DNA from: a virus
Length of the DNA stretch: 33,321 nt
Virus record (IMG/VR): IMGVR_UViG_3300045534_000033
Span: 1-33,321 of that record
Strand: one strand, 5' to 3'
The notes beneath the pieces were generated by a model. The model did not search any database. It was given only the letters and a program-made list of their open reading frames with translations, and was not told the origin of the DNA. Below, in pieces: positions 1 to 33,321 of the stretch. Position 1 is the first letter of the stretch. Every line of letters begins with the position of its first letter. Made by a program: the position numbers and the translations under genes.

Positions 1-828
1 GTTGGGAACTCTGACTCGTGCGCCATTTGGAGGAAGTTGTCCTACTGTCCCGCCTACACCGTTAAAAGTTATCAGGCCATTTGCCGTTACATCAAAAACC
101 TTTGAACGAGTCGAGGTGTCAAACCAGGTAGTTGTAAAGTGTGCTCTGTTACCTACTGCGCACCACCATTCATAAACGCCAGTACCTGCGCCGGTTTCTA
201 CTTGAATTGCTGGGATAGCATCATTGACGTAATACTGCATGGTCTGACCAGCGGTGCCATTGCAAGTACCTAATTGAAACCAATCGCCCAAAAACTGAGT
301 TACTGAGCTTCTGTGGGTAATAGCAAAGTTTTGAATTTTTGGACCCGAAAAAGTTATCCACCCTCGTTGTCCACCCGTTGCGCTATTGACTGTAGCGGTT
401 GCACCGTTGGCAAAAGTTAAAACGTCATTGTCTGCGATGTTTGCTACTTTCCTGCGGAGTTTGACATAGCCGGTAGTGGGCATTGTAAAGCCAGCTACCA
501 TTGGGACTGCTACGCCAATGTCGCTCCAAATACCAAGAAACTCTCCGACTGGAGTGCCGCCGACTGTTACAGTGTTAGTTCCAAAGGTAGGAAGCGCTGG
601 GATATTACCGCTTGAAGCGTCAAACGGAATCCACCAAACCTCACGAGCATCCACTGTGAGATTCCCATTGATGCTTACAGTTGTACCCCAAACCCTACTA
701 CATTGAGCATGATAGTTATCTGAGTTTACCGTTACAGTAACTCCACGATTGATGGTTACATCTTCGTTGCCGAAAGAGGAGGTGAAAGTGACCTGGTCAA
801 TGTTGGCTGTCGAAGTAATCGTTGGCAT
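1..828 (-). CDS. Virion structural protein, N-terminal part (runs off the left edge)
   Basis: This frame opens at the ATG at 826-828 (MPTITSTANIDQV...) and stays open for 276 codons to base 1, so the gene is cut by the window edge. The 3' end appears to be the open frame at 32929-33321: joining base 1 to 33321 keeps the phase and gives a 406-residue protein. The protein is rich in Gly, Thr, Val and Asn in short alternating hydrophobic stretches, as expected for beta-structured virion or tail-surface proteins. Near the cut it reads NGARVRVPN, a type of motif I associate with phage structural proteins. It starts 8 bases after the preceding 179-residue gene, with a weak AGAG ribosome-binding site, inside the late operon. 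The exact virion role is not recognised. Confidence 0.75.
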   Translation of the reverse strand, partial: MPTITSTANIDQVTFTSSFGNEDVTINRGVTVTVNSDNYHAQCSRVWGTTVSINGNLTVDAREVWWIPFDASSGNIPALPTFGTNTVTVGGTPVGEFLGIWSDIGVAVPMVAGFTMPTTGYVKLRRKVANIADNDVLTFANGATATVNSATGGQRGWITFSGPKIQNFAITHRSSVTQFLGDWFQLGTCNGTAGQTMQYYVNDAIPAIQVETGAGTGVYEWWCAVGNRAHFTTTWFDTSTRSKVFDVTANGLITFNGVGGTVGQLPPNGARVRVPN

Positions 829-836
829 CGTTTACT

Positions 837-1376
837 CTATAACGGAATCACTATAATACTGTTGCCCCAGGATGCGAGCGTTACGCCTGTGTTGTTCTGG
901 ACGTAAAAACTGCTGACAAAGCTGCTGGGAATGTTATCAAAAACTAAGCGTTTTTCGCCAGTTGTAGTTGGTACACTTAATTCATAACCAACAGTGTCAT
1001 TAGTTAGTACGATAGTCGGCGTCCCAGTTGGCGTAATCTCACCTAGTAACATTACTATCCGAACAAAGTCAGAATCGCCCACGTTAGCAACAACTAACTC
1101 GTCTGATAATTGAGTGTTCACCAAATCATTTAACGAACTAGCATCAATTACAAACGCTTCAAATCCCGTTAGAGCTTCAATAAGGTCTAATGTTGAGTTA
1201 ATGCGAGAAGTAATTGCCGAGCCTAAATTAGACACCGCAAGCAGACTGGACTTTGTTCCGTTGGCTAATAAAGCTAAGTTGCCTGTGGTAATGACATAAT
1301 CAGCGTCGCCTCCCGACGAGCCATCTGGTGCTGGATCTGGTTCAGGTTGTTCACCTGGAAATGGAGCACCTGGCAT
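837..1376 (-). CDS. Hypothetical late protein after the portal gene, 179 aa
   Basis: The ATG start at 1376 lies two bases after the portal stop codon, with GAGGA from the end of the portal gene as ribosome-binding site, so translation is probably coupled. The first 25 residues are rich in Pro, Gly and Asp and look disordered. The rest alternates Val, Ile, Thr and Ser and looks beta-rich. No catalytic motif, membrane segment or signal peptide is visible. Its place between the portal and a beta-rich structural protein suggests a minor virion or neck component, but that is inference from position. I do not recognise the family. Confidence 0.7.
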   Translation of the reverse strand: MPGAPFPGEQPEPDPAPDGSSGGDADYVITTGNLALLANGTKSSLLAVSNLGSAITSRINSTLDLIEALTGFEAFVIDASSLNDLVNTQLSDELVVANVGDSDFVRIVMLLGEITPTGTPTIVLTNDTVGYELSVPTTTGEKRLVFDNIPSSFVSSFYVQNNTGVTLASWGNSIIVIPL

Positions 1377-1378
1377 AA

Positions 1379-3955
1379 CTAATCCTCATTTTCATCTTCG
1401 TCATCTTGTATTGATAACGTAGTGTTTCCCATGTCGTCTGTGCCGATCATACCTTTACGTCGTCCAGCTTTAGGTATGATGTTTTGTATAACTATCGGCT
1501 TTTGTTCTTGCTTAGGCTGTTCGATGGAACGATTTTGTATTGTTTCCATGCTCATCCTAACTCGTTCAAGCTGCTGTTCTGACGCCAGTCGGCGCTCCTC
1601 CATAAGCTTTTCTGACTCAGCCAAACGAACTCGCATTTGCTCAAGCTCAAGTTTTTGAATCTCAAGAATTTGAGACATGCGGTTGGTTTCTTGCTGAATT
1701 GCTTGCTTATTGGCGTCGGATTGAGCCATCGCTTGAACTTTAAGCATATCAACTTGTACGCTTGATTGCTTCACTTGAATCTCTTGTTGAGCAAGTGCCA
1801 ATTCTTGCTGCTTGAAATACTCTTCCGTCTGTTGTTTTTGTATATCAAGTTGGGCGGAAAGTTGGTCACGTTGCATCTTTAGTTGCTGCTCTTGATAAGC
1901 GAGCTGATTCTTAGTGGCTTTGTCCTGCATTTCCATTTGCATGACCTGAATCTTAGCTTGCGATTCAACCTGAGCTATTTGGAGACGCCCCTGTACCTCA
2001 AGCGTTGTAGGGTCCGGCGGCGGCGGCTGTTTAGCAGCTTCTTCCTTAGCTTTCGCAATTTCTCCAACTTGCTGCATAGCCTTTGTGAAAATACCATCGA
2101 GTTCCTTGCCTCCTTTCATGCGTTTAATCATGTTTTGGAATAGGGAGATACTGAAGTCCAAAAGCGGTGGGTACTGGTCCACCAAGCCTCTCATCTGGTC
2201 AAAGAACTGACCTGCCTGTTCGATAAGCATGGCACCGTCTTGCTGCTGTTGCTGCTGGTCGATGGCAATCATGCTGTCAGTAGCAATCTGGATGCGGTAG
2301 CTACGCTTCTTGTTGTCACGAAGCAATCCGATGATCTGCTGCTTCATTTCATCAATCTTTTGCAGCGGATCTGGAGCAGGAGGTGGTGCCATTGGCGGCA
2401 TCATACCTGTATCACCTGGTGGCATACCCTCTTGCCCCATCTCTGGAATTGGAGGGGCTGGTGGAATGTAGATCGTCGGCTCAATAAGAGCGTCAGCATC
2501 ACCGATCTCAAGAATTGTTTCTGGCTCAAACTGTTCCGCAACAATCGTGCCAAGGTTGCTTATGGCATCTGATATAAACTTGCTGAACATATTCTGACGT
2601 ACAACCAAACCGAGGGATGACCATTGATTCTCCAGTCGATTAGCGGTTGCTGACTTATATTGTTCGCTTGTACCACGAAGCAAATCAGAAACTTTTAGCG
2701 TTTCGTAAAGCTGTTGAAGTGCTGCGCTACGAGCGCCTTGAAGCACGTTAAGAGCGTTTACAAATGGCTCGACTGGATAGAACTCTACTCCTGCTTGCAA
2801 GCCACCACGGCCCTTATAGGACGGCCAGTTAATGATTGGAGTACCCTTCAGGTCGCCAGCAAATAACTGCTCAACGGTTGGTCCCATTGCAGCATCGTAC
2901 AGGAAGTTAGTACGGATAGCCTGGGTTACGGCATGGATACGAGTGGTAAGCCGCTCAACCTCAAGAATCTGGTCACGAACATGAGCATAGTCAGAAACAG
3001 GAACTACTGAGTCTGGGTCTGCTGACTGACGAATAACTGAGCAAGGATAGAACTTCTCAAACTTAGTAGGTGGTTCAGACGATTCAATAATAGCCTTTTC
3101 GCCTGTCTTTTGAAGCCAATACACCTTGTTAGTAGCTTCGCACCAAATCTCGTGTAGTTCTGCTTTACCCTCAAACTTATCCTCTTTACGAGCCAAGTCT
3201 TTCTTCATGACCTCTGGAAACGAGTCATAAACGAGGTCATTAGCTACATCACGGCCAAAGAGTTGTTCTGCCTGACTGCGGTCGAGGAAAGCACGACGAG
3301 ACTGCCATTCGATTTCATCTTCGCTTCGGGCATCGGAGCAGTTGTAATCGTTGTATTGGATAACGTCGAGCAACGCTCTTTCACGAACCTTACGCTCAAC
3401 CTCCATTGAAGCCATAAGAATGTTGCCTTCGCCTTCCTCAAGGATGTCGGTATCGCCTGTGTATGGTCGACCGCTACCGTCAATAATCTGGCCTGACGGG
3501 TCTTTGATTACCGCCATTTCCTCCATAACGGTTTCAAACTTGGCAACGTATCTCGCCCACAGAACGCTCTGACCAGTAAGCAAAAACTGTAATGCTGCGT
3601 TATAACCAATTTTATCGAAGTCAAAATGCGTATCCATGACGAACTGTGTATTTCGTTCAAGGATTACGCTACCAAGCTCATAAGGTAAGCCGCCGGTACG
3701 CTTACGAAGGTTTACTTCTGCTTTGGGAGTAGAAGAATAATAAGCAGGAAGCAAAGTATTGATACAATACCACCAAACATTAAGTCGTCGCTCAGCATCA
3801 TTCAGGATTCCTACCTGTTTTTGAGCGTTATAAACCCGAATTGATTCTTCGGCGGTTTCTATAAATTTACGGCGACGTTCTTCAGATTGAGTGATTTGAG
3901 CCTTCCACCAGCGAGGACTGTACTTTTGGATGAGAGGCTTAATCTTAACACTCAT
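1379..3955 (-). CDS. Portal protein with long coiled-coil C-terminus, 858 aa
   Basis: Portal proteins form the dodecameric ring through which DNA enters and leaves the capsid. This one follows the large terminase directly (ATGA overlap at 3952-3955), the usual order, and its first 480 residues have portal-like composition, including the N-terminal PRWWKAQITQSEERRRKF stretch. Around residues 490-540 there is a Pro/Met-rich linker. Near residue 570 there is a run of six glutamines encoded by a short CAG/CAA repeat. From about 650 to 810 the protein is almost continuous Gln/Glu/Lys/Met heptad-like helix, which would fit a helical barrel projecting into the capsid, as in P22, whose portal is 725 residues. 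The C-terminus is highly acidic. It is larger than most podovirus portals. Confidence 0.92.
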   Translation of the reverse strand: MSVKIKPLIQKYSPRWWKAQITQSEERRRKFIETAEESIRVYNAQKQVGILNDAERRLNVWWYCINTLLPAYYSSTPKAEVNLRKRTGGLPYELGSVILERNTQFVMDTHFDFDKIGYNAALQFLLTGQSVLWARYVAKFETVMEEMAVIKDPSGQIIDGSGRPYTGDTDILEEGEGNILMASMEVERKVRERALLDVIQYNDYNCSDARSEDEIEWQSRRAFLDRSQAEQLFGRDVANDLVYDSFPEVMKKDLARKEDKFEGKAELHEIWCEATNKVYWLQKTGEKAIIESSEPPTKFEKFYPCSVIRQSADPDSVVPVSDYAHVRDQILEVERLTTRIHAVTQAIRTNFLYDAAMGPTVEQLFAGDLKGTPIINWPSYKGRGGLQAGVEFYPVEPFVNALNVLQGARSAALQQLYETLKVSDLLRGTSEQYKSATANRLENQWSSLGLVVRQNMFSKFISDAISNLGTIVAEQFEPETILEIGDADALIEPTIYIPPAPPIPEMGQEGMPPGDTGMMPPMAPPPAPDPLQKIDEMKQQIIGLLRDNKKRSYRIQIATDSMIAIDQQQQQQDGAMLIEQAGQFFDQMRGLVDQYPPLLDFSISLFQNMIKRMKGGKELDGIFTKAMQQVGEIAKAKEEAAKQPPPPDPTTLEVQGRLQIAQVESQAKIQVMQMEMQDKATKNQLAYQEQQLKMQRDQLSAQLDIQKQQTEEYFKQQELALAQQEIQVKQSSVQVDMLKVQAMAQSDANKQAIQQETNRMSQILEIQKLELEQMRVRLAESEKLMEERRLASEQQLERVRMSMETIQNRSIEQPKQEQKPIVIQNIIPKAGRRKGMIGTDDMGNTTLSIQDDEDENED

Positions 3956-5370
3956 ATCTTAGCTCGTTTCTGTTGTGACCGCATTTGGGCAATATACGCC
4001 TGTAACTTAATTTTACCCTTGTTAAAGACTTCCGCTGGTTGTTCCCACTTAGCGTCTACCAGGCGTCCTTTGCAGAGGTACCGTAAAGCATCGCAAGCAT
4101 GATCATTACCAGTAGAATCCGCATCTTCAGGGTTGCGTTTGTCTATTGACAGTGATGGTAGTGTTTCCAGCAAATATGGGCAACTGGCAAATATATAGAG
4201 GAGCGGAGGGTTAGACACCAACCGTTGCCGTATCTGCGACCAGCCAGATATGCGGTCATTGTCGGCAGCTCGAAACGATGGAAACTTATACTTGGCGAAC
4301 ACCTGGGTGAACTGGTCAGCGATGCTCGGACCGCCTTCGTGGTTAAATATACTGGGGTCGGCAAAAGCTAATGGATTTTCTCCGACGGATATTGATCCAA
4401 TTCGATTAGCCTGATCAATGTTATCAACTCCTTTTCCCCACATCTCACGGTATATGACGATGGCTCCTTTTTGGTACGGAACCTCGTTTCCAGCGTCATC
4501 ACGACCAGAACTAACAGCACCCCAGACAGCAGCAAAAGGAGAGCGGTAACCCCAATCGTACCCCATGTATCGGGGCCAGTGTTTAGGGATATTGAAAGGA
4601 CTAATGATATGTTTAGAAGAAAACTCAGGAAAATAGCTGCCTTCATGGATTTCAAAGTCTCCCTCAAGCCATGCTCTGACAAGCTCCGGCGAGCCTACCA
4701 TGTGCAATCGGTTGATATACTCAGGGTCACGAGCGAGCAGAATCTGGTTATCATGTACCCTACTTGGAATATAAATGTAGTCAAAGCTACTTCCGTTGGG
4801 TAACTGTTTTTGTAGGATTTTCATCCCTTTTGGTGCTGGCTTGATAAACAACTCTTTTAGCCAACTATGACCTACACCGCCTGGGTTAAAGGTAAGTATG
4901 ACCTGGCCACCGCCCTTACCTCGCAACGCTCCGAACAGCTTCCATATACAGCTTGGATCTGAATAGTTACCTGCCTCTTCTATTGCCGCATGGCTGAGAT
5001 TTTGGCCTTGATACTTTTCAGCGTCACCGTCGTTAGCCAACGGACGAAACCGCAACCGGCCACCATTAGGGAACGTAAACTGCTTTTTCTGGTCCTGCCA
5101 GTGAGCTTGTAATGGTAGGTAAATTTGCTTTGCTCGCTCGATAAGGTCATCCGCTTGAGGGAGTTCTTTTCGAAAAAATATCGCATTGAAGTCACTGCCA
5201 AACTGCTCCTGAGCTATGGCAAACTTGCCTAATACGCCGTCAGTCTTACCTCCACCACGAGCCCCGCCGTAGCCAATAAGGGTTATAGGACAGTGGATTA
5301 GAGCCTCTTGTGGCCCCCTTTGAGGTTGCCATACCACCGTAACATTATGATCTAACTCACTATTTTCCAC
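3952..5370 (-). CDS. terL: Terminase large subunit (packaging ATPase and nuclease), 472 aa
   Basis: This is the motor that pumps DNA into the procapsid through the portal and cuts the concatemer. The N-terminal ATPase has a Walker A loop GGARGGGKT (residues 35-43), a Walker B-like segment around SHAAIEEAG and a coupling motif TFNPGG. The C-terminal RNase H-like nuclease shows acidic motifs GYDWGY, FADPS and NDHACDALRY. Length is normal for the family. The start is a GTG at 5368-5370 with no clear ribosome-binding site. It lies inside the last codons of the upstream HNH gene, so expression may depend on coupling to that gene. The stop overlaps the portal start. The small subunit is about 1.9 kb upstream, separated by an unusual accessory block. 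Confidence 0.97.
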   Translation of the reverse strand: MENSELDHNVTVVWQPQRGPQEALIHCPITLIGYGGARGGGKTDGVLGKFAIAQEQFGSDFNAIFFRKELPQADDLIERAKQIYLPLQAHWQDQKKQFTFPNGGRLRFRPLANDGDAEKYQGQNLSHAAIEEAGNYSDPSCIWKLFGALRGKGGGQVILTFNPGGVGHSWLKELFIKPAPKGMKILQKQLPNGSSFDYIYIPSRVHDNQILLARDPEYINRLHMVGSPELVRAWLEGDFEIHEGSYFPEFSSKHIISPFNIPKHWPRYMGYDWGYRSPFAAVWGAVSSGRDDAGNEVPYQKGAIVIYREMWGKGVDNIDQANRIGSISVGENPLAFADPSIFNHEGGPSIADQFTQVFAKYKFPSFRAADNDRISGWSQIRQRLVSNPPLLYIFASCPYLLETLPSLSIDKRNPEDADSTGNDHACDALRYLCKGRLVDAKWEQPAEVFNKGKIKLQAYIAQMRSQQKRAKI

Positions 5371-5861
5371 TTTTTGCCCGTTACAATGTTATGTATATGC
5401 TTGCCGTCTACGCCATATTTTGCGCCTAAACTACGGGTCGTATGACCACCTTCAGCATAAAGTTTGCGAATTTCTATAACTTGCTCAGGTTTTAATTTTG
5501 CATCTCTGTGTTTAGAACCATGCCAAGTACGACCCTTTAATGCCATGTCTTGCATATTGTCTTGATGAGTTCCCAAAAACAGATGATCTGGATTTACGCA
5601 TTGCGGATTGTCGCAACGATGTAAAACGTGCTTGTCGCCAATAGGCCCTACTAACAATTGATAAATTAAACGATGAGTTTTGTACTGTCGGCAGTTATTG
5701 CGATTACCTTTTTCTCGCACCTTAAAACAACCATATCCGTTCTTTCTTCCCAGCGTGCCAATCCAATAATGGCAATCGCTAAAAGGTATCTGCACAATAT
5801 ACCGATTTAGCCGATCTAATATGTGCTCTAATGAATATCCCAAAATCATGTGGTCCACCAT
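5352..5861 (-). CDS. HNH homing-type endonuclease, 169 aa
   Basis: This is a free-standing HNH nuclease of the type that spreads itself by cutting related phage genomes. The HNH_3-like core is clear: CHYWIG near the N-terminus, THRLIYQLLVG, then HRCDNPQCVNPDHLFLGTH with paired cysteines and the histidine/asparagine residues. The C-terminal 50 residues (LKPEQVIEIRKLYAEGG...YGVDGKHIHNIVTGKKW) look like the helix-turn-helix DNA-binding region common in these enzymes. I chose the ATG at 5859-5861 because GGGGGTG lies just upstream; an ATG at 5888 would add nine residues. The 3' end overlaps the start of the large terminase by 19 bases, as expected of a mobile gene inserted beside a conserved target. 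Confidence 0.9.
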   Translation of the reverse strand: MVDHMILGYSLEHILDRLNRYIVQIPFSDCHYWIGTLGRKNGYGCFKVREKGNRNNCRQYKTHRLIYQLLVGPIGDKHVLHRCDNPQCVNPDHLFLGTHQDNMQDMALKGRTWHGSKHRDAKLKPEQVIEIRKLYAEGGHTTRSLGAKYGVDGKHIHNIVTGKKWKIVS

Positions 5862-5881
5862 AGCACCCCCACATAGACTTG

Positions 5882-6055
5882 TCAGCATCCATTCTTTAGC
5901 TCGTTACATTCAGCCCAAAACTGTTCCCAACTAAGCTCGTATAGCTCCTTAACAAACTCCTTTTCGCACTCAATACAGAGGTTTGTGGCAATGTCCCACA
6001 GTGAGCCACATTCAGGACACTTCCAGTGACCGCTAGTTTCCGAATCTTTTAACAT
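5882..6055 (-). CDS. Mini zinc-ribbon protein, 57 aa
   Basis: This small protein has two Cys-x-x-Cys knuckles, CPECGSLW and CIECEKEF, fourteen residues apart, which fits a single zinc-ribbon. The acidic C-terminus (FVKELYELSWEQFWAECNELKNGC) is probably helical. The ATG at 6053-6055 has AGGTGG at a good distance upstream, so I prefer it to the GTG three codons earlier. It overlaps the preceding zinc-ribbon gene by 23 bases. The role is unknown; such proteins can bind nucleic acid or act as small adaptors. Confidence 0.75.
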   Translation of the reverse strand: MLKDSETSGHWKCPECGSLWDIATNLCIECEKEFVKELYELSWEQFWAECNELKNGC

Positions 6056-6230
6056 CGAAGCCACCTACCATTACGGCATTATCGCCATAAATACGCTCAA
6101 CCTCGCATTGAGGATTTTGGCAATAGAAGTAAAAGTCATCACCATCTTGAGTCGATACCGTGCTTACGTGCTTACAATACGGACAACGGCGGGTGTTCTC
6201 TGGCTCTTTTAAACTGTGTTCAATACCCAT
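6033..6230 (-). CDS. Mini zinc-ribbon protein, 65 aa
   Basis: The protein carries CPYCKH and CQNPQC, two cysteine pairs seventeen residues apart, as in a zinc ribbon. The N-terminus is charged (EHSLKEPENTRR) and the C-terminus basic. The ATG at 6228-6230 directly follows a run of seven thymines on the coding strand that ends a highly structured 110-base element, and there is no ribosome-binding site. Either translation is controlled by that structure or the start lies elsewhere. Function unknown. Confidence 0.65.
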   Translation of the reverse strand: MGIEHSLKEPENTRRCPYCKHVSTVSTQDGDDFYFYCQNPQCEVERIYGDNAVMVGGFDVKRFGN

Positions 6231-6340
6231 AAAAAAATTGCGACTGTCAGACCTCTGACGCTGTTAATCTTTGAGTAGTCCGTAAATGTTCACCGAAGCA
6301 GGAAACAGCAAAAACGCTTACCATTAAACAACCAGTCGCA
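6231..6340 (-). ncRNA. Candidate cloverleaf-like structured RNA ending in a U-run
   Basis: The 111 bases between the DUF551 gene and a zinc-ribbon gene fold on the minus strand into adjoining helices. A closing stem pairs TGCGACT (6340-6334) with AGTCGCA (6245-6239). Abutting it without a gap is a hairpin GTCAG-AGGT-CTGAC (6259-6246). Abutting that is a stem GCTGTT/AACAGC (6309-6304 with 6265-6260). The 5' part contains TTTAATGGTA, resembling a tRNA D-arm. The element ends in A plus seven U. The topology is tRNA-like, but there is no TTCRA T-loop and the middle loop is 38 bases, so this is not a normal tRNA. It could be a degenerate tRNA, a small RNA or a leader structure. Confidence 0.4.
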
Positions 6341-6341
6341 C

Positions 6342-6800
6342 TCACAAGATACCATCCTTTGGTGCGGCAGGTAGCGGCATCCAGTGGGTGACTTGCTCTT
6401 TATTGTAATGTTTCCATCCACTGCACTCACTAGGATCTCCTGATGCAGTTTCAATAAAAACATATTCGCTTGTCCCGCATTTTATCCATGCTAATACATT
6501 AGTGTTTCGATCTGGCAATCTAGTCCTTACTGAAATCCAGTTATTAAGAGTTGCTGAACTACTCACATCCACCATTTTGCTGGCGTCAACAATATGGTCA
6601 GTAGCCAGTATCCCCGTATCGCTTAGCTTAGTTTGCAGCCTGTCTATCTCAGCCTCTGCCTCTTCCAGTGCAGCGTGTGCGTGTTCCTGTGCGGCTTTAT
6701 AGCCAGCGAGGAAGGCATTCGATAGCGGCTCTCTGTAAAATAGATTGTTAGTTGTTATAACAGCATATTCCTCTGCCAACTCTTCAGGTGTTTTAGTCAT
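6342..6800 (-). CDS. DUF551-containing protein, 152 aa
   Basis: The C-terminal half (about 87-150) has the DUF551 signature: WISVRTRLPDRNTNVLAWI at its start and VTHWMPLPAAP at its end, with a beta-rich middle. The N-terminal half contains AFLAGYKAAQEHA, often seen in small phage proteins, followed by an Ala/Glu-rich coiled coil (EEAEAEIDRLQTKL). DUF551 proteins are common in phages and have no established function. The ATG at 6798-6800 overlaps the upstream stop as ATGA and is preceded by GGGGGTGG, which decides the start. Confidence 0.85.
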   Translation of the reverse strand: MTKTPEELAEEYAVITTNNLFYREPLSNAFLAGYKAAQEHAHAALEEAEAEIDRLQTKLSDTGILATDHIVDASKMVDVSSSATLNNWISVRTRLPDRNTNVLAWIKCGTSEYVFIETASGDPSECSGWKHYNKEQVTHWMPLPAAPKDGIL

Positions 6801-7069
6801 AACCACCCCCGAATAATCATGCCAAACAAGAATGAAACAACTGGAAACAAAAACGTTCCAAAAGAATAGCGTGGATTAGACATTGCAGCCATTTCTGAAC
6901 ATTGAGTAATTTCTTGCGTGGTGAGCAATCGACCGTGGTTGTATCCGGCTATGAAGCAATTTTGTAAATTTCTGAGAGTGTTGATGTTCCCATGCGGCTC
7001 TATGTTTCTAACAACATAACTAAGCGCAAATCGCCGCAGCTCTTTATAGTTTTTGTCCAAATCCTTCAT
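6797..7069 (-). CDS. Small protein with C-terminal membrane anchor, 90 aa
   Basis: The first 70 residues are soluble and mildly basic, with CFIAGYNHGRLLTTQEITQ resembling the AFLAGY motif of the next protein. The last 20 (FGTFLFPVVSFLFGMIIRGW) are strongly hydrophobic and would form a tail anchor. The start at 7069 uses an ATGA overlap with the upstream zinc-ribbon gene and a GGGGG ribosome-binding site; an ATG at 7078 is an alternative. No family is recognised, and a membrane protein in this part of a packaging operon is unexpected. Confidence 0.7.
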   Translation of the reverse strand: MKDLDKNYKELRRFALSYVVRNIEPHGNINTLRNLQNCFIAGYNHGRLLTTQEITQCSEMAAMSNPRYSFGTFLFPVVSFLFGMIIRGWL

Positions 7070-7230
7070 ATCCCCCATCGTCGGTTATATTCGTCCTGAG
7101 TTATCTGGTTAGCCTTTAAATCAACTAACCCACGGCACCATCTACTGCCACATGGCACAGCTAATAACTCAGTAACGACTATACTGGCTTTGTTACAATC
7201 TGGACATACAAAATACCACGTTTTATACAC
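7066..7230 (-). CDS. Mini zinc-ribbon protein, 54 aa
   Basis: The sequence VCPDCNKASIVVTELLAVPCGSRWCRG has a Cys-x-x-Cys pair and a second Cys-x-x-x-x-Cys pair, giving a small metal-binding ribbon. The reading frame is open further upstream into the small terminase gene. I placed the start at the GTG at 7228-7230, just after the terminase stop, where AGGGGAA precedes it, although the spacing is short. It is the first of three such proteins between the two terminase genes. Function unknown. Confidence 0.65.
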   Translation of the reverse strand: MYKTWYFVCPDCNKASIVVTELLAVPCGSRWCRGLVDLKANQITQDEYNRRWGI

Positions 7231-7243
7231 TTCCCCTACATTC

Positions 7244-7699
7244 TTACTCTTTGTTGAGGAATTTCTCGGCAAACTCTTCTTTGGATAACGGTTTTGCACT
7301 AACGACACTCCTCACCTCACCACTGTGCTGAATAAGCTGTGTTTCATTCCAACCGAGCTTAGTCTTAACCAGGTGAAGCAAGATAGCCGTATTCCCATTC
7401 AAAGCCTCAGCCATAGCCACCGTAGCGAGCCCCTTACGCATCTCACCCTCACCGGCAGCGTACTCATCAGCATAATACTTATCGAGCAAGTAAGGGCTAA
7501 TCCTGGCCGCTATAGCAACATTCCCCTTAGTCAGTCCCATCCTCGCCATATCCCTAATCTGAGCCCCAATACGGTCACATTTCGTATGCGAAGGACTCTG
7601 CTTATGTATGACCTCAACCTGAATTTCGTCATTTTCAGGCGTTAGTTCACTAGTTTTTTCAGTTTCTAACTCAACTTTTTTCACCTCTAACTCATCCAT
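7244..7699 (-). CDS. terS: Putative terminase small subunit, 151 aa
   Basis: The small terminase recognises the packaging site and loads the large subunit. After an acidic disordered N-terminus (about 45 residues) comes a helix-turn-helix-like block, IRDMARMGLTKGNVAIAARISPYLLDKYY. It is followed by a helical part with GNTAILLHLVKTKLGWNETQ, the kind of GN-x-A ... GW ending typical of small terminases that precede a large subunit. Length fits the family. The start is the ATG at 7697-7699; a GTG at 7708 is possible. It is the first gene after the long non-coding stretch at 7700-8333, as expected if the recognition site lies nearby. The assignment rests on pattern and position rather than strong motifs. 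Confidence 0.7.
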   Translation of the reverse strand: MDELEVKKVELETEKTSELTPENDEIQVEVIHKQSPSHTKCDRIGAQIRDMARMGLTKGNVAIAARISPYLLDKYYADEYAAGEGEMRKGLATVAMAEALNGNTAILLHLVKTKLGWNETQLIQHSGEVRSVVSAKPLSKEEFAEKFLNKE

Positions 7700-8010
7700 A
7701 TAACTCACTAATAAAAATAATTTAAAAATACCCTCTTGACATGGTGTGATGTAACCCCCCCTAATAGGGAAGTCCTTCTTTTACACCCCCCTTCTAACGC
7801 AACTTCACCTACACAAAGAACTACCTTACCTCTCGTAGCATTGCTCTCTACCTTTACTCTTCTTTCTCTATTCTATTAATAAAAAATAATATTAATAAAA
7901 AAATATTTCAGATCTCTATTACGTTCTCTGCTTAGCTTCATTCTTCCCTGCCAGTCGTAACTTTCTCCTACCTTACGCCAAGCAAAGCTATACCTATACT
8001 ATACCAACAG

Positions 8011-8063
8011 CCTCGCTATGCGGGTCGCCGCCTGGGGCGTCGATCCATAACCTCGCTTAGCGG
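8011..8063. repeat. Paired 13-base repeats flanking a GC-rich island
   Basis: CCTCGCTATGCGG (8011-8023) and CCTCGCTTAGCGG (8051-8063) are direct repeats 40 bases apart differing at two positions. Each is partly self-complementary (CCGC/GCGG-like ends). Between them lies gtcgccgcctggggcgtcg, the most GC-rich stretch of an otherwise AT-rich region. The layout is what one would look for at a terminase cutting or recognition site, but no cut site can be read from sequence alone. Confidence 0.4.
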
Positions 8064-8101
8064 TATATTTTTCAACTCTTCAAATAACTCAACTTCAGTT
8101 C

Positions 8102-8131
8102 AAATCGTTTCCAAAATCAAAAACTCTATTA
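8102..8131. repeat. Direct repeat copy 1 (about 30 bp)
   Basis: This copy, from AAATCGTTTCCAAAAT to CTCTATTA, matches the copy at 8225-8255 except for one missing base and a two-base difference. The copies are 123 bases apart in the same orientation. It has lost the perfect palindrome present in copy 2. Confidence 0.8.
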
Positions 8132-8224
8132 CCAGACCAGACTTATAGAACAATGTTTCAAAAAGGGTAGGGAATTTTATATGTGGAGTGAGATATAGCT
8201 GTAACCGGTACCCTCTTCGTTTTT

Positions 8225-8255
8225 AAATTCGTTTCCAAAACGAAAAACTCTATTA
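8225..8255. repeat. Direct repeat copy 2 (31 bp) containing a palindrome
   Basis: This is the second copy of the repeat at 8102-8131. It contains a perfect inverted repeat TTCGTTT-CCA-AAACGAA (8228-8244), a plausible protein-binding site. Repeats of this kind beside an AT-rich tract resemble iterons, but no initiator protein was recognised. Confidence 0.8.
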
Positions 8256-8296
8256 GGTACCGTAGGAATATCAGATAGTTACAGGAATCAGATATT

Positions 8297-8320
8297 GACT
8301 GATAAGTCCACTTATCGGTC
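8297..8320. repeat. Long palindrome downstream of the HTH gene
   Basis: GACTGATAAG (8297-8306) and CTTATCGGTC (8311-8320) form a ten-pair inverted repeat (one G-T wobble) around TCCA. It lies 13 bases past the stop of the minus-strand helix-turn-helix gene. No T-run follows on either strand, so an intrinsic terminator is unlikely; it may be an operator, an RNA processing site or part of the origin region. Confidence 0.55.
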
Positions 8321-8333
8321 ACAACGTAGCTAA

Positions 8334-8606
8334 CTACGCACACTCACTCATTAATTTAGCAAACTCTGCATGGCTCATACCGCTCATATCATGCAACGCT
8401 AGTATCTCACCTATGTGATACATCCGTTTAAACCGCTCACGATAGCGCCATGCCTGTACTGATACACCGTACAACGCCGCTGCCTTACGTTGTGTGAGAT
8501 TCATTCGTGCACGGAGTCTCCAATATAGGTTAGCCTTTGGTGCAGGTTGAGCATGCCTGTAGTTACCTATCCAATACTTATCGGATGGTTTATCCCTACT
8601 CATCAT
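8334..8606 (-). CDS. Helix-turn-helix DNA-binding protein, probable early regulator, 90 aa
   Basis: Residues about 35-75 (LRARMNLTQRKAAALYGVSVQAWRYRERFKR) are a Cro/CI-type helix-turn-helix: the LTQRKAAALYGVS segment is the first helix and turn, and VQAWRYRE the recognition helix. The end (EILALHDMSGMSHAEFAKLM) is helical. The gene is transcribed away from the early operon, and CATACA motifs lie just upstream of it and in the early promoter, so it probably regulates early transcription and itself. No candidate start has a clear ribosome-binding site. I chose the ATG at 8604-8606 because it leaves the CATACA motifs outside the gene; ATGs at 8636 and 8654 are alternatives. Confidence 0.75.
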   Translation of the reverse strand: MMSRDKPSDKYWIGNYRHAQPAPKANLYWRLRARMNLTQRKAAALYGVSVQAWRYRERFKRMYHIGEILALHDMSGMSHAEFAKLMSECA

Positions 8607-8633
8607 AGTTATTACACTATTGAACCTATTACT

Positions 8634-8653
8634 CATACAGTAAGTATCATACA
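8634..8653. promoter_or_regulatory. Candidate operator pair (CATACA motifs)
   Basis: CATACA occurs at 8634-8639 and 8648-8653, fourteen bases apart, within overlapping inverted repeats (CATAC...GTATG at 8634/8657, and GTATCAT...ATGATAC at 8644/8666). They sit just upstream of the chosen start of the helix-turn-helix gene. The same hexamer recurs at 8816-8821 in the early promoter and at 9870-9875. Autoregulation is an inference. Confidence 0.4.
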
Positions 8654-8802
8654 TCAGTATGGGTAATGATACGGTAACTACTTAGGTCAGACAACGGTGC
8701 AGGGTTGCATCACTGTCTCACGTTGTTTCAGCAAGACGAAACTGACTTCACTTTTATTCAAAACTTTCTCAAGTTTTTTTTACAATAATCCGAATCTCTC
8801 CC

Positions 8803-8830
8803 TTGTGTAATACATCATACATAGTATAGT
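8803..8830 (+). promoter_or_regulatory. Candidate early promoter with CATACA in the spacer
   Basis: TTGTGT (8803-8808) and TATAGT (8825-8830) are separated by 16 bases, a reasonable sigma-70 type promoter, 45 bases before the first early gene. CATACA at 8816-8821 lies in the spacer, where a bound repressor would block RNA polymerase. Confidence 0.45.
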
Positions 8831-8874
8831 GCGGCTGTTGAGTGATTAACGCTCACCACATAGGAGACAACACC

Positions 8875-9135
8875 ATGGATACAATTAAACACCAACGGAA
8901 TCACCCATTGAAAGCAGGCCAGCCAGCATCAGAGAAAATCATCTTTGGCGACTATTCCCGTTATGCGGTGTACGCAATCCACACTCGCTTCGATTGTGTA
9001 TGGTGGATTGTGCAGGATGCTGAGCAGTTAGATCCCATAGTGGCTGACATGCCGGCTATCATCAGACAAGAACCTACCTTTGAGGATGCGATTAACGGAT
9101 TGTGGACTGGTCCCTACCATATCACAAACAATTAA
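8875..9135 (+). CDS. Small hypothetical early protein, 86 aa
   Basis: This is the first gene of the plus-strand operon. The ATG at 8875 has TAGGAGACAAC upstream at a good distance; a GTG at 8842 in the same frame lacks this. The protein is aromatic-rich in its middle (SRYAVYAIHTRFDCVWWIVQDAE) with a helical end (TFEDAINGLW). I have seen this general type in many phages beside early unknowns, but no function is established. Soluble, no signal peptide. Confidence 0.75.
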   Translation: MDTIKHQRNHPLKAGQPASEKIIFGDYSRYAVYAIHTRFDCVWWIVQDAEQLDPIVADMPAIIRQEPTFEDAINGLWTGPYHITNN

Positions 9136-9141
9136 TAATGT

Positions 9142-9193
9142 ACCCAATAGACCCCCCACATGCTGGGGGGTCGGTTGGTAACATTGGGTTACC
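9142..9193 (+). promoter_or_regulatory. Structured intergenic leader with alternative hairpins
   Basis: GACCCCCCA (9150-9158) pairs with TGGGGGGTC (9164-9172) in a nine-pair hairpin. ACCCAAT (9142-9148) can pair with ATTGGGT (9183-9189) outside it, while GGTAAC (9177-9182) can pair with GTTACC (9188-9193) instead; the last two are mutually exclusive. No T-run follows the strong hairpin, so it is not a standard terminator. The region ends just before the TAGGGGAAAC ribosome-binding site of the next gene. Confidence 0.5.
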
Positions 9194-9213
9194 TGTAACG
9201 ATAGGGGAAACAT

Positions 9214-9708
9214 ATGACGAAACAATATTACGATGAATGCTTAAAACGCTGGGATCATCCCACTGGGTTCGATTCTGACGCCAACTTTGCAGGATATAAG
9301 CCGACCGGCTATGTGATTTATAGCCGCAACCGTGACAGCTCGATCCTTGAAGAAACTAACTTTGCCGCCATTCTTGAGGACCTCGGAGGTGAAGGTGACT
9401 TAGTACGGGTTATCCGTCATGGTCACTGGGCTTGTGGCTGGATTGAATACATCACTGTATACGATACAGCACCGGACACATTGCTTGATCGTTGTGTCGA
9501 TATTGTCCGAGCATTAGAGGGGTATCCAGTTTACAGCGACGACCGCTACAGCGAAGCACAATGGGAGGCGATAACGGATTACTGGGAACGTTCTAACCTT
9601 CGAGATCGTGCTTACTATTGTAGGGAAGCCGGTGTTTCAATCTTTGCCGCTCGACATGATTATATGCCCGATGCGGTTTACGATGTATTAAGCGAGTCAA
9701 TTTACTAG
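9214..9708 (+). CDS. Hypothetical early protein, 164 aa
   Basis: The ATG at 9214 follows TAGGGGAAAC. The protein is acidic, with WACGWIEYITVYDTAPDTLLD followed by LEGYPVYSDDRYSEAQWEAI. This arrangement occurs in a widespread family of uncharacterised phage early proteins. No membrane segment or enzymatic motif is visible. Its place among the first early genes suggests a role in host takeover or counter-defence, which is inference only. Confidence 0.75.
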   Translation: MTKQYYDECLKRWDHPTGFDSDANFAGYKPTGYVIYSRNRDSSILEETNFAAILEDLGGEGDLVRVIRHGHWACGWIEYITVYDTAPDTLLDRCVDIVRALEGYPVYSDDRYSEAQWEAITDYWERSNLRDRAYYCREAGVSIFAARHDYMPDAVYDVLSESIY

Positions 9709-9716
9709 GGGACAAC

Positions 9717-9839
9717 ATGAATAAAGCACGATTGCGACAACAGTATACCGTATCGGGATGTTGGATCACGGATCTAATTTGCGGGATGTTCATCGGCCCG
9801 GTTTTATTCGTAGCCTTAGTCCTATTTTTATCTTGGTAA
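9717..9839 (+). CDS. Small single-pass membrane protein, 40 aa
   Basis: A short frame (MNKARLRQQYTVSG...FLSW) starts at an ATG eight bases after the previous stop, with TAGGGGACAAC as ribosome-binding site, and ends in TAA. The basic N-terminus (K3, R5, R7) is followed by a hydrophobic stretch of about 25 residues (ITDLICGMFIGPVLFVALVLF), so it should insert with the N-terminus in the cytoplasm. The spacing, coding strand and strong ribosome-binding site support a real gene. Function unknown. Confidence 0.65.
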   Translation: MNKARLRQQYTVSGCWITDLICGMFIGPVLFVALVLFLSW

Positions 9840-9859
9840 TACTTGCATCCTATGTACGA

Positions 9860-9875
9860 TGTATGGCATCATACA
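9860..9875. promoter_or_regulatory. Candidate operator palindrome TGTATG-N4-CATACA
   Basis: TGTATG (9860-9865) and CATACA (9870-9875) form a perfect inverted repeat with a four-base spacer in the gap before the 148-residue gene. The half site matches the hexamers near 8634-8653 and 8816, suggesting the same regulator binds here. Confidence 0.4.
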
Positions 9876-9904
9876 GTGAGTAGTTAATTTTTAGGGGAAA
9901 CAAT

Positions 9905-10351
9905 ATGCACATGACAAACACACCACAGACAGACACAGAGCAACGGATTGCGGCATTGGCTAAGCACCTTGGCTGCGATGTCGCCGACATAAGCGAAAGC
10001 ACCTACGGAGAAAACACTTTTGACGCCGAAGGCGGGGAATATCTGGTATTGACTGACGACGAAGCCGACAAGCTCGCAGAACGTGAGATTCGGGACTCTC
10101 TTTGGGCTTTTAATGCTGATTTCGTAGCGTCTCATACTAAGAACGGCTTATCAGATGAGTGTATCAAGGCTATTACCGAAATGCAGGGTCGTTTATGTGA
10201 AAGCGCCTCACCCATGATTGAAGCATTGATCGAGGACATGGATCACTTCATCTCTGACGCTATTTCGTCGGATGGTCGTGGCCACTTCATATCCCGTTAT
10301 GACGGCGAAGAAGCCGAAGAAGGCGCTTTTTACATTTACCGCACTAACTAA
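9905..10351 (+). CDS. Acidic hypothetical early protein, 148 aa
   Basis: This very acidic protein (for example EGGEYLVLTDDEADKLAE, EALIEDMDHF, DGEEAEEGAF) belongs by appearance to a widely distributed phage family with motifs EYLVLTDDEAD, REIRDSLWAFN and DGRGHFISRYDGEE. I know no assigned function. High acidity in an early phage protein can reflect DNA mimicry, as in anti-restriction proteins, but that is speculation. The start has TAGGGGAAAC seven bases upstream. Confidence 0.8.
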   Translation: MHMTNTPQTDTEQRIAALAKHLGCDVADISESTYGENTFDAEGGEYLVLTDDEADKLAEREIRDSLWAFNADFVASHTKNGLSDECIKAITEMQGRLCESASPMIEALIEDMDHFISDAISSDGRGHFISRYDGEEAEEGAFYIYRTN

Positions 10352-10363
10352 GGAGATGACGCT

Positions 10364-10684
10364 ATGAAAGCATTACTTTTCACACTTGCTATGATTCCAG
10401 GAGTGGCACTGGCTCAATTTGACGATGAGGGAAACTATAGGCCAGATTTGGCTATAGGGGTTCAACCATCCTACCCAATAGCCGTTCAGCCTGTTTTACC
10501 CGTTCCAAGGGACCGTGGGCCGTGGGGAACCGGCTATAGCGTTGTCACGGAGACGAGGGAACGCCCCGATGCTTGGGGTAGGTTTCTAGGCGACCGTGAC
10601 GCCACGACGACGACAACAACGCAGCGAGTTGTTCCTAATGATGTTACAGGCCAACCAATCAAAGGCGTAGAGCTTCCGTGGTAA
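10364..10684 (+). CDS. Secreted (periplasmic) hypothetical protein, 106 aa
   Basis: The N-terminus is a clear signal peptide: MKALLFTLAMIPGVALA followed by Q, with an ALA cleavage motif at residues 15-17. The mature part is Pro-rich (QPSYPIAVQPVLPVPRDRGPW) and then has a threonine run (DATTTTTTQ), which suggests an extended periplasmic protein. The ATG has AAGGAGATGAC upstream. It is the first of four consecutive envelope-directed genes. No family is recognised; spanin-like, lysis or superinfection functions are possible. Confidence 0.75.
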   Translation: MKALLFTLAMIPGVALAQFDDEGNYRPDLAIGVQPSYPIAVQPVLPVPRDRGPWGTGYSVVTETRERPDAWGRFLGDRDATTTTTTQRVVPNDVTGQPIKGVELPW

Positions 10685-10690
10685 TGAGGG

Positions 10691-10712
10691 CCCTGCCTAG
10701 TGATAGGTGGGG
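10691..10712 (+). promoter_or_regulatory. Stable hairpin with GNRA-type loop
   Basis: CCCTGCCTA (10691-10699) and TAGGTGGGG (10704-10712) can form nine continuous pairs, two of them G-U, closed by a GUGA tetraloop. It lies in the 75-base gap between the secreted-protein gene and the lipoprotein gene. No T-run follows, so an RNA stability or protein-binding role is more likely than termination. Confidence 0.5.
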
Positions 10713-10759
10713 TGCTGATTGCCAGTTTGGGATCTGTTTAACGTAAAATAGGGGAAACC

Positions 10760-10948
10760 ATGAAAAAGTATATTTTTTGTGCTGTGGTGTTGTTGTGTTC
10801 CGGCTGTACCGGAATCGAGTTGGGTGGACGGCTCGGAGTGTACCGAGTGGACGAACGGCAAGAATCAAGCCGTACCAACGTTGAGAACAAAGTGCCTCTC
10901 AAATGCTACTTTGTAAGCTGTACTGAACCGACTAGCGAGCTGAAATAG
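10760..10948 (+). CDS. Small outer-membrane-type lipoprotein, 62 aa
   Basis: MKKYIFCAVVLLCSGC is a lipoprotein signal with lipobox LCSGC and the modified cysteine at residue 16. Mature length is 47 residues, with two further cysteines (CYFVSC) that could form a disulfide. No Asp follows the lipidated cysteine (Thr instead), so outer-membrane sorting is likely. The ATG follows TAGGGGAAAC. Size and lipidation resemble outer-membrane spanin subunits, but it is not proline-rich and no embedded partner frame was found. Confidence 0.75.
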   Translation: MKKYIFCAVVLLCSGCTGIELGGRLGVYRVDERQESSRTNVENKVPLKCYFVSCTEPTSELK

Positions 10949-10956
10949 GTGACACC

Positions 10957-11124
10957 ATGATCGATCAAATCAAACAACTACTCTTCACACCCACGGGAAT
11001 CATCGTTTCTTTGCTTCATGTGGCATTCTTTGTGGGTGCTGTGACGTGCTGGATAGGGATCCAAACCCAGATCCTCGGCAACGACCCAATCGAGCAGGTG
11101 CAATCGTTAGGAAAGCGACGATGA
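10957..11124 (+). CDS. Small membrane protein, 55 aa
   Basis: An uninterrupted frame from the ATG at 10957 (MIDQIKQLLFTP...) to TGA at 11122-11124 has AGGTGACACC as ribosome-binding site. Residues about 12-35 (GIIVSLLHVAFFVGAVTCWIGI) form one membrane segment. The charged tail ends GKRR. Its stop overlaps the start of the lytic transglycosylase gene as ATGA, so the two are probably translated together. Holin, anchor or partner functions are possible, but the family is not recognised. Confidence 0.7.
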   Translation: MIDQIKQLLFTPTGIIVSLLHVAFFVGAVTCWIGIQTQILGNDPIEQVQSLGKRR

Positions 11125-11624
11125 AGCCGGGTCAGGTTAGCCCTGCCGATCTAAGTTGGATCGGTGGGGTTGTTATAGTCGCTATGGCAGCCTGTACGGT
11201 GCGCTTGCCTGATGACCTATCCTATCACACCCTTCGCTTCTTTGGTCTCAATAGCGGCCATTCTAGGGCCGTTATAAGCCAAGAGGTGACTAGGGCTGCC
11301 GATGCTTACGGCTTAGATCGGAACGTGTATCACGCCGTGATACAGGTCGAGAGTGCCGGCAACGTGAAAGCGGAAAGCCGTGTAGGTGCCCGTGGCCTGT
11401 CTCAGGTTATGCCGTTCAACGCTCGTCGGTGTGGATGGCATCCAGATCGCCTGTGGGACCCAACCCACAACGTGCGGTGTGGCGCTCGCATACTGTCGGA
11501 GGAGTTAGAACGTACCGGCAACATCCGAGACGCTCTTACCGTGTACAACTGTGGCAAAATTAACTGCAAGGAGGGAAAAGAATACGCTAGAAAGGTACTT
11601 TCACTGTCTAAGAAATTAGGCTAG
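11121..11624 (+). CDS. Membrane-anchored lytic transglycosylase (SLT family), 167 aa
   Basis: The C-terminal domain (about 55-165) is a soluble-lytic-transglycosylase-type fold. It has QVESAGNVKAESRVGARGLSQVMP, with likely catalytic Glu77 in the VES motif, the GLSQVMP motif, and a later ALTVYNCG segment. It would cut the glycan strand of peptidoglycan. Residues 13-26 (WIGGVVIVAMAACT) are hydrophobic with many small residues, resembling a signal-anchor-release segment or uncleaved anchor. I chose the ATG at 11121 because AGGAAAG precedes it and it overlaps the upstream stop. No classical endolysin is seen in the late lysis cassette, so this could be the endolysin despite its position among early genes. 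Confidence 0.85.
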   Translation: MKPGQVSPADLSWIGGVVIVAMAACTVRLPDDLSYHTLRFFGLNSGHSRAVISQEVTRAADAYGLDRNVYHAVIQVESAGNVKAESRVGARGLSQVMPFNARRCGWHPDRLWDPTHNVRCGARILSEELERTGNIRDALTVYNCGKINCKEGKEYARKVLSLSKKLG

Positions 11625-11656
11625 TAAGATGTAAGATGTAATTTATTGGAGACAAA

Positions 11657-12496
11657 ATGAACGACAAACAACTAATAACACAGAATAACGTGGAGATGCT
11701 TCACACGTTGCGTAACACAGTCGCACCAGGGTTGACTGATAGCGAATTCGCTTTATTTGCGGAAATCGTTAAAAGCACTGGCTTGAATCCTGTAACTAAA
11801 GAAGTGTGGGCAATCAAGGCAGGTGGCCGCTTACAACTCATGACCGGGATCAACGGATTCTTGCGTATCGCTAACTCTCACCCAATGTTTGACGGCATGG
11901 AAGTGGAGTTTGAGTGGGACAATAAACAGCTCATTTCAGCAACTGCCAAAGTATATCGCAAGGACAGGCGGTTTCCGGCTGTAGCTACGGCTTATATGAA
12001 TGAATACGGCAAACAAAGTCCTATATGGAAAACGATGCCATCAGTTATGTTAAGTAAGTGTGCGAAAAGTCTGGCCATAAGAGAGGCTTTTGTGCAGGAA
12101 CTTGGCGGCTTGTACACCCAGGAGGAGATGCCAGCCGAGTATGCACCACCACGAGCTACGACTATCCCGCAGGAGGCTTTGATCGTTTCGGAGAAAACCA
12201 ACCGAGTGATTGGGGCCAAGGTTGAGCCAGTTGAGGACATCGTGGACGTAGAAACAGGTGAAATCTTTGATCAGCCAGATGATTTACCAGGTTTTTTGGA
12301 AGTTAAGCCAAAAGCTAAGAAATCGAAGGCTACGACGACCTACTACAACCTGGAAACACTACAGGGTGACAAATTGGTCATCGCTGAAACGTATCTGGTT
12401 GCCAATAACGCTAAAAGGTTGACCGAAACACACTGGAAGTCACCTATCCGGCTTGAAAAACTGACTAGCTGCATTGATGAGGCTTTCAATGAGTAA
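11657..12496 (+). CDS. RecT/Bet-type single-strand annealing protein, 279 aa
   Basis: The first 165 residues match the Bet/RecT superfamily: LTDSEFALFAEIVKSTGLNPVTKEVWAIK, then GGRLQLMTGINGFLRIA, and later WKTMPSVMLSKCAKSLAIREAF, the usual order of motifs. These proteins coat ssDNA and anneal complementary strands in phage recombination and recombination-dependent replication. The C-terminal 110 residues look linker-like and lysine-rich (KPKAKKSKATT). A 5'-3' exonuclease partner, normally next door, was not found. The start has TTGGAGACAAA upstream. Confidence 0.93.
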   Translation: MNDKQLITQNNVEMLHTLRNTVAPGLTDSEFALFAEIVKSTGLNPVTKEVWAIKAGGRLQLMTGINGFLRIANSHPMFDGMEVEFEWDNKQLISATAKVYRKDRRFPAVATAYMNEYGKQSPIWKTMPSVMLSKCAKSLAIREAFVQELGGLYTQEEMPAEYAPPRATTIPQEALIVSEKTNRVIGAKVEPVEDIVDVETGEIFDQPDDLPGFLEVKPKAKKSKATTTYYNLETLQGDKLVIAETYLVANNAKRLTETHWKSPIRLEKLTSCIDEAFNE

Positions 12497-12692
12497 CGAT
12501 ATACCACCGGCTGATTACTGCCGACCACGCTTTGACAGTCCACGACCCGGCTACAAGCGACACACAATCTTCATTAACGTGGATCTGCTGTGGCGCTGTA
12601 AGTCAGTGTGCTCAAAGGATAAAATTAGCTTCACAACTTTGTTAGAAGAGGCGTTGCGTAACCGCATTAACTATCACGGAAAACTAAAATGA
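12489..12692 (+). CDS. Possible ribbon-helix-helix DNA-binding protein, 67 aa
   Basis: After a disordered Pro/Asp/Arg N-terminus, HTIFINVDLLWRCKSVCSKDKISFTTLLEEALRNRI reads as a beta strand followed by two helices, the ribbon-helix-helix pattern. The LLEEALRNRI ending is typical of such dimers. The ATG at 12489 overlaps the recT end by eight bases with GAGG upstream. It may be a small transcriptional regulator. Confidence in the fold is moderate. Confidence 0.6.
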   Translation: MSNDIPPADYCRPRFDSPRPGYKRHTIFINVDLLWRCKSVCSKDKISFTTLLEEALRNRINYHGKLK

Positions 12693-12946
12693 ACAGTCAG
12701 ATAACTCAGGACGCAATTACCTTCAGTGAGTCGTTTCTACCGCATCCAAACAGGACGCAGGATCTGAGCGACTACCAAGCTGCATACGAGGAGGGAGCAC
12801 GGCAAGTGCTGCGCTACCTTCAGCAGTTTGCTTGCCGAGTAAACGCTATAACACCGCCACTGGAATCAAACAGCTTCCAAAACGGTCAGGTAGACGGCAT
12901 CCTTTGGACCGTAGACCATATCAGCGCACTTTTTGGAATTGGATAA
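12689..12946 (+). CDS. Hypothetical early protein, 85 aa
   Basis: The gene begins within the previous stop (ATGA) and is the last of the first plus-strand block. The middle has a helical AAYEEGARQVLRYLQQF and the end QVDGILWTVDHISALFGIG; no known domain is evident. It ends immediately before a hairpin whose T-run faces the other strand. No membrane segment is obvious. Confidence 0.65.
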   Translation: MNSQITQDAITFSESFLPHPNRTQDLSDYQAAYEEGARQVLRYLQQFACRVNAITPPLESNSFQNGQVDGILWTVDHISALFGIG

Positions 12947-12947
12947 T

Positions 12948-12980
12948 AAAAAAGCCGGTCAGGGGGAAACTCTGACCGGC
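12948..12980 (-). terminator. Intrinsic terminator of the minus-strand regulatory pair
   Basis: On the minus strand, GCCGGTCAG (12980-12972) pairs perfectly with CTGACCGGC (12962-12954) and is followed by TTTTTT (12953-12948). This ends the transcript that runs 13498 to 13036. On the plus strand there is no T-run, so early transcripts could pass through. Confidence 0.85.
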
Positions 12981-12995
12981 CACGACAAAATCAAT

Positions 12996-13031
12996 GGAGA
13001 CAAACCTATGAACGTGTCTCCTTCATTGTAA
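12996..13031 (+). promoter_or_regulatory. Mini-ORF (MNVSPSL) held in a hairpin
   Basis: GGAGACA (12996-13002), a good ribosome-binding site, is followed by an ATG at 13008 and a seven-codon frame MNVSPSL ending in TAA at 13031. The ribosome-binding site is perfectly complementary to TGTCTCC (13015-13021), so a hairpin hides both it and the start codon. It could be a leader peptide, a decoy or a gene remnant. The minus-strand 96-residue gene ends nearby at 13036. Confidence 0.4.
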
Positions 13032-13035
13032 ATCA

Positions 13036-13326
13036 TCACCCCAACAACGTCAAAGTCCAATTCTCATCAGGACTACACCGTTTTGCCTCAGTTCTAAGCG
13101 ATGAATTAGCCACAAGTTGGCTGTAATCGCAGAAAAACCGCTTGTTTCGTCTGAGGCCGTCTGTAGTGGTTTCATAATCAACCAGAAACACGTTTCCGTC
13201 GGCATCCACAGCCTTGTACGTTCCCACCGAATTGCCCGTATGCGTCGAAATAGGAGCATACTCCGGCAGGATGCTGTAAAGCCGCTGGTGCAGGTCAGTA
13301 ATAATGGGTTTATGCTTGTTTATCAT
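13036..13326 (-). CDS. Hypothetical protein paired with the excisionase-like gene, 96 aa
   Basis: The gene starts at an ATG inside the end of the excisionase-like gene (17-base overlap) and ends before a strong minus-strand terminator, so the two form a small operon facing the early genes. Residues 30-70 (GNSVGTYKAVDADGNVFLVDYETTTDGLRRNKRFFCDYSQLV) look like a beta-rich small domain. No catalytic motif is seen. A regulatory or immunity-like role is inferred only from its partner and orientation. Confidence 0.65.
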   Translation of the reverse strand: MINKHKPIITDLHQRLYSILPEYAPISTHTGNSVGTYKAVDADGNVFLVDYETTTDGLRRNKRFFCDYSQLVANSSLRTEAKRCSPDENWTLTLLG

Positions 13327-13498
13327 GACGCTCCTTCAACCAAGCTTCAATGTCAGCAATTTTTACCCGGCGATGGGTTTTGAGTTTAAGATGTGGACAC
13401 CCAGCTTTTAACCAACTGCGGATCGTCATATCAGAAACGCTAAAATAAGCCTTTGCTGCCGTTATCGTAACGTAATTGTTTTTTTCTTCATCTGTCAT
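13310..13498 (-). CDS. Excisionase-like helix-turn-helix protein (HTH_17/AlpA type), 62 aa
   Basis: The segment YVTITAAKAYFSVSDMTIRSWLKAGCPHLKLKTHRRVKIADIEAWLKERH is a MerR-like winged helix of the excisionase family: VSDMTIRSWLKAG is the helix-turn-helix, the basic KTHRRVK the wing, and DIEAWLKER the last helix. These proteins bind DNA as excision factors or transcription regulators. No integrase or attachment site is visible, so a regulator is more likely. It diverges from the SSB-like gene across a 71-base gap and could control that promoter. Confidence 0.85.
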   Translation of the reverse strand: MTDEEKNNYVTITAAKAYFSVSDMTIRSWLKAGCPHLKLKTHRRVKIADIEAWLKERHDKQA

Positions 13499-13506
13499 AA
13501 ATTACC

Positions 13507-13535
13507 TTGCGGTTTCTGTACGGTTCTTGTAGATA
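13507..13535 (+). promoter_or_regulatory. Candidate promoter for the second early block
   Basis: TTGCGG (13507-13512) and TAGATA (13530-13535) are separated by 17 bases in the gap between the divergent excisionase-like gene and the SSB-like gene. The match to sigma-70 boxes is moderate, but position and spacing are right. Confidence 0.4.
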
Positions 13536-13569
13536 CTAAGTGCTTTTGTAGTCTTTATCAAGGGGATTT

Positions 13570-13890
13570 ATGGCTGGACCGACAAAATCGTGGCGAAACA
13601 AAGGAGTTGATATAGCGGCTTGGACTAATGAGAAGGGTCAAGTGTCGTTTACACTTCGTAAGCAGTATTTAAACAAGCAAACTCAAACTTGGACGGATAC
13701 AAAATACCTATATCAAGATGATTTAAGAAACTTAATTGACCTCCTTCAACAAGCAGTTGCTTGGAACAGTGGCAATGCCGCTGATCGAGAGGAACACAAG
13801 TGGGCCGCTGTAGAATCTGGCTCTTTGAGCGCAATAGTAAAAGAGACTGCAAAAGCTGTGAAGTTTGAAGACGACGACATACCTTTTTGA
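13570..13890 (+). CDS. SSB-like protein with bacterial SSB C-terminal tip, 106 aa
   Basis: The last residues FEDDDIPF end in DDDIPF, identical to the acidic tip of E. coli SSB that recruits replication and repair partners such as PriA, RecQ and exonuclease I. The first 65 residues (WRNKGVDIAAWTNEKGQVSFTLRKQYLN...TDTKYLYQDDLRNLIDLLQQA) are beta-rich with a helix and could form a small nucleic-acid-binding domain, shorter than a full bacterial SSB. A ssDNA-binding role fits the nearby RecT and resolvase-like genes. The tip is plain in sequence; the binding domain is inferred. An AAGGGGATTT ribosome-binding site precedes the ATG. Confidence 0.75.
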   Translation: MAGPTKSWRNKGVDIAAWTNEKGQVSFTLRKQYLNKQTQTWTDTKYLYQDDLRNLIDLLQQAVAWNSGNAADREEHKWAAVESGSLSAIVKETAKAVKFEDDDIPF

Positions 13891-13899
13891 TAGGACTTT

Positions 13900-14160
13900 A
13901 TGAAACTTTATAGTCTTTTTAGGGTATTAGACGGCAAGTGGGAGATAGTTTTGCACATACTGCGAAACGACGACTGGAAGTTTCAATACGAACCACGACC
14001 CGAACTTAGAGCGTTAATTGATGAAAACTACGATGTAACTCCAGACGTTATGGCTAAGTTGTTGTTGGATAACGTTTTACACTGTGAAGTTGTGGAAATT
14101 CATCACATGTCAGGTCAAGGAATTGTAGTGAGGCGGTGCGATGATCAAGCCAGTGAGTGA
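13900..14160 (+). CDS. Hypothetical early protein, 86 aa
   Basis: The ATG lies nine bases after the SSB-like gene's stop codon. The N-terminus reads as a beta hairpin (LYSLFRVLDGKWEIVLHILRNDDW), followed by helical DVTPDVMAKLLLDNVL. No domain is recognised and no membrane segment is visible. It overlaps the next gene by 20 bases, consistent with a compact operon. Confidence 0.65.
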   Translation: MKLYSLFRVLDGKWEIVLHILRNDDWKFQYEPRPELRALIDENYDVTPDVMAKLLLDNVLHCEVVEIHHMSGQGIVVRRCDDQASE

Positions 14161-14323
14161 GCTATTTAAAGACCATTTGTGGCGTAAGCTGGAAGCAGAG
14201 CACAAGGCGTCTGTAGAGCAGGGCAAGGTAAATCTTTTTACCGCAAATCAGGAAGCGGCCATCATACGGTGGAGTAGTGAGGTACTGACTCAGGAGCGAG
14301 TTAAAAAGGAAACAAAGAAGTGA
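14141..14323 (+). CDS. Small charged hypothetical protein, 60 aa
   Basis: This short, helical, charged protein (LFKDHLWRKLEAEHKASVEQGKVN and EVLTQERVKKETKK) overlaps both neighbours (20 bases upstream, GTGA downstream), which supports a real gene. GAGGCGG upstream is the likely ribosome-binding site. Function unknown; the lysine-rich end could contact DNA or a partner. Confidence 0.6.
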   Translation: MIKPVSELFKDHLWRKLEAEHKASVEQGKVNLFTANQEAAIIRWSSEVLTQERVKKETKK

Positions 14324-14928
14324 ACGCTGACACACCCCCACTCAAGGTCTGGATTAAACGGGAGTACCTTACAAAAGGTGAGGAGTCAGGCTTTGAGGAG
14401 GGGGTAGCGTTTGCGGTGCAGTCCATGAAAGGACGAGCACTGCACTTCCACGTTCTGCTTAAATCGGGGGCTCATTTTCGTCATGTCCCTTTACACTGGT
14501 TATGTCACAATGCTCCTGTAGTAACCGAAGAGCGACCACTTGAAGCGCTACAGCTTTGGGACTGCTTTAGTTACAAGCCAGTAGTTACCGTATTTGACCT
14601 GCTTAGAAACTATCAATGCGAGGCAATACTCCGTGACAAAACTAAGTATAACGCCACTTATTATTGCACAGTTGATTGGCTGCCTGATTGTGATTCTCAG
14701 TCTGGTTGGTTGCTACATCCCGACCAAAATAAATGCGCCCATATACTTCTGTTGGAAAACGGACAAATCGGATGTTTGCCAACCAATCGAGTCCTCTTCA
14801 AAGACGGATTCTATATCGGAAACGTTCCAGACGCTGCCACCCGTAACTATAAAACCGTGGACGTTGTTTTCACCGCCGAAACCTGCGAGCGATGGTCAGT
14901 AGCAGACAAAGAGGAGACTTACTACTAA
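14320..14928 (+). CDS. Hypothetical early protein, 202 aa
   Basis: The start is a GTG overlapping the preceding TGA. The protein is rich in Trp, Cys, His and Tyr, with FHVLLKSGAHFRHVPLHWLCH early, a middle around ALQLWDCFSY, and GQIGCLPTNRVLFKD later. These alternating strands suggest two beta-rich halves. I recall related unknowns in other phages but no function. It joins the nuclease gene by a TAATG overlap, so both are likely produced together. Confidence 0.65.
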   Translation: MNADTPPLKVWIKREYLTKGEESGFEEGVAFAVQSMKGRALHFHVLLKSGAHFRHVPLHWLCHNAPVVTEERPLEALQLWDCFSYKPVVTVFDLLRNYQCEAILRDKTKYNATYYCTVDWLPDCDSQSGWLLHPDQNKCAHILLLENGQIGCLPTNRVLFKDGFYIGNVPDAATRNYKTVDVVFTAETCERWSVADKEETYY

Positions 14929-15281
14929 TGGTAAACAGTAGAGCCAAGGGTGCCAGAGGCGAAAGAGAGTTAGCCAACAAGCTAAAGGAGCATGGGTTTG
15001 AAGCTCGTAGAGGTCAGCAGTTTTGTGGCTCTAATGGCGATCCTGACGTAGTGTGCACCGAATTAAGCGATTACCACATCGAATGTAAAGTTGTGCAGGC
15101 CCTCAACATCGACAAGGCAATGGCTCAATCATTGAACGATTGTCACGATAAAACACCAATATGCGTACACCGGAAAAACCACAAGCCATGGCTAGTTACA
15201 ATGTTCCTAGAGGACTGGTTAGCTCTAGTAAAAGCAAACCTTGGTCAGACGTTGAATCCGAACCAGGACCAAACGAAATAA
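14928..15281 (+). CDS. Resolvase-like PD-(D/E)XK nuclease, 117 aa
   Basis: NSRAKGARGERELANKLKEHGFEARRGQQ is the N-terminal helix and basic strand seen in archaeal Hjc-type and related phage resolvases. GDPDVV (Asp40) and IECK (Glu52, Lys54) give the catalytic PD-(D/E)XK pair. The tail KPWLVTMFLEDWLALV is also typical. Such enzymes cut four-way junctions or branched DNA and would prepare replicative DNA for packaging. The ATG at 14928 has GAGGAGA upstream and overlaps the preceding stop. Confidence 0.88.
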   Translation: MVNSRAKGARGERELANKLKEHGFEARRGQQFCGSNGDPDVVCTELSDYHIECKVVQALNIDKAMAQSLNDCHDKTPICVHRKNHKPWLVTMFLEDWLALVKANLGQTLNPNQDQTK

Positions 15282-15298
15282 ACACTCCCGAAGCCATC

Positions 15299-15571
15299 AT
15301 GTGGTTGGCCGTTATCGACAAAGCCATTACGGATTACGTTGCGCCAACACCAGACTTATCAGCAACATATGCACAAGGTTTAGATTGGTTTTTTTACGAG
15401 CGAACGTCAGTCCCGTTCAACCTGGCTTACATTTGCGATATGCTGTTCGATGACTCATCCAAGGTATCAGCAATTCGTGCAAGGGTCACACGATTAAAAA
15501 ATAACCCAGAGGAGCTTAAACGCTTCGTTAAGAAACGATATAACCTACGAATCAACAGTAGGTTTTTTTAG
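15299..15571 (+). CDS. Hypothetical protein at the end of the early operon, 90 aa
   Basis: The core (MWLAVIDKAITDY...DWFFYERTSVPFNLAYICDMLFDD...VSAIRARV) resembles a small helical family found near the ends of phage early operons, where a role in transcription switching has sometimes been supposed; I cannot confirm it. The frame is open upstream to an ATG at 15161, but that part overlaps the conserved end of the nuclease gene, so I placed the start at 15299. No start has a good ribosome-binding site. The last codons encode a terminator hairpin. Confidence 0.6.
   Translation: MWLAVIDKAITDYVAPTPDLSATYAQGLDWFFYERTSVPFNLAYICDMLFDDSSKVSAIRARVTRLKNNPEELKRFVKKRYNLRINSRFF
15542..15569 (+). terminator. 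Early-operon terminator inside the last codons
   Basis: AACCTAC (15542-15548) pairs with GTAGGTT (15558-15564), and T continues to 15569. The hairpin lies within the final coding region, and its T-run contains the stop codons of both convergent genes (plus TAG 15569-15571; minus TAA 15570-15568). Confidence 0.8.
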
Positions 15572-15753
15572 CGCTTTTTCTTATCGATCAGACTCCAAAC
15601 CTGACTAACGCCGTACAATACAGCGCCTCCGACTACAGGCTCAGCAGCCCGAACAAGATTGTGAGCATCAGCCTCAGACACTCCAACTGTAAGCAAGCCA
15701 CCAGCAGCCAGGGTTAGCAAGTGCCGAATAAGGGAAGCAAGAAATACCGGCAT
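15568..15753 (-). CDS. Putative holin, 61 aa
   Basis: The small protein has two hydrophobic stretches (VFLASLIRHLLTLAAGGLLTVGV and VVGGAVLYGVSQVWSLI) and a basic end DKKKR. This matches the Pam3-gp28-like putative holin type, with RHLLT near the start and a WSL-KKR end. Holins permeabilise the inner membrane at lysis. It is the last late gene; its start has GGAGAATTTT and overlaps the preceding gene by 40 bases. Confidence 0.7.
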   Translation of the reverse strand: MPVFLASLIRHLLTLAAGGLLTVGVSEADAHNLVRAAEPVVGGAVLYGVSQVWSLIDKKKR

Positions 15754-16538
15754 AAAATTCTCCGTGTTCTCATAAACGTGGCGCTACCGTATTTACAATC
15801 CCGACGCCGTGGATCAACAAAACCACCTCGGATGCAATTCATCCAAGGCTCCCAGTAATAGGCTAAATCACACTTAGCATATCGGTCTACCCATTTCTTT
15901 ACGTCAATTGTACGGCCATCAGTGCCATCCATATCCGCTATACACGGCTTAGACAGATTAGGACTTTCTCCGTGGGACTCACAAACGTATCCCTTGGCGC
16001 AGCGTTGCCGGTGAGGACTGTCAACAGGAACACACTGAGGCAAAGCAACAGATACCCGATATAATAAAACTCTTCTGGCACTTTCATTTAGGTCACACTC
16101 CAAACAAGGACTGACGTAACATGTCAGGTTAGTAGAGCTGCTAAACATCACAGCCAGGTCATTTAACTGCTTATCAAAGTATCCCATCAGCTTTTTATCG
16201 TTACGGAGCACCGCACGACTGGCAGAGGCTATGGTATGCCCATAGAACGCCTCATACCGGCCACAGCGACGATTTCTAAGGCAGGGGCCGTTAGAGAGGT
16301 GGACTCGCACTACCTTCGGCCTGGAGTCAGCTATAAGCCTTTTAGGGCACTGGCACTCAGTTCCAAACGTATTGGTTAGCCAGGACAGTTTGAGTGTCTC
16401 ATGGCCACGATACATCTTAACCGTTGCGTCACAGTTCCAATCCTTGTGACACATAGCCAGCAAACTTGGTGCTGCGCTTGCCGTAGGTAACTGAACAACC
16501 ACCAACAGCATAAACACAACCGCAAGCAGCGGTCTCAT
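15714..16538 (-). CDS. Secreted cysteine-rich protein in the lysis region, 274 aa
   Basis: A signal peptide (MRPLLAVVFMLLVVVQLPTASA) is followed by a mature protein with many cysteines, several in close pairs (CQCPKRL, CYVSPCLEC), so disulfide bonding in the periplasm is likely. Motifs include CHKDWNCDATVKMYRG, LKLSWLTNTFG, RNRRCGRYEAFYG and ADMDGTDGRTID. I have seen related unknown proteins in phages but no established activity. The size and secretion would suit an enzyme acting on the cell wall or surface during lysis, which is inference. ATGA overlap with the upstream gene. Confidence 0.8.
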   Translation of the reverse strand: MRPLLAVVFMLLVVVQLPTASAAPSLLAMCHKDWNCDATVKMYRGHETLKLSWLTNTFGTECQCPKRLIADSRPKVVRVHLSNGPCLRNRRCGRYEAFYGHTIASASRAVLRNDKKLMGYFDKQLNDLAVMFSSSTNLTCYVSPCLECDLNESARRVLLYRVSVALPQCVPVDSPHRQRCAKGYVCESHGESPNLSKPCIADMDGTDGRTIDVKKWVDRYAKCDLAYYWEPWMNCIRGGFVDPRRRDCKYGSATFMRTRRILCRYFLLPLFGTC

Positions 16539-16777
16539 TTTTCCAGCACCCTATCGAGCTTCTTATCCATGCGCTCAATCTGAGTTTGGATGTTGTTAAG
16601 TTCAGCCTTGAGAATCTGAACTTCCATTGTCACCTGATACTTGGATTGCTCAAGCTCATGAAGCGAGTTTTTAACCGCACGATAATCCATACCAACAATG
16701 GAAATTACCACGCCGATAATCGCTTTCACAGCAAGGTCAAACCAATACTTAAGTTGTGTAAAATCTCCGTCCGTCAA
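16535..16777 (-). CDS. Small membrane protein with coiled coil (holin- or spanin-like), 80 aa
   Basis: One membrane segment (about 11-29, FDLAVKAIIGVVISIVG) is followed by a long heptad-patterned helix (MEVQILKAELNNIQTQIERMDKKLDRVLEK). Inner-membrane spanins and some phage holin-like proteins share this layout. The start is a TTG at 16777, chosen because GGGAGGG lies upstream and TTGA overlaps the previous stop. An outer-membrane lipoprotein partner is not in this cassette; the only lipoprotein is in the early operon. Confidence 0.7.
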   Translation of the reverse strand: MTDGDFTQLKYWFDLAVKAIIGVVISIVGMDYRAVKNSLHELEQSKYQVTMEVQILKAELNNIQTQIERMDKKLDRVLEK

Positions 16778-17193
16778 TGTACCCTCCCGCCGCCATAAGC
16801 ATCTATAACTACTATTTCTGCTTCGGGAGTGTTCCCCATAAGTTCCATGAACTTTTGGAACGCCGATTTGCTTGCTAATATCGCTGATTCACTGCCAAGT
16901 TTGCCAAACTGCAAACCAACTAAAATACAACCATGCGTATCCTTATGCGTATTGCCAGCGTGAATCAAAATCTGGCTACGCTCAGGGACATCCATTACCT
17001 GGTAGGTTAAACCAAACTTAGGACTACGATGAAGTTTTAGTTTGTAACGACCCACTGGGATACAACTGATCAACTTTTCGTTGTATTTCCAAGAGTCCTC
17101 AAGCGTAACCAACTCAGGAGAGCCGTCGATACAGAGGACGCCCATTGTAGCGCCGTTATGCTCTGTAACTCTGACTAACCTGAGCTGCTTCAT
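16774..17193 (-). CDS. DUF5675-like protein, 139 aa
   Basis: This protein, with CIPVGRYKLKLHRSPKFG and ILIHAGNTHKDTHGCILVG, fits the DUF5675 family often found in phage lysis regions. The last motif, a histidine followed by HGC, resembles the active site of YkuD-type L,D-transpeptidases, so a peptidoglycan-modifying role is possible but unproven. I chose the ATG at 17193 because it overlaps the upstream stop as ATGA; an upstream start at 17217 would add eight residues. Confidence 0.8.
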   Translation of the reverse strand: MKQLRLVRVTEHNGATMGVLCIDGSPELVTLEDSWKYNEKLISCIPVGRYKLKLHRSPKFGLTYQVMDVPERSQILIHAGNTHKDTHGCILVGLQFGKLGSESAILASKSAFQKFMELMGNTPEAEIVVIDAYGGGRVH

Positions 17194-17432
17194 GTGGGAG
17201 GCACCGGAAATACCCAAAGTTTAGGATCTGGCCCTTGTTGAGGAAGGTCTCGCAATTTTTGACGATATGTTGCCCATGCCTGTTTATTGGCAACAGGCGA
17301 ATCTGCGAGTTGAGTCCAATCGCATGATGCAAGTTCTCTAGTACGCCAGTTTTTTATTCCTCTTATAATATCTTCGTTGCTTGGATTTGTGCGATCTATC
17401 AACGAAGGTAATTTGTCGTCCCATGTTATCAT
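17190..17432 (-). CDS. Likely tail fibre assembly protein, 80 aa
   Basis: The motif ASCDWTQLADSPVANKQAWATYRQKLRDLPQQGPDPKLWVFP is characteristic of small proteins encoded directly after tail fibre genes, thought to help fibre folding or attachment. The ATG is immediately after the fibre stop, with AGGAGC from the fibre's last codons as ribosome-binding site, so production is coupled to the fibre. Confidence 0.8.
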   Translation of the reverse strand: MITWDDKLPSLIDRTNPSNEDIIRGIKNWRTRELASCDWTQLADSPVANKQAWATYRQKLRDLPQQGPDPKLWVFPVPPT

Positions 17433-18338
17433 TTAGACGCTCCTATAAATTCCATTTACTAAAATTGAAGATGCACCTAAAGCAAATGTGTTATTGTTAT
17501 AATTAAATATATTTACTTGCGAAACAGGATTAAAATAGGCATAGCCTGAAACTGAATTTGCAGATAGCCATCCCATAGCATTTAACATTTGAACATTTGT
17601 TGCGGCGTTTACCGGAGCTGTAAATTGTACAAAACCGCAGGGTACTACTGTTTGTGTCCATTGATAATAAAGCTGAAGTTCAATAGTTTTTTTATGTTTA
17701 CGAAACAAACTATGAACATTTACTTCGCTTGAAGTTCCTCCTGCGGAAACGCCAAAAGCCGGACTAAAAGAAAGCCATCCACCAGGATCATTTGTTATTA
17801 AAAAGTTAGTTCCATCATAAACCAACTCCATAATTGCTCCGGCAATCCATGTTCCAATAGTAGGATTAGTAGAGTCCTCATTGTTGACAATGTTTTTAGC
17901 TCCAACACCGTTAATGTTAATGGTATGTGCTGTTGCAGTTGATCCGGTTGAGCCAAGGCTAGTCCCAACTTTCATTCTAAACTTTTGTCCAGCTTTGTAA
18001 GCTGTTATAGCAGGAGTAGCCGATGCTGTTTGAGCAGTTGCTGTTCCGCTTGTAGTACCAAGCCAAATAAAATCACCATCCTGCACTTGAGCAACTTGTG
18101 GAGCGTCTGTTCGTGCTGTAGCTGCGCCAAGGTTAGTATGGCGAAAGCCACCATCATTAAGGTTGCCAGTAGCAGCGTTAGAACCATCCTTGTTAAGGCA
18201 CTGGTTGATACCAGTGGCGAAGTCATCGTCCTGTGTGTCATGGCGTCCAGCCTCAATGCCGATACCAAGTGAAGCATCGCCTACCCAGCCGCCAGTTGCG
18301 TTGTTGCCCTTCGTATAGTTCCCACCCGACCAAACCAT
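17433..18338 (-). CDS. Tail fibre / receptor-binding protein, 301 aa
   Basis: The N-terminus (VWSGGNYTKGNNATGGWVGDASLGIGIEAGRHDTQDDDFATGINQCLNKDG) is the virion-attachment type shared by many phage fibres. It is followed by a Thr/Ser/Gly/Ala-rich beta shaft (about 50-210) and a distinct C-terminal domain (about 210-301) rich in Asn, Tyr and Phe that probably binds the receptor. AGGAGG, the strongest ribosome-binding site seen in the late genes, lies before the ATG. The C-terminal part is AT-richer than its surroundings, which would fit exchange of the receptor-binding tip. Confidence 0.88.
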   Translation of the reverse strand: MVWSGGNYTKGNNATGGWVGDASLGIGIEAGRHDTQDDDFATGINQCLNKDGSNAATGNLNDGGFRHTNLGAATARTDAPQVAQVQDGDFIWLGTTSGTATAQTASATPAITAYKAGQKFRMKVGTSLGSTGSTATAHTININGVGAKNIVNNEDSTNPTIGTWIAGAIMELVYDGTNFLITNDPGGWLSFSPAFGVSAGGTSSEVNVHSLFRKHKKTIELQLYYQWTQTVVPCGFVQFTAPVNAATNVQMLNAMGWLSANSVSGYAYFNPVSQVNIFNYNNNTFALGASSILVNGIYRSV

Positions 18339-18346
18339 GTATCCTC

Positions 18347-21004
18347 CTAAACTAAACTCAAAACTTTATCGACGTACTCTCGTGTTTCTTTCGGAACCTT
18401 GACGTAAGCCTTTATATTGGCCCAGGTTGGACGTTTGCCCTCTGCCCTTACCTTAGCCATGGCTCGCTTAACATTGGCTGGTCCCCAGTTGTTTGCTGCC
18501 AATGCCAACTGTTTGTCACCAAATTCTTTTAGCTGTACGGCAAGGTAACGACTGCCACCCTCAACGTTTTGCTGCGGATCAAACCTATCTTTAACGCCCA
18601 TGTCTCGTGCAGTCCCAGGCATCAACTGCATTAAACCACTCGCACCTTTACTACTTACAGCTTTTGGATTCCCACCTGATTCAACTTGTATAACGGCTTT
18701 TACGATTGAAGCCGGAGCAAATTCGTCGCCGGTAGGAATGCTGATGTTTTGCTTGCCGATCTGAATCGTTGCTGCCGGCTCTACAGTTGGTTCTGGTGTA
18801 GGTGTTGTAGCAGGTGCTAATCGAGCACGTTCAGCTTCAATCGCAGCTTGAATTTGAGCTTCTTCAGCAGCAATGTCAGCTTCTGTTTCAGGAAGCGGAG
18901 TTGTCGCTGCATACTCAACTGGGTTGCTAATTATGCCGGAGCTGCGTGTAAATGCCCCTGCTCGTGGCGCAAACGATTCAACTGCGGCTACCAATCCTTT
19001 AGCAATTTGGTCTTGAGTAGCACGTCGTGCTGCTTCTTCCTTACCGTACTTGGCTGCATCATCAACATACTTGAGTGCAGTGGCTGGATCGGTTAATGCG
19101 TTTGCAAGCGCAGATGCCGTACGAGCTGTACTAGCTTTCATTCCACCGCCAATAAGTGGATTTACAATAGCCGCACCTATTCCAGAAAGATAACCGCCTA
19201 ACGCCGATGTTAAGCCAGAGCGAGCTATGTTTCTACTTGCGCTGACCGCACTGGCTTCTGCTCCTGATGCCACGGCATCTTTTCCAACACCACCCAAAGC
19301 ACGAATAAGAGATTTAGCTTGAGTGTCAATGTTTTCAGCAGACAAGCCAGGAACAGCAGCTTTTCCTTCAGTTCCTTGGATTCGTTTTAATATGCCTTCC
19401 CACTGATCAAGAACTGGCATAATTGGACTGTCAGCATATACAGCTCGTTTGCTGCGAAGCCAATCAAGTTTTTGTCCAACCGTTTTTTGCTGTACAAAGT
19501 CAGCCATTTCAGTTGCAAGTTTATTTGGCTCTAAACCACCTACAACCTTTGCGTATTCGTCCGATACAGCAGACTTTTTACTAACTGAGGTAATAATATC
19601 TTCAGGGTTTTGCTTGCGCAAAAGTCGAGCTAACGGCGATAATTGGCCATCGCCTGAGCGATACCAACGTTGCTTAAACTGTCGCCATTCGCTACGAGCA
19701 GCTTTAAGAGCGCCAGTGCCTTCTACAGCATCAATACGCTTACCAAGCATCTCTACCAGTCGATCTGCAAATAACTCATCCCGTGAACCATTTGCAGCGG
19801 AACGTGACAGCTCAAGAGCTTCGGAACGCAAATCCTGTAGCTTGCCCACAGTAGTCTGCGTTGCTTTATCTGCTTCAACTTTCTCAATCTTTGCTACTAA
19901 AGATTTTAAATCGGAGTTTGGTTCTAATACCTTTGTGTCTTTGTAAATTTCTTGGAATACATTATCAGCATCTTTAGCAATACCAGTCGCAGGTGCTGTT
20001 ATGGCTCGCACTTCATCCGTGAATAATGCACCTGCTGAAGTTCGTTGTTTCTCCCTGGCGCTTTCCAGCAATGTACGAGCTGCTTCACCTGCACGTTTAG
20101 GATTAGGGTCTTTTAAGGCAGTCAAAGACTCAGCGGCTGCGTTGATTTCATCAAGTTGCTTACTAGCCGTTTCCGCAAGCTGAACGTTAGCCTGTCCAAG
20201 TGGTTGTTTTTGCAATAACGCTTCAGTGCGAGCTAATTGCTCAGAGCCAGTCAGCTGCGGCGTAGTCAGTGTAGACGCTGGCAATCCAGCTTGAACAAGC
20301 GCCTCTTTTTCAGCAGCAGCTTGAGCCAACTGCTCACGAGCAACTGCTTGACCAACGGCTGATTGAGCGGCTTCGCTACCAACCATAATCTTAGGAAGTT
20401 CAGCGCCAATTAAACGTTGCGCCGCCTCTTCAGTCGGTGGTCCCATTAGGCTACGGTATAAAGCAGCTCCACGACGTGCTACTGGCAATGCAAGACGACC
20501 TAATCCACCGGCCGTACGAAGTGCTGTTTCTACGCCAGCGCCAAGCACAGCTTCTTGAGTTCCTTGTTCAATTCTACTTTCAGAAGGCGTTGTGCCAAGT
20601 AGGTAATCCAATCCCATTTGAACTGGCACATCTGCCAAAGAGCCTATTGCGCTTCCTACAACTGCCCCCGCAGGAATTGACAGGCCTCCCGTATACGGGG
20701 CAAAAGGCAATCCCGCAGTAGCTCCAGCATACCCACCGTAAACACTACCACCAATGCTTGCTCCCTCCTCTGCCCCTACTCGCAAACTTTTTAATAAACC
20801 GCTTGGCTTCCAAGCATCTTGCATTTCTTGCAAGCTCATTGTTCCACCAAATGGCCATCCAGCAGCAATTCTTGTCTCTGGAGATAATCCATAAGGGTAT
20901 GTTGGCGTTGGGGTAACAGTTGGAACAGCGTCAGGCAAAGCCTCAAGCTGTGCTATCGCCGCCTCTTCCTGCGCCAGTAGTGCCTCTAATTCGTCAGGTG
21001 TCAT
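18347..21004 (-). CDS. Ejection protein with C-terminal lytic transglycosylase, 885 aa
   Basis: Residues about 760-885 are an SLT domain: VIQVESGGNPKAVSSKGASGLMQLMP with catalytic Glu775, then RYLAVQLKEFGD and LAANNWGP. It would open the cell wall during infection. The N-terminal part has Gly/Ala-rich segments (GGSVYGGYAGATAGLPFAPYTGG and AGAVVGSAIGSLADVPVQMG) that could enter membranes, followed by long alpha-helical regions rich in Ala, Glu, Lys and Gln. That is typical of proteins ejected ahead of phage DNA. It follows another ejection-type protein by an ATGA overlap and precedes the tail fibre. T7's enzyme domain is at the N-terminus of gp16; here it is C-terminal. Confidence 0.9.
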   Translation of the reverse strand: MTPDELEALLAQEEAAIAQLEALPDAVPTVTPTPTYPYGLSPETRIAAGWPFGGTMSLQEMQDAWKPSGLLKSLRVGAEEGASIGGSVYGGYAGATAGLPFAPYTGGLSIPAGAVVGSAIGSLADVPVQMGLDYLLGTTPSESRIEQGTQEAVLGAGVETALRTAGGLGRLALPVARRGAALYRSLMGPPTEEAAQRLIGAELPKIMVGSEAAQSAVGQAVAREQLAQAAAEKEALVQAGLPASTLTTPQLTGSEQLARTEALLQKQPLGQANVQLAETASKQLDEINAAAESLTALKDPNPKRAGEAARTLLESAREKQRTSAGALFTDEVRAITAPATGIAKDADNVFQEIYKDTKVLEPNSDLKSLVAKIEKVEADKATQTTVGKLQDLRSEALELSRSAANGSRDELFADRLVEMLGKRIDAVEGTGALKAARSEWRQFKQRWYRSGDGQLSPLARLLRKQNPEDIITSVSKKSAVSDEYAKVVGGLEPNKLATEMADFVQQKTVGQKLDWLRSKRAVYADSPIMPVLDQWEGILKRIQGTEGKAAVPGLSAENIDTQAKSLIRALGGVGKDAVASGAEASAVSASRNIARSGLTSALGGYLSGIGAAIVNPLIGGGMKASTARTASALANALTDPATALKYVDDAAKYGKEEAARRATQDQIAKGLVAAVESFAPRAGAFTRSSGIISNPVEYAATTPLPETEADIAAEEAQIQAAIEAERARLAPATTPTPEPTVEPAATIQIGKQNISIPTGDEFAPASIVKAVIQVESGGNPKAVSSKGASGLMQLMPGTARDMGVKDRFDPQQNVEGGSRYLAVQLKEFGDKQLALAANNWGPANVKRAMAKVRAEGKRPTWANIKAYVKVPKETREYVDKVLSLV

Positions 21005-22521
21005 TTCACCCCTTTTTGTTTTTCAAGCTGTTGCCGTCGCTCTTGAAGTGCCTTTAATCGTTGCTCCAACGCAATCAATTTATTATCGCCAGTTGGCATT
21101 GCTTCAAACTGATATTGCCGTGGCTCTAAATTTAATCTGTTACTACCGCTTGCTGCTTCACGCATTGCCTGAGCTAAAGCAACAGGACTTTGAGTTCCGG
21201 CAGAAATCTTGTCAGCGGCTACTCGCAACGTGTCGTTTGCTAAACGCTCCAGGATGTTTGCAACCTCTTGTGGTCCAGCAGTGAAATCACCAAGAGCAAT
21301 CTTTTCCAGCTTCTCATCCTCAGCACCACGAGTTGCCATACCCGAACGAGTACGGACAAGACGGTCTGCAATATCAAGTGTTCGGCTTTTAAGTTGCTCA
21401 TCTCCAATGTTGGAAAACGCTTTAACCGCTCTATATTCAGGATACGATGATATTTTTCTAATATCTGCCGCCAAGTCTTTTGCAAGGTTAGAAAATGAAG
21501 ATGCGTCGGCTGCCGAATCTTTCATCTTAGCAGTTAGATTAGGAAACTGCTGGTCTAATTCTTTTCGAGTATACATACGCTTTTCGATAGCAGCGTTGTA
21601 TTCTTGCATACGCTTACGTCCCATTTCATCTTTGAGAGTAAGCATTTCAGTTTGCAGCTCTTTAGCTACCTGAGCCTTGGCATTTAACAACGCAGTATTA
21701 TAGTCGTCGCCTTCTTGCATATTTTGCATACGCAAATCGTTTAGACGACTTTCACGAGTTACAGCAGCGTCTGCACCAGCTTCAATCTTAAATTTGGCCA
21801 ATTCTTTTTCAAACTGTTGATTGATCGTGTTCTGTTCAGTTTTCCACTGGCGTTGTTTTTCTTCTGAGCCAGCTTTGGCGTCTAAAGCAAGTTGCTGCCT
21901 ACGCAAAGCCTGTTCGTCTCGTTGCGTCTGGACTTCTTTTCTGCCAGCAGCAGTTATGTTGGCAACATCCACTTTACCCTGATTTGCTAATGCTTGCTTC
22001 GCTAACAAATCTTCTAATGGCGTACGCCGAGCTTTAGCCTCTTCCTCAATCTTTTTAAGCTCAAACTCACGAGCAGCAATACCTTCTGGAGTATTATAGA
22101 AGGACTGCAATGCTTTCATTTTGCCTGTTTCTAAGCCAATCGCTTCATTGAGCTTTAGTTTGCTTTCTAACTCTCGTGTATTTAAAGCTGTGGCTAATGT
22201 AGCCAAGCGTCCTTGGTACAATGGATTATCAATCGTTTTAATGTAATCTGTTCTTTCAGATGCAGAAGGTAAACTCTGAAGTTGGTTTGCATAAGTCATC
22301 AAGCCTAACGTATCTTGAGCTGCTTCTTTTTTTGCTTGGTATCCAAGCAATGAAGCTACTAACGCACCGCCAAGGGTGACGCCAAGATTCTGCATCGGAC
22401 TGGCGTATGGATTAACCAGACTGGGAAGTGCCTGAGCTACACCTTGAGCGCCAAGACCCCACCCCGTATCCAGTGGCGTATACTGTAATCCTGCTAATGC
22501 GTTAGTAAGTTCATCTGCCAT
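21001..22521 (-). CDS. Probable ejection / internal virion protein, 506 aa
   Basis: A hydrophobic Gly/Ala stretch near residues 40-62 (SPMQNLGVTLGGALVASLLGYQ) is followed by about 400 residues of charged, Gln-rich helix (LDAKAGSEEKQRQWKTEQNTI and similar), the composition of internal virion proteins that leave the capsid at infection. No enzyme motif is visible. Its position between a Gln-rich protein and the transglycosylase ejection protein supports the call. The start is two bases after the upstream stop. Confidence 0.75.
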   Translation of the reverse strand: MADELTNALAGLQYTPLDTGWGLGAQGVAQALPSLVNPYASPMQNLGVTLGGALVASLLGYQAKKEAAQDTLGLMTYANQLQSLPSASERTDYIKTIDNPLYQGRLATLATALNTRELESKLKLNEAIGLETGKMKALQSFYNTPEGIAAREFELKKIEEEAKARRTPLEDLLAKQALANQGKVDVANITAAGRKEVQTQRDEQALRRQQLALDAKAGSEEKQRQWKTEQNTINQQFEKELAKFKIEAGADAAVTRESRLNDLRMQNMQEGDDYNTALLNAKAQVAKELQTEMLTLKDEMGRKRMQEYNAAIEKRMYTRKELDQQFPNLTAKMKDSAADASSFSNLAKDLAADIRKISSYPEYRAVKAFSNIGDEQLKSRTLDIADRLVRTRSGMATRGAEDEKLEKIALGDFTAGPQEVANILERLANDTLRVAADKISAGTQSPVALAQAMREAASGSNRLNLEPRQYQFEAMPTGDNKLIALEQRLKALQERRQQLEKQKGVK

Positions 22522-22523
22522 AA

Positions 22524-23459
22524 TTATCCGGCTGGTTTCATCAGTTGATTGATAAAAGCATTGGCTCCACCTTGCGCTGCTCCAGCGATGCCAGCATTTA
22601 CGGTTGATTGGCCCCCACCTTGCTGTGGCCCATAACCTGCCATAATCCGAGCAGCTAAAGCCGCTTCGTCGGCGTTAGATCCACCGCCTCCACCACCTTT
22701 GGTCATTTGAGCAAGCTTCAAACGATTTTGCATTTCGATTTGATTTTGTCGTGCTTGCCATTGACGCTGCTTTTCAGCTTCAGAGCCAGTAAACTGTAAT
22801 CCTTGCTGTTGGCCATACAGGTCAAGGTAAGGACTAGCCATTTGGCTTGGCAACAATGCCGTGCCAGTGGCTTGCTGATAACCTTGCTGCTGGTAACCTT
22901 GAGCTGCTTGCCATGCTGCGTTTTGTGCGTCTTGTCGAGCTGTGTTTTGTTGATCTGCCAACTGACGTGTCAATGCTTGATATGCTGGAGAGTTTGGATC
23001 TAACCCACGCTCTACGAGGCTTTGCTGTAGTTGTTCGTTCTGTCGTGCAAACTGCTCTTGATTCTTACGTTCAAACTGTCCGTAAATTGTATCGTATGCT
23101 CGTTGCATGCCCTGCTCAAATTGGGGCTGATATTGTTGCTGGAACGTATTTGGATCAAAGTTACGAACGTCGCCAATACCTTCCTGTACCAAACCCTCTA
23201 GACCGCCCTGAATCTGTTGTTGCGGTGTAGGAGCTGCTGGTGCTGCTGGTCCCTGAGTAGTAGGAGTAGAGGCTTTCGGCGCAAAGGGATTTTGCTTAGC
23301 TGGCACAAACGGCTTTGCTTGGTTAGCCAAACGCTTACCGTAGCCATCAACCTTGTAGCCTTCTTTGTCTACCCATTGACCATTAAACTGCCAGTTCCCC
23401 CGATTAGAAAGTGGAGGAGTTTTAGGGTCTTTAGCCATTGCTGTTTTTGCTGGTGCCAT
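22524..23459 (-). CDS. Gln-rich internal virion protein candidate, 311 aa
   Basis: The N-terminus is basic and Pro-rich, the centre (about 90-230) is extremely Gln-rich helix (QQQYQPQFEQGMQRAYDTIYGQFERKNQEQ and onwards), and the end is Gly-rich with a GGGGGG run. I placed the start at the ATG at 23459, which has ACAGGT upstream; the frame continues another 32 codons into the tail hub gene. Its place just before the ejection proteins suggests an internal or neck role. The family is not recognised. Confidence 0.7.
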   Translation of the reverse strand: MAPAKTAMAKDPKTPPLSNRGNWQFNGQWVDKEGYKVDGYGKRLANQAKPFVPAKQNPFAPKASTPTTQGPAAPAAPTPQQQIQGGLEGLVQEGIGDVRNFDPNTFQQQYQPQFEQGMQRAYDTIYGQFERKNQEQFARQNEQLQQSLVERGLDPNSPAYQALTRQLADQQNTARQDAQNAAWQAAQGYQQQGYQQATGTALLPSQMASPYLDLYGQQQGLQFTGSEAEKQRQWQARQNQIEMQNRLKLAQMTKGGGGGGSNADEAALAARIMAGYGPQQGGGQSTVNAGIAGAAQGGANAFINQLMKPAG

Positions 23460-23461
23460 AA

Positions 23462-25054
23462 TTATACCTGTCCACCCATATCGTATCGAACCTCGAATCC
23501 TAGTATCTGCATAGTTGAGTTCTTTAGTGAACCGCCAAATCGTACAGCGGCACAATGGCCCTGACCCTTGGTGGCGTATCGGTCAAAGACGTATTCGACC
23601 TCTGCTGACCATGGTGGCGGAGTAACGGCTGGCACTGGACTAAAGGGTGCTATTGGTAAGGTAGTACCAGGAGCAACACCCCATGGACTACCCCAGGGAG
23701 TAAATGTGCCACTAGGCGTTGCCACTGCTGTTACTGTAGCCGCTCTCTTAAAGTCAGTATCCAAACCAATGTTTAAGGTTACCCCACGCTTCACCTTTAG
23801 GATTGGTCGAATGTCCTTGAACGCCTTGTAATTTGATCGGCTGCCATAGAAGCTAAACGCTGACCGGCCACTATAGGCTATAGCTTGGCTCTCAGTCGCC
23901 GTTACTGCATCGGCCTGACCTGTCTCACCCTTCCACACAATACCCGTTGAGGATGCGTAATAGGGCTTCTGATTGAACAGACAGCTACTGAAAGCATGTT
24001 CATCATTGTAAAGCTGAAACTGGGTCCAACCCTTAGTATCAATGCTATAAACTAAGAAACGGCATGAGTTACCAGTTGTGGGGATGCTGATATATACCCT
24101 GCGACCCTGCGGCCAGAAAAAGCCTGACCACTGGTGGTCGAAACTTAATACAGCGGCGTATTGCGATATAAGCGGGTTTACCTTGTGGCTAACGATTTGG
24201 ACCGCTGCTTCAGGGTCTGACATAAATAGGCCAGAAATTGGGACAATTCCTTGTTCCGTTATAACCCAAACGTCATTGTTAATTCGGACAAACGCCCTAT
24301 AGCCAAGAGGCCTACCGATATAATATCGAGCCACCAATGCCCAGGATGTAGGGTCGCCAGCATAGGTGCCGTTATAGAAAACAATCTCGCCTTCACTGCT
24401 ACATGCCCAGAAATAATCTTGGCTGGTCATGCTGGTATTGGTGCTAAAGCTGCCAATGCCTACAAGATAGCCACCCTTAGTAAAGACGTATTGGAAGTCA
24501 AAGGATGTAAGAGCAGGAGTGCCAGCAGTTCCAGTTACCTGCAAACCGCCATACCAAACCTTAGCCGTGTTTTCTTCTACGAAATATAATCGTTCTTTAT
24601 AAGCAGTAACGTTAATGAGATTAGCAGTTGTAACGCCGGTAAAGGTTACGTCAATAACGTTACCAGTCCCCGTATAAACCTTTGCGTTATCCACCCCGTT
24701 ACACATGTAAAGGTTGTTGCCGTAGGTCACCGTCTGGAACTCACCGTTTGTAACGGTCGTAGCGCCCTTGATTGATGTAGACACCCCAGCAGTTGTTATC
24801 TTGTAAATGTTGCTGCCAGTGGCCGCTATAAGCTGCGTAGTGGCATCTTTAAGCTGTAGTGATGTCAGGGTCACAATAGGCGTAGCAGCACCTATATTGG
24901 CAAACTGCTCGTAGCCAAGACGAACGGTTGGAGCGTTTGCACCTGGAAACACATTAACGAGTTCCAGAGCAAATGTAGGCTCCATGTTGTCTATTGGACT
25001 TACTAGGTCCAAGCCTCCGTATGGAGGTGGCATTGTGAATCCCTGAAAGGCCAT
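23462..25054 (-). CDS. P22 gp10-like tail hub / DNA stabilisation protein, 530 aa
   Basis: The N-terminus (PPPYGGLDLVSPIDNMEPTFALELVNVFPGANAPTVRLGYEQF) is the pattern I associate with tail hub or nozzle proteins of short-tailed phages. About 400 residues of repeating beta strands follow, with aromatic motifs (YNGTYAGDPTSWALVARYYIG), consistent with a beta-propeller. In P22 the equivalent gp10 sits below gp4 and helps hold DNA inside. Its presence and the lack of a tape measure support a podovirus. Residues about 455-495 form a Pro-rich loop. The start overlaps the previous stop by one base. Confidence 0.85.
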   Translation of the reverse strand: MAFQGFTMPPPYGGLDLVSPIDNMEPTFALELVNVFPGANAPTVRLGYEQFANIGAATPIVTLTSLQLKDATTQLIAATGSNIYKITTAGVSTSIKGATTVTNGEFQTVTYGNNLYMCNGVDNAKVYTGTGNVIDVTFTGVTTANLINVTAYKERLYFVEENTAKVWYGGLQVTGTAGTPALTSFDFQYVFTKGGYLVGIGSFSTNTSMTSQDYFWACSSEGEIVFYNGTYAGDPTSWALVARYYIGRPLGYRAFVRINNDVWVITEQGIVPISGLFMSDPEAAVQIVSHKVNPLISQYAAVLSFDHQWSGFFWPQGRRVYISIPTTGNSCRFLVYSIDTKGWTQFQLYNDEHAFSSCLFNQKPYYASSTGIVWKGETGQADAVTATESQAIAYSGRSAFSFYGSRSNYKAFKDIRPILKVKRGVTLNIGLDTDFKRAATVTAVATPSGTFTPWGSPWGVAPGTTLPIAPFSPVPAVTPPPWSAEVEYVFDRYATKGQGHCAAVRFGGSLKNSTMQILGFEVRYDMGGQV

Positions 25055-25692
25055 TACCTATTCCGTTGGAGTAGTCCTGAAACACTTTGCGGTTGCTGCG
25101 CTGCCTGTTGCTGTTGTCTAAACATTTCCTGCATTTGCTGCAAATTTGGCATCGGTGTACCTGGAGGATATCTCAACATCAAATCTTGAACCTGACGTTG
25201 TTGTCCTTGCGGGAACGGATACATCTGGTTTTGCATAGGATATGGCTTAGGCCCGAAACCAGTGGTCATTGCAGGACCACCAAAAACTTGACTGTTCATA
25301 TCCTCATTCGGATAGAGGTTTTGTAAATCAGCCAACGTAGCATTAGGACCAAAGCCTGGAGACATCGGTTGTTGTGGCAGTCGCTGGTTAGGTCTTGGAG
25401 CTGGTTGTACGTTTTCTTGCATCACAGCAGCACCCTGCAAAGCGTTTTGAATAGGTGATGACTTTGGAAGTGCTTGCCCCTTGGAACCTACCAGCTTGCC
25501 TTGGCTGTTTCGATAAACACCAGGAGACACACGGTCAAGAGATTGCTTATCGGTAAAGTTGCCTTTATCGTCCATTGGACGTGGCTTGCCAGGTAAATGT
25601 CGTGCAACACCTGCTAATCTATCTTTTTCAGATTTAGGTATAGCGATACTTACTTTACCAGGCTCTTTTCCCATTGCTGTTTTTCTTGCCAT
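25054..25692 (-). CDS. Pro/Gln-rich late protein, 212 aa
   Basis: A basic N-terminus (ARKTAMGKEPGKVSIAIPKSEKDRLAGVARHLPGK) is followed by a low-complexity Pro/Gln/Met/Asn region and a final MFRQQQQAAQQPQ helix. It is likely disordered outside a virion complex. It opens like the 311-residue Gln-rich protein (MAPAKTAMAKDPK) downstream, hinting at a shared sorting signal. Probably a minor internal virion protein; the family is not recognised. Confidence 0.65.
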   Translation of the reverse strand: MARKTAMGKEPGKVSIAIPKSEKDRLAGVARHLPGKPRPMDDKGNFTDKQSLDRVSPGVYRNSQGKLVGSKGQALPKSSPIQNALQGAAVMQENVQPAPRPNQRLPQQPMSPGFGPNATLADLQNLYPNEDMNSQVFGGPAMTTGFGPKPYPMQNQMYPFPQGQQRQVQDLMLRYPPGTPMPNLQQMQEMFRQQQQAAQQPQSVSGLLQRNR

Positions 25693-25698
25693 AAAACC

Positions 25699-26874
25699 CT
25701 ACTTTTTGCCTATATGCTGTTCAAGAACATCTCTAATTGATTTGCTTTTTTCTTTGCCTTCTGGCGTAGAAACTTGTGGTGTTTTTGCTACTGGCGCTAC
25801 TTGTCGGCCCTTTGGCATATCAGGTATTTTAATACCTGCCTGTTTAGCAAAAGTTGATTTGCCAAGCATAGCGTTAATGTTTGCAATAACATCATCCTGG
25901 CTCTTAGCGTTAGATGTTGCCGCATTTACAAGCATACCGGTGTATTGTTCCAGTTTGAGTTTTCCATCGGCACCTTGATAAATGTTGCGAATCATTGGGT
26001 CGATTTGCTTCACTGCAAACTCAGCCAAAGGATTTGAAAAGTCTACGTCCCAAGCGTTACGAGTCTTTTTCTTATCAATGTTTTCGCCAACGTTTTGATA
26101 TTTAGTTTTACCATCTAAGCCAATGTTAAACTGAGAACCATCTGCAAGCGTAACATTATAATCGTCATCAGCAACGCCGGTCTCTTTTAACAATCCTCGG
26201 AAATCATCACGAAGTAGTTGAGCGTCTGACTTGCCAGTCGTCATCATTTTGCCGATGGAGCGTTTGCCCATCATGCGCAATGCAAGGTTAGGAAGACCGC
26301 CTAAACCGGCTGTGCCAACCATTAGTCCCGTATTGATATAATCTTCACGAGTGCCTCTGCCTCGAAGGATGTCTTTCATCCCGTTTTCCCAAAGCTGATT
26401 CAGACCAATCGCCCCAAGAGCTGCAATTCCACCGATTGCACCAGCGCTCATTCCCGCTCCACCTGCCCCAGCCCCAGCACCAGCCGTTCCTACTGTTTTA
26501 GCTCCGAGCAGTGTTGGAGTAGCAACAGTAGAACCTCCCAATGCGCCAGCTCCACCCAAAGTTGTAGGCATTGCAACAGCACCAGCGGTGCCAGCGGCAG
26601 TGCCAGCGGCAGTCCCAGCCCCAAACAAACCTTTAATAGCTGGTATGCCTTCTGTTGCAAGCAAAGTACCGCCAACTAACCCTCCAGTTTGCGCAAGTGT
26701 CTGCTTCATCTGGTTATTGGCAGCAGCCTCTTGTTGCTGTTGTGGAGTTTTAGGAGCACCAAAACGTTGCTGTACCTGTTGCGCTGCCTGAAGCGGTGAC
26801 ATCCCTTGCGTCTTGAGCCAAAGGTAATAAGCCTGTGGGTCAGACTGCGTCATTGCTGGTTCTTCTATTGCCAT
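25699..26874 (-). CDS. Probable membrane-active ejection protein, 391 aa
   Basis: Residues about 65-165 are dominated by Gly, Ala, Thr and hydrophobics (GGLVGGTLLATEGIPAIKGLF, GTAAGTAAGTAGAVA, GAGAGAGGAGMSAGAIGG), a glycine-zipper pattern able to insert into membranes. The GTAA repeat comes from a 12-base tandem repeat at 26588-26611. The rest is soluble and ends in a basic helix. The ATG at 26874 directly follows the neck gene's stop; a start at 26892 would overlap that gene. Such features suit a protein delivered to the cell envelope at infection. Confidence 0.65.
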   Translation of the reverse strand: MAIEEPAMTQSDPQAYYLWLKTQGMSPLQAAQQVQQRFGAPKTPQQQQEAAANNQMKQTLAQTGGLVGGTLLATEGIPAIKGLFGAGTAAGTAAGTAGAVAMPTTLGGAGALGGSTVATPTLLGAKTVGTAGAGAGAGGAGMSAGAIGGIAALGAIGLNQLWENGMKDILRGRGTREDYINTGLMVGTAGLGGLPNLALRMMGKRSIGKMMTTGKSDAQLLRDDFRGLLKETGVADDDYNVTLADGSQFNIGLDGKTKYQNVGENIDKKKTRNAWDVDFSNPLAEFAVKQIDPMIRNIYQGADGKLKLEQYTGMLVNAATSNAKSQDDVIANINAMLGKSTFAKQAGIKIPDMPKGRQVAPVAKTPQVSTPEGKEKSKSIRDVLEQHIGKK

Positions 26875-26875
26875 A

Positions 26876-27739
26876 CTAAATCCACGTTCCAAACACTGCT
26901 ACACCGTCACGAGCAAACAAATTAGGTCGTGTAGTGCCACCAGCAAATATCACTTTACCAACTTGGTCACGACTAAATTCTTCATGAAGCTGAATATCAA
27001 AACGTGGCTTAACACCTTCCAGTCCGTGAATCTCAGCAAACCGCTCTAAGATCCCCTGCTCAAGCAATTTCTCATTGAAGATGCTTACGTCGGTGTCAGC
27101 AAGGAAAGTATTATAAGCACCGTTATAATAGGTCCAAGTAACGCCACCATCTGAAACAGAGCCAGTAGTGTGTGTAGGAACTGTAGCACCTGTCGTCCCT
27201 CCTGCTGTCGTTTGGTAGTAGTTACCGTTGTTAAAGCAGTAAGAGCCAGCAGCAAATGACGTTGCTGTCACCCACTGACGAGGCCGTACGCTTCTATCGG
27301 CAATATACTCAAAAACAATAATATCGCCGTTGTAATTAGCGCCTGGGGTTGGACTAATAAGAAGCTGATTGTTGCTGATTCCCCGAATTTGGAATCGCTG
27401 ATAAATGGTAGGGTTAAGTTGGAAACCTCTTATATCGGCGTAATCCTGTTCGCTCATTGGACCTAAAAGTCTCCAACGAGTCGATGAGTTCCAAAAGGTT
27501 TCGTATTGGTACCATGAAAAGGCCGCTGGTAACTCATACGTTGCCGTACCAGCTACCAGCGTGATTGACCCTGAAGCGTAACATTTAGGCCAAGGGTAAG
27601 CCTCAAAGATGTCACGGTTAATACGTTGCGCAATAGCTAAGAGCTGCTTTGTAGTCGTCTCATTAGACGTAAGGATGTTGGATTCAACCGTGTATCCAGC
27701 CTCATTTGCAACGTTCGTAATAACCGTGGCTATCGTCAT
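26876..27739 (-). CDS. Head-tail adaptor (P22 gp4-like) with an inserted beta domain, 287 aa
   Basis: The N-terminal 80 residues (LLAIAQRINRDIFEAYPWPKCYASGSITLVAGTATYELPAAFSWYQYETFW) and the C-terminal helices (NEKLLEQGILERFAEIHGLEGVKPRFDIQLHEEFSRDQVGK) match the neck adaptor proteins that attach below the portal in short-tailed phages. Between them, residues about 155-205 (RQWVTATSFAAGSYCFNNGNYYQTTAGG...VTWTYY) form a separate module with the look of a carbohydrate-binding insertion. ATGA overlap with the upstream gene. Order after the head genes and before the hub protein fits. Confidence 0.8.
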   Translation of the reverse strand: MTIATVITNVANEAGYTVESNILTSNETTTKQLLAIAQRINRDIFEAYPWPKCYASGSITLVAGTATYELPAAFSWYQYETFWNSSTRWRLLGPMSEQDYADIRGFQLNPTIYQRFQIRGISNNQLLISPTPGANYNGDIIVFEYIADRSVRPRQWVTATSFAAGSYCFNNGNYYQTTAGGTTGATVPTHTTGSVSDGGVTWTYYNGAYNTFLADTDVSIFNEKLLEQGILERFAEIHGLEGVKPRFDIQLHEEFSRDQVGKVIFAGGTTRPNLFARDGVAVFGTWI

Positions 27740-28416
27740 ACTTTCCTTGGTCTACCTCGTCGTGGAGTTTCCTCCTGAGCCTCAATAATGCCTTCTTCTA
27801 GGGCTTCATCTGGAACAGATTGGATCACCCCCTTTCTATCGGCACGAAGGTCAATTCCCTCGTTGGCTTCTACACGTTGCATGAAAAGCTCAAGTTTGTG
27901 CTCAAGCTGCTCACGACGAGTTGTTTCCCGATCCAAGAGTTGCCGTAACTTCACGACCTCGTTCTGGTCGGAATTCGCTGCGTCTATCCAATCTTGTGCT
28001 AATTTGCAGAACTTAGACAAGGGTCCAAGTTTGCGTTTTGTCTCATCGGTAGCATTAGCCAACTGCTCGACCGTCTTAAAGCCAAGATACTGAAGCTCAC
28101 GCATCGCAGAACCAGACATCATTGGCCATTCAGCCAACGGAGTTCCTTCGACTACAGGCTCGCTACCAGCCTTAAAACGAGCGTAAAGCTCAGGGTAATC
28201 GTGAATATCCTGTGGCTCAATCCGTCGAACTGTCTCGTCCATGCCAGGCCATTGAATTGAGATGGATGGAATCTCGTCAAAAATTGGACGACCCTCCTTC
28301 AATGACTTTTCACGGTTCTCGTTGTAAGCAAAAAAGAACTTGATATTAGCGCCAGAGTACCGCTTCTTAGGCTGCGAGTTCCCCGACATGATCGACTGCC
28401 AGTCTATCTGTGCCAT
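27736..28416 (-). CDS. Head-module protein with AT-hook-like tail, 226 aa
   Basis: The central part (about 90-140, AEWPMMSGSAMRELQYLGFKTVEQLANATDETKRKLG) has a helix-hairpin-helix-like pattern found in an uncharacterised family near podovirus head genes. It is followed by a coiled coil (EVVKLRQLLDRETTRREQLEHKLELFM). The C-terminus ends PRRGRPRKV, an AT-hook-like motif (RGRP core) that can bind the minor groove of AT-rich DNA. A structural or DNA-contacting role inside the head is possible. A hairpin lies just upstream of its ribosome-binding site. Confidence 0.75.
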   Translation of the reverse strand: MAQIDWQSIMSGNSQPKKRYSGANIKFFFAYNENREKSLKEGRPIFDEIPSISIQWPGMDETVRRIEPQDIHDYPELYARFKAGSEPVVEGTPLAEWPMMSGSAMRELQYLGFKTVEQLANATDETKRKLGPLSKFCKLAQDWIDAANSDQNEVVKLRQLLDRETTRREQLEHKLELFMQRVEANEGIDLRADRKGVIQSVPDEALEEGIIEAQEETPRRGRPRKV

Positions 28417-28426
28417 ATAATCTCCG

Positions 28427-28455
28427 TAGTATTACGCAAAAGTGCGTAAATACTA
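28427..28455 (-). promoter_or_regulatory. Intergenic hairpin before the 226-residue gene
   Basis: TAGTATTACGC (28427-28437) and GCGTAAATACTA (28444-28455) form an almost perfect 11-pair stem with one bulged base around AAAAGT. No T-run follows on the minus strand. It lies just before the GGAGA ribosome-binding site, so an RNA processing or stabilising element is plausible. Confidence 0.55.
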
Positions 28456-28462
28456 TATAGCA

Positions 28463-28780
28463 CTAGCCTTCAACAACGACCACTGTGTTAATCGTAGCGC
28501 CACTGGTCTGATAGGCTGTGATGGCTCCTTGAGGAACAAAGCCATTTGTAAACATTAGTCGGTTACCGTTGTCGTTGTTTGTAAGGTTAAGGCAGATGTT
28601 TGTTGAGGTTGGAGCAATGCCGGTTAAGGTTTGTCCAGCCAGTCCAATGCCAACATGGGCAGCGGAAGCGTTTTGGATCAATAAAAACTTACGAAACGGG
28701 TTAGCAGCCAAAATGGTTGTGCTGGTTGCTGTTGGAATACTGGGGGTAGTAGTTACTGCGTTTCCAGAATATGCGGTCAT
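28463..28780 (-). CDS. Small structural protein, 105 aa
   Basis: The sequence ATSTTILAANPFRKFLLIQNASAAHVGIGL, later NGFVPQGAITAYQTSGATINTVVVVEG, is a beta-rich pattern of small phage structural proteins, often found near capsid genes. It may decorate the head or neck. The ATG has AGGTGA upstream, sitting in the tail of a terminator hairpin that precedes it. Confidence 0.75.
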   Translation of the reverse strand: MTAYSGNAVTTTPSIPTATSTTILAANPFRKFLLIQNASAAHVGIGLAGQTLTGIAPTSTNICLNLTNNDNGNRLMFTNGFVPQGAITAYQTSGATINTVVVVEG

Positions 28781-28789
28781 AAATCACCT

Positions 28790-28815
28790 AAAAATAGGGG
28801 GGACTCTCACCCCCC
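28790..28815 (-). terminator. G6/C6 terminator between small head genes
   Basis: On the minus strand GGGGGG (28815-28810), loop TGAGAGT, CCCCCC (28802-28797), then TATTTTT (28796-28790). It would reduce transcription of genes downstream of the 101-residue protein gene. Confidence 0.8.
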
Positions 28816-28820
28816 GTGTA

Positions 28821-29126
28821 TTACAGCGCCTTGGTAAACTTGAGGTAGTAGTAAGATACGCCGTTGGATACAACTACAAAGCAGTTAGTATCAGCGTCGG
28901 CATCCTTAACTACGCCTACAAATCCACTTCCTACAGTAGCTGGAGCACCGAACGAAGTCGTAAGCTCTGCTGCTGTTGGAGTTGTGTCATTGACGTTGTT
29001 GATTGCTTGCTTAGTACGAACACCAGCGGCGGTAGCATTAACAACGGAGGTATTAACTCCATCGGTAACTGCTGCTGCAAGTTCCGCTGGCAAACCAAGT
29101 CCCATGAGGGTTGTTGTGCTGGCCAT
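28821..29126 (-). CDS. Small head-associated protein, 101 aa
   Basis: After an Ala-rich helical start (MGLGLPAELAAAVTDG), the C-terminal half (GSGFVGVVKDADADTNCFVVVSNGVSYYYLKFTKAL) matches a beta-rich motif common in phage head fibre or decoration proteins, where VVKD...N-F-V-V-S-G...KF-KA is typical. Flanked by two terminator hairpins, so it can be expressed at its own level. AGGGAGAA is the ribosome-binding site. Confidence 0.75.
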   Translation of the reverse strand: MASTTTLMGLGLPAELAAAVTDGVNTSVVNATAAGVRTKQAINNVNDTTPTAAELTTSFGAPATVGSGFVGVVKDADADTNCFVVVSNGVSYYYLKFTKAL

Positions 29127-29137
29127 ATATTCTCCCT

Positions 29138-29163
29138 AAAAAGGGGGGCTTTTACACCCCCCT
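29138..29163 (-). terminator. G6/C6 terminator downstream of the 161-residue head gene
   Basis: On the minus strand A plus GGGGGG (29163-29157), loop TGTAAAAG, CCCCCC (29148-29143), then TTTTT (29142-29138). The first 14 bases (GGGGGGTGTAAAAG) recur exactly at 7791-7778 in the late leader. Confidence 0.85.
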
Positions 29164-29168
29164 ATCGG

Positions 29169-29654
29169 TTAGTTCACCTTGAGGTAGCCAGTTGATTTAA
29201 GCTCAACGGTTCCAGCTCCAGTAAGCGTAGTAAGTCCTACTACGTTCTGAATCTTGGTTGTTGAAGCATCATCAGCTACACCAGCAGTTGCCGTAGTATT
29301 AAGGTTAGCGTCTGCGGCATACGATGCAGCAGCCTTACCCTTAATTCCAGAACCAACTCCACCTCCACCGATTCCACCTACCCATACCCAAAGGTATTCA
29401 TTGTCAGCGGCAGCCACTTGAGCTACTCCGACTTGAAGGTTGTTAGAACCAGCATTTGTGGTTGTAAGTTCAATAGCTTGTCCATCGTCAGAAATTTTGA
29501 CGAAAGCATACTGAGCAACAGCACCATCGGCCTGAACGAACATAAACTCACCTTCTGGCGCAGCACCAACGGTACCTACTTTTGCCGGAAGAGGAATAGT
29601 TACTCCATCCCAGGTTTTCTTTGCATTAACTCCGAATGATCCAACTTTTGACAT
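29169..29654 (-). CDS. Putative capsid decoration protein, 161 aa
   Basis: Located 19 bases after the major capsid gene, this small, Gly/Ala/Val-rich, beta-patterned protein has the motif VAQVAAADNEYLWVWVGGIGGG, resembling decoration or stabilisation proteins that follow capsid genes. No charged enzyme motifs. AGGAGAAAC gives a strong ribosome-binding site, and a terminator follows, both consistent with high-level production alongside the capsid protein. Confidence 0.75.
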   Translation of the reverse strand: MSKVGSFGVNAKKTWDGVTIPLPAKVGTVGAAPEGEFMFVQADGAVAQYAFVKISDDGQAIELTTTNAGSNNLQVGVAQVAAADNEYLWVWVGGIGGGGVGSGIKGKAAASYAADANLNTTATAGVADDASTTKIQNVVGLTTLTGAGTVELKSTGYLKVN

Positions 29655-29673
29655 ATTCTGTTTCTCCTATTCT

Positions 29674-30630
29674 TTAAGCGTAAATTACAGCCTGAAGTGC
29701 AGGAGCAGAGCAGCAGAGGTTTCCTTCAACGATGATAACCGTGAAGAAAGCATCCTGGTCAACCGGACGAGCCATTTCTGGAGCGAGCGGCTTAAAGTCT
29801 GCGCCACGAACCATGTCGAATGTCCAATACTTAGTATTGAGAAGTCGGCATGAGTTAGTCTCAAGCACTGAAGAACCAAATCCACCGTCGAATACGAAAT
29901 CGCATCCGTCGTAGCTAAGAACACGGAATCCAGCTACAGCCTTCTTTGCAGGAAGCTGAATACGCTGAATTGCTGTGAGCGAGCTGTGGAGGTACTTCCA
30001 AGCAGTACGATCCATGAGTCCAAGGTCAGGCTGCTCGTCACCTCGTGTTACCTGCGAGATAGCGTCAGTGATTTGCTCCTGAACGTTGGAAGCTGAAAGC
30101 GTAACGTTGATTGCAAGGTTACGAGCCCAAAGGTTAGCGCTACGGTCAATAGTTCCGTAGGTGCCGGACGATGGGGATGTCGAAACTGCTTTCTTGATGC
30201 CGTCGAACTCAAGTCCACCGGAACCTGTTCCATCGCCACGAAGCGAAGTTGATACGGTGTTCTTGAGACGGCTGATTGCAGCCTTCATCTTCATCTCAGC
30301 GAGATCAAGGAGTTGAGCCTCATCACGGTTAGCACGACGCTCACGGCCAGCAATAGCTACAGGCTCATAAACCTGCTTAATTGCAAAACGGAAGGCGGTT
30401 GCATCGTCGATTGCTGAAAGGTCGAACGAGTCAAAGCCGGAGTAGAATCCACCTACAGCCGCATCATTGTACATGATTGGCTTACGGAGTTCATATCCGC
30501 CGGAAAATTTACGAATAAGACCCTGCTCATCAAGAGAAGCCAAAAGCGGGTTGTGGTGAAGAACCTCATCCGCAATAGCGTCCGATTGATCAAACAGGGT
30601 AGTTACGATTGCTTCTTCAAGATTAGCCAT
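29674..30630 (-). CDS. Major capsid protein, 318 aa
   Basis: The protein follows the scaffold gene and has the usual features of an HK97-fold capsid protein: a helical N-terminus (ANLEEAIVTTLFDQSDAIADEVLHHNPLLASLDEQG), a central long helix (LLDLAEMKMKAAISRLKNTVSTSLRGDGTGSGG), then beta-rich parts (KKAVAGFRVLSYDGCDFVFDGGFGSSVLETNSCRLLNTKYWTFDMVRG). An adjacent Cys pair (NLCCSAP) lies near the end. The ribosome-binding site AAGGGAT is part of a hairpin in the 38-base gap after the scaffold gene. Highest expression in the genome would be expected. Confidence 0.92.
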   Translation of the reverse strand: MANLEEAIVTTLFDQSDAIADEVLHHNPLLASLDEQGLIRKFSGGYELRKPIMYNDAAVGGFYSGFDSFDLSAIDDATAFRFAIKQVYEPVAIAGRERRANRDEAQLLDLAEMKMKAAISRLKNTVSTSLRGDGTGSGGLEFDGIKKAVSTSPSSGTYGTIDRSANLWARNLAINVTLSASNVQEQITDAISQVTRGDEQPDLGLMDRTAWKYLHSSLTAIQRIQLPAKKAVAGFRVLSYDGCDFVFDGGFGSSVLETNSCRLLNTKYWTFDMVRGADFKPLAPEMARPVDQDAFFTVIIVEGNLCCSAPALQAVIYA

Positions 30631-30639
30631 TGTAGTTAT

Positions 30640-30703
30640 CCCTTTAGTTTAAGGGACAACCGTCTTGGCTATTCTCCAGAAAGGCGACGCCGCAGGTTGT
30701 CCC
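30640..30703 (-). promoter_or_regulatory. Possible RNA switch controlling capsid translation
   Basis: On the minus strand, GGGACAACC at the scaffold end (30703-30695) can pair with GGTTGTCCC (30661-30653). The same CCC (with TT) can instead pair with AAGGG (30644-30640), the capsid ribosome-binding site. The two pairings compete and the scaffold stop (30669) lies between them, so scaffold translation could set capsid translation. Confidence 0.45.
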
Positions 30704-31691
30704 GAATATCTTTCGTTACGATCCTGGGAGTTCCGCTACCAGCAGAGCCAGATATAGATTTAGAAGCTGCTTTCGCCTTCTGTGTGGCTACTTGCTGCTG
30801 CTGTATTACCGGCGTTGTCTGTAGTTTTTGAGCTATAGACGCAAACGTCGGGTTACCGTTTACAACGTAATTATAGGCGGTTTCTAGGATCTCGTCTGTC
30901 GAGCTATACCGGCCTGTCGTTGCTAAAGCCTGTACCACGGGGGCCATCTCAGCTTCTAACTGCGCTGCTGTTTCTGGGTCACGGAACAAAGGCTTACGGC
31001 TTGTAAACGATTCTACCGCACGTTGATTCATGTACTCAACTGCCTTTTTCTCCTGCTCCTGCTGTATGCTCTTAAAACGCTCTTCAGCGATTTTTTCGGC
31101 GTCTGCCTTAGTCAGGTACTCGGTTGGCTGTTGATACTGCTGTGCTTGATTTACGAGGTCTGCTGGAGATAGTCCGTAAGCCTCAAGCCACTCCATAGCG
31201 GTTTGCACCGGATTAGCTTGCATTGCTTTGTCCCAGGCAATAGAGCGTCGAGTTACGTCAGCAACGCTAATTCCGTCCTTGGCATAATCTTCCTCGTATT
31301 GTTTGATTACGTCGTAAATGCGGGAATTTTGATCACGGAGCTGATTAACCTCCTGCATCTTTTTGTCATACTGCGTACGGGTTTCGTATGCTCTACGATT
31401 AAGATAGGTCTGTAATATATGAGAGTTAGCAGGGGTTGGATTAAGAAATGCCTCCTTTTCAGCGGCGTTCATGTCAGCCGGAGGAGCCAATGGAATCCGT
31501 TCAGCCACTTGTGGCGTTGCCTCTTGAACTACGGGGCTTTCTGTGGGGCTTTCGTTTGTGGATTCCTCTACAGTTTCTTCTTCTTTTTGGTTCTTAAATT
31601 GTTTAGCTAAACTTTGACGTATTGAAAGTTCTGCTGGTTCCTTGTCTACAACAACTTCAGTTGATTGTACGTCGGGTGTGTTATCTTCCAT
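30669..31691 (-). CDS. Scaffolding protein, 340 aa
   Basis: The sequence is acidic and helical throughout, with disordered Pro/Glu-rich N-terminal residues 1-85, coiled-coil segments (YETRTQYDKKMQEVNQLRDQNSRIYDVIKQYEEDYAK; KADAEKIAEERFKSIQQEQEKKAVEYM) and a short basic C-terminus (TKDIRDNLRRRLSG) after a SISGSAGSG linker. Scaffolds of short-tailed phages usually bind capsid protein through such a basic terminal helix. Position directly before the capsid gene supports the call. The ATG at 31691 has AGGTAT upstream and overlaps the preceding gene by 11 bases. Confidence 0.88.
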   Translation of the reverse strand: MEDNTPDVQSTEVVVDKEPAELSIRQSLAKQFKNQKEEETVEESTNESPTESPVVQEATPQVAERIPLAPPADMNAAEKEAFLNPTPANSHILQTYLNRRAYETRTQYDKKMQEVNQLRDQNSRIYDVIKQYEEDYAKDGISVADVTRRSIAWDKAMQANPVQTAMEWLEAYGLSPADLVNQAQQYQQPTEYLTKADAEKIAEERFKSIQQEQEKKAVEYMNQRAVESFTSRKPLFRDPETAAQLEAEMAPVVQALATTGRYSSTDEILETAYNYVVNGNPTFASIAQKLQTTPVIQQQQVATQKAKAASKSISGSAGSGTPRIVTKDIRDNLRRRLSGE

Positions 31692-32004
31692 TTCTATACC
31701 TATCAATCATAGTCTCTTTAAGTTTGCTTACGAGTTCTCGCTCCCGTGAGCCGTTTTCACGGTCGCTCTGGTAGCCTCTGTCGTAAGCGTCTCCAACCTC
31801 TACAGCGCCAGCAGCTCTGTATGCTGCTCGCAGTTTGCTTTTACTTGTATATATTTCTTTTGGGTTTAGTGGATTTCTAGTAGGCTCCATCTCATCTTGA
31901 ATGAATAAGTCACGAGCGTTTGATTCTACTCGTTTTTGTACCTCTTCTATAGGTACTACTCTTTGCTGTACATGACAGTATTGAAATAGCCTATATTTAC
32001 TCAT
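31681..32004 (-). CDS. Conserved protein before the scaffold gene, 107 aa
   Basis: The sequence YRLFQYCHVQQRVVPIEEVQKR followed by EPTRNPLNPKEIYTSKSKLRAAYRAAGAVEVG resembles a conserved small family adjacent to phage scaffold and capsid genes, with a NP-G/E-x-Y-S-K-S segment. It is soluble and charged, with a helical end. Its function is not established; a morphogenesis role is inferred from location. Confidence 0.75.
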   Translation of the reverse strand: MSKYRLFQYCHVQQRVVPIEEVQKRVESNARDLFIQDEMEPTRNPLNPKEIYTSKSKLRAAYRAAGAVEVGDAYDRGYQSDRENGSRERELVSKLKETMIDRYRNGR

Positions 32005-32310
32005 TTAATCATCCATCAGCATAAACAATAATAATAATCTCGTTCGCTTTGCTTTTTCCTCGGCAACTAAATTATGTCCTTTTAGAAGTTTTTCTGCCAC
32101 TTTTTTAGCAGCTAAAGCCTCTTTTTGTCGACCGGCTAAAATTTGAGCCGCTAAAAACTCTTCTAATAGCTGCTCCTCAGTTTTTTGTTTTTTAGAGCGT
32201 TTTAGACCTTTGTCTAAAATATCTGAGGTATCGTTGCTCCTAGCCCCGATAAAACCGTTTGGGAGACCGTAAATTAAATGCAGGTGATTTTGAAAGCCAC
32301 CGTTAATCAC
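32005..32310 (-). CDS. Hypothetical basic helical protein, 101 aa
   Basis: The first 30 residues look folded (MINGGFQNHLHLIYGLPNGFIG). The rest is a lysine/glutamate-rich helix (KRSKKQKTEEQLLEEFLAAQILAGRQKEALAAKKVAEKLLKG), ending in a hydrophobic LLLLFMLMDD. It sits between a structural gene and the 107-residue gene with an eight-base overlap upstream and no gap downstream. A small virion or assembly role is possible; no family is recognised. Confidence 0.65.
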   Translation of the reverse strand: MINGGFQNHLHLIYGLPNGFIGARSNDTSDILDKGLKRSKKQKTEEQLLEEFLAAQILAGRQKEALAAKKVAEKLLKGHNLVAEEKAKRTRLLLLFMLMDD

Positions 32311-32929
32311 TATTTATACCGATAATTGGTTCTGCCGTTGGACTTGTAGTAACGGTTCTTGTCCCCAGTATAGTTGTATCATCAGACTTAGTGACTGATA
32401 GGGTAGTTCCAGCAACCTGCGTGTTATGAACGCCTTGTGCCACCATTCCATATAAAGATTTTAGGGTTAGCGCATCCCCTGTGCCCGAAGCTTCTACATT
32501 AGTGGTGGAACGACGTAAAACTGTGTCTGCAATTTCATTAGCAGTTGGAATACTGCCGGATGCAGTAACTATTGTAGCGTTAGCTGATTGAATTAGGAGG
32601 GCTTGGACTCCTGCGCTGTAGGCGATGGGGTCTCCGCTTGGACCTCCGATGAGGTTGCCTCCTGCGACACGGGCGATGTAATTACCTGGTTGGAAGTAAA
32701 GTTGCCACGACCCCAATAGTTCGACGGTGATGCCGACCTGGACACCTGGGCCGAGAGCGTCGAGTCCTGATCCTTTGGCGATTCTGTCATAAATAATTCC
32801 CTCTTGAGAAGCCTGTGCTAGTTTACAGGCATCATAAAACGTAGCGCAGTCTATGTCAGTAATACCGTTATCAACGGCTACTAAAGAAGTAGTAAAGTTG
32901 AATGTAAACGGTGCAACGTAGTATGGCAT
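32303..32929 (-). CDS. Conserved phage structural protein, 208 aa
   Basis: The N-terminal MPYYVAPFTFNFTTSLVAV and the central stretch VGITVELLGSWQLYFQPGNYIARVAGGNLIGGPSGDPIAYSAGVQALLIQSANATIV are hallmarks of a family I recall in many phages, where it lies next to beta-rich tail or neck proteins. Function is not established. It is beta-rich, without membrane segments. Its ATG overlaps the stop of the preceding structural gene, which is the one that crosses the window edges. Confidence 0.75.
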   Translation of the reverse strand: MPYYVAPFTFNFTTSLVAVDNGITDIDCATFYDACKLAQASQEGIIYDRIAKGSGLDALGPGVQVGITVELLGSWQLYFQPGNYIARVAGGNLIGGPSGDPIAYSAGVQALLIQSANATIVTASGSIPTANEIADTVLRRSTTNVEASGTGDALTLKSLYGMVAQGVHNTQVAGTTLSVTKSDDTTILGTRTVTTSPTAEPIIGINSD

Positions 32930-33321
32930 TACACATCCAAGTTACGGCTGGCATTAACACTACCTCCAGCACTTGTTACTGATATTGTAGTCGTAAACGG
33001 TATGATTGGCGATGCTCCACTACCTTGCCGCACGTCTACTCGACAGTTGAAGTTTGACGCATAAGTAAATGAAACCGTCTCACTCGTGGTCGTGGTTGCC
33101 TTATCAATGTAAGGAACAAAAACATCATCGGCAGTTACGATATTTTGAGACAAAGCTGGAGAGAGCCCGTTAAAGGTCTTAGTGCCAGCCGTGAAACTTG
33201 TGTATGTATATCGCTCGCCTTTGATACGGATAACACCCGACGCTGGCGTATCTGTCTTTATGGACTCTACAACTGTCAATGCGGTAGCCCCTGACGATGC
33301 TGCCACTGGCGTATACTCATC
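32929..33321 (-). CDS. Virion structural protein, C-terminal part (continues past the right edge)
   Basis: The frame is open to the right edge: the last 15 bases read DEYTPVAASSGATALTVVESIKTD without a stop, so the GTG at 33306 need not be the start. It joins in phase to the frame leaving base 1, giving VRVPN|DEYTPV at the junction and one 406-residue protein. The sequence (DTPASGVIRIKGERYTYTSFTAGTKTFNGLSP) is a beta-rich phage structural motif. Stop TAA/TAG region overlaps the next gene's ATG by one base. Confidence 0.75.
   Translation of the reverse strand, partial: DEYTPVAASSGATALTVVESIKTDTPASGVIRIKGERYTYTSFTAGTKTFNGLSPALSQNIVTADDVFVPYIDKATTTTSETVSFTYASNFNCRVDVRQGSGASPIIPFTTTISVTSAGGSVNASRNLDV

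Follow-up and report, generated by a model that had tools for sequence, protein, structure and literature searches.

We analysed the IMG/VR virus record IMGVR_UViG_3300045534_000033, which belongs to an uncultured tailed-phage group and whose full length of 33,321 nt is referred to as the window in the following. The features needed for the analyses are:

10364..10684, plus strand: gene A, 106 aa, secreted or periplasmic, with a signal peptide that ends in ALA before QF
10760..10948, plus strand: gene B, 62 aa lipoprotein, lipid-bearing Cys16 with Thr at +2
10957..11124, plus strand: gene C, 55 aa, single membrane segment, core LLFTPTGI..xLHVxFxVG
11121..11124, plus strand: ATGA overlap of the gene C stop and the gene D start
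11121..11624, plus strand: gene D, 167 aa, N-terminal membrane segment and SLT domain (PF01464)
11657..12496, plus strand: RecT/Bet-type annealing protein (phrog_252, E=1.5e-39), downstream border of the slot discussed below
15568..15753, minus strand: holin of the Pam3 gp28 family (PF23987, E=4.6e-8, 33.4 bits vs. cut-off 27)
15714..16538, minus strand: 274 aa secreted Cys-rich protein
16535..16777, minus strand: 80 aa protein with membrane segment and coiled coil, always adjoining DUF5675
16774..17193, minus strand: DUF5675 protein, probable late endolysin (E=6.3e-35, 119.9 bits vs. 26.7)
18347..21004, minus strand: 885 aa, SLT domain at the C-terminus, probably a virion transglycosylase for entry

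The preliminary description had reported four envelope-directed ORFs on the early strand, the last one encoding a membrane-anchored transglycosylase. The four ORFs are confirmed on the sequence, i.e., genes A to D are present on the strand of the DNA-metabolism genes with the C-D ATGA overlap, and their products show a signal peptide (A), a lipoprotein signal (B) and membrane segments (C, D). For D, the N-terminal membrane segment is combined with a clear SLT match (E=2.3e-20, 72.8 bits vs. cut-off 21.3). The conserved parts of A are the core PVxPVLPVP..GPWGTGYSVVT and a terminal W, and B features a second conserved Cys pair (C49 and C54).

The D protein shows the hallmarks of an SLT lytic transglycosylase, namely a domain score above the cut-off, a catalytic Glu and the GA-GL-Q-MP and YN motifs. 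Among 69 unique D proteins, E77 (catalytic-type), G89-A90, G92, Q95, P98 and Y142-N143 are invariant and M97 is conserved in at least 97%. The cysteines C104 and C120 are also invariant in this set, with C144 and C149 nearly so, a pattern that would fit a folded, disulfide-bonded periplasmic enzyme. Within the window, D is the sole SLT enzyme besides the virion protein (18347-21004), whose SLT domain is related to that of D, yet distinct. Comparison with named phages gave for D generic SLT domain matches only, all below 60% identity.

In most members, the N-terminus of D is a short, weakly hydrophobic membrane segment that is rich in Gly/Ala and poor in K/R, i.e., it has the features of a SAR anchor. 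The best 15-residue hydropathy is mostly 1.8-2.7, with 4-7 G/A/S/T residues and few basic residues ahead. In six loci of a sister clade (L176, L177, L187, L178, L180, L181), this segment is replaced by a lipoprotein signal of canonical type (VIGC-N, IVGC-D), an anchor that would argue against SAR-type release in this clade. That is, every D relative carries a membrane tether, and the type of tether varies by clade. Since the tether is kept while its chemistry changes, a permanent tether is favoured over a releasable one.

We searched IMG/VR with gene D for close relatives, which resulted in 16 contigs. The order A-B-C-D-recT is kept in all of them as far as each contig extends, with the exception of L016, where gene A was not found. 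Further searches seeded on B, D and C led to 89 representative viral loci, across which order, strand and overlap are kept, and A-B-C-D-recT is found in more than 80 IMG/VR contigs. The 4-nt overlap of C and D (ATGA or GTGA) is present in 76/86 pairs, or in 79/86 when an in-frame internal start is used in three of them. The median pairwise dN/dS values (A 0.29, B 0.175, C 0.20, D 0.155) indicate purifying selection on each of the four genes. Given this selection and the order, strand and overlap kept in homologues, the cassette is not a chance arrangement.

These first co-occurrence counts use loci that were fetched with the cassette genes and are thus biased, so we repeated the count with the late secreted gene as seed, using the best 80 of its 155 relatives. 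Among the 33 loci of this set that span the slot between gene A and recT, 24 encode A-B-C-D, 8 encode A without B-C-D and one encodes none of the four; a partial B-C-D was found in 0/33. The late block of DUF5675, coiled-coil, secreted and holin genes is complete in 67/67 loci able to show it (again among the best 80 of 155 relatives). Based on a tree of the four late proteins, at least four gains or losses of B-C-D are required.

With regard to the preliminary description, which had treated the four genes as a co-occurring unit, the genes themselves are real and their common order holds across the 89 representative loci, but the eight late-seeded loci with A and without B-C-D show that the unit gained or lost is B-C-D, not A-B-C-D. 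A lack of co-occurrence of the four genes, named in the preliminary description as a refutation, is thus seen in a minority of the late-seeded loci (8/33). Loss and replacement as a unit with A retained therefore identify B-C-D as an accessory module and set gene A apart.

Two further arrangements of the slot were found. In 14 loci, most of which were fetched by seeding on the respective gene pair, it is occupied by an unrelated lipoprotein and an overlapping small membrane protein without an SLT enzyme. The lipoprotein of this alternative pair, noted in L259, L272, L276, L279 and L345-L357, has 90 aa (LLSGC) and the overlapping membrane protein 77 aa; both are highly conserved, and for neither was a confident family match obtained. 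A profile comparison of the B-C pair with the alternative pair revealed no relation beyond the lipoprotein signal. In four loci the slot is empty, i.e., A lies directly next to recT. Judged from these loci, the slot has three states: B-C-D, an enzyme-free pair of lipoprotein and membrane protein, or empty. This marks the region between gene A and recT as an exchangeable envelope slot in an abundant uncultured phage group.

Family searches placed neither B nor C. Pfam gave no match for genes A, B and C; PHROGs, Pfam and named phages yielded no relative of B or C, B had none in PDB, and cellular or prophage copies of B and D, sought in genome contigs, were not found. By these searches, B and C belong to no known family. 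We rejected an assignment of B to the Cor family, as the match to phrog_1119 (E=0.027-0.044) covers only residues 1-19 of the window protein, which form the signal peptide, and the mature lipoprotein shows no similarity to Cor or Llp. B has the size of an o-spanin lipoprotein, with a weak best spanin match (E=0.19). Compared with an i-spanin and its periplasmic coiled coil, C offers only about 15 residues beyond the membrane segment, and it matches neither DUF2730 nor any holin family in Pfam or PHROGs. According to the E. coli sorting rule, Thr at +2 would direct B to the outer membrane.

The late minus-strand block of the window encodes the DUF5675 protein, the membrane/coiled-coil protein, the secreted Cys-rich protein and the holin of the Pam3 gp28 family. 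The earlier view that no recognisable endolysin is encoded in this block is not supported, since the product of 16774-17193 belongs to DUF5675 (E=6.3e-35), with support as an endolysin from literature and synteny; it lies next to the PF23987 holin block, i.e., among lysis genes. For the Vibrio phage martha 12B12, a soluble protein has been proposed as the endolysin, given its synteny and a weak HHpred similarity to L,D-transpeptidases (PMC9239132). Going by the gene map, this protein is the DUF5675 protein of martha 12B12, whose gene follows shortly after the late activator and precedes DUF2730 and the terminase genes. The window protein 16774-17193 is a full-length homologue of it with 36.7% identity, and a crAss-like phage record independently annotates a DUF5675 homologue as a transpeptidase-domain protein. 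The direct match of 16774-17193 to YkuD is weak (E=0.14) and its AlphaFold model poor (pLDDT 38.8). Overall, we consider 16774-17193 a well supported candidate and probably the late endolysin. The case for DUF5675 as an endolysin family is strengthened by the DUF5675/coiled-coil/holin block being present in every spanning relative examined (best 80 of 155), including the transglycosylase-free ones. In the Mu-like Vibrio phages martha 12B12 and vB-Vv-ZX4290 (L200, L198), DUF5675 proteins occupy the lysis position of the Mu type, with DUF2730 as neighbour, which makes DUF5675 a testable endolysin family.

Concerning the other members of the block, the candidate 16535-16777 was rejected as a DUF2730 releasin (hhalign probability 0.6%, no homology). 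The secreted protein 15714-16538 has many invariant cysteines and a predicted alpha/beta core, for which the best fold matches are TIM-barrel glycosidases, although weak (E 0.02 or worse; model pLDDT 69); the protein could thus be a secreted glycoside hydrolase. In a subclade of six loci (L042, L047, L048, L051, L053, L062), its gene is located on the DNA-metabolism strand between recT and rusA, and the DUF5675, coiled-coil and holin genes have kept their late position in those loci that cover them. Strict scans recognised no lipoprotein, i.e., no o-spanin candidate, in the late block; the same scans also missed gene B of the window, such that their negatives are weak. An ORF at 14594-14902 (plus strand) was rejected as a hidden o-spanin. 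It is lipoprotein-like, lies in the +1 frame within gene 14320-14928 and is open in close relatives and broken in distant ones (broken in L012, L014 and L015); its open frame is not significant (P values of 0.01-0.09, which are not independent), and the ORF is probably due to chance.

Given these results, we tentatively favour the reading that B-C-D is an all-or-none exchangeable accessory envelope module, which would modify the wall and surface of the infected cell and does not provide the main lysis enzyme. Strand and neighbours suggest that B-C-D would be made together with the DNA-metabolism genes. B would then reach the outer membrane, while C and D would stay in the inner membrane with the domain of D facing the periplasm. 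The anchoring of D together with its partner C would keep wall cutting local and sub-lethal. By altering wall and surface, the set would most likely obstruct a second phage (superinfection exclusion) or serve local wall remodelling. If B-C-D indeed works before lysis, the phage would keep a wall-cutting enzyme tethered throughout infection without killing its host early. Scans for promoters and terminators gave no more sites than shuffles, and an early timing is suggested by strand and neighbours only.

Superinfection exclusion is considered since replacement of the slot content by another pair and repeated loss are expected of exclusion genes, for which the exchange of small lipoproteins is typical. 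An early wall-remodelling or exclusion system, which the preliminary description had named next to split lysis, would fit this swap pattern better than split lysis does. To our knowledge, there is no exclusion system that uses a transglycosylase, and a full-text literature search returned nothing specific. We keep apart, as an unlikely specific form, muralytic exclusion: a lipoprotein of the outer membrane, a small protein of the inner membrane and an active transglycosylase on a tether would jointly block the DNA entry of a second phage early in infection, encoded in a slot for which relatives have an enzyme-free pair of lipoprotein and membrane protein. The closest precedents are lipoproteins, among them T5 Llp, for which exclusion is structurally proven (PMC9586334). 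Like T5 Llp and the T1/phi80-type Cor, B is a small phage lipoprotein that is accessory and exchangeable between relatives. In contrast to them, B comes with a coupled membrane protein and wall enzyme, and the similarity ends at the signal peptide.

The main rival to the accessory envelope module is an auxiliary lysis function, which we regard as possible but doubtful. Here, D would be a SAR-type transglycosylase that is tethered in an inactive state, C would regulate or release it and B would aid outer-membrane disruption, such that the set sharpens the lysis by holin and DUF5675. The short, Gly/Ala-rich and K/R-poor N-terminal segment of D and its coupling to the small membrane protein C point in this direction, as does the late block, where no lipoprotein was recognised as an o-spanin candidate by the strict scans that missed gene B. 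There is also precedent: both releasins and endolysins of the SAR transglycosylase kind have been described for Mu-like phages (PMC9239132), and T7-like phages have their endolysin gene (3.5) separated from the late holin gene (PMC4283147). However, at least four lineages without B-C-D keep the late block, the canonical lipoprotein anchor in one clade of D would not allow SAR-type release, C lacks a DUF2730 or holin-family match, and the spanin match of B (E=0.19 at best) is not a confident one.

The comparison with the respective known systems is similarly divided. SAR endolysins and the Mu gp25 releasin (DUF2730) share with D and C the weakly hydrophobic anchor on a transglycosylase and the adjacent small membrane protein, but D is located on the DNA-metabolism strand, is dispensable in relatives and lipoprotein-anchored in one clade, and C has no DUF2730 match. 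Furthermore, a SAR endolysin is the lysis enzyme of its phage, a role that the relatives without D and with an intact late block argue against for D. The gene 3.5 amidase of T7 resembles D as a wall hydrolase whose gene is separate from the late holin gene, but this T7 lysozyme, which is an RNA polymerase regulator, is a soluble amidase, whereas D is a membrane-tethered SLT enzyme. The proposed DUF5675 endolysin of martha 12B12 is comparable to the late gene 16774-17193, both being candidate enzymes, and not to B-C-D.

Quite improbable in our view is a trans-envelope complex, in which B, C and D assemble and D makes room in the wall for this assembly, e.g., for uptake or signalling in infection. 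The predicted products would span the inner membrane (C, D), the periplasm (D, A) and the outer membrane (B), and the conserved Cys pair of B would be in line with an assembly, but the complex would consist of three small proteins only, and searches of Pfam, PHROGs and PDB revealed no resemblance of B or C to components of secretion systems. VirB1-type SLT enzymes open the wall for secretion systems. With these and other specialised SLT transglycosylases, D shares the SLT domain beside a small lipoprotein at a trans-envelope site, but no other secretion-system component was recognised.

The strong form of the split-lysis idea, i.e., D as the main endolysin and the four genes as an early-placed lysis system, is very improbable: D is the sole SLT enzyme in the window besides the virion protein, but it is dispensable across the clade, and all examined relatives (among the best 80 of 155) have a late DUF5675 candidate endolysin and a holin. 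Relatives without B-C-D keep the complete late DUF5675-holin block, and since B-C-D is absent or changed at least four times while this block stays complete, D is not the essential endolysin of the clade. Lineages without B-C-D could carry a lysis substitute that went unrecognised.

Beside these genes, two HTH proteins that are conserved in relatives are encoded on the minus strand. One (8334-8654) is divergent from the plus-strand operon, and the other, a small excisionase-like protein (13310-13498), lies inside this operon; the two possibly form a lysogeny or timing switch. Finally, the terminase large subunit gene (3952-5370) is overlapped at its start by an ORF (5352-5888, minus strand) that resembles an HNH homing endonuclease by eye.
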